Below, piece after piece: positions 1 through 34,951 of a DNA stretch of 34,951 bases. The stretch's first letter is position 1, and every line of letters starts with the position of its first letter. The stretch covers positions 1 to 34,951 of the forward strand of contig JAGNIV010000030.1 of NCBI GenBank assembly GCA_018001015.1, read 5' to 3'. The notes beneath the pieces were generated by a model that saw only the letters and a list, made by a program, of their open reading frames with translations, had not been told where the DNA came from and made no database searches. Origin of the DNA: Phenylobacterium sp. (GTDB taxonomy: Bacteria > Pseudomonadota > Alphaproteobacteria > Caulobacterales > Caulobacteraceae). Both the position numbers and the translations under genes were made by a program.

Positions 1-679
1 TTTCAGCGTCCTTGTTGCGCCCCGCGCGGCGAAGCATGACGCCCAGGGATTCCCGCATCCTATGCTCGTTCGGCAGGGCCCTGACGGCACGCTCCAGGAT
101 CTGCAGGGTCTCGACCGGCCCCTTGGTTTCGGCTGAAAGCGAGCTGAGATCGAGCCAGGCATCGACATAGTCGGGCTTCAGCTTGACCGCCAGATTGAAG
201 CGCATTTCGGCTTTCTCCAGATCGCCGGCGAACCAATAGGCCCGACCTAGGGAGCGCTGGTGCTCGCCGTTGGTGGGCTGCTGACGGATGATCTTGGTGA
301 AGACCTCAATGGCGGCCGGGTTCTTCAGGTCGTTGAAGATGTTGCCGCGATTGATCTGAGGCGTGAGGTTCTTGGGATTGATCTTGATGGCGCGGTCCAG
401 GGCCTTGAGGCCTTCGGCATGCCGGTCGAGCCGGCGCAGAGCGACGCCAAGAATGTTCCACAGTTCGAGATCGCGCGGATAGCGGTCGAGGGCCAGCTTC
501 GCCCACTGTTCGGCCTGATCGTACAGCTTGTGGCGGATCAGCAGGGCCGTGAAGTTCTGATAGACGCGGGCCGGCACGTTCGGATCGAGGGTCAATTGTT
601 CCGCCGTCAGGCGAATCCCCTCGTCCCGATTTCCCGCCTTGAAGGCGGCCTCGGCAGGCGCAAACCGTTCCATCGACAT
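1..679 (-). CDS. TPR-repeat protein, N-terminal part (runs off left edge)
   Basis: The reading frame is open from the start codon to the window edge, giving about 226 visible codons and no stop. The translation is a run of roughly six degenerate 34-residue tetratricopeptide repeats with the usual small/aromatic pattern (for example 'WNILGVALRRLDRHAEGLKA' and 'RSLGRAYWFAGDLEKAE'), so it is a helical protein-interaction scaffold. I chose the ATG at 679 because AGGA lies about 5 bases upstream. The in-frame ATG at 748 is preceded by a GC palindrome (751-766) and no Shine-Dalgarno sequence. In alphaproteobacteria such N-terminal arrays often precede a glycosyltransferase or sulfotransferase domain, but that part lies outside the window, so no enzymatic role can be assigned. 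Confidence 0.75.
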   Translation of the reverse strand, partial: MSMERFAPAEAAFKAGNRDEGIRLTAEQLTLDPNVPARVYQNFTALLIRHKLYDQAEQWAKLALDRYPRDLELWNILGVALRRLDRHAEGLKALDRAIKINPKNLTPQINRGNIFNDLKNPAAIEVFTKIIRQQPTNGEHQRSLGRAYWFAGDLEKAEMRFNLAVKLKPDYVDAWLDLSSLSAETKGPVETLQILERAVRALPNEHRMRESLGVMLRRAGRNKDAE

Positions 680-834
680 CGGGCGTCCTGTCACGCGTGA
701 GGGCTCGGGGATCCGAGGCGCCTTCCGCGGCGATTGGGGGTTGGTCATGTGCGGGCGAACGCCCGCGGTTGGCGCGCAATCTAGTGCGCGGCGGCGGCGG
801 CGCCAACCGGGGCGGCGGCCAGGATCACGATGCG

Positions 835-924
835 CTTGGACGGAATCGTCTAAGGGTTGAATCGTGATCTGATTTCAAAGTCATAGAGCCGGATTCAGGT
901 TTCGAGAGAAGCCATCCGGCTCTA
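835..924. repeat. dispersed palindromic repeat, two hairpins
   Basis: This non-coding stretch holds two nested palindromes. The first is CTTGGACG-gaat-CGTCTAAG (835-854, 7 of 8 pairs). The second is an 11-base perfect inverted repeat, TAGAGCCGGAT (884-894) with ATCCGGCTCTA (914-924), around a 19-base loop. The right arm contains the stop codon of the neighbouring PQ-loop gene, so it could act as that gene's transcription terminator, although only a weak T tract follows. From memory, very similar sequences recur between genes in many alphaproteobacterial genomes, so I read it as one copy of an interspersed palindromic repeat family. The rest of 680-921 shows nothing else. Confidence 0.55.
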
Positions 925-1197
925 GGCCCGGTTTTCGCGGAAGCGCCACTTCAGGGCCAAAATCGCCCCCGAAAAGACCAGGCAGACTGTGTTGGAGGCC
1001 GCGATGGGCCAGCTCTCAATGAGCACGCCGTAGCCTACCCACAGCATGAAGCCCGTCACCGTCACCACGTACATGCGCAGCGACACCGAGGTCGCGTCCT
1101 TCTCGCGCCAGATCTTGGCGATCTGAGGCACGAAGCTGGCCATGGAGCATAGGGCCGCCAGGGCGCCCACGAGGTCGGTCGGGGAGAGATTGGTCAT
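922..1197 (-). CDS. PQ-loop / SemiSWEET-type membrane protein
   Basis: A 91-residue integral membrane protein with three predicted helices (about residues 6-26, 38-59 and 65-84). The conserved PQ motif lies at the end of helix 1 ('SFVPQIAKIWREKDATS'). This is the MtN3/SemiSWEET architecture: one three-helix bundle that dimerises to form a pore. Characterised members carry sugars, but the substrate cannot be told from sequence. The length is typical for bacterial SemiSWEETs. The gene lies downstream of the porin on the same strand but is separated from it by a hairpin terminator (1268-1290), so it probably has its own promoter in 1198-1260. Its stop codon lies within the palindromic repeat at 884-924. 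Confidence 0.85.
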   Translation of the reverse strand: MTNLSPTDLVGALAALCSMASFVPQIAKIWREKDATSVSLRMYVVTVTGFMLWVGYGVLIESWPIAASNTVCLVFSGAILALKWRFRENRA

Positions 1198-1267
1198 GCC
1201 GCGGGGCCCTCTTCGACGCCAGGGAACGGACGTCAGGGGGAGCTGGTTGCGAGGCGCCTACAAGAAT

Positions 1268-1290
1268 GGGCGCGGGAGTGTCCCGCGCCC
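1268..1290 (-). terminator. intrinsic terminator of the porin gene
   Basis: A perfect 10-base inverted repeat (GGGCGCGGGA, 3-base loop, TCCCGCGCCC) lies 74 bases beyond the porin stop codon. On the minus strand it is followed by the T-rich stretch ATTCTTGT. It separates the porin from the PQ-loop gene. Confidence 0.7.
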
Positions 1291-1363
1291 TGGTGGCTCA
1301 CGCCGTCACGGAGATCCCCTCGCCTAATGGGTATCCCTTGCTCCGAGGCGTATCTGGAAATGG

Positions 1364-2821
1364 CTAGAAGGCGATCTGGGACCTCAGGTTGAGGGCGCGA
1401 TAATCCTGGCCGATGGCCGCGCCGGCGGCGTTCATCCGGTCCACGCTGACATCGTAATAGTCGAGCATGAACTTGACCGCCGGGTTCGGGAACCAGTTGA
1501 GGCCGAGGGTCCAGATGTCCTGTTCGCCGCCCCGCACATGGTTGGCGGCGATCAGGCTGTTCTCCGCGTAGTTCAGGTCGATGGTCGAATAACGCGCTGC
1601 GAGTTCCCAGGCGCCCCACTGTCCCTTCGACGCGTCAAAGCGCTTGTCGACGCCGGGCGCATCGAAGGCCGCTGTGCCGGCATTGTACTTTCGGCGTTCA
1701 CCGGTCAGCACCCAGCCGCCCTGGGCGTACCAGCCGTTGAAGCCGGGATCGGTGGCCCCGACGGCCGGGTTGCGGCGGTCGAGGGAGATGTCGAAGTACT
1801 CGGCCTGGACGTACAGGCTCTGCTTCTGGGCCGCGAATTCCAGTCCATAGGCCTGGGCGCCCTTGGCGTCGATCGGGCCGGTGTCCACCAGGCGCGCGCC
1901 ATCCACCCGCAGTTCCGGACGCTCCCGCACCTGCAGGGCGTAGCGGGTGGCCGCCGCCGCGCCCAGGTCGGTGGGCTGGGCCACGATGCTGGCGTTGGCG
2001 CCCAGATGGATCACCCAGTCGGAGCCGTAGAGCGGCGTGCCCGCGACGCGCAGGGCATAGCCCTGCTGCTCATCGAAGATCGGGGCGTTGAAGGCGGTCG
2101 CGCCAGAGTTCAGGCTCTGGACCAGCGGGCCGGTGGCGATGGCCGAGGCGAACCAGTGGTCACCATTGCCGATGACGCCGGCGCCGATGCGGGTGTCGCC
2201 GCCGCCCAAAGCGCGGGCGATGTCGGCCGCCGCCGGTCGTTCCGGGAACAGGGCGCCGTTGGTGGAGGCGGCGTCCTCAAGGCCGAGCGGCGGAGCGAAG
2301 GCGCCGATGCGGAAGCGCAGGGGCTTCAAGCCCGAGTACTGCACCCACATCTCCTGCACCCGGCCACTATCCTCGGCGCCGGAGCCGCCGAAATCGAAGA
2401 GGATGTTGTAGTCGAAGTCGCCGAACACCTTGCCGTCGATGCCGATTCTGGCGCGGCGGAAATTGGCGCCGCTCGACAGGTCGCGGGCGGTGACCGCGGC
2501 CGGCAGGCGATCATCCTGGTCGTACCTGGCGGTGTCGAGCTGCATCACCCCGTGCAGGGACGCGGAGAACTTGCCGTCCGACGTGGCGATCGTCGGCCGG
2601 CCGTTGGCGATGGTGGCCGAGGTGGTGACGGCGTCGGTGCGCCGGGCCCCGAGGTTGGCGCTGGTGGCGACCTTCAGGTCGGCGATCTGCGCCTGGAGCA
2701 GGGACAGCTGTTCCTCAAGCGCCGCGATCTTGGCGTCCGTGACCGGATCGGCCGCGGCCAGACCGGGCCAGGCCAGGACGAGGCCCGCCGCCCCCAAAAG
2801 CAGTCTCAATTTCAAAGCCAT
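1364..2821 (-). CDS. phosphate-selective porin O/P family outer-membrane channel
   Basis: A 485-residue outer-membrane beta-barrel protein. It has a Sec signal peptide (residues 1-24, cut after 'AAA'), then a heptad-like coiled-coil stretch (about 29-50, 'KIAALEEQLSLLQAQIADLK') as in OprO/OprP porins. A long barrel region with alternating hydrophobic and aromatic strands ends in phenylalanine ('RSQIAF'), the usual signal for barrel assembly. The family (Porin_O_P) includes trimeric phosphate and polyphosphate channels. The location, divergent from phoR-pst, supports a role in phosphate or phosphoester uptake across the outer membrane, but selectivity is inferred. The intergenic stretch to phoR (2822-3000) has a PhoB-box-like repeat oriented toward phoR; I did not find a separate box facing the porin. 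Confidence 0.85.
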   Translation of the reverse strand: MALKLRLLLGAAGLVLAWPGLAAADPVTDAKIAALEEQLSLLQAQIADLKVATSANLGARRTDAVTTSATIANGRPTIATSDGKFSASLHGVMQLDTARYDQDDRLPAAVTARDLSSGANFRRARIGIDGKVFGDFDYNILFDFGGSGAEDSGRVQEMWVQYSGLKPLRFRIGAFAPPLGLEDAASTNGALFPERPAAADIARALGGGDTRIGAGVIGNGDHWFASAIATGPLVQSLNSGATAFNAPIFDEQQGYALRVAGTPLYGSDWVIHLGANASIVAQPTDLGAAAATRYALQVRERPELRVDGARLVDTGPIDAKGAQAYGLEFAAQKQSLYVQAEYFDISLDRRNPAVGATDPGFNGWYAQGGWVLTGERRKYNAGTAAFDAPGVDKRFDASKGQWGAWELAARYSTIDLNYAENSLIAANHVRGGEQDIWTLGLNWFPNPAVKFMLDYYDVSVDRMNAAGAAIGQDYRALNLRSQIAF

Positions 2822-2939
2822 CTGGCCTCTAGCCCCTCGGGTTGTCTGAGTTTTCCGCGACCAAGGTCTGTGGAGACCGGAGCAATAGAAGCTGCTTTGA
2901 ACCGGTCGTGGATTACGACTCGCCCCACCACTTGGGCGA

Positions 2940-2957
2940 CCGTCATGTCAGTGTCAT
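2940..2957 (+). promoter_or_regulatory. PhoB box upstream of phoR
   Basis: The direct repeat CCGTCAT-GTCA-GTGTCAT matches the PhoB-box consensus CTGTCAT-N4-CTGTCAT at 12 of 14 defined bases. It ends 43 bases before the chosen TTG start of phoR, and a possible -10 element (TCAAAT, 2973-2978) lies 15 bases downstream, the arrangement of a PhoB-activated promoter in which the box replaces the -35. It may also influence the divergent porin gene. Confidence 0.65.
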
Positions 2958-3000
2958 AAGTCTCGGGCCTGCTCAAATTTTGCTGCCGCGGAGATTCGTT

Positions 3001-4404
3001 TTGTCGCAGACGCCGCCGCGCGGATGGCTCCGGCTCTCCGGCCCGGCGCTGATCACCGGCGGCCTTGGCGTCTTGGCCTTGCTGGCCCTGGCGCCTCAGG
3101 CGCCCGGCGCGGTCTGGATGGCGGGCTTCCTGGCGATCCTGGTGCTTGCGGTGGCCTGGCGCTCGGCGCGGATCGCCGAGGTGGAGTGGCCGGCCCCGCT
3201 CGCGCCCACGCGGCCGCGGCACGAAAACGCGCCCCCCTATGTCAGCATCATCAACGCACTGCCCGATCCGGTCCTGGTGATCGCCGCTCATGAGCCTGAC
3301 GACCTCACAGGTCGGCGTTTCGTCATGGTCAACGAGGCGGCCCGCGACCTCCTGCGAATTCAATATGACGCGGGCCTGCTGGTGACCGCGATCCGCGACC
3401 CCCAGGTGCTGGAGGCCGTGGACGAGGCCCTGTTCGGCGGCGTCGACAGCCAGGCCATCTATGAGGTGGGCGGAGCCCAGGCGCGGGTCCTGAAGGCCTT
3501 CGCCAAGCCGCTGGGGACCGCGCCTGATGGGTCTCGCCTGGCCCTGCTGGTGCTGCGGGACGAGACCGACATCCGCCGGGCCGAGCAAACCCGCGCCGAT
3601 TTCCTGGCCAACGCCAGCCATGAGTTGCGGACACCGCTGGCCTCCCTCAGCGGCTTCATCGAAACCCTGCGCGGCCACGCCCGCGCCGACGAGGGCGCGC
3701 GCGAGAAATTCCTGACCATCATGTCGACCCAGGCCGAGCGGATGGCCCGGTTGATCGACGACCTGCTGTCGCTCTCGCGGATCGAGCTCAACGAGCATAT
3801 CGCCCCACAGGGCGAGACCGACCTGGCCCTGGCGGTGATGGATGTGGTGGACGCGCTCGGCCCCCTGGCGCGTGAGCGCGGCGTCACCCTCACGCCCTGT
3901 CTTCCGGCCCGGGGCGAGGCGCTGGTGTCGGGGGACCGCGACCAGATCGTCCAGGTGGTTCAGAACCTGGTGGACAATGCGCTGAAGTACGCGCCCCGCG
4001 GCAGCACGGTGAAGATCGCGCTCGCCGGCGGCCTGACCGCCGAGGCCGCCGCCGCCCCGATACGGCCCCAGTCGGCCCGCCTGTCCCTGCTGACCCCCGA
4101 CCATGGTCAGGACCTCTACGCGGCCCTGCGGGTCAGCGACGAAGGCGTGGGCCTGAAGCGCGAGCACCTGCCCCGGTTGACCGAGCGGTTCTACCGGGTC
4201 GAGGGCCAGAAGAGCGGCGAACGCTCCGGCACTGGCCTGGGTCTCGCCATCGTCAAACACATCATGAACCGCCATCGCGGCGGCCTGGCGGTGGAAAGCG
4301 TGGAGGGGGAGGGGGCGACGTTCAGCGCCTATTTCCCGCTGGCGGACCAGACGGTGACCCGCCCGGAAACGCCGCGCCCGGACGCTGTTACAAAACCGTC
4401 GTAG
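3001..4404 (+). CDS. phoR: phosphate regulon sensor histidine kinase PhoR
   Basis: A membrane sensor kinase that phosphorylates PhoB when the Pst system reports low phosphate. Two N-terminal hydrophobic segments (about residues 10-45) are followed by a PAS-like region, then the HisKA dimerisation domain with phospho-acceptor His207 in 'NASHELRTPLASLSGF'. The HATPase domain carries an N box (about 320-332, 'VQNLVDNALKYAP') and a G box ('GTGLGLAIVKHI', about 410). The frame is open back to an ATG at 2842, but that extension would cover the PhoB box. The TTG at 3001 has GGAG 7 bases upstream and gives a 467-residue protein of normal size. It is the first gene of the phoR-pstCAB-phoU-phoB cluster. 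Confidence 0.93.
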   Translation: MSQTPPRGWLRLSGPALITGGLGVLALLALAPQAPGAVWMAGFLAILVLAVAWRSARIAEVEWPAPLAPTRPRHENAPPYVSIINALPDPVLVIAAHEPDDLTGRRFVMVNEAARDLLRIQYDAGLLVTAIRDPQVLEAVDEALFGGVDSQAIYEVGGAQARVLKAFAKPLGTAPDGSRLALLVLRDETDIRRAEQTRADFLANASHELRTPLASLSGFIETLRGHARADEGAREKFLTIMSTQAERMARLIDDLLSLSRIELNEHIAPQGETDLALAVMDVVDALGPLARERGVTLTPCLPARGEALVSGDRDQIVQVVQNLVDNALKYAPRGSTVKIALAGGLTAEAAAAPIRPQSARLSLLTPDHGQDLYAALRVSDEGVGLKREHLPRLTERFYRVEGQKSGERSGTGLGLAIVKHIMNRHRGGLAVESVEGEGATFSAYFPLADQTVTRPETPRPDAVTKPS

Positions 4405-4413
4405 AAGTGTCGT
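4385..4413 (+). promoter_or_regulatory. triple PhoB box upstream of pstC
   Basis: Three 7-base half-sites sit at exact 11-base intervals: CTGTTAC, CCGTCGT and GTGTCGT, each separated by 4 bases (AAAA, AGAA). They resemble the PhoB half-site CTGTCAT/C (6, 5 and 5 of 7 matches). The array overlaps the phoR stop codon and ends 83 bases before the pstC start. It suggests a second PhoB-dependent promoter that would raise pstC expression above phoR. Confidence 0.55.
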
Positions 4414-4496
4414 AAGGCGACTGCATTGCGCAGGCAGGTTCCACGCGGCGACGACCGTACTTCGTTCAAACACCTTGTTCTGGCTTGGGAGCCCCG

Positions 4497-5942
4497 ATGC
4501 TCACCTGGATCGCCCTACTGGCGCTCTTCCTGTTCTCCGGCGCGACCTACGCCTTCGGCCGGCGTAAGGCCCAGGCCATGGCCGCCAGGGGCAAGCCCGG
4601 CGCCCTCCACTCCCTGCCGGGCTATCACGGCGGCTATGTCGCCCTGTGGGCCGGCCTGCCCGCCGCCCTGATCGTGCTGGCCGCCGCCCTGTTCGGCGGC
4701 CGCATGGAAGCCGCCCTGCTGCGCGCCGACTCGCCCGCCGCGGTTCAGGCCCTGACCGACCACGGCCAGGCTGTCTTCTTCGACGACGCGCGCGCCATGG
4801 CCCATGGGACCCAGGCCAGCGAGACGATCTACGAGGGCGACCTCAGGACCGCCATCGAGGACAAGGCCGTCCAGGCCAAGCGCCTTCAGCAGCTCATCCA
4901 GTACGGCGCCCTGGCCGCGGGCGTCGTGGTGGGCCTGGCGGGCCTGGCGATCGCCTATCCCCGCATCAGCCCCACCTTCCGCGCCCGCAACCGGGTGGAG
5001 GGGTGGATCGCGGTGCTCTTCATCGCCTGCGCGGTCACCGCCATCCTGACCACGGTCGGTATCGTCGCCTCCCTGGTCTGGGAAAGCTGGCGCTTCTTCC
5101 AATCGGTGCCGCCGCTGGACTTCCTGTTGGGAACCGCCTGGGACCCGCAGATCGCCATGCGCAGCGACCAGTACGCCTCCAAGGGCGCGTTCGGCGCGGT
5201 GCCGCTGTTCGCCGGCACCTTCCTGATCATGCTGATCGCCATGCTGGTGGCCGCGCCCATCGGCCTCTACTCGGCGATCTACCTCTCCGAATATGCTCGG
5301 CCCCTGACCCGGGGCGTGGTCAAGCCGCTGCTGGAGATCCTCGCCGGCGTCCCGACCGTGGTCTACGGCTTCTTCGCCGCCCTCACCGTCGGCCCGATCT
5401 TCCGCGAAGGCTTCAACAATCTCGGGGGCCTGCTGGTCGGCGGCCCCTTGAACGGCCTGGGGATCTATCTCAGCCAGGTCCAGAATCAGATGGCCCTGGT
5501 GGCCGGGGCGGTGATGGGGATCATGCTGATCCCCTTCGTGTCCTCGCTTTCCGACGACATCATGAACGCGGTGCCCCAGTCCCTGCGCGACGGCAGCCTG
5601 GCGATGGGCGCCACCCGCTCGGAAACGGTCAAGCAGGTGGTCCTGCCCGCCGCCCTGCCGGGGATCATGGCCGCCCTGCTGCTGGCGGTCTCACGCGCCA
5701 TCGGCGAGACGATGATCGTCACCATGGCCGCCGGCCTGCAGGCCAAGACCACCCTCAATCCCCTGGACACGGTGACCACGGTGACGGTGCAGATCGTCAC
5801 CCTGCTGACCGGCGACCAGGAGTTCGACAGCCCCAAGACGCTCTCGGCCTTTGGCCTGGGTCTCACCCTGTTCGTGGTGACCTTCATCCTGAACGTGATC
5901 GCCCTGCGCATCGTCCAGAAGTACCGGGAACAGTATGACTGA
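4497..5942 (+). CDS. pstC: phosphate ABC transporter permease PstC
   Basis: One of the two inner-membrane permeases of the high-affinity phosphate importer PstSCAB. The C-terminal 300 residues form the MetI-like permease domain, with the EAA loop 'DGSLAMGATRSETVKQ' at about residues 365-380 that contacts PstB. Compared with E. coli PstC (319 aa), this 481-residue form has an N-terminal extension of about 170 residues with two or three extra membrane segments and a soluble stretch. I recall long forms like this from other alphaproteobacteria. The ATG at 4497 is preceded by GGGAG at 5 bases; the TTG at 4485 lacks a proper site. The stop codon overlaps the pstA start by 8 bases. No pstS lies in the window. 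Confidence 0.95.
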   Translation: MLTWIALLALFLFSGATYAFGRRKAQAMAARGKPGALHSLPGYHGGYVALWAGLPAALIVLAAALFGGRMEAALLRADSPAAVQALTDHGQAVFFDDARAMAHGTQASETIYEGDLRTAIEDKAVQAKRLQQLIQYGALAAGVVVGLAGLAIAYPRISPTFRARNRVEGWIAVLFIACAVTAILTTVGIVASLVWESWRFFQSVPPLDFLLGTAWDPQIAMRSDQYASKGAFGAVPLFAGTFLIMLIAMLVAAPIGLYSAIYLSEYARPLTRGVVKPLLEILAGVPTVVYGFFAALTVGPIFREGFNNLGGLLVGGPLNGLGIYLSQVQNQMALVAGAVMGIMLIPFVSSLSDDIMNAVPQSLRDGSLAMGATRSETVKQVVLPAALPGIMAALLLAVSRAIGETMIVTMAAGLQAKTTLNPLDTVTTVTVQIVTLLTGDQEFDSPKTLSAFGLGLTLFVVTFILNVIALRIVQKYREQYD

Positions 5943-7227
5943 CGCCGCCCCCCCCATCGACAAGACCGCCTTCCGGCAGGGCCTGGAGGCGCGTCTGAAG
6001 AAGCGCTACGCCCAGGAGCGGCGCTTCCGGCTGTACGGCCAGTTGGCCATCGTATTCGCCCTGGGTTTCCTGGTGCTGCTGGTGGGGCGGATCGCCCTGC
6101 AGGGCTACTCGACCTTCATCGACTACGAGGTCACCCAGACCATCTATGTCGACCCCGCCAAGGTGGACGCCGCCGACATCGGCGGCTCCAATTTCGATCT
6201 GCTGGTGGCCGAGCAGATGCTGGCCAAGCTGGGCGAAACCGACGACAAGCTCGGTGAGGCGTCCGGCGAGATGATGGGCATCATCTCCAACGACTTCGGC
6301 TACCAGCTCCTGAAGAGGGTCCAGGACGACCCGTCGCTTATCGGCCGGAAGGTCACCCTGACCGGCCCGGTCAAGGCTGACGCCGCCCTCTACTACAAGG
6401 GCGAACTGAAGCGCTCCACGCCGCAGGACGAACGCAAGCTGGACGACCGGCAGCTCGACTGGCTCGACCGGATGCAGGCGTCCGGCGCGGTCTCCAAGGG
6501 CTTCAACATCGGCTTCCTCACCAAGTCCGACTCCACCGAACCGGAACAGGCCGGCGTGCTCGGCGCGGTGATCGGTTCGGCCATGATGCTGCTGGTCACC
6601 GCGGTGCTGGCCGTGCCCATCGGGGTGCTGGCGGCGACCTATCTGGAAGAGTTCGCGCCAAAGAACCGCTGGACCGACCTCATTGAGGTCAACATCAACA
6701 ACCTCGCCGCCGTGCCCTCCATCGTCTACGGCCTGCTGGGCTTGGCGGTGTTCATCAACTGGCTGCACGTTCCCAGGTCCTCGCCCCTGGTGGGGGGCCT
6801 GGTCCTGGCCCTCATGGCCCTGCCCACGGTGATCATCGCCACCCGCTCGGCGCTGAAGGCGGTGCCGCCCTCGATCCGCGAAGCCGCGCTAGGCGTCGGC
6901 GCCTCGCGCACCCAGACCGTGTTCCACCACGTCCTGCCGCTCGCCATGCCCGGCGTCATGACCGGGGCGATCCTGTCCCTGGCCCATGCCCTGGGGGAGA
7001 CCGCCCCCCTGCTGATGATCGGCATGATCTCCTTCGTCCCCGGCGTGCCGGAGGGCTTCACCGGGGCGGCGACGGTTCTGCCTGTCCAGGTCTTCATCTG
7101 GGAAAACGCCTCCGAACGCGCCTTCCACGAGCGTACGGCCGCGGCGATCCTGGTCCTGCTCGCCTTTATGATCGTCATGAACCTGGCTGCGATCCTGCTT
7201 CGCCGTCGCTTCGAACGCCGGTGGTAG
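5935..7227 (+). CDS. pstA: phosphate ABC transporter permease PstA
   Basis: The second permease of the Pst importer. At 430 residues it is well above the E. coli length (296). After the first helix (about residues 38-58) there is an insert of about 140 residues, probably periplasmic, before the conserved MetI-like core begins near residue 203. The EAA loop is clear ('[20 protein letters not shown]', about 317-336). It starts inside the last codons of pstC, which indicates translational coupling, and ends 34 bases before pstB. The periplasmic insert could interact with PstS or sense phosphate, but that is inference. Confidence 0.95.
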
Positions 7228-7261
7228 TCCGATGATCCCACGTCAAACCTCAAGGTCCCCC

Positions 7262-8107
7262 ATGCCCGCTCAGCGCGACGACAGCCAAGCCCGCGGCACG
7301 GCGCCCGTCCACATCAGCGTCGATCGCGCGTATACCGACGGACCGCAGCACGAGGTGAAGATCCGCGCCCGCGACGTGAATGTCTTCTACGGCGACAAGC
7401 AGGCCCTGTTCGACGTCTCCCTGGACGTGCCGGAAAAGGCGGTCACCGCCCTGATCGGGCCGTCGGGCTGCGGCAAGTCCACCTTCCTGCGCTGCATCAA
7501 CCGCATGAACGACACCATCCCGGGCGCCACGGTGCGCGGGCGGATCGAGCTGGACGGCGAGGACGTCAACGACAAGGCCATCGATCCCGTCATCCTGCGG
7601 GCCCGGGTCGGCATGGTGTTCCAGAAGCCCAACCCCTTCCCCAAGACCATCTTCGAGAACGTCGCCTACGGCGCCCGAATTCACGGCCTCACCAGCAGCA
7701 AGGCCGAGCTGGAGGCCCTGGTGGAAACCTCGCTAAAAAAGGCGGGCCTCTGGGGCGAGGTGGCCGACCGGCTGCACCAGCCCGGCACCGGCCTCTCCGG
7801 CGGCCAGCAGCAGCGCCTGGTGATCGCCCGCGCCATCGCCGTGTCGCCCGAAGTGATCCTGATGGACGAGCCCTGCTCGGCCCTGGACCCCATCGCCACG
7901 GCGCGGATCGAGGAACTGATCGACGAGCTGCGCCACCAGTACTGCATCGTCATCGTCACCCACTCCATGGCTCAGGCCGCGCGGGTGTCGCAGAAGACCG
8001 CCTTCTTCCACCTGGGCAAGCTGGTGGAGGCCGGTCCCACCGGCGAGATCTTCACCAATCCGCGGGACAGCCGCACCCAGGACTACATCACCGGCCGGTT
8101 CGGCTAA
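7262..8107 (+). CDS. pstB: phosphate ABC transporter ATPase PstB
   Basis: The cytoplasmic ATPase that powers PstCA. It has Walker A 'GPSGCGKS' at residues 66-73, Q-loop '[10 protein letters not shown]', signature 'LSGGQQQR' at 178-185, Walker B '[12 protein letters not shown]' near 199-210 and switch His in 'VTHSM'. The 'FQKPNPFP' stretch and the domain length are characteristic of PstB. I prefer the ATG at 7262, which has AAGG 6 bases upstream, giving 281 residues; an in-frame ATG at 7232 lacks a visible ribosome binding site. It sits between pstA and phoU in the operon. Confidence 0.95.
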
Positions 8108-8120
8108 GGACGAGACTTCC

Positions 8121-8822
8121 ATGAACGAGCACATCGTCAAATCCTACGAAGACGAGCTGAACACGCTCACCGCCGAGTGCGCCCGGATGGGCGGTCTCGC
8201 CGAGGCCCAGGTGGGCGACTCCATCGAGGCGGTGGTCAAACGCGACCAGGCCCTGGCCGAGGCTATCGTCGGCCGCGATGAGCGGCTGGACGTGCTGGAG
8301 GCCGACATCGAGCGCAAGGCCATCCGGCTGATCGCGCTGCGCCAACCCATGGCCAACGACCTGCGCAAGACCGTCGCGGCGATGAAGATCGCCATGAACC
8401 TGGAGCGCTGCGGGGACCTGGCCAAGAACATCGCCAAGCGGACCCTGGTGCTCACCGAGGCCGAGCCGCTGACCCCGCTCACCCGCTCCATCGAGCGGAT
8501 GGGCAAGCTGGTCCTGGGCCGCCTGAAGGACGTACTGGACGCCTACACCGCGTCCGATCTCGATAGGGCGCTGGCGGTCTGGTCGCGCGACGACGAGGTG
8601 GACGAGCACTACAACAGCCTGTTCCGCGAACTGCTGACCTACATGATGGCCGATCCCCGCACGATCACCGCCTGCGCCCACATGCTGTTCGTGGCCAAGA
8701 ACCTCGAACGGATCGGCGACCACGCCACCAACATCGCCGAGATCATCCACTACGAGATCACCGGCGCCGAGACCATCGGCTCGGCGCGGCCCAAGACCGA
8801 CGATCTGGCGCGGGAGGTTTGA
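8121..8822 (+). CDS. phoU: phosphate transport regulator PhoU
   Basis: A 233-residue all-helical protein made of two repeated three-helix bundles. Each carries the PhoU metal-binding motif, visible as 'MNLERCGDLAKNIAKR' (first repeat) and 'KNLERIGDHATNIAE' (second repeat). PhoU links Pst transport to PhoR and holds the kinase in its phosphatase mode when phosphate is plentiful. The length and both motifs match the family closely. It lies 13 bases after pstB and 2 bases before the phoB start, so the three genes are surely cotranscribed. Confidence 0.96.
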   Translation: MNEHIVKSYEDELNTLTAECARMGGLAEAQVGDSIEAVVKRDQALAEAIVGRDERLDVLEADIERKAIRLIALRQPMANDLRKTVAAMKIAMNLERCGDLAKNIAKRTLVLTEAEPLTPLTRSIERMGKLVLGRLKDVLDAYTASDLDRALAVWSRDDEVDEHYNSLFRELLTYMMADPRTITACAHMLFVAKNLERIGDHATNIAEIIHYEITGAETIGSARPKTDDLAREV

Positions 8823-8824
8823 GC

Positions 8825-9535
8825 ATGATCCCCCATATCCTGGTGGTGGAGGACGAGGACGCCCTGTCGACCCTCCTGCAGTACAACCTCGAAAAGGAAG
8901 GCTACGACGTCGCCGTGGCCATGGACGGCGAGGAGGCCCTGACCCAGGTCAGCGAGCGCCTGCCCGACCTGGTGGTCCTGGACTGGATGCTGCCCAAGGT
9001 CTCGGGCATCGAGGTCTGCCGCCGGCTGCGCCAGCGCACCGAGACCCGCAACATACCGATCATCATGCTGACCGCGCGCGGCGAGGAGAGCGACCGTATC
9101 CGCGGCCTGGACACCGGCGCCGACGACTACATCATCAAGCCCTTCGCCATGAGCGAACTGTCGGCCCGTATCCGCGCCGTCCTGCGCAGGATCCGTCCCG
9201 GTCTGGCGGAGGACCGCGTTCACATCGGCGACCTGGTCATCGACCGCGTCGCCCACCGGGTGAAGCGCGCCGGCTCGGAGATCCACCTCGGCCCGACGGA
9301 ATTCCGGCTGCTGGACTACCTGATGCAGCACCCGGGCCGGGTGTTCTCCCGCGAGCAACTGCTGGACGCCGTCTGGGGCTCTGACGTCTATGTCGAGGCG
9401 CGCACCGTTGACGTCCACATCGGCCGCCTGCGCAAGGCGCTGAACCGCGACGAGGCCCAAGCCGACCCGATCCGCACCGTGCGCTCGGCGGGGTATTCGC
9501 TGGATATGGACGCCGAACAATATCCGTCGGGATGA
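8825..9535 (+). CDS. phoB: phosphate regulon response regulator PhoB
   Basis: An OmpR/PhoB-class response regulator of 236 residues. The receiver domain has the acidic pair 'VEDED' near residue 10, phospho-acceptor Asp53 in 'VVLDWMLP' and Lys105 in 'YIIKPF', the same numbering as E. coli PhoB. The C-terminal winged helix (about 130-230) contains 'PTEFRLLDYLM' and 'RTVDVHIGRLRKAL'. The ATG at 8825 has GGAGG 7 bases upstream; the in-frame TTG at 8819 would be too close to it. The gene ends the operon and converges on fbp with only 5 bases between. Its product presumably binds the boxes at 2940 and 4385, making the locus autoregulatory. Confidence 0.96.
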   Translation: MIPHILVVEDEDALSTLLQYNLEKEGYDVAVAMDGEEALTQVSERLPDLVVLDWMLPKVSGIEVCRRLRQRTETRNIPIIMLTARGEESDRIRGLDTGADDYIIKPFAMSELSARIRAVLRRIRPGLAEDRVHIGDLVIDRVAHRVKRAGSEIHLGPTEFRLLDYLMQHPGRVFSREQLLDAVWGSDVYVEARTVDVHIGRLRKALNRDEAQADPIRTVRSAGYSLDMDAEQYPSG

Positions 9536-9540
9536 GCGGA

Positions 9541-10530
9541 TTATGCGGTGTGCAGCGCCACCAGGTGCTCGACCTCGGCCTTGGACCCCAGCATCACCGA
9601 GATCCGCTGGTGCAGGTCGGTGACCTCGGCGTCGAGGATATGGCCGAAGCCGTCAAAGGCCGCGCCGCCGGCCTGTTCCACCAGCATCGACATCGGATTG
9701 GCCTCGTACATCAGGCGTAGCTTGCCCGCCCGGTCCGGCTCGCGCTGGTCCCAGGGATAGAGGAAGACCCCGCCGCGCATCATGATCCGGTGGACGTCGG
9801 CCACCATCGAGGCGATCCAGCGCATGTTGAAGTTCTTGCCCCGGGGGCCCGTCTCACCTTGCAGGCAGGCCTCGATATAGCCGCGCACCGGGGTCGCCCA
9901 GTGGCGCAGGTTCGAGGCGTTGATGGCGTATTCCTTGGTCTCGGCCGGAATGCTCACCTGGGCGCCGGTCAGCAGCCAGTCGCCGGTGTCAGGATCAAGC
10001 GTGAAGGCGTCGACCCCGTCGCCGAGGGTCAGGACCAGGGTCGTCTGCGGGCCATAGACCACATACCCGGCGCAGACCTGGGCGCGGCCCTTCTGCAGGA
10101 AGTCGGAGAGCACGGCGGGGCGCGGGACGTCCGGCTTGGGCGCCGGCAGGATGGAAAAGATGGTGCCGATGGAGACGTTGACGTCGATATTGCTCGACCC
10201 GTCCAGGGGGTCGAACAGCAGCAGGTAGCCTCCCTCCGGACCAACCTCACGCACCGGATAGATGTCGTCCATCTCCTCGGAGGCCATGGCCACCAGGGCG
10301 GGTGACGCCGCGCAACGGGCCAGCAGCATGTCGTTGGAGATGACGTCGAGCTTCTTCTGAACCTCGCCCTGGACGTTCTCGCTCTCCAGCGCGCCCAGCA
10401 CCTCCCCCAGGGCGCCGCGGCGGACCAGGGCGCTGATCTCAAAGCAGGTCTCCACCACGGTCACGATCAGATCGGTGATGGCCGGTTCCGCCGGGGTGTT
10501 CGCCAGGTGGTCGCGCAGGTTGGTGGGCAT
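9541..10530 (-). CDS. fbp: class I fructose-1,6-bisphosphatase
   Basis: Hydrolyses fructose-1,6-bisphosphate to fructose-6-phosphate, the committed step of gluconeogenesis. The 329-residue length matches class I enzymes. Visible active-site motifs are 'EEMDD' (the metal-binding glutamates), '[16 protein letters not shown]' (metal/phosphate loop), the 'GTIFSI' strand, and the C-terminal substrate region '[21 protein letters not shown]'. The frame stays open far upstream, antisense to purD, but homology begins at the ATG at 10530, which has GGA 6 bases before it. It is convergent with phoB and divergent from purD; the 117 bases to purD should hold both promoters. Confidence 0.95.
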
Positions 10531-10647
10531 CGATCGTCCATCGGAAAGCGCCCTCCGGGGGCTCGCCGACCTAAGATCACAACCGGGTGCGGGGGGACAA
10601 GCCCTGGCGGCTTGACCAGCGTGGCTGGCCGGGCGAAAGCGCGGGTC

Positions 10648-11916
10648 ATGAACATCCTCCTCGTCGGTTCGGGCGGGCGCGAACATGCCCTGGCCTGGAA
10701 GATCGCGGCCTCGCCGCTGTGCTCGCGCCTGGTGATCGCGCCGGGCAATCCGGGCATGGCGGAGCTGGGGGAGCTTCGCGCCGTCAAGGCTGTCGATGTT
10801 CCGGGTCTGGTGGCCCTGGCCCAGGAGATCGCCGCCGATCTGGTGGTGATCGGGCCCGAAACCACCGTCGAGGCGGGCCTGGCCGACGCGCTGGCGGCCA
10901 TCGCCGTCCCCTGTTTCGGCCCCGTGGCCCAGGCGGGCCAGCTGGAAAGCTCCAAGGCCTTCACCAAGGCCTTCACCGACCGCCACGACCTGCCGACCTC
11001 GGCCTATGCCGTCTACGAGGACGCCGCCGCCGCCAAGGCCGGACTGAGCGCCTTCCAGCCCCCATACGTGATCAAGGCCGACGGCCTGGCCGCCGGCAAG
11101 GGCGTGGTCATCGCCCAGGACCTGGCCACGGCCGAGGCGGCCATCGACGACACCATCGGCGGCCGGTTCGGCGCGGCCGGCGCCCGGGTGGTGATCGAGG
11201 AATTCCTGGAGGGCGAGATCGGCTCGCTGTTCGCGCTCTGCGACGGCAAGACCGCGATGGTGTTCGGTGGGGCCCAGGATCACAAACGGGCCTATGATGG
11301 TGAGCAGGGTCCCAATACCGGCGGCATGGGCACCTATTCGCCCGCGCCGATCTTCACGCCGGACCTGATTGACGAGACCCGCGAGCGCCTGGCCGAACGG
11401 GCCTTCGACGGCATCGCCGCCGAGGGGGCGCCTTATCAGGGCGTGCTGTTCGTCGAGCTGATGGCCACGAAGGACGGCCCCAAGCTGGTGGAGTTCAACG
11501 TCCGCTTCGGCGACCCCGAATGCCAGGTGCTGATGCTGCGCCTGGAGAGTGACCTCGTCCCCTATCTGCTGGCCTGCGCCACGGGCACGCTCGCGGAACT
11601 GCCGCCGCCGGTGTGGCGCGACGAGGCCGCCATCTGCGTGGTCATCGCCGCCGAGGGCTATCCCGACGCCCCCAAGATAGGGGCGGTGATCACCGGCGCC
11701 GAGCAGGACTTCGGCGACGATGTCGTGGTCTTCCACGCGGGCACGGCCCGTGACGCCGACGGAACCCTGCGGGCCAGCGGCGGCCGGGTGCTGAACGTCT
11801 GTGCGCGGGCCGCCACCCTGCGCGAGGCCCGCGACAAGGCTTACGGCGCCGTAGCGAAGATCGACCTGCCGGGCGGCTTCCACCGCTCCGACATCGGCTG
11901 GCGGGTCCTGGGCTGA
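10648..11916 (+). CDS. purD: phosphoribosylamine-glycine ligase PurD
   Basis: Catalyses ATP-dependent joining of glycine to phosphoribosylamine, the second step of purine synthesis. The 422-residue ATP-grasp enzyme starts with the family's N-terminal signature '[20 protein letters not shown]'. It continues with '[14 protein letters not shown]' (ATP-grasp), '[20 protein letters not shown]' and '[14 protein letters not shown]' (metal-binding end of the grasp), all conserved. The ATG at 10648 fits the family start; the upstream extension to 10507 is antisense to the fbp start and not conserved. It is a single gene, with no other purine genes in the window. Confidence 0.96.
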
Positions 11917-11926
11917 CGGACTTGAA

Positions 11927-12013
11927 CCCTTCCCCCTCGATGGGGGAGGGCTATAGACCAAATTTTCGAAGTTCCGGTACGAAGATCGCCTCTTGCCTTG
12001 CCGTGAGGGCAGG
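11927..12013. repeat. pair of similar intergenic hairpins
   Basis: In the gap after purD there are two hairpins of the same design, each with one bulged T: CCCT(T)CCCCC-tcgat-GGGGGAGGG (11927-11950) and CCT(T)GCC-gtgag-GGCAGG (11996-12013). They resemble the C/G-rich palindromes scattered between genes in many alphaproteobacteria. The first could also terminate purD transcription, though it lacks a U tract. Confidence 0.45.
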
Positions 12014-12064
12014 GGGGTCGGTATGGTGTTTTCAAACACGCGTAAGAGAACAAGGGGAACGCCC

Positions 12065-13138
12065 ATGGCCGAAGTCACCGAGCAGGCGCGCGAGCAGCTC
12101 AACACCGGCACCAAAGAGGTCGTGGAGAGCCACAAGTTCGACGAAGCCGCCCTGGCCGCCTGGATGGAGGCCAATGTCGCGGGCTACGCCGGTCCCCTGG
12201 AGGTGCGCCAGTTCAAGGGTGGGCAATCCAACCCCACCTACCAGCTGGTGACCCCGAACAAGAAATACGTCCTGCGCCGCAAGCCGCCGGGCAAGCTGCT
12301 GCCCTCGGCCCACGCGGTGGACCGCGAGTACAAGGTGATCACCGCCCTGCACACCACCGGCTTCCCGGTGGCCAAGTCCTGGGGGCTCTGCACCGACGAC
12401 AGCGTCATCGGCACCATGTTCTATGTGATGGACATGGTGGAGGGCCGCATCCTCTGGGATCAGAGCCTGCCGCAGTATGAGCCGGCCGAGCGCCACGCCA
12501 TCTACATGGCCAAGCTCAAGACCCTGGCGGACCTGCACAATACCGACCACGAGGCCATCGGCCTCGGCGACTACGGCCGGCCCGGCAACTATATGGGCCG
12601 TCAGGTCGACCGCTGGACCAAGCAGTACAAGGCCAGCGAGACCGTGCACATCGAGGAGATGGAGCGGCTGATCAAGTGGCTGCCCGAGAGCCTGCCCGAG
12701 CAGGAGCGCACCTCCGTCGTGCACGGCGACTACCGCCTCGACAACATGGTGCTGCACGCCACCGAGCCGCGCGTGGTGGCGGTGCTGGACTGGGAGCTTT
12801 CCACCCTGGGCGAGCCCCTGGCCGACTTCACCTACCTGCTGATGAACTGGGTCAATGGCGGCATCTCGGCTATCCCGGACCTCAAGGCCCACGGCATCCC
12901 GACCCTGGACGAGTACGTCGCCGAATACTGCCGGCTGACCAACCGCGAGGCCCTGCACGACCTCAACTGGTTCTTCTCCTACAACATGTTCCGGCTGGCC
13001 GGGATCTGTCAGGGGATTGTCGGTCGGGCCCGCGACGGCACCGCCAACAGCCCGCAGGCCGCCGCCATGGCCCTGCGCGTGCCGCAACTGGCCAAGGCCA
13101 GCTGGGCCTATGCCCAGAAGGCCGGCGCTAAGGTCTAA
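12065..13138 (+). CDS. ACAD10/11-like phosphotransferase (APH-fold kinase)
   Basis: A 357-residue aminoglycoside-phosphotransferase-fold kinase of the group related to the kinase domain of eukaryotic ACAD10/ACAD11. Visible motifs are the nucleotide-binding stretch '[13 protein letters not shown]' with '[20 protein letters not shown]', the catalytic loop '[14 protein letters not shown]' (Brenner motif HxDxxxxN), and '[17 protein letters not shown]', whose first Asp binds metal. Relatives act on hydroxyacyl-CoA intermediates in fatty acid catabolism, so that is the more likely role; drug resistance is unlikely. The ATG has AGGGGA about 6 bases upstream. The 3' end overlaps the convergent lpxK end by 11 bases. 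No acyl-CoA dehydrogenase neighbour is present, so the pathway is not shown by context. Confidence 0.85.
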
Positions 13139-14138
13139 GCGCCCGATCCAGTAGAGCTTCGAGGGCGGCCTCGTCCTCGAAGACAGCCTGCACGGGCCAG
13201 ACGGTCACATGTCGGCGCCAGTCGGTCGGCAGGCGCATCCAGTCCTTCTCGGTGGTCACCAGGCCCGCGCCGAACAGCTCGGCTCGGTCGGCCAGACCCC
13301 GCAGCGTCCGCTCGTCATAGGCCATGTGGTCGGGGAAGGGCGCGAAGTCCTTGAGATCACAGCCGGAAGCCACCAGCGCCCGCTCCACCTTCCAAGGCTT
13401 GCCGATGCCCGCGAACCCCACCTGAGGCCCGGCGGGCGGGGCTGCATTGGGCATCAGCCGCGCCACCAGCACCGGCGTGCCCTTGAACATGTCGACCAGG
13501 TCGGGGTCTGGTCCATCCACGTCGGCCGACATCATCAGGATCACCGCATCGGCCCGGGCCAGCCCCACCTTCAGCGGCTCGCGCAGCGGTCCCGCCGGGA
13601 ACACCGACCCATCCCCCAGCGGCCACTCCCCGTTCCGCGTCTCCCCGTCCACCACCACCAGGGACAGGGTTTTCTTCACCGAGGGGTTCTGGTGGCCGTC
13701 GTCCATGACGATCGCCTGGGCCCCGCTCCAGGCCGCCTTCAGCGCCCCCTTCGCCCGGTCCCGCGACACCCAGATCGGCCCGTCGGCGCCCAGCATCAGC
13801 GGCTCGTCCCCGACCTCGGCGGCGGTGTGGATGGCCGGGTCCACCAGCACTGGGCCCTCCAGTCTGCCGCCATAGCCCCGCGAAAGCCCGTGCGCCTCGA
13901 CCTGCCGGGCCCGCAGCCGCTTCAGCAGTTCGCGCACCACCGGCGTCTTGCCCGTGCCCCCGGCCGTCAAGTTGCCGACGCAGATCACCGGCACGCCGGG
14001 ATCGACCGGCACGGTCCGCGCGATCCGCCGCGCCGTCACCGCCGCCCAGATCCAGGAGACCGGCGTCAGCAGGGCGCGGCTCACCGGGGCCGGCGCGCCG
14101 TCGCGGACATACCACCAGCGGGGCGTCGACAGCTTCAT
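13128..14138 (-). CDS. lpxK: tetraacyldisaccharide 4'-kinase LpxK
   Basis: Phosphorylates the 4' position of the lipid A disaccharide at the inner membrane, making lipid IVA. The 336-residue protein has an N-terminal membrane-associating helix and the Walker A motif 'VGNLTAGGTGKTP' at about residues 53-65. It also has 'GLSRGYGG', the conserved 'GDEPLML' and 'DDGHQNPS' (the catalytic Asp-Asp-Gly-x-Gln segment, normally DDGFQ). The ATG overlaps the waaA stop by 4 bases (ATGA), so it is translationally coupled as the last gene of the lipid A operon. Confidence 0.95.
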   Translation of the reverse strand: MKLSTPRWWYVRDGAPAPVSRALLTPVSWIWAAVTARRIARTVPVDPGVPVICVGNLTAGGTGKTPVVRELLKRLRARQVEAHGLSRGYGGRLEGPVLVDPAIHTAAEVGDEPLMLGADGPIWVSRDRAKGALKAAWSGAQAIVMDDGHQNPSVKKTLSLVVVDGETRNGEWPLGDGSVFPAGPLREPLKVGLARADAVILMMSADVDGPDPDLVDMFKGTPVLVARLMPNAAPPAGPQVGFAGIGKPWKVERALVASGCDLKDFAPFPDHMAYDERTLRGLADRAELFGAGLVTTEKDWMRLPTDWRRHVTVWPVQAVFEDEAALEALLDRALRP

Positions 14139-15397
14139 GCGGGCAGCAGGGGTTCGAGCAGGGCCATCGCCTGATCCAGCGCTCCACCTTGCCGCTGGGC
14201 ATAGGCGAGGGCCGCCTCCCCCATGCGACGGCCGATGTGCGGATAGTCGTTCAGGCCCTTCAGGTGCCGGGCGATGGCGGCGCTGTCAGCCGCCTCGATG
14301 GCGGCGGCCTCGGCGAACAGATCAGCGTAGAGAGCCGTGGCGTTGAAGGTGTGGGGCCCGGTCAGGATCGCACGCTCCAGGCGCGCCGGCTCCAACGGAT
14401 TGTGGCCGCCGATCCCCGGCAGGAAGCCGCCGCCCATCACCACCACGTCGGCCAGGCTGTAGAGCAGGCCCATCTCCCCCAGGGTGTCGGCGACATAGGC
14501 GGTGGTCTGCGAGGTCGGGGCTTGGTTCGCGGCGCGTCGGGCGACCTTGAACCCGCCAAGCATGGCCGCGACGGCCTCGCCGCGCGCCGGGTGGCGGGGC
14601 GCGATCACCAGCAGGGTGTCGGTGAGTCCAGCCTGGCGGAAGCCCTCGATGGCGATCTCGTCCTCCCCCGGGTGGGTGTTGGCGGCCAGCACGACGCGGC
14701 GCCCACCGACCGCGGTTCTCAACCGCGCCAGCTCCGCAGCATCGAAGGGCAGGGCCTCGCCGACCGTCTTCAGGTTCAGCAGCGGGCCGGCGCGGGCGCC
14801 GAGGCCCTTCAGCCGCGTCTGGGTTGCCGAATCCTGCGGCAGGATCAGGTCGAAGGCGTCCAGCACGAGCTTGGCGGCGGCCGGCGCGCGGGCCCAGCCC
14901 CGGGCGCTGCCTTCTGTCATTCGCGCCGAAAGCAGAGCCAGCTTCACCCCGCGCTCATGGGCGCCGAGGATCAGGTTGGGCCAGAGTTCGCTCTCCACCA
15001 GGACGCCGAGGTCAGGCTCCCAGCGATCGAGGAAGCGGGTCACGGCGCCGGGCGCATCGAGGGGCGCGTACTGGTGGATGACGCCCGCGGGTAAGCGTTG
15101 CGCCAACAGCTCGGCGGAGGTGCGGGTGCCAGAGGTGACCAACAGGGCGAGGTCGGGCCGGCTGGCTCTCAGGGCGCTCACCAGGGGCAGCAAGGACACG
15201 CTCTCGCCGACGCTGACGCCATGCAGCCAGACGAGTGAGCCCTCCGGCCGGTCGGCGGTGGAACGGCCCAGGCGCTCGTCCAGCCGTGCGGGATCCTCCT
15301 TGCCGGCCTTGACACGGCGCTCCAGCAGGGGCCGGGCGAGCGGCTCCAGGAGGCCGAGGGCAGAGGCGTAGAGCTTAAGGGAGAGCGGGCGTCTCAC
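14135..15397 (-). CDS. waaA: Kdo transferase WaaA (KdtA)
   Basis: A GT30-family glycosyltransferase that adds 3-deoxy-D-manno-octulosonate to lipid IVA on the cytoplasmic face of the inner membrane. Length is 420 residues, with an N-terminal membrane anchor region. Motifs include 'SLVWLHGVSVGESVSLLPLV' (with catalytic Glu), 'VTSGTRTSAELL', 'YAPLDAPGAVTRFLDRWEPD', 'ESELWPNLI', and the donor-site stretch 'GGGFLPGIGGHNPLEPARL'. The GTG start at 15397 overlaps the stop of the CDF gene by 4 bases (GTGA); its own end overlaps lpxK by 4. One or two Kdo residues cannot be decided from sequence. Confidence 0.95.
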   Translation of the reverse strand: MRRPLSLKLYASALGLLEPLARPLLERRVKAGKEDPARLDERLGRSTADRPEGSLVWLHGVSVGESVSLLPLVSALRASRPDLALLVTSGTRTSAELLAQRLPAGVIHQYAPLDAPGAVTRFLDRWEPDLGVLVESELWPNLILGAHERGVKLALLSARMTEGSARGWARAPAAAKLVLDAFDLILPQDSATQTRLKGLGARAGPLLNLKTVGEALPFDAAELARLRTAVGGRRVVLAANTHPGEDEIAIEGFRQAGLTDTLLVIAPRHPARGEAVAAMLGGFKVARRAANQAPTSQTTAYVADTLGEMGLLYSLADVVVMGGGFLPGIGGHNPLEPARLERAILTGPHTFNATALYADLFAEAAAIEAADSAAIARHLKGLNDYPHIGRRMGEAALAYAQRQGGALDQAMALLEPLLPA

Positions 15398-16365
15398 ACG
15401 GCTTCCGCAGGCGAGAGCGGGCAGATTTCGGCCCCGCCGGTCTCCACCTGCAGGGTGCAGTGGCCGATATTGAACGTCCTGGCCAGGCCTTCGCAGGCCG
15501 CATGCAGGAAGGCGTCGCAGTCGGGGTTGTCAGGCCGGGTCACGTGGGCGGTCATGGCGGTCTCGGTGGTGCTCATCGCCCAGACGTGCAGGTCGTGAAC
15601 GTCTGTGACGCCGGGCAACGCGTTGAGCCAGTCCCGCACCTCGGCCACATCGATGCCCTTTGGCGCGGCGTCGAGGGCCAGATTCACCGAGTCCTTCAGC
15701 AGGCCCCAGGTCCCCAGCACGATGACCCCGGCGATGACCAGGCTGAGCGCCGGGTCGATCCAGCCGAGGTCAGTCAGAGCCATCAGCCCCGCGCCGACCA
15801 CCACGGCCAGGCTGACGGCGGCGTCGCTGGCCATGTGCAGGAAGGCGCCGCGCACGTTGAGATCGTCATGGCCGCGCATGAACATCAGGGCGGTTGCGGT
15901 GTTGATCACCACGCCGACGGCGGCGACGATCATAACCGGCAGGGTGGCGACATCGGCGGGTTCGGCGAAGCGGCGCGCCGCCTCCGAAACGATCACGCCG
16001 ACCGCCACCAGCAGCAGGACGGCGTTGGCCAGCGAGGCCAGGATGGTGGCCTTGCGCAGGCCGTAGGTGCGGTTGGCGCGGGGCGCCCGGCGGGCCAGGA
16101 TCGTCGCCCCCCAGGCCAGCAGCAGGCTCAGCACGTCGGACAGGTTGTGGCCGGCGTCGGCCAGCAGGGCGAGGGACCCCGACCACAGGCCCGCGGCCAC
16201 CTCGGCGAGTACGAACCCGAAGTTCAGCGCCACCCCGATGGCGAAGGCGCGGCCGAAATCCTTGGGGGCATGGCTGTGCCCGCGACCGCCATGGGCATGG
16301 CTGCGCCCGCCGTGATCGTGGTGATCATGGTCGTGGTGAGCGTGATCGTGATGATCGTGGGCCAT
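15394..16365 (-). CDS. cation diffusion facilitator, zinc-type (ZitB/CzcD-like)
   Basis: An inner-membrane metal/proton antiporter exporting divalent cations. The N-terminus is extremely histidine-rich (runs of HD/HH in the first 35 residues), followed by six helices. The transport site shows HxxxD in helix 2 ('GHNLSD') and HxxxD in helix 5 ('HMASD'), the pattern of Zn/Cd-transporting members. The C-terminal ferredoxin-like cytoplasmic domain includes 'DVHDLHVWAMSTTETAMTAH'. Start choice is uncertain: the ATG at 16365 is used, with a GTG at 16380 adding 5 residues; neither has a good ribosome binding site. It is inserted between the DUF374 and waaA genes of the lipid A operon with tight coupling to waaA, which is unusual company for a zinc exporter. 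Confidence 0.92.
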   Translation of the reverse strand: MAHDHHDHAHHDHDHHDHGGRSHAHGGRGHSHAPKDFGRAFAIGVALNFGFVLAEVAAGLWSGSLALLADAGHNLSDVLSLLLAWGATILARRAPRANRTYGLRKATILASLANAVLLLVAVGVIVSEAARRFAEPADVATLPVMIVAAVGVVINTATALMFMRGHDDLNVRGAFLHMASDAAVSLAVVVGAGLMALTDLGWIDPALSLVIAGVIVLGTWGLLKDSVNLALDAAPKGIDVAEVRDWLNALPGVTDVHDLHVWAMSTTETAMTAHVTRPDNPDCDAFLHAACEGLARTFNIGHCTLQVETGGAEICPLSPAEAV

Positions 16366-16395
16366 GCCCCTATGTCTCACCGCGCGCGCGCCGGA

Positions 16396-17097
16396 TCAAT
16401 CGCCGGACACCCGCGCCTCGGCCTGGCGGGTGGCGGCCGACAGCCTGCCCGCCCAGTCGGCGGTCAGGGCCTCGATGGCCGCGTCATCGGCGTCGGCGGG
16501 CACGTAGTAGGGGCCTTCCCAGATGGCCGAGCCCCGGCCGAAGGGGGCGGCGACCATGGCGGTGTCCCAGCTTCCCAGCCGCTTGGCCGGGGAGGCGGCC
16601 AGGCCCACCAGCAGGACTGGCGCGCCGGTTCGCCGGGCGATCTGCAGGGCGCCGGGCGCCATCACCTCGTTGGGCCCGCGGGGGCCATCGGGGGTGACGA
16701 TCAGCACCCCGCCCCCCTTCACAAAGGCCATGGCCTCTCGGAAGGCGGCCACCAGGGCGCGGGCCTTGGCCGAGTCGCCTTTCTTGGCGGAGGAGGCGCG
16801 GATCGACGGGAAGCCATTGTGGGCCATGGCCTGGGCGAAGAACTCACCGTCCGCGGAGGGCGACACCAGGCAGTGCGCCAGCTTGGTCTGTTTCAGCACC
16901 GGGGCGATGGTCAGCGCCACCGGGATGCGGCCATGCCAGAGCAGGGCGACGACGCCCGCCTCGCCCCGCAGGACCGGAGCGACCTTCTCCAGCCCCTCAT
17001 GCCGCCAGCGGACACTGTGGCGGATCAGGCTCATATAGGCGGCCAGGATCCATCCCAGAATGGCCTGCACGGCCGGACGGCGGATGAACTTCTTCAC
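16396..17097 (-). CDS. DUF374 lysophospholipid acyltransferase-like protein
   Basis: A 233-residue protein of the DUF374 branch of the PlsC/LPLAT superfamily. An N-terminal hydrophobic helix is followed by 'VVALLWHGRIPV', where the His is the presumed catalytic residue, and by 'VLIVTPDGPRGP', equivalent to the substrate-binding block. Members sit next to lipid A genes in many alphaproteobacteria and are thought to be involved in lipid A or outer-membrane lipid modification, but the exact reaction is not established by this sequence. The GTG start overlaps the msbA-like stop by 4 bases (GTGA) with the same strand and operon; the CDF gene follows after about 30 bases. Confidence 0.85.
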   Translation of the reverse strand: MKKFIRRPAVQAILGWILAAYMSLIRHSVRWRHEGLEKVAPVLRGEAGVVALLWHGRIPVALTIAPVLKQTKLAHCLVSPSADGEFFAQAMAHNGFPSIRASSAKKGDSAKARALVAAFREAMAFVKGGGVLIVTPDGPRGPNEVMAPGALQIARRTGAPVLLVGLAASPAKRLGSWDTAMVAAPFGRGSAIWEGPYYVPADADDAAIEALTADWAGRLSAATRQAEARVSGD

Positions 17098-18869
17098 GCG
17101 GCGGTCTCGGCCTCAAGGTCCTGGCTGCGGGCCAGGCGCGCGTAGAGACCGCGCTTCTTGATCAGCGAGTCGTGGTCGCCGGTCTCCACCACCTGGCCCT
17201 TGTCGATCACATAGATGCGGTCGGCGCCTCGCACGGTCGAGAGGCGGTGGGCGATGAGGATGGTGGTGCGTCCGGCCATCAGGCGGGCCAGGGCGGCCTG
17301 GACCTGGGCCTCGCTTTCAGTGTCGAGAGCGCTGGTGGCCTCGTCCAGCAGCAGGATGGGGGCGTCCTTAAGGAAGGCGCGGGCGATGGCGATCCTCTGT
17401 CGCTGGCCGCCGGAAAGCCGAGCTCCGGCCTCTCCCACCAGGGTTTCGTAGCCGGCGGGAAGCGCGCCGATGAAGTCGTGGGCGGCGGCGGCTTTCGCGG
17501 CGGCCACGATCTCGTCCTGGCTGGCGTCCGGACGGGCATAGGCGATGTTGGCGCGGATCGTGTCGTCGAACAGGAAGGGCTCCTGCGTCACCAGCGCGAT
17601 TTGGGCGCGCAGGGACGAGAGCGTGACCTCGCGGATGTCCACGCCATCGATGGTCACCCGGCCTGCGGTGGCGTCATAGAAGCGCGGGATCAGGTTCAGG
17701 ATGGTGGTCTTGCCGCCACCCGAGGGGCCCACCAGGGCCACAGTCTCGCCCCGGCGAACCTCGACGGCCACACCGCGCAGGGTGGGCGGCCCGCCGGCAT
17801 AGGCGAAGCTGACATCCTCGAAGGCGATGGTGGTCTCGCCGCGGGCCAGGGGCGCCGCGCCGGGTTGCTCGCGGACCTCGGGCTCCACGTCCAGGGCGGC
17901 GAACAGCCGGCGCGCGGCGCTCATGCCCTCGGCCATCACGGTGGCCAGGTTGGAGAGCTGGCGCAGGGACTGCGAGGCCAGCCCCAGGGCCAGGATGAAG
18001 GCCATGAAGGCGCCGACGTTCATGGCCCCCGACTGCGAACGCCAGCCGGCATAGGCGATGACGGCGGCGGTGATCAGGGTCATCACCAGCTCGGTGGCCG
18101 GGGCCGCGCGGGCCCGCGCGTTGGCCCCCTTCACCAGGTGCTTCTGGCGGCGCTGCACCACCTCGGCGACCCGGGCCTCTTCATAGGATTCGCGGTTCTC
18201 GATCTTCACGACACGGACCCCATCCAGGCTCTCCATGATCGCGGTGGAGAGCGCCGAGGTCTCGGCCATGGCCCCCTTGGCGGCCTTGGTGGTCTTCTTG
18301 GAGAACCGCCGCATGATGAAGCCTGTGATCGGCGCGGCGGCCACCAGGGTCAGGGACAGCAGCAGATCGTTGGACACCATGACGGTCACAGCGCCGATCA
18401 CCGTCAGGGCGTGCTGAGTGTAGTTGATGACACCTGATGTCGCGGCCTCGCGGATCAGGCTGGCGTCGTAGAGCACCGAGGAGACATAGGCCCCGGAGTG
18501 CTGTGTGCGCAGGTGGGCGAGGTCGGCGCGAACCAGCTTGCCGAACAGCTGCACCTGCACGTCGCCGACCACGGCGTTGCCGATCTGGTTGACCAGGGAG
18601 GCCTGGATCACCTGGGCCAGCGCCCGGCCGATGGCCAAAGCCCCGATAGTCAGCGGCACCATCACCAGGGCGCCGGGCTTGTGGTTGACCAACAGATCGT
18701 TGATGGCCGGCTCAAAGATCTGAACAAGCTTGGCCGATAGCGCCGCCACGGCGATGGCGGCCAGCATGGCGCAGGTCCAGGCCTTCCAGCGCGGTCGCAT
18801 ATAGACCCCGGCGATCCGCGCGATCAGGGCGCGGGCCGAAAGCTCAGGCTCGGTGTTGGGGCCGGTCAT
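17094..18869 (-). CDS. msbA: MsbA-like lipid A ABC exporter
   Basis: A 591-residue half-transporter with an N-terminal six-helix exporter domain (about residues 25-330) and a C-terminal ATPase. It has Walker A 'GPSGGGKTT' (about 380), Q-loop 'LVTQEPFLFDD', signature 'LSGGQRQR' (about 484), Walker B 'ILLLDEATSALD' and switch His 'IAHRLST'. The family homodimer flips core-lipid A across the inner membrane. Assignment to MsbA rather than another exporter rests on the operon: it is the first gene before the DUF374 acyltransferase, waaA and lpxK. The promoter should lie in the 88 bases shared with the divergent VOC gene. Confidence 0.85.
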   Translation of the reverse strand: MTGPNTEPELSARALIARIAGVYMRPRWKAWTCAMLAAIAVAALSAKLVQIFEPAINDLLVNHKPGALVMVPLTIGALAIGRALAQVIQASLVNQIGNAVVGDVQVQLFGKLVRADLAHLRTQHSGAYVSSVLYDASLIREAATSGVINYTQHALTVIGAVTVMVSNDLLLSLTLVAAAPITGFIMRRFSKKTTKAAKGAMAETSALSTAIMESLDGVRVVKIENRESYEEARVAEVVQRRQKHLVKGANARARAAPATELVMTLITAAVIAYAGWRSQSGAMNVGAFMAFILALGLASQSLRQLSNLATVMAEGMSAARRLFAALDVEPEVREQPGAAPLARGETTIAFEDVSFAYAGGPPTLRGVAVEVRRGETVALVGPSGGGKTTILNLIPRFYDATAGRVTIDGVDIREVTLSSLRAQIALVTQEPFLFDDTIRANIAYARPDASQDEIVAAAKAAAAHDFIGALPAGYETLVGEAGARLSGGQRQRIAIARAFLKDAPILLLDEATSALDTESEAQVQAALARLMAGRTTILIAHRLSTVRGADRIYVIDKGQVVETGDHDSLIKKRGLYARLARSQDLEAETAA

Positions 18870-18957
18870 TGTCCATGGCGTCGGCTGTCAGGGCCGGGAA
18901 GTCAAGCTTGGGGCGGTGCGCTATTGTGCTCCGCCGTCTGGGTAAGGGAACCCCCGC

Positions 18958-19302
18958 ATGAAGATCTACGGACTACGAATCTGGGTCGACGACATGACGG
19001 CCGCGAAGCGATTCTATGGAGAGACCCTGGGTCTGAAAGCCAAGTGGGACATGGAGATGGCGGTCGGTTACGACCTCGGGATCGATCTGATCGTCGAGCG
19101 CGACGACGGGAGTCACGAGGGGGAGACCCTGGTGGGCCGCTTCGTCGGGACCTCGATCCAGGTGGCCGACATCCAGGCGACCTATCAGGCCCTGCAGGCC
19201 AAGGGCGTGCCCTTCCTGGGACCGCCGGAGAAGATGCCCTGGGGCGGAACTCTGGCCCACTTCAAGGATCCGGCGGGCAATACGCTCACCCTGCTGCAAT
19301 AG
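18958..19302 (+). CDS. VOC/glyoxalase-fold protein
   Basis: A 114-residue protein with the beta-alpha-beta-beta-beta module of the vicinal-oxygen-chelate superfamily. It has the typical opening 'LRIWVDDMTAAKRFYGETLGL' and closing 'FKDPAGNTLTLLQ', where the final Glu/Gln region usually supplies a metal ligand. Superfamily members include lyases, dioxygenases and binding-only resistance proteins, so no substrate can be assigned. The ATG has AAGGGA about 8 bases upstream. It is divergent from the msbA-like gene. Confidence 0.8.
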   Translation: MKIYGLRIWVDDMTAAKRFYGETLGLKAKWDMEMAVGYDLGIDLIVERDDGSHEGETLVGRFVGTSIQVADIQATYQALQAKGVPFLGPPEKMPWGGTLAHFKDPAGNTLTLLQ

Positions 19303-19374
19303 CAGGGACCACCCGCCGCGCTTCCGTTTGGCGGCGTCACGGCTTAGTTAGGGGCCGAACACCCGGAGCCCCCC

Positions 19375-20040
19375 TTGGCCGACTTCGATCTCTCCACGCC
19401 CGGCGGGCGGTTGTCCACGACGCTGAACTATCTGTGGAACGACCACGCCTATCTTCGGCTGGGCTTCTCCAACGCCCACTGGATCAGTGATGAGCTGGTG
19501 CGCACCAACCAGCCCTGGCCGTTCCAGCTGGCCGAATGGAAGCGTCGTGGCGTGAAGACCATCGTCAACCTGCGCGGCGGGTTTGACGCCAGTTTCCATG
19601 CCCTGGAAAAAGACGCCTGCCAGCGGCTGGGCCTGACCATGGTGGACTTCACCATCACCAGCCGCGAGGTCCCCAGCCGGGCTCGGGTTCACGGCGCCAA
19701 GGCGCTGTTCGAGACCATCGAGTATCCGGCTCTGATGCACTGCAAGTCCGGGGCGGACCGGGCCGGGATCATGAGTGTCTTCTACATGCACTTCCGGCAG
19801 GGCAAGACCATCCGTGAGGCCCTGGACCAGCTGTCGCTCAAGTACTTGCATATCAAGCAGGGGAAGACCGGGGTGTTGGACTACACCTTCGAGCGCTATC
19901 TGGCGGAGGGCGAACCTGCTGGCCAGACCTTCCTGGAGTGGGTCGACAGCCCCGCCTATGACGAGGCGGCCATCAAGGCTGATTTCCGCAGCCAGATGTG
20001 GGGCCGCCTGCTGACCGAGGGCCTGCTCAAGCGGGAGTAG
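19375..20040 (+). CDS. tyrosine/dual-specificity phosphatase-like protein
   Basis: A 221-residue cytoplasmic protein with the cysteine-phosphatase signature CX5R ('MHCKSGADRAG', about residues 121-131). Before it comes 'KTIVNLRGG', the usual strand leading to a conserved Asn-Leu-Arg, as in the DSP/PTP-like group that includes eukaryotic Siw14-type inositol-pyrophosphate phosphatases. The substrate could be phosphotyrosine, a phosphoinositide or a phosphosugar. Translation appears to start at TTG (19375), because GGAG lies 6 bases upstream and no ATG or GTG fits better. Its end is 2 bases from the end of the convergent membrane-protein gene. Confidence 0.82.
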   Translation: MADFDLSTPGGRLSTTLNYLWNDHAYLRLGFSNAHWISDELVRTNQPWPFQLAEWKRRGVKTIVNLRGGFDASFHALEKDACQRLGLTMVDFTITSREVPSRARVHGAKALFETIEYPALMHCKSGADRAGIMSVFYMHFRQGKTIREALDQLSLKYLHIKQGKTGVLDYTFERYLAEGEPAGQTFLEWVDSPAYDEAAIKADFRSQMWGRLLTEGLLKRE

Positions 20041-20042
20041 GT

Positions 20043-21104
20043 CTAGCGCCCCTTGTTGAGGTTCAGGTACTCCACCAGCCGCTCCTTATCGCGGCTGATC
20101 TGGTCGCCGATCGTGTTGTCCAGATCCAGCGTCGCATAGCGGATCCAGGCCTCGGACCCCAGCTTGTCGCGCGCGAGGTTCAGAGGCGTCTTCCAGAAAT
20201 GGTAGGTGGCCCAGGAGAGGGCGAGGCCCAGCAGCAGGGCCAGGCCCTGGAAGAGGCGGAAGGCCCAGGGTGTCGCGGGCATCGGGCTGCCGGTCTGCAT
20301 CAGCAGCAAGGCCGCCCAGACGCCAAGGATCAGCACCACCAGGAAACCCCCGACCCAGTTGATCCAGTAGCGTTCCCGGCGCACCCGCCACATCTCCACC
20401 TGGATGAACTTCTCCAGATGCTCCATGCGCTGGGCCACCCACATCATCAGCCGGACCAGGAAGGCCGATCGTTCGCCCCAGGCCTTGCCGGCGTTGACAT
20501 GGCGGGTCTCCTCCTGGTCGGGCAGGGCGCGCAGGGTGGTGTATAGGTTCTGCAGTTCCCGCGTGCGCTGGACGATGAGGCGCGACAGCTCGTAGCTGCG
20601 GTTCTCCAGGCTGATCCGGTACTGCTGGAAGACCAGGGCATTGATCCCGGCGAAGAGCGGCAGGATCAGCAGCATGGCCACCGCGACCGCCCCGACCTGG
20701 GCCAGTCCAGCGACCCCGAGGCCACCGACGATCACCGGGCCTTCGACCGCCAGCAGCCATAGCCCCGCCAGGGCCAGGGCGAACAGCACTCGCTTGGCGG
20801 CCACATAGCCCACCAGGGAGCCGAAGAAGGCGCGGGTATAGCGGCTGATGACACCGCGGATGTCCCGGTCTCCCGGGAACCGCTCGTCGATGCTGGCCTC
20901 ATAGAAGTCGTAGAAGCGGTCGGGCTTCCGCGCATGTTCCGAGAAGGGGAACATGTCCAATGGGGTGTTGTAGTAGCGGTCGATCTCGGCGCTGAGTTCA
21001 GCCTGCCGCTCGGGCGTCGGGTTGATGTAGTCCGACTCCGATATCTGACCCAGCTCATGGCGGGCGCGGCCCGGCGCCGGATCCGAACTCTCGCCGCTCA
21101 TCAT
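20043..21104 (-). CDS. unrecognised four-helix membrane protein with coiled coil
   Basis: I do not recognise this 353-residue protein. It has a charged soluble N-terminus (1-95) with 'DFYEASIDERFPGDRDIRGV', then one pair of hydrophobic helices (about 98-160). A long, probably cytoplasmic, amphipathic stretch (about 165-255, rich in Arg/Glu/Leu, 'LSRLIVQRTRELQNLYTTLR') could be a coiled coil. A second helix pair follows (about 258-310), then a short charged tail. The shape, two helical hairpins around a coiled coil, suggests a scaffold or mechanosensory part rather than an enzyme, but this is guesswork. Start could be either of two adjacent Met codons. It is tail-to-tail with the phosphatase-like gene, so they do not share a transcript. 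Confidence 0.7.
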   Translation of the reverse strand: MMSGESSDPAPGRARHELGQISESDYINPTPERQAELSAEIDRYYNTPLDMFPFSEHARKPDRFYDFYEASIDERFPGDRDIRGVISRYTRAFFGSLVGYVAAKRVLFALALAGLWLLAVEGPVIVGGLGVAGLAQVGAVAVAMLLILPLFAGINALVFQQYRISLENRSYELSRLIVQRTRELQNLYTTLRALPDQEETRHVNAGKAWGERSAFLVRLMMWVAQRMEHLEKFIQVEMWRVRRERYWINWVGGFLVVLILGVWAALLLMQTGSPMPATPWAFRLFQGLALLLGLALSWATYHFWKTPLNLARDKLGSEAWIRYATLDLDNTIGDQISRDKERLVEYLNLNKGR

Positions 21105-21179
21105 CTATCCCCAAACACCAGACTCCCACGGTATGCCAAGCGCCCGGCCGGAGCCAGCCGCCTCGCCGGAGACGGGAAG

Positions 21180-21416
21180 CTAGTGCTGGTGGTCGTCCTT
21201 GTCCGGGTCGAGCAGCTTGTGGGCGTGGATGATGAAATAGCGCATCAGGGCGTTGTCCACCGTCGACTGGGCCTTGGTGCGCCAGGCGGCGACCGCCTCG
21301 GCGTGACTGGCGTAGGCGCCCACCAGATCAACCTTCGACAGGTCGCGGAAGGTGTTGTGCTCGAGGTCTTCAAGTTCGCCGCCGATGACGAGGTGCAGGA
21401 GCTGCTTGTCGGGCAT
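21180..21416 (-). CDS. DUF4170 small protein
   Basis: A 78-residue acidic protein matching the alphaproteobacterial DUF4170 family, recognisable by 'LHLVIGGEL', 'VDLVGAYASHAEAVAAWRTK' and 'RYFIIHAHKLLDP'. The function is unknown. It is last in a minus-strand run after pmbA and the inositol-monophosphatase-family gene, 22 bases downstream of the latter, so it is probably cotranscribed with them. Confidence 0.8.
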   Translation of the reverse strand: MPDKQLLHLVIGGELEDLEHNTFRDLSKVDLVGAYASHAEAVAAWRTKAQSTVDNALMRYFIIHAHKLLDPDKDDHQH

Positions 21417-21438
21417 GGCTGTGGTTTTCCGAAGTGAA

Positions 21439-22233
21439 TCAATTCCTCAAGGCGATATGCCCGACGCGGTTAAGGATCAATGGCGCCAGACGTGGCGCGG
21501 CGCAGACAAGGCTCGGTTGCGAGGGATTGGCCCGATTGTAGGCGAAGGGCTTGCCCAGGTGGTCGCCGCAATAGGCGCCGGCCTCGCGGGCGATCAGGTC
21601 GGCGGCGGCCAGGTCCCAGTCGCTCTTGGCGACAATTGCGATGGCCGCGTCGAAGGTCCCCGCCGCCACCAGGCACATGCGATAGGCTGTCGAGTTGCGC
21701 GCCTCGATCCGCATGGCGGGCCAGGGCTCCGGCCAGGCTGGATGCTCGAACATCCGCTGGTCGCCGATCATGCCGCAGCCGTGCACCAGGTCGCAGTCGC
21801 TGGCGCGGATGGGCTCGCCGTTCAGGAAGGCCCCCTGGCCGGCGACGGCGGTATAGATTTCCTCGGCGTCGGGGGCGAAGACCACGCCGGCGATGGGGAG
21901 ACCGTCCTCGACCACGGCGATGGACACCCCCCACCAGGGACGATCGCGGATGAAGGCCCGGGTGCCGTCGATGGGGTCCACCACGAACAGGCGGCGGTTG
22001 GACAGGCGTTCGGCGTTGTCGGCGGTTTCCTCCGACAGCCACCCATAGTCGGGCCGCGCGGTGCGCAGGCGCCTCGTCAGTAGGGCGTCGGTGGCCAGGT
22101 CGGCGTTGGTGACCTGGGTCTTGTCGGGCTTGATCTCGACGCTCAGGCCCTCGTCGCGCATCCGCACGGCGAGCTGGCCGGCCTCCAGGGCCGCGGCGAC
22201 GATCAGGTCAAGATCGGCGCCCGCATCGGTCAT
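21439..22233 (-). CDS. inositol-monophosphatase-family phosphatase (CysQ-like)
   Basis: A 264-residue metal-dependent phosphatase. It has the family's metal-binding motifs: 'LSEETAD' (Glu-Glu), 'VDPIDGTRAFI' (DPxDGT, residues near 86-96) and 'KSDWDLAAADLIAREAG' (WDxxAADLI). The family includes inositol monophosphatase, 3'(2'),5'-bisphosphate nucleotidase CysQ and histidinol-phosphatase HisN; the Arg after DGT and the overall length lean toward CysQ or a general member, but I cannot decide. The ATG overlaps the pmbA stop by 4 bases (22230-22233), so it is coupled to pmbA, with DUF4170 following. Confidence 0.85.
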   Translation of the reverse strand: MTDAGADLDLIVAAALEAGQLAVRMRDEGLSVEIKPDKTQVTNADLATDALLTRRLRTARPDYGWLSEETADNAERLSNRRLFVVDPIDGTRAFIRDRPWWGVSIAVVEDGLPIAGVVFAPDAEEIYTAVAGQGAFLNGEPIRASDCDLVHGCGMIGDQRMFEHPAWPEPWPAMRIEARNSTAYRMCLVAAGTFDAAIAIVAKSDWDLAAADLIAREAGAYCGDHLGKPFAYNRANPSQPSLVCAAPRLAPLILNRVGHIALRN

Positions 22234-23561
22234 TTCCCGGCTATGGCCAGTCCGTCCACGAGGATCGACGGCGCATTGGCCGACCCCCGGAACTCCAGGT
22301 CCGATCCGGGGATGAGGCGGGCATAGATGTCGATCAGGTTTCCGGCCACGGTGATCTCCGCCACCGGATAGGCCAGGACGCCGTTCTCAAACCAGAAGCC
22401 GGCGCAGCCCACCGACCAGTCGCCGGTGTTGGCGTTGAGGGACGGGCCGAACATCGAGGTGATCAGCACGCCGGTTCCCGCGTCAGCCATCAATTCGGCC
22501 TGGGTCTTGGTTCCGGGCAGTAGGGTCAGGTTGGTCGTGGAGACGCCGGGCGGACCGGCCAGGCCGCGCGAGGCGTGGCCCGTGGTCTCCAGACCCAACT
22601 GGCGCGCCGAAGACGAGTTCATCAGCCAGGTGGTGAGGACACCGTCGTCGATCAGGTTCCAGGCCCGGTTGGCCACGCCCTCATCATCGAAGGGCGAGGA
22701 GCCCAGGCCGCGGACCTTGTGCGGGTCGTCGGTGACATGGATGCCCTTGGAGAAGATCTGTTGGCCCAGCTTGTCCTTCAGGAAGGAGTTGCCTCGCGCG
22801 ATGGAGGGGCCGGAGATGGCGCCGATCAGGGGGCCGATCAGCGACATGGCCAGGCGATTCTCGAAGATCACCGGGGCGGTGGTGGAGGAGATCTTGCGGG
22901 CGCCCAGGCGGGCGGCGCCCCGGCGGCCGGCCTCGGCTCCGATGCTCTCGGGTGTGGGCAGGTCGGCCTGCCAGCGGGTGGTGCGGCCGTCATAGCCGCC
23001 TTCCATCTCGTCGCCTTCGCTGGCGATCACCGAGACGCCGATGGAATAGCTGGACGCGCGGTGCACGCCGGAGAAGCCGCCCGAAGTCACCAGGCGCCAC
23101 TGGCCCGACGAGGTGGAGGCGGAGCCGCCGTCCGAGTTGCTGATGCGCGGCATAGCGCGGCCAGCGTCCTCGGCGGCGCGGGCGCGGTCCTCAAGCTCCT
23201 CCGGGGTCGGCTCGGCGCCATCATAGAGGTCGAGGTCAGGGAAGGGGCCGCGGGCCAGGCGCTTGGTCTCGGCCAGGCCGGCATAGGGATCCTCAGGCGC
23301 CAGGCGGGCCATGGCGACGGCGCGTTCCACGAGCTTGGCGCGGGCCTCGGCGGAGACGTCGGAGCCGGAGACGGTGGCCTGCTGCTTGCCGACGAAGACC
23401 CGCAGGCCAAGATCGCGCGACTCCTCGCGCTCCACCTCTTCCAGCTTGCCCAGGCGGACATTGATCCCAAGGGCGGCGCGCTCTGCGCCAACGGCTTCAG
23501 CGGCGTCCGCGCCGGCCTTCAGGGCGGCGGCGACGACATCGGCTAACAGGGTCTCTTCCAT
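22230..23561 (-). CDS. pmbA: TldE/PmbA family protease subunit
   Basis: A 443-residue member of the TldD/PmbA (TldE) family. In E. coli TldD and TldE form a heterodimeric metalloprotease that matures peptide antibiotics and degrades the CcdA antitoxin. This protein lacks an HExxxH metal site, so it is the TldE/PmbA-type subunit. Recognisable segments are 'RDLGLRVFVGKQQATVSGSD', 'FDDEGVANRAWNLIDDGVL', 'TTNLTLLPG' and 'VGCAGFWFENGVLAYPVAEI'. It heads a short operon with the inositol-monophosphatase-family gene and DUF4170. No tldD partner is in the window. Confidence 0.92.
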   Translation of the reverse strand: MEETLLADVVAAALKAGADAAEAVGAERAALGINVRLGKLEEVEREESRDLGLRVFVGKQQATVSGSDVSAEARAKLVERAVAMARLAPEDPYAGLAETKRLARGPFPDLDLYDGAEPTPEELEDRARAAEDAGRAMPRISNSDGGSASTSSGQWRLVTSGGFSGVHRASSYSIGVSVIASEGDEMEGGYDGRTTRWQADLPTPESIGAEAGRRGAARLGARKISSTTAPVIFENRLAMSLIGPLIGAISGPSIARGNSFLKDKLGQQIFSKGIHVTDDPHKVRGLGSSPFDDEGVANRAWNLIDDGVLTTWLMNSSSARQLGLETTGHASRGLAGPPGVSTTNLTLLPGTKTQAELMADAGTGVLITSMFGPSLNANTGDWSVGCAGFWFENGVLAYPVAEITVAGNLIDIYARLIPGSDLEFRGSANAPSILVDGLAIAGK

Positions 23562-23601
23562 CCCGTGGATATGGCCGTGTGCGGCGCTCGGGGCAACCCC
23601 G

Positions 23602-24009
23602 CTAGGCTATGGCGTAGAACAGCAGGGCCACGCCGATGAAGACGTAGGCCACCCAGGACATCAGCACGCCGATGACGCGGGGGAACGAGGTTCCGCCGCT
23701 ATTGGAGAGGCCGATGGCGTGCAGACAGCGGCCGGTGAACATGACGAAACCGGCCAGGTGAATGGCCAGGCTCGGCGCGCTGACCAGGGCCAGGACGGCC
23801 AACCCGCACATGGCGGCCGGCACGTATTCTGTGGCGTTGCCGAAGGCGCGGATCGCCTGGGCCAGTTCTGGGATGCCTTCGTCGCCGAGCGCCACCTTGT
23901 GCTTCTGGCGCTGCCGCACCACCAGCAGGGACAGGACCAGCAGCAGGAACATGTGCAGGCCGACCCAGAGGGCGGCGGCGTTGCCGGAGAATGAGGTTAC
24001 GGCGTCCAT
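23602..24009 (-). CDS. MAPEG family membrane protein
   Basis: A 135-residue four-helix membrane protein of the MAPEG superfamily (membrane-associated proteins in eicosanoid and glutathione metabolism). The diagnostic segment is 'RAFGNATEYVPAAMCGLAVL', corresponding to the RxxxNxxE motif that binds glutathione in characterised members. The C-terminal segment 'GTSFPRVIGVLMSWVAYVFI' also fits the family. Bacterial members are mostly uncharacterised; glutathione transferase or peroxidase activity is possible but not shown. It is a separate gene between pmbA and ubiD. Confidence 0.85.
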   Translation of the reverse strand: MDAVTSFSGNAAALWVGLHMFLLLVLSLLVVRQRQKHKVALGDEGIPELAQAIRAFGNATEYVPAAMCGLAVLALVSAPSLAIHLAGFVMFTGRCLHAIGLSNSGGTSFPRVIGVLMSWVAYVFIGVALLFYAIA

Positions 24010-24074
24010 GGTGTCACTTTCCCGCTAAGCGGCGGCAGTTGGGGTCGAAATCCGGCAAAGGGCAACCCCTGCCG

Positions 24075-25601
24075 CTATTTGACCGGTGCGCCGCCCCCCG
24101 GCAGGCCAAGCTTTGACCACTTCTCGGTGACCAGCTTCACCGTCGCCTCATCCATACCGAGCTTCTCACCCCACTCGCGATGGGTCTCGGGGGGCCACTT
24201 GTTGGTGGCGTCGAGGCCGATCTTCGATCCAAGGCCGCTCTCGGGAGAGGCGAAGTCGAGATAATCGATAGGGGTGCCCTCGACGAGGGTGATGTCGCGG
24301 GCCGGATCCATGCGGGTCGACAGCGCCCACATCACGTCCTTCCAGTCCCGGGCGTTGATGTCGTCGTCCACGACGATCACCCACTTGGTGTACATGAATT
24401 GCCGCAGATAGCTCCAGACGCCCATCATCACGCGCTTGGCGTGGCCGGGGTAGGCCTTCTTCATGGAGACCACGGCGATCCGGTAGGAGCAGCCCTCCGG
24501 CGGCAGCCAGAAGTCGACGATCTCCGGGAACTGCTGGCGCAGCAGGGGGATGAAGACCTCGTTCAACGCCTCGCCCAACACGCTGGGCTCGTCCGGCGGC
24601 CGGCCGGTGAAGGTGGTCAGGTAGATGGGGTTCTTCCGCATGGTGATGGCGGAAACCTTGAACACCGGGAACGGCTCGACCGAGTTGTAGTAGCCGGTGT
24701 GATCACCGTAGGGGCCCTCGTCGGCGTATTCGTCCAGCATGACGTGACCCTCGATGACGATCTCGGCGTTGGCCGGGACCATCAAGGGGACGGTCTTGGC
24801 GGGGACCAGTTCGACCTTGGCGCCGCGCATCAGGCCGGCGAACTGGTACTCCGACAGGGTCTCGGGCACCGGGGTCACCGCGGCCAGGATGGTGCCGGGA
24901 TCGGCGCCGATCACCACGCAGGCGGGCAGGGCGTCGGGCTTGCCGGCCGCCTTCCAGCGGCGGTGGTGCTGGGCGCCGCCGCGGTGGGCCAGCCAGCGCA
25001 TGATCGTCTTGTCCTTGCCGATCACCTGCATGCGGTAGATGCCGAGGTTGTAGTCGTCCTCGCGATCCTCCGACGGGCCCTTGGTGACCACCAGCGGCCA
25101 GGTGATCAGGGGCGCCGGCTCCCCTGGCCAGCAGGTCTGGATCGGGAGCTTGTTCAGGTCGATCTGGTCGCCGGTCCAGACGATCTCCTGCACCGGCGCC
25201 TTCTTCACGATGGCCGGCCGCATGGACATCACCGTCTTGGCCAGCGGCAGCATGTCCCAGGCGTCCTTGAGGCCCCGGGGCGGCTCCGGCGCACGCAGGA
25301 AGGCCAGCAGTTCCCCCACCTCGCGGAGTTCGGCTGCGGTGGTGCGTTCCTGATTGTCGAGGGTGACGCCCATGGCCACCCGTTTCACGGTGCCGAACAG
25401 ATTGACCAGGCAGGGCATGCCCGAGGGTTCGCCATCGGCTCGGGTGACGTTCTCGAACAGGACGGCGGGACCGCCCGTGGCCAGCAGGCGGCGCTGGATC
25501 TCGGTCATTTCAAGCACAGATGAGACGGGCTCGACGACGCGCACCAGCTCGCCGGCGGCTTCCAGCTTGGCGATGAAATCCCGCAGGGACCGATAGGCCA
25601 T
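24075..25601 (-). CDS. ubiD: UbiD family 3-octaprenyl-4-hydroxybenzoate decarboxylase
   Basis: A 508-residue prenyl-FMN-dependent decarboxylase removing the carboxyl group of 3-polyprenyl-4-hydroxybenzoate in ubiquinone synthesis. It begins '[20 protein letters not shown]' as in UbiD, and carries '[20 protein letters not shown]', '[11 protein letters not shown]' (cofactor and metal site), '[20 protein letters not shown]' (with the conserved active-site E(x)nD set) and '[20 protein letters not shown]'. The ATG at 25601 has GGAG 5 bases upstream; the open frame to 25655 is not conserved. The length is close to E. coli UbiD (497). The ubiA gene lies about 4.3 kb away in the same orientation; ubiX is not in the window. 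Confidence 0.95.
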
Positions 25602-25693
25602 GTGCTCTCCGAAAACAGTTGGCCGGAAGCTAGGGCCGCCCCCCGCGTCTGTCACCCTTTGCGGCGCGCCGGCGGCAGGGTAAAATCAAAGCC

Positions 25694-25921
25694 ATGAAAC
25701 GCCTCGACCTCGACGATCTGTCCCCAAAGCTCGCCCAGCTGCTCACCAGCCTGGAGGAGGGCGAGGAACTGCTGCTGGTCCAGGATGGCATGGTCGCCGC
25801 CCGCCTGACCGGCGGCGCGCCGGCCCCCAAGTCCGCCGAGGGCGAGCCCGAGCGGCCGCCCGAGGAACAGGCCAAGGAAATCTTCGAGCAGTTCCGCTCG
25901 TTGATGGAGGACGAGTTCTAA
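25694..25921 (+). CDS. small acidic protein, unknown function
   Basis: A 75-residue acidic protein with no family I can name. The first half ('LSPKLAQLLTSLEEGEELLL' followed by 'VQDGMVAARL') faintly resembles the N-terminal fold of Phd/YefM antitoxins, which pair an Ala/Leu-rich helix with 'GE.v.i...G.pvArL'. The second half is Pro/Glu-rich and ends in a helix. No toxin gene adjoins it, so a toxin-antitoxin role is not supported. The stop overlaps the end of the convergent YjbR gene by 4 bases. Coding is supported by codon bias and by the regular protein pattern rather than by homology. Confidence 0.55.
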   Translation: MKRLDLDDLSPKLAQLLTSLEEGEELLLVQDGMVAARLTGGAPAPKSAEGEPERPPEEQAKEIFEQFRSLMEDEF

Positions 25922-26262
25922 GTTCTCGCGGCGTCGAATTCCTTGACCCACTTCTTCGGCGCGATCTGCCGCCACTTGCGCTCCAGGAAACTGCGGAACG
26001 AGCCGGGGTGCAGGCTCTCGATGCGGGCCAGCACGCTGGGATAGTCCTTGTAGTGCGGCGTGATGTGAAAGGTGGCGGGCTCGGCCTCCATCAGCATCTC
26101 GCGCTCGTCCATGCTGATCCCCGTCAGGACCACGCTCTGATCCTCGCGGCGCAGGCGGGTGAAGAACTTGCCGTTCACCTTATAGGCGGGCGCGCCGTAG
26201 GAGACGCCCTCCTCGGCGCCGCGAAACGACAGGATGATCTCGCGCATCTCGTCGGGCGTCAT
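25918..26262 (-). CDS. MmcQ/YjbR family protein
   Basis: A 114-residue protein of the MmcQ/YjbR family (CyaY-like fold, sometimes annotated as DNA-binding). It opens with 'MTPDEMREIILSFRGAEEGV' and contains 'YGAPAYKVNGKFFTRLRRED' and the C-terminal 'WKWV'-like stretch 'PKKWVKEFD'. The biochemical role is not established. It lies 12 bases downstream of the YdeI-like gene on the same strand, and the two families often occur together, so they probably form an operon. Confidence 0.82.
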   Translation of the reverse strand: MTPDEMREIILSFRGAEEGVSYGAPAYKVNGKFFTRLRREDQSVVLTGISMDEREMLMEAEPATFHITPHYKDYPSVLARIESLHPGSFRSFLERKWRQIAPKKWVKEFDAART

Positions 26263-26274
26263 GGGATCCTCTGT

Positions 26275-26841
26275 CTATTTGGTGGGCGAGCCGAGCTGGC
26301 GGCCTTCCGCCGAGGCTTCGATCAGGATGGCGAGGCGCTTGGCCCGAGTCGGCTCGGTCTTGGCGCTGGTCACCCGATGGACGGCGACCTTGCGGTACCA
26401 GGCGGGAAAAGCCTGGAAGCCCGCCCAGGCCTTGGCGTCGGCCTGGAACTGGGCAAGTTCGGCCTGGGTGAAGACCTCAGCCGGCTTCTCGTAGGAGTAC
26501 TGCTTGGTCCTGGCCTTGCCCGCCTCATAGGCCGCGCGGCCGGCGGGTTCGATCAGGCCCTGGGCGTCGAGCTCGACATAGCGCTTGAGGTTGACCTGGC
26601 TCCAGATGCCGCTGGCTTTGCGCGGTGTGAAGCGGATGCGGTAGGCGTCGTCGCCGATGCGGTGGCGCACCCCGTCGATCCAGCCGTAGGCCAGGGCCTG
26701 GTCCACCGACTTCGGCCAGCTCATCGACGGCTTACCGGAGCCCACCTTGTAGAAGCCGACCGAGAGCTCGGTCTCGCTGACGTGATGCTCGGCTAGCCAG
26801 GCGCGGAAGCCGGCGGGGGTCGGAAAGAAGACGGGCGTCAT
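26275..26841 (-). CDS. YdeI/OmpD-associated family protein
   Basis: A 188-residue protein of the YdeI (OmpD-associated, bacteriocin-protection) family. Typical stretches are 'FRAWLAEHHVSETELSVGFY', 'SMSWPKSVDQALAYGWIDGV' and 'RIRFTPRKASGIWSQVNLKR', followed by a helical tail. In enteric bacteria YdeI has been linked to resistance to antimicrobial peptides, but homologues here are uncharacterised. The homologous part starts at the ATG at 26841; no clear ribosome binding site is seen, and a longer version from 26886 would overlap the YkgJ gene. It probably reads through with YkgJ (upstream) and YjbR (downstream). Confidence 0.82.
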   Translation of the reverse strand: MTPVFFPTPAGFRAWLAEHHVSETELSVGFYKVGSGKPSMSWPKSVDQALAYGWIDGVRHRIGDDAYRIRFTPRKASGIWSQVNLKRYVELDAQGLIEPAGRAAYEAGKARTKQYSYEKPAEVFTQAELAQFQADAKAWAGFQAFPAWYRKVAVHRVTSAKTEPTRAKRLAILIEASAEGRQLGSPTK

Positions 26842-26863
26842 CACGCCAGCATAGCCCCGGCTC

Positions 26864-27382
26864 TCAGTCCTGGACCAGTTGCGCATCGGTTACGTCGCTG
26901 AGCACCATGGCGTAGGGCACGCTCTGGCCGCCACGCTCGGCATAGCCTGAGACGATCTTGTGCTCCGGGTTCACCAGGCCCAGGTCCACGTCCTCGTGCG
27001 GGAAGATGACGACACGGCGGGTGTCGATGCAGACCACCAGTTCGAAGCCGTCCATCACCCGGCGCGACATCGCCTTGATGCGGCTGTAGTAGGGCTCGCG
27101 CTTCCAGGCCATGGGACTGGCCGGATCGACGATGACATTGAGCCGCTTGCCGTCCTTCTCAGTGTACATCAGGAAACGCGCGCGGTCGGGCCGCCATGCG
27201 TCGTCCAGCTTCTCACTATCCAGCCACAGGCACATGAAGCCCACGCAGGGCGGCGGACGGTCGGCATAGACCGCGCAGCCCGCGCCGCGCCTGAAATTGA
27301 CGCACCAGTCGCCGGCCGCCTTGTCGAGCGGCGCGATGGCCAGCAGCTTGCAGCACATCCCACACTCGCCGCAGCTCTTCAT
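26864..27382 (-). CDS. YkgJ-family cysteine-cluster protein
   Basis: A 172-residue protein with an N-terminal cysteine cluster 'CGECGMCCKLL' (CxxCxxCC) and further cysteines in 'CVNFRRGAGCAVYADRPPPC' and 'FMCLW', as in the YkgJ family (YkgJ/CxxCxxCC), thought to bind zinc or an iron-sulfur cluster. The C-terminal half is a beta-rich domain with no motif I can name. The ATG has GGAG 7 bases upstream. It probably heads a transcript with the YdeI and YjbR genes. The 86-base gap upstream, to the VOC gene, shows no recognisable site. Confidence 0.82.
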   Translation of the reverse strand: MKSCGECGMCCKLLAIAPLDKAAGDWCVNFRRGAGCAVYADRPPPCVGFMCLWLDSEKLDDAWRPDRARFLMYTEKDGKRLNVIVDPASPMAWKREPYYSRIKAMSRRVMDGFELVVCIDTRRVVIFPHEDVDLGLVNPEHKIVSGYAERGGQSVPYAMVLSDVTDAQLVQD

Positions 27383-27468
27383 CGCCCGTCTCCAGCCCGC
27401 TGGCTGCCTCAGGCCATACGATGGTCCTGTGACATATTCTCATCGGTCTTAGCGCGCGCAGAGCGGAC

Positions 27469-27813
27469 CTAGACCTCGGTGAACACCGCCAACTCGTTCC
27501 CGCTGGGGTCGCGGAAGTGGAAGCGGCGGCCGCCGGGATAGCTGAAGATGGGTTTGACGATCGCGCCGCCCGCCGCGGTCACCTTGGCCAGCATGGCCTC
27601 CAGGTCCGTGGTGAAGATCACCACCAGGGGCGCGGCCGGGGTCTCCGCCGCATCGGCCTGGAAGCCGCCGTTGAGGCCGCTGTCGGCAAAGGCTGCATAG
27701 GTCGGGCCATAGTCGGTGAAGGTCCAGCCGAAGGCTTGGCCATAGAAGCTCTTGGTGGCGGGCAGGTCCGTGCCCGGCAGCTCCACATAGTCGATCTTGC
27801 CGTCTTCGCGCAT
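27469..27813 (-). CDS. VOC family protein, possibly SOS-regulated
   Basis: A 114-residue vicinal-oxygen-chelate protein with one paired beta-alpha-beta-beta-beta module: 'IDYVELPGTDLPATKSFYGQ' at the start and 'PGGRRFHFRDPSGNELAVFT' at the end, the latter with the Glu that often ligates metal. The family includes glyoxalase-like and binding proteins, so the substrate is unknown. What stands out is upstream: a perfect GTTC-N7-GTTC element ends 18 bases before the start codon, suggesting LexA control. No good Shine-Dalgarno sequence is seen. Confidence 0.82.
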   Translation of the reverse strand: MREDGKIDYVELPGTDLPATKSFYGQAFGWTFTDYGPTYAAFADSGLNGGFQADAAETPAAPLVVIFTTDLEAMLAKVTAAGGAIVKPIFSYPGGRRFHFRDPSGNELAVFTEV

Positions 27814-27830
27814 TTCGGTCGCCGCCTTCA

Positions 27831-27845
27831 GTTCTGTATTTGTTC
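27831..27845 (-). promoter_or_regulatory. candidate LexA/SOS box
   Basis: GTTC-TGTATTT-GTTC matches the alphaproteobacterial LexA operator GTTC-N7-GTTC exactly (GAAC-N7-GAAC on the coding strand of the VOC gene). The spacer is T-rich, as in Caulobacter and Rhizobium operators. It lies in the 44-base gap between the ETF-beta methyltransferase end and the VOC start, so the VOC gene is the only one it could control directly. Confidence 0.55.
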
Positions 27846-27857
27846 TTTTTTAGAAGC

Positions 27858-28520
27858 TCAGGCCGGGAGAGTCCAGACCGAGGTTTTCTTGACCTCCTGG
27901 TCCTCCAGTTCGCGGGTGGTGGCCACTTGGTATTCGGCCAGCTTGGTGAGGCCCGAGCGGGGGAAATAGCTGCGGCCCGGATCGCCGATCAGCACGGTGG
28001 CGCCGCGTGCTCGGGCGGCGGCCAGCCAGGCCATGACGGCGTCGGCCATGGGCTTTTCGTAGCAGATGTCGCCGGCCAGGATGACGTCGGCCTCGGGAGC
28101 CGGCGCGTCCAGCAGATTGGCGTCGGTGAAGTCCACGGCCACGCCGTTGGCCTGGGCGTTCAGCGCCAGCGCCGCGCCGCAGAAGCCGTCGATGTCGGCG
28201 GCCAGGACATCGGTGGCGCCAGCCTTCATCGCCGCGATCCCGACGATGCCGGATCCCGAGGCGAAGTCGATCACCCGCTTGCCGGCGACGACCTCGGGGT
28301 TGTCGAGGATATAGCGGGCCAGGGCCTGGCCGCCGGCCCAGGCGAAGGCCCAGAACGGCGGCGGCAGGCCGATCTCGGCCAGGGCTTCCTCGGTCATCTT
28401 CCAGATCGGGGTGATCTCGTCGGCGAGATGCAGTTCCAGTTCCGGCGTGTGGGGTGGAGTCTGCAGCCGGGTGTTTTCGAGGATGAAGGCGCGGCGGCCC
28501 TCGAAGCTGGGATCGATCAT
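27858..28520 (-). CDS. ETF-beta lysine methyltransferase-like enzyme
   Basis: A 220-residue class I SAM-dependent methyltransferase. The middle of the protein closely matches the human ETFBKMT/METTL20 pattern: 'FWAFAWAGGQALARYILDNP', then SAM motif I 'VIDFASGSGIVGIAAMKAGA', the acidic 'AADID' after motif I, 'DVILAGDICYE' and 'VLIGDPGR'. Enzymes of this kind trimethylate lysines of the electron-transfer-flavoprotein beta subunit and tune its contact with dehydrogenases; bacterial homologues with this activity are known from alphaproteobacteria. The ATG at 28520 begins the homologous part; an open frame continues upstream but is antisense-like. It lies 8 bases after the desaturase gene on the same strand. 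Confidence 0.85.
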   Translation of the reverse strand: MIDPSFEGRRAFILENTRLQTPPHTPELELHLADEITPIWKMTEEALAEIGLPPPFWAFAWAGGQALARYILDNPEVVAGKRVIDFASGSGIVGIAAMKAGATDVLAADIDGFCGAALALNAQANGVAVDFTDANLLDAPAPEADVILAGDICYEKPMADAVMAWLAAARARGATVLIGDPGRSYFPRSGLTKLAEYQVATTRELEDQEVKKTSVWTLPA

Positions 28521-28528
28521 CCCCCCGC

Positions 28529-29464
28529 TTAGCTGGCGGGTCGGCTCGCCGCCAGCGACAAGACCTTCAGGTAGCCCCCCGGCTCCACCAGCATGCTCTT
28601 GGTCACACCCGCCTTGGCCAGGGCCCGGTGCGCGCGGGGCAGCTGGTAGCAGGGCAGGTGCATGAACATGTGATGTTCGCAGTGGTAGTTCACATAGTAG
28701 GGGGCCAGCAGGGCGCGCTCGAGCAGGTTGGCCTTGGTGGTCCGTGCGTGGCGCAGGGGATCGGGCTCGTCCTTGGCGATGCAGGCATGCTCGGCGATGT
28801 TCCGCAGCCGGGTGATCATCGGATACCAGGTCGCCTGGGGCAGCACCCACAGCACCGGCCAGGCCCACCAGGCGCCGAAGGGCAGGCCGATGGCGGTGAT
28901 GACCACGCCCCCCATCAGCCAGCGGCGCTTGCGGCGGACTTCCTCGGCCAGGATGGGCAGGAGGGGTTGGCCGGGCTTTCGGGCCCTCAGCCGGGCGGCG
29001 AGGTCGCCGAACCGCTGCTTGAAGAAGGTCTGGCCCGTCAGGTCGCGCACCAGCTTGCGGCGCAGCGACAGCCGTGTGATCGGGAACGGCGCCGATAGCC
29101 CCAAGTCCGGATCCTCGGCCTGCTGGGCGAAGCGGTGATGGGTCAGGTGATAGGGGCGGTAGCGGGCCAGGCCCCCGCCGGTCAGCCACTCACCGGCGAA
29201 GTCGTTGATCTTGAGGTTCCTGTGCAGGGCGCCGTGGGCCGCGTCATGCATCAGGATGGCGAGGCCCAGTTGCCGGCCGCCGATGATCATCACCGCCAGC
29301 GGCAGGGTGAGAGGCCAGACCACCACCATGGCGCCGGCCGCCAGGATTACGATCCAGGCGTGAGCCACCAGGGCCAGGCCCCGCCAGTTGGAGTGGGCGG
29401 CGAGGCGCGCCCACTGCTCGGGCGGGAAATAGGTCTTGGGATCGACGCGGGCTGCGGCTGCCAT
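28529..29464 (-). CDS. membrane fatty acid desaturase
   Basis: A 311-residue di-iron membrane desaturase of the FA_desaturase family. The three histidine boxes are present: 'HDAAH', 'HLTHHRF' (HxxHH) and 'HCEHH' (HxxHH), together with membrane helices at about 30-75 and 180-215. Such enzymes introduce double bonds into membrane acyl chains or hydroxylate lipids or carotenoids; the substrate cannot be told. I use the ATG at 29464; a TTG at 29482 would add 6 residues. A perfect 17-base inverted repeat lies 37 bases upstream (29501-29517), a likely operator. The methyltransferase gene follows after 8 bases. Confidence 0.88.
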   Translation of the reverse strand: MAAAARVDPKTYFPPEQWARLAAHSNWRGLALVAHAWIVILAAGAMVVVWPLTLPLAVMIIGGRQLGLAILMHDAAHGALHRNLKINDFAGEWLTGGGLARYRPYHLTHHRFAQQAEDPDLGLSAPFPITRLSLRRKLVRDLTGQTFFKQRFGDLAARLRARKPGQPLLPILAEEVRRKRRWLMGGVVITAIGLPFGAWWAWPVLWVLPQATWYPMITRLRNIAEHACIAKDEPDPLRHARTTKANLLERALLAPYYVNYHCEHHMFMHLPCYQLPRAHRALAKAGVTKSMLVEPGGYLKVLSLAASRPAS

Positions 29465-29500
29465 GCGCGCAGTCTCGCACAAAACAACGTGACGAAACAG

Positions 29501-29517
29501 CGTGACCCCAGGTCACG
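29501..29517. promoter_or_regulatory. inverted repeat, candidate operator between divergent genes
   Basis: CGTGACC-cca-GGTCACG is a perfect 7+7 palindrome with a 3-base spacer. A further copy of the half-site CGTGAC lies just to the left (29488-29493). It is placed between the divergent desaturase and LprI-like genes, 37 bases from one start and 65 from the other. The symmetry suits a dimeric TetR- or GntR-type repressor, but the protein is unknown. Confidence 0.45.
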
Positions 29518-29582
29518 ACAGCCCTTGGGGAACATAGCGGCGCTCCCTAGGTTGGGGTCAGGACTTCCCCCCGGAGACCGAG

Positions 29583-29933
29583 ATGCGCCCGCCAATCCGC
29601 CTTGCCCTGCTGGCCGTGGCCGCAACCTTGATGGCGGGCGGCGCGCAGGCGGCCAGCTTCAATTGCGATCGGGCGCGGACAGCGGACGAACTGGCCATCT
29701 GCGCGACCCTGAAGCTGAATGACCAGGATGTTCGGATGGCCCAGCTCTACGACATCGCCCAGCATCTGGTGGCGATGGGCGGACGGGCGGCGATCCAGGA
29801 TGACCAGCAGGCCTGGCTGAAGACACGACAGGCCTGCGGGGCTGACCGGACCTGCCTGGCGCGGGCCTATACGCGGCGCATCGCCGCTCTCAACCAGGTG
29901 CTGGAGAGGGTCTACAAGCAGGGGCCTTTCTAG
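29583..29933 (+). CDS. LprI-like secreted protein (DUF1311)
   Basis: A 116-residue exported protein. A Sec signal peptide (about residues 1-23, 'LLAVAATLMAGGAQAASF') precedes a small cysteine-containing domain with 'FNCDRARTADELAICATLKL' and 'QAWLKTRQACGADRTCLARA', the DUF1311/LprI pattern with four conserved cysteines likely forming two disulfides. LprI of Mycobacterium inhibits lysozyme, so a periplasmic lysozyme-inhibitor role is possible. The ATG has GGAG 6 bases upstream. Its stop directly abuts the end of the convergent ubiA. Confidence 0.83.
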   Translation: MRPPIRLALLAVAATLMAGGAQAASFNCDRARTADELAICATLKLNDQDVRMAQLYDIAQHLVAMGGRAAIQDDQQAWLKTRQACGADRTCLARAYTRRIAALNQVLERVYKQGPF

Positions 29934-30872
29934 CTAGATCGAAGACGCCGGCCCCGCCCACATTCCGGCGGCCAGTGCGATCACCAGCAGAAGGCCCGCC
30001 AGGCTGTTGGACTTGAAGAGGGCGAGCGCACCCATGCCGTCCTTGACGTCCAGCCGCGCCGCCTGCCGCGAAAGGTGGGCGCCGAACATGGCGGCCGGGG
30101 GCAGGGAGAGGGGCCCGAGGCCGCCGACCCAGGCCGCGGCCAGCGCCAGGACGAAGGCCGCTACATAGAAGCCGAGCACAGCCTTCGGCGCGGCGTCGCC
30201 CAGCCGCAGGGCCGAGGATTTCACGCCGGCCAGGGCGTCGTCCTCCAGGTCCTGGACCGCGTAGATGGTGTCGTATCCCAGGGTCCAGAAGACGCCCGAC
30301 GCGTAGAGCAGGACGGCGGGCCAGTCGACACGTCCGGTGACGGCGGCGTAGCCCAGCAGGGCGCCCCAGTTGAAGGTCAGGCCGAGCCAGGCCTGAGGCC
30401 ACCAGGTGATCCGCTTCATGAAGGGATAGGCGGCGACGAGGCCAAGCGAGGCGACGCCGAGGCCGATGGCCACGGGGCCCATGGTCAGCAGGATGAGCAG
30501 CGAGATCAGGGCGCAGGTGACCACAAAGGCCCAGGCCTGCCTGACGCTGATCTGGCCCGACGGGATCGGCCGGTCAGCGGTGCGGGCCACCTGGGCGTCG
30601 AAGTCGCGGTCGACGATATCATTGTAGGCGCAGCCCGCCGCCCGCATCAGGGCCGCGCCGGCGAAGAACTCGGCCATCAGCAGGGCGCTCGGCCACTGGT
30701 GTTGCATGGCGCCGGCGAGCGCGATCCCCTGCCAGCCGGGCAGCATCAGCAGCCAGATGCCGGTGGGCCGGTCGAAGCGGCCCAGCTTCAGCCAGGGGCG
30801 CAGGGCCGCGGGTGCATGGCGGTCGACCCAGTTGGTGGGGGCGGCGTCGGGGAGGGGTGTGGAAGCGGTCAT
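29934..30872 (-). CDS. ubiA: 4-hydroxybenzoate polyprenyltransferase UbiA
   Basis: A 312-residue inner-membrane prenyltransferase joining a polyprenyl chain to 4-hydroxybenzoate in ubiquinone synthesis. It has about nine helices and the two aspartate-rich motifs: 'NDIVDRDFD' (residues about 84-92, NDxxDxxxD) and 'YDTIYAVQDLEDD' (about 200-212). The N-terminal 'LGRFDRPTGIWLLMLPGWQG' is typical of UbiA. Length fits the family. The TldE and UbiD genes lie to its left on the same strand but are not contiguous with it. The start is followed upstream by the leader region of the divergent ABC exporters. Confidence 0.95.
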   Translation of the reverse strand: MTASTPLPDAAPTNWVDRHAPAALRPWLKLGRFDRPTGIWLLMLPGWQGIALAGAMQHQWPSALLMAEFFAGAALMRAAGCAYNDIVDRDFDAQVARTADRPIPSGQISVRQAWAFVVTCALISLLILLTMGPVAIGLGVASLGLVAAYPFMKRITWWPQAWLGLTFNWGALLGYAAVTGRVDWPAVLLYASGVFWTLGYDTIYAVQDLEDDALAGVKSSALRLGDAAPKAVLGFYVAAFVLALAAAWVGGLGPLSLPPAAMFGAHLSRQAARLDVKDGMGALALFKSNSLAGLLLVIALAAGMWAGPASSI

Positions 30873-30937
30873 CTTGACCCCTGCATACCAGAGCGTGGCT
30901 TTCGCGCCGCAGTCAGAATTTGGCGTAACGCGGTCGC

Positions 30938-30966
30938 TTGACGGGGGAATCCCACCCGCCTAACTT
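30938..30966 (+). promoter_or_regulatory. sigma-70-type promoter of the ABC leader transcript
   Basis: TTGACG (-35, 5 of 6 consensus bases, and a match to the Caulobacter housekeeping -35) is followed by a 17-base spacer and TAACTT (-10, weaker). Transcription would start near 30973, giving a 5' leader of about 260 bases before the first ABC gene and about 38 bases before the short leader ORF. It lies 66 bases from the divergent ubiA start. Confidence 0.5.
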
Positions 30967-31010
30967 CCCGGCTCCACAGACGACGCGACCGGAAAGGAGG
31001 GTCAGCAAAG

Positions 31011-31067
31011 ATGAATGTCATCGCACCGCCCACCCTCCGTAAACGTGCGCCCGGGGTCTGCTGCTGA
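31011..31067 (+). CDS. leader peptide ending Cys-Cys (18 codons)
   Basis: A short ORF encoding MNVIAPPTLRKRAPGVCC then TGA. It is preceded by AGGAGG (30995-31000), the strongest ribosome binding site of this locus, 10 bases before the ATG. It sits 45 bases after a good promoter and 167 bases before the ABC exporter genes, with no other gene between. The last two sense codons are both TGC and lie in the loop of a small GGTC/GACC hairpin (31055-31069). These properties fit a regulatory leader peptide, with cysteine supply as a possible signal. I know of no named family, and translation is inferred from position. Confidence 0.45.
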   Translation: MNVIAPPTLRKRAPGVCC

Positions 31068-31069
31068 CC
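31055..31069 (+). promoter_or_regulatory. hairpin over the Cys-Cys codons of the leader
   Basis: GGTC-tgctgct-GACC: a 4-base stem whose 7-base loop holds the two TGC codons and the first base of the stop codon. A ribosome paused at the cysteines would melt it. It is short, so it may be chance; longer-range pairing of this region with 31071-31090 (GGG with CTCCC) is also possible. Confidence 0.35.
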
Positions 31070-31123
31070 TGAGATCTCCCTGGCCCGCGCTCCTGCCGCG
31101 CCCGCCTCAAGGACATCTCCCCC

Positions 31124-31237
31124 TTGTCTTCCGACTCCCGCCGGACCCTTCGGCGCTTCCCCATTTTCCATGACGTCGCCGATGCGCGGGCTCTCGCCGC
31201 ATCCCCCGCCGTCATCGCACATCGACGGCTCACATGA
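31124..31237 (+). other. possible 37-codon ORF overlapping the ABC start (ATGA)
   Basis: An open frame from a TTG at 31124 (AAGGA about 10 bases upstream) ends in a TGA that overlaps the ATG of the first ABC gene. The peptide shows no family. A ribosome terminating here would be placed on the ABC start, which lacks its own visible ribosome binding site, so translational coupling is conceivable. Evidence is weak: a rare start codon and no homology. The rest of the 360-base gap 30873-31233 holds the promoter, leader ORF and hairpins listed separately. Confidence 0.25.
31208..31229 (+). promoter_or_regulatory. hairpin at the expected ribosome binding site of ABC gene 1
   Basis: GCCGTC-atcgcacatc-GACGGC, a perfect 6-base stem ending 4 bases before the ATG at 31234. 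No Shine-Dalgarno sequence is visible there, so the hairpin occupies the region where initiation would be controlled. It could hold back translation of the exporter unless upstream translation opens it. Confidence 0.4.
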
Positions 31238-33020
31238 CGGACGCTTACGACGATGAGGACGGCAACCGTCCCCGCACCCTGACCAACGGCCAGGTCATCC
31301 GCTTCATGGCCGGTCACTGGATGGCCGAGCCGAAACGGTTCGCCCTGATTGCGGCCCTGATGCTGGCCTCGACGGCCTGCGACCTGTCGATCCCGTGGGC
31401 GACACGGGCCCTGATCGACGCTGTCGCTACCCCCACCTCGCCGACCGACACCGCCTGGATCGCCTGGGCCAGTCTGTCGGCCCTGTACCTGGCGTTCTAC
31501 TGCCTGCGCAGCTTCATGTTCCGCATGTCCAATGGCTACTATTCGCGGATCATGGCGCGGATGGTGACCCAGGCGTTTGCTCGGGTTCAGGCCTTCTCCG
31601 CCGACTGGCACGCCTCGAATTTCGCCGGCGCCACGGTGCGGCGGGTGAGCCGGGCCATGTGGGGCTATGACAGCGCCTCGGACGCTCTGCTGTGGATGCT
31701 GACGCCCACCTTGATCGTGCTGTCGGGCCTGGCCATCTCCATCGGCCTGAAGTGGCCGGCGGCGGGCGTGTTCGTCGCCGTGCTTGTGGTCGCCTTCGCC
31801 ATATTCAACGTCCTGGTCTCCACCCACTTCATCCGGCCGGCCAACCTCGCCTCGACGGCGCTGGACTCCCAGCTCGGCGCCAACCTGGCCGACGCCATCG
31901 GCGGCAATCCGGTGGTGAAGGGCTTCGGCGCGGAGGCGCGCGAGGAGAAGCGGTTCTCCGATCACGTGGCCATCTGGCGCACGGCGCAGAACAAGACCTG
32001 GGACCGGTTCAACACCGTGGGCTGGGGCCAGAACTTCTTCCTGGTGATCCTGCAGGCGGGCCTGACGGGACAACTGGTCCATGCCTGGAGCCGGGGTGAG
32101 GCGACGCCGGGCGACGTGGCCTTCGGCATCACCTCCTTCATCGTCATGGCGGGCTACATGCGCAACTTCAGTGAGATCACCCGCATGCTGCAGAAGGGCC
32201 TGGACGACATGGTGGACGTGGCTGCGTACATGCGCACGCCGCCGCAACTGGCCGACCGGCCGGACGCGGCGCCGTTCCGGGGCGAGCTGGGGGAGGTGGT
32301 CTTCGACCGCGTGACCTTCGGGTACGAGAACGCCGCCCGTCCGCTCTATCGGGACTTCACCCTGGTGGTGGCGCCCGGCGAACGCGTCGCCCTGGTGGGG
32401 CCGACGGGGCGGGCAAGTCGACCTTCGTCAAGCTGCTGCAGAGGCTCTACGACGTGCAGGGCGGCCGCATCCTGATCGACGGCCAGGACATCGCCGATGT
32501 CAGCCAGGGAAGCCTGCGGCGCGCCATCGCCGTGGTGCCCCAGGACCCGGCCCTGTTCCACCGCACCATCGCCGAGAACATCAGCTATGCGCGGCCCGAC
32601 GCCACGCAGGACGAGGTGGTCCTGGCCGCCAAGCGGGCCCGGGCGCACGATTTCATCGCCGGTCTTCCGAAGGGCTACGACACCCTGGTGGGCGAGCGTG
32701 GGGTGAAGCTGTCGGGCGGGGAGCGGCAGCGGGTCGCCATCGCCCGCGCCTTCCTGGCCGATGCGCCGATCCTGGTGCTGGACGAGGCCACCTCGTCACT
32801 CGACGTCGAGACCGAGCGCCAGGTGCAGGCGGCCATGGAGGAGCTGATGTTGGGCCGCACCACGGTGGTGATCGCGCACCGCCTGTCGACCATCCGGGGC
32901 GCCGACCGCATCCTGGTGTTCGAGGGCGGCCAGCTGGTGGAGGAGGGCCGCCACGCGGACCTGGTGGCGCGCGGCGGGGCCTATGCCCGGCTGCACGCCG
33001 TGACGGAGGCGGGCGCGTGA
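31234..33020 (+). pseudogene. ABC exporter half-transporter, frameshifted in Walker A
   Basis: A fused permease-ATPase gene paralogous to its downstream neighbour. The permease domain (residues 1-330) is intact, with 'FSADWHASNFAGATVRRVSR'. At residue 389 the Walker A reads GPTG then shifts: the sequence GGGG-CGGG has one base fewer than the neighbour's GGG-TCGGG. In the present frame the protein ends after 413 residues with an unrelated 25-residue tail (stop near 32473). The rest of the ATPase ('LSGGERQR', 'ILVLDEATSSLD', 'IAHRLST') continues in another frame to 33020. Restoring one base gives 595 residues, exactly the neighbour's length. It is either a real inactivating mutation or a sequencing error in a G run. 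The start ATG matches the neighbour's N-terminus but lacks a ribosome binding site. Confidence 0.85.
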
Positions 33021-34804
33021 CCGAGCACTATGAAGAGATCGACGAGTCCGCCAACCGGGTCCTGAGCAACCGCCAGGTCCTGAGGTTCGTCATGGGCTAC
33101 TGGCTACGCCGGCCCTGGCTGCTGGCCGGCACGCTGGTGGCGACGCTGGCGGGCATCGGGTTCGATCTGGCCATGCCCTGGGCGTCGGGCCAGCTGGTGG
33201 ACGCGGTGACCGCGGGACCCTCGTCGCCGGACGCGGCCTGGGTCGCCTGGGCCCTGTTCGTCGGCGTCTATCTGACGGGCTCCCTGATGCGCAATATCGC
33301 CCCGAGGTTCTGGATTCCCCTGGCGGCCGGCAACATGCGGGAGATCACCGAGGAGGGGTTCGGCAAGGTGCAGTCCTTCTCCGCCGACTGGCACGGCGAC
33401 AACTTCTCGGGCGCCACGGTGCGCAAGCTGAGCCGCGCCATGTGGGGCTATGACGAGGTCTCCGACGCGGTGGTCATGTGGCTGGGCCCGGCTCTGGCGG
33501 TGCTGCTGGGGCTGTCGGTGATGATGATCCTGCGCTGGCCGATGGTGGGCCTGTTCTCGCTGGCCACCGTCATCTTCTACATCGCCTCCAACATCTTCCT
33601 GACCAGCACCTTTGGCCGGCCCCTGAACCTCAAGTCGGTGGGGCTGGACAGCCGGATCGGCGGGGCGATCTCGGACTCCATCGCGTCGAACGCCACGGTG
33701 CGCGGCTTTGGCGCCGAGGAGCGGGAGGCGACGCGGATCGCGGGCGTCACCCAGCTGTGGTCGAAAGCCGTCCAGCGCACCTGGACCCGGTTCACCGACA
33801 TCTGGCTGGTGCAGAACCTGCTGCTGGTGGTGCTGCAGGCGGGGCTGACCGGCCTGCTGCTGCGGCTGTGGGCGCGGGGCGAGGCGACGCCGGGCGACGT
33901 GGCCTTCGGGGTCACCTCCTTCATGCTGATGAGCGGCTACCTGCGCAACATCGGCGACAATATCCGCATGCTGCAGAAGGGGCTGGACGACGTCGAGGAC
34001 GTCGCCCGCTACCTGACGCTCGAGCCTCAGGTGGCCGATGCGCCGGGCGCGCCGGACTTCGCCGGGGACCTGGGGGAGGTGGTCTTCGACCACGCCACCT
34101 TCGGCTACAAGTCGGCCGGGACTCCGCTCTATCGCGACTTCTCCCTGCGGATCGCGCCGGGGGAACGGATCGCGCTCGTCGGGCCAACAGGGTCGGGCAA
34201 GTCGACCTTCGTCAAGCTGGTCCAGCGGCTCTATGACCTGGACGCCGGCCGCATCCTGATCGACGGCCAGGATGTGGCCAAGGTGACCCAAGGCAGTCTG
34301 CGGCGCGCCATCGCGGTGGTGCCGCAGGACCCGGCCCTGTTCCACCGGACCATCGGCGAGAACATCAGCTACGCCCGCCCCGACGCCACCGGCGACGAGA
34401 TCGAACTCGCCGCCCGCCGAGCCCGGGCCCACGACTTCATCACCCGCCTGCCCAAGGGCTATGAGACCCTGGTGGGGGAGCGGGGCGTGAAGCTGTCGGG
34501 GGGTGAGAGGCAACGGGTGGCCATCGCGCGCGCCTTCCTGGCCGACGCGCCGATCCTGGTGCTGGACGAGGCGACATCCTCCCTGGACGTGGAGACCGAG
34601 CGGGAGGTGCAGGCGGCGATGGAGGAGCTGATGGTGGGGCGCACCACCATCGTCATCGCCCACCGCCTGTCCACCATCCGCGGCGCTGACCGCATCCTGG
34701 TCTTCGACAACGGCCAGGTGGTGGAGGAGGGCCGCCACGCCGAGCTGGTAAGCCGGGGCGGGGCCTATGCGCGGCTGCACGCGGTGACGCTGGGGGTGGG
34801 GTAG
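33017..34804 (+). CDS. ABC exporter half-transporter (permease-ATPase)
   Basis: A 595-residue half-transporter: six-helix permease (about 25-330, 'FSADWHGDNFSGATVRKLSR') then ATPase with Walker A 'GPTGSGKST' at 389-397, Q-loop 'VPQDPALFHRT', signature 'LSGGERQR' (493-500), Walker B 'ILVLDEATSSLD' (513-524) and switch His 'IAHRLST'. The GTG start overlaps the previous gene's stop by 4 bases (GTGA), so the pair is coupled and probably forms a heterodimeric exporter. The two are clearly duplicates, most alike in the ATPase half. The substrate is unknown; the Cys-Cys leader peptide upstream hints at a thiol-related one, by analogy with CydDC, but this is speculation. Confidence 0.92.
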   Translation: MTEHYEEIDESANRVLSNRQVLRFVMGYWLRRPWLLAGTLVATLAGIGFDLAMPWASGQLVDAVTAGPSSPDAAWVAWALFVGVYLTGSLMRNIAPRFWIPLAAGNMREITEEGFGKVQSFSADWHGDNFSGATVRKLSRAMWGYDEVSDAVVMWLGPALAVLLGLSVMMILRWPMVGLFSLATVIFYIASNIFLTSTFGRPLNLKSVGLDSRIGGAISDSIASNATVRGFGAEEREATRIAGVTQLWSKAVQRTWTRFTDIWLVQNLLLVVLQAGLTGLLLRLWARGEATPGDVAFGVTSFMLMSGYLRNIGDNIRMLQKGLDDVEDVARYLTLEPQVADAPGAPDFAGDLGEVVFDHATFGYKSAGTPLYRDFSLRIAPGERIALVGPTGSGKSTFVKLVQRLYDLDAGRILIDGQDVAKVTQGSLRRAIAVVPQDPALFHRTIGENISYARPDATGDEIELAARRARAHDFITRLPKGYETLVGERGVKLSGGERQRVAIARAFLADAPILVLDEATSSLDVETEREVQAAMEELMVGRTTIVIAHRLSTIRGADRILVFDNGQVVEEGRHAELVSRGGAYARLHAVTLGVG

Positions 34805-34951
34805 GGCGCGAAGATGCTCCCCCACTGGGCTACGGGATTCACACAACTGCGTCGGCCTTGGCGATGATGAAGCCGGTGAGTGTTGCTGCGAAGCGTTCCC
34901 AGCCCTTGGCCATGGTCTTTGGTCCTGGAGGCTTGCCGTAGCAGTTCCAGC
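34765..34951 (-). CDS. possible C-terminal end of a transposase-like ORF (partial)
   Basis: The minus strand from the right edge reads 'WNCYGKPPGPKTMAKGWERF' then 'AATLTGFIIA', a protein-like stretch with no stop. It reminds me of C-termini of some DDE transposases, but I cannot confirm a family. In this frame the ORF continues into the antisense of the ABC gene and stops at 34765, which is unlikely as a natural end. With one G fewer in the GGG run at 34859-34861 it would instead end at a TGA at 34838-34840 after '...IIAKADAVV', a more sensible end. It may be a degraded or mis-sequenced insertion sequence end. Confidence 0.25.
   Translation of the reverse strand, partial: LELLRQASRTKDHGQGLGTLRSNTHRLHHRQGRRSCVNPVAQWGSIFAPYPTPSVTACSRA

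Follow-up and report, generated by a model that had tools for sequence, protein, structure and literature searches.

The window analysed here is a 34,951-nucleotide stretch of Phenylobacterium sp. DNA (contig JAGNIV010000030.1), and the region of interest is a short leader that precedes two ABC half-transporter genes on its plus strand. The 5' neighbour of the leader is a divergent ubiA gene (29934-30872, minus strand) that faces the leader promoter. The latter is a -35 box TTGACG (30938-30943), a 17 nt spacer and a -10 box TAACTT (30961-30966), assigned from the sequence and from a layout that recurs in related leaders; a stock sigma-70 scan found 0 promoters and missed this site. It is followed by a Shine-Dalgarno (SD) sequence AAGGAGG (SD1, 30995-31001) and by the upstream ORF uORF1, whose 18 codons (MNVIAPPTLRKRAPGVCC, then a stop) run from the ATG at 31011 to the TGA at 31065-31067 (31011-31067) and which has relatives at both ABC and rsgA loci (below). 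The promoter, AGGAGG site and 18-codon ORF are thus present as the earlier note claimed, and they recur in Phenylobacterium. Among ORFs of 10-30 codons with an ATG, an AGGAGG and a Cys-Cys end, uORF1 is the sole case in the window, and only 1 of 200 Markov-resampled windows contained one. In a collected set of 53 leaders (uORF limit 12-22 codons, which leaves out L115 with 26 codons, L052 and L241; L017 and L031 enter no count), a TTGA[CT]-N16-19-TA promoter layout lies within 70 nt 5' of the SD in 38, namely 18 of 18 ABC leaders and 20 of 35 rsgA leaders, versus 0.4% of resampled controls, which, like the controls used below for class-wide uORFs, SD1 pairing, SD2 and stop-codon hairpins and the alternative helix, ignore sequence kinship.

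The roughly 165 bases 3' of uORF1 had been described as lacking a long ORF, but they are not empty, since a second uORF and an SD hairpin lie inside them. An SD sequence AAGGA (SD2, 31109-31113) precedes uORF2, which has 37 codons from a TTG (31124-31237) and whose TGA stop, ending at 31237, overlaps the start of the first half-transporter gene, ABC1. Such a uORF2, with an SD-near start and ending at the ABC start, is found at 12 of 20 leader-bearing loci, and at 17 of the 20 the ABC start lies in an ATGA overlap; the overlap alone is no evidence of coupling, because ABC proteins that start Met-Thr give ATGA anyway, and it is from the placement of uORF2 that we infer a probable coupling of ABC1 to it. 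ABC1 (31234-33020) encodes an ABC_membrane domain, as does ABC2 (33017-34804), which is of the ABCB type and close to ABCB exporters. Both half-transporter genes of the earlier note are there, but ABC1 is split in this assembly into ORFs 31234-32475 and 32454-33020. The frame break lies at 32440-32480, near the Walker A motif, and could be either an assembly error or a pseudogene mutation; in the four closest relatives ABC1 is an open frame of 610-615 amino acids.

Three hairpins can be drawn in the window leader. In H1 (30996-31038), GGAGGGT (30996-31002) pairs with ACCCTCC (31032-31038), so that SD1 is hidden by codons 8-10 of uORF1. SD1 pairing exceeds that of synonymous recodings in 48 of 51 leaders, and it is only this pairing that is higher; the overall folding energy from the SD to the end of the uORF is weaker than after synonymous recoding (mean z +0.5 for ABC and +1.5 for rsgA leaders). 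H2 (31054-31070) is a 5 bp GGGTC/GACCT stem over the Cys and stop codons. The hairpin that the earlier note drew over the cysteine codons does exist, but it is not unusual for this sequence and is equalled by 27% of its shuffles. Across the leaders a stop-codon hairpin of at least 5 bp is present in 33 of 51 (mean 4.5 versus 3.5 bp), and by the same measure none is found in the seven-member L006/L007 group. H3 (31071-31119) pairs GAGATCTCC (31071-31079) with GGACATCTC (31111-31119) and covers the SD of uORF2 (z -2.98). Hairpins of the H3 type over SD2 have a mean z of -2.1 in 12 ABC leaders and -1.15 in 29 rsgA leaders; this test left out L033, L039, L050, L106, L112, L091, L113, L163 and L174, which have no second start by our rule, and three duplicates. 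The second SD under H3 starts rsgA itself in the rsgA leaders, and in the window it starts the uORF2 that reaches the ABC1 start. An alternative helix, in which the uORF from codon 9 to its stop pairs with the H3 region, would make H3 switchable; its mean z is -0.75 over 51 leaders, and it is supported in the rsgA leaders but unsupported among the ABC leaders (z +0.36 for the window). In alignment A1, 94.7% of the cells at paired positions can pair, versus 50-70% when the pairing is slid, and pair counts on A1 gave no two-sided compensatory change and did not exceed a shuffle control.

The last codons of uORF1 are TGC TGC, and cysteine had accordingly been put forward in the earlier note as the sensed amino acid, with a thiol exporter under its control; scarce cysteinyl-tRNA would stall ribosomes at these codons and so turn the exporter on. 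The TGC TGC TGA end with a hairpin over it favours such a model, as does a single terminal Cys codon in each of the 5 window-clade members, in L052 and in L241. These seven are, however, the only ones among 29 ABC leaders with a terminal Cys (22 have none), Cys-Cys occurs in the window alone, and none of 35 rsgA leaders has either; the last residues of uORF1 vary across the ABC leaders (CC, SSC, SFC, SGC, RPC, RF, SL, SRT, GPS and PHR). Among orthologous loci it is thus the ORF and its SD that are conserved and not the paired cysteines. The constancy of the last Cys in the window clade could have a reason at the RNA level, since in 4 of its 5 members GGTCAGCA, made up of the final Cys codon and the stop, is able to pair with the SD side, TGCTGACC or TGTTGACC. 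Nor does either protein rank as a thiol exporter by profile: against the CydC and CydD profiles ABC1 scores 39.6 of the 329 bits needed and 40 of the 435 bits needed, and ABC2 scores 209.9 of 329 and 241.6 of 435, all below the cut-offs. A simple scan of 30500-31600 gave 0 terminator-like sites. An amino-acid leader-peptide attenuator would be marked by sensed codons that stay repeated across orthologues, by downstream genes for the metabolism or export of the amino acid and by a terminator in the leader; none of these was found here, homologous leaders stand before rsgA, and we consider a cysteine-responsive attenuator very improbable.

An ABC1 orthologue was found in 34 of 101 genomes of the genus (E ≤ 1e-110), and 30 of these loci were read. 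A leader ORF that has a promoter and an SD to itself, in the attenuator-like layout that had been claimed for the window, is present at 16 of the 30 (L003, L033-L036, L039, L042, L050, L052, L053, L006 and L054-L058), and no leader was seen at the other 14 (L004, L005, L037, L038, L040, L041, L043-L049 and L051). At several of the latter a co-directional coding frame lies immediately upstream. A scripted scan of 34 named loci flagged 10, of which 9 were counted; L131 was left out because its candidate lies in a different place and has no promoter. In most ABC leaders the SD and the start are kept and the uORF has 14-20 codons; it is longer in L115 (26), L052 (30) and L241 (37). In L052 (1004-1500) the leader lies ~340 nt upstream of ABC1, its 30-codon uORF1 has a Cys end, and a longer open frame replaces uORF2. 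At 17 leader-bearing loci the genes 3' of the leader were checked: seven have a tandem transporter pair (L116-L118, L124 and L299-L301), seven have a single ABC2-like half-transporter gene directly 3' of the leader and no further transporter gene in the DNA that was read (L137, L138, L145, L294, L295, L297 and L298), and three end at a contig edge (L125, L136 and L296). Since it precedes single genes as well as pairs, the leader is not bound to the pair, and it may predate the insertion of ABC1.

A DNA match to the window leader in another genus lies 5' of rsgA, and the same element is present there. A DNA search of 299 genomes with the window leader gave many weak matches, mostly to its second half; those that were read resemble GC-rich DNA matched by chance, and L060-L063 alone were of consequence. 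The exact pattern CGGAAAGGAGGGN{4,10}ATG occurs at 27 places in 299 Caulobacteraceae genomes, 9 of them before rsgA, 8 before ABC genes and 10 at ordinary genes or by chance, and a reversed-pattern control gave 9 places. In the genus, the SD-uORF layout is found at 29 of the 30 best rsgA loci (the exception is L178). A leader is present at L166; at six other Caulobacteraceae rsgA loci (L184-L186 and L188-L190) none was seen. The genome from which the window comes has two rsgA genes (G000:C71 and G000:C14), one with a leader (uORF MTVLIQPLLRRAADQVS, then a stop) and one without.

The covariance model R2, built from rsgA leaders only, matches the window leader at 30983-31126 (40.9 bits, E = 1.1e-7) together with 17 of the 25 other ABC loci that carry a leader (E ≤ 0.0013), single-gene and pair loci both; of the 26 ABC loci supplied to it, 8 go undetected (L050, L053, L106, L112, L136-L138 and L145), where the leader is recognized from layout alone. 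When R2 was run on 30 ABC loci at which no leader had been seen before, it gave one match, L052 (E = 6e-5), where reading confirmed a leader, and the next best value was 0.08. A joint model, R1, built from ABC and rsgA leaders, was searched in 199 Caulobacteraceae genomes and gave 46 places in 39 of them at E ≤ 0.05. At E ≤ 0.001 there are 32 matches, 18 of them outside the training sequences: 21 lie before rsgA, 10 before ABC half-transporter genes, and the remaining one precedes a regulator with an rsgA-like N-terminus fused to it. At this last locus (L235; G070:C313, with the element near 1000) a winged-helix-like regulator ORF comes after the leader and RsgA-like N-terminus, as though it had captured the control region along with the initial codons; the fusion was judged by eye. 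A uORF of 14-20 codons is present in 31 of the 32 matches, which were picked without regard to any ORF. The 14 weaker matches divide into seven that look like chance and seven that look real, the latter being L232, the ABC loci in G026, G008 and G081 (L241), and the rsgA loci in G122, G201 and G113, of which these last three were called real solely from adjoining rsgA matches in the genus. At L232 (G018:C15, 1501-1671, minus strand) the leader looks good, its uORF having 30 codons and its H3 being long, and neither rsgA nor an ABC gene follows. The Rfam covariance models gave no match at E ≤ 5 in 30800-31400. Judged by these matches, the window leader is of common ancestry with the rsgA leaders, in a family common to a ribosome-assembly GTPase gene and an exporter.

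RsgA is a GTPase that finishes 30S subunits. Across the Alphaproteobacteria, PF03193 identifies it in 47 of the 387 genomes searched. A uORF of 9-24 codons with an SD before it lies no more than 300 nt from rsgA, on its 5' side, at 15 of 48 loci, versus 2.8 expected (5.8% of resampled controls), although the 15 are not independent, because several come from the same genera. By eye, uORFs outside the scripted rule were seen at L246, L266 and L269, and reading of L268 gave no leader, which leaves the count of 15 unchanged. Since most of the 48 loci have no uORF, the trait is patchy. A uORF start resembling MxxI[VA] (MTAIV, MIVSV, MNAIV) occurs at 13 of the 48, versus 0.23 expected (0.5%); the motif was set after some leaders had been seen, and L247, L265, L282, L288 and L291 fitted it unseen. 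We note that, of the 21 rsgA leaders with an Ile codon early in the uORF, 15 have ATT as the first, that the 7 ABC cases all have ATC, and that ATT is rare in the genes of the window (2 of 60 Ile codons).

The frame, start and length of the uORF are mostly kept while its residues drift (pN/pS 0.93 over nine groups, 0.54 to 2.58), which fits a ribosome as the sensor better than an active peptide. Poor constraint on the peptide, and the location of both SD1 and SD2 within hairpins, would also suit a structured RNA that needs no translation, such as a thermosensor or a riboswitch-like element, with the uORF a by-product of SD pairing. We think this quite improbable, given the near-constant presence of the 14-20-codon uORF in the R1 matches, the retention of its strong SD and start, and the occurrence of uORFs before rsgA in distant families too, where the sequence is different. 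A third possibility is a sensor of drug arrest, in which a ribosome-targeting antibiotic would stall ribosomes early in uORF1 and expose the exporter SD, as in bmrBCD or the erm and cml leaders. ABCB exporter genes do lie 3' of the leader, N-terminal uORF starts such as MTAIV, MNVIA and MTPIA recur, and bmrBCD is a precedent as described (PMC4191407). But the same leader precedes rsgA, which is not a resistance gene, and the uORF residues are not under purifying selection; we regard this explanation as unlikely.

The reading that we prefer, with a probability of about 0.6, is that a translated uORF lies here in a cis-acting mRNA leader, which is homologous to the rsgA leader, is common to rsgA and an ABCB-type exporter, and senses ribosome performance. 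The direction of the switch and its signal we infer as follows. Ribosomes that open H1 and translate uORF1 would determine how H3 folds; when translation is impaired, by a shortage of competent 30S subunits or by ribosome-binding drugs, SD2 would be freed, and RsgA would then be made, or uORF2 translated with the exporter coupled to it. What would matter is the act of translating uORF1 and not the peptide. We propose a translation-controlled leader because RsgA finishes 30S subunits and bmrCD is induced through a leader ORF by ribosome drugs; translation under stress may be what joins RsgA to an ABCB exporter. More tentatively, and with rather less than an even chance of being right, the leader may be an undescribed alphaproteobacterial RNA gauge of 30S or initiation capacity, in which translation of a hairpin-held uORF with a strong SD keeps RsgA off by feedback, and the same gauge before an ABC exporter turns export on when translation is poisoned. 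To our knowledge little is known of how late 30S-assembly factors are controlled, and with a recurring leader before rsgA a feedback loop on ribosome assembly becomes directly testable. Its presence before an exporter as well suggests a translation sensor that is able to move between genes. The tempting cysteine-sensing reading is thereby corrected to a leader family that links a ribosome-assembly GTPase and an exporter.

Several known systems resemble the window leader in part. The mycobacterial polycysteine leaders are short ORFs that end in Cys codons, as uORF1 does; unlike them, the Cys pair here is not conserved and the downstream genes are outside sulfur metabolism. In the antibiotic translational attenuators (erm and cml leaders) the SD of the target cistron lies in a hairpin 3' of a short uORF, and the window has the same arrangement for its next cistron, but here there is no resistance methylase and no established arrest motif, and the leader is common to rsgA. 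Leader coding sequences are described in Caulobacter crescentus by Schrader et al., with trpS and ilv as examples, and the main text of that report makes no mention of a GTPase or an ABC transporter (PMC4117421). Within the literature that was searched, neither a leader peptide for rsgA nor a leader of this kind in Phenylobacterium turned up. In Sinorhizobium meliloti the leader peptide peTrpL is described as arising from a transcription attenuator and acting on a separate operon, with a link to multidrug export (PMC7298713). It resembles uORF1 in description, as a leader peptide of an alphaproteobacterium with a link to export, and it differs in its attenuator origin and in its separate operon target. 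In Bacillus subtilis the ABC exporter pair bmrCD is described as being induced when drugs that act on the ribosome slow translation of a leader ORF (PMC4191407). This bmrB leader ORF is 53 residues long and carries a terminator within the coding region, as described (PMC4191407), unlike uORF1 with its 18 codons, SD hairpin and rsgA-leader homology and with no terminator found. Of the features of the bmrBCD type, a terminator in the leader ORF is thus absent from the window and the ABC exporter pair is present (single genes at some related loci), and a translated leader ORF with alternative stem-loops, as described for bmrBCD (PMC4191407) and as predicted here, stands before that pair.
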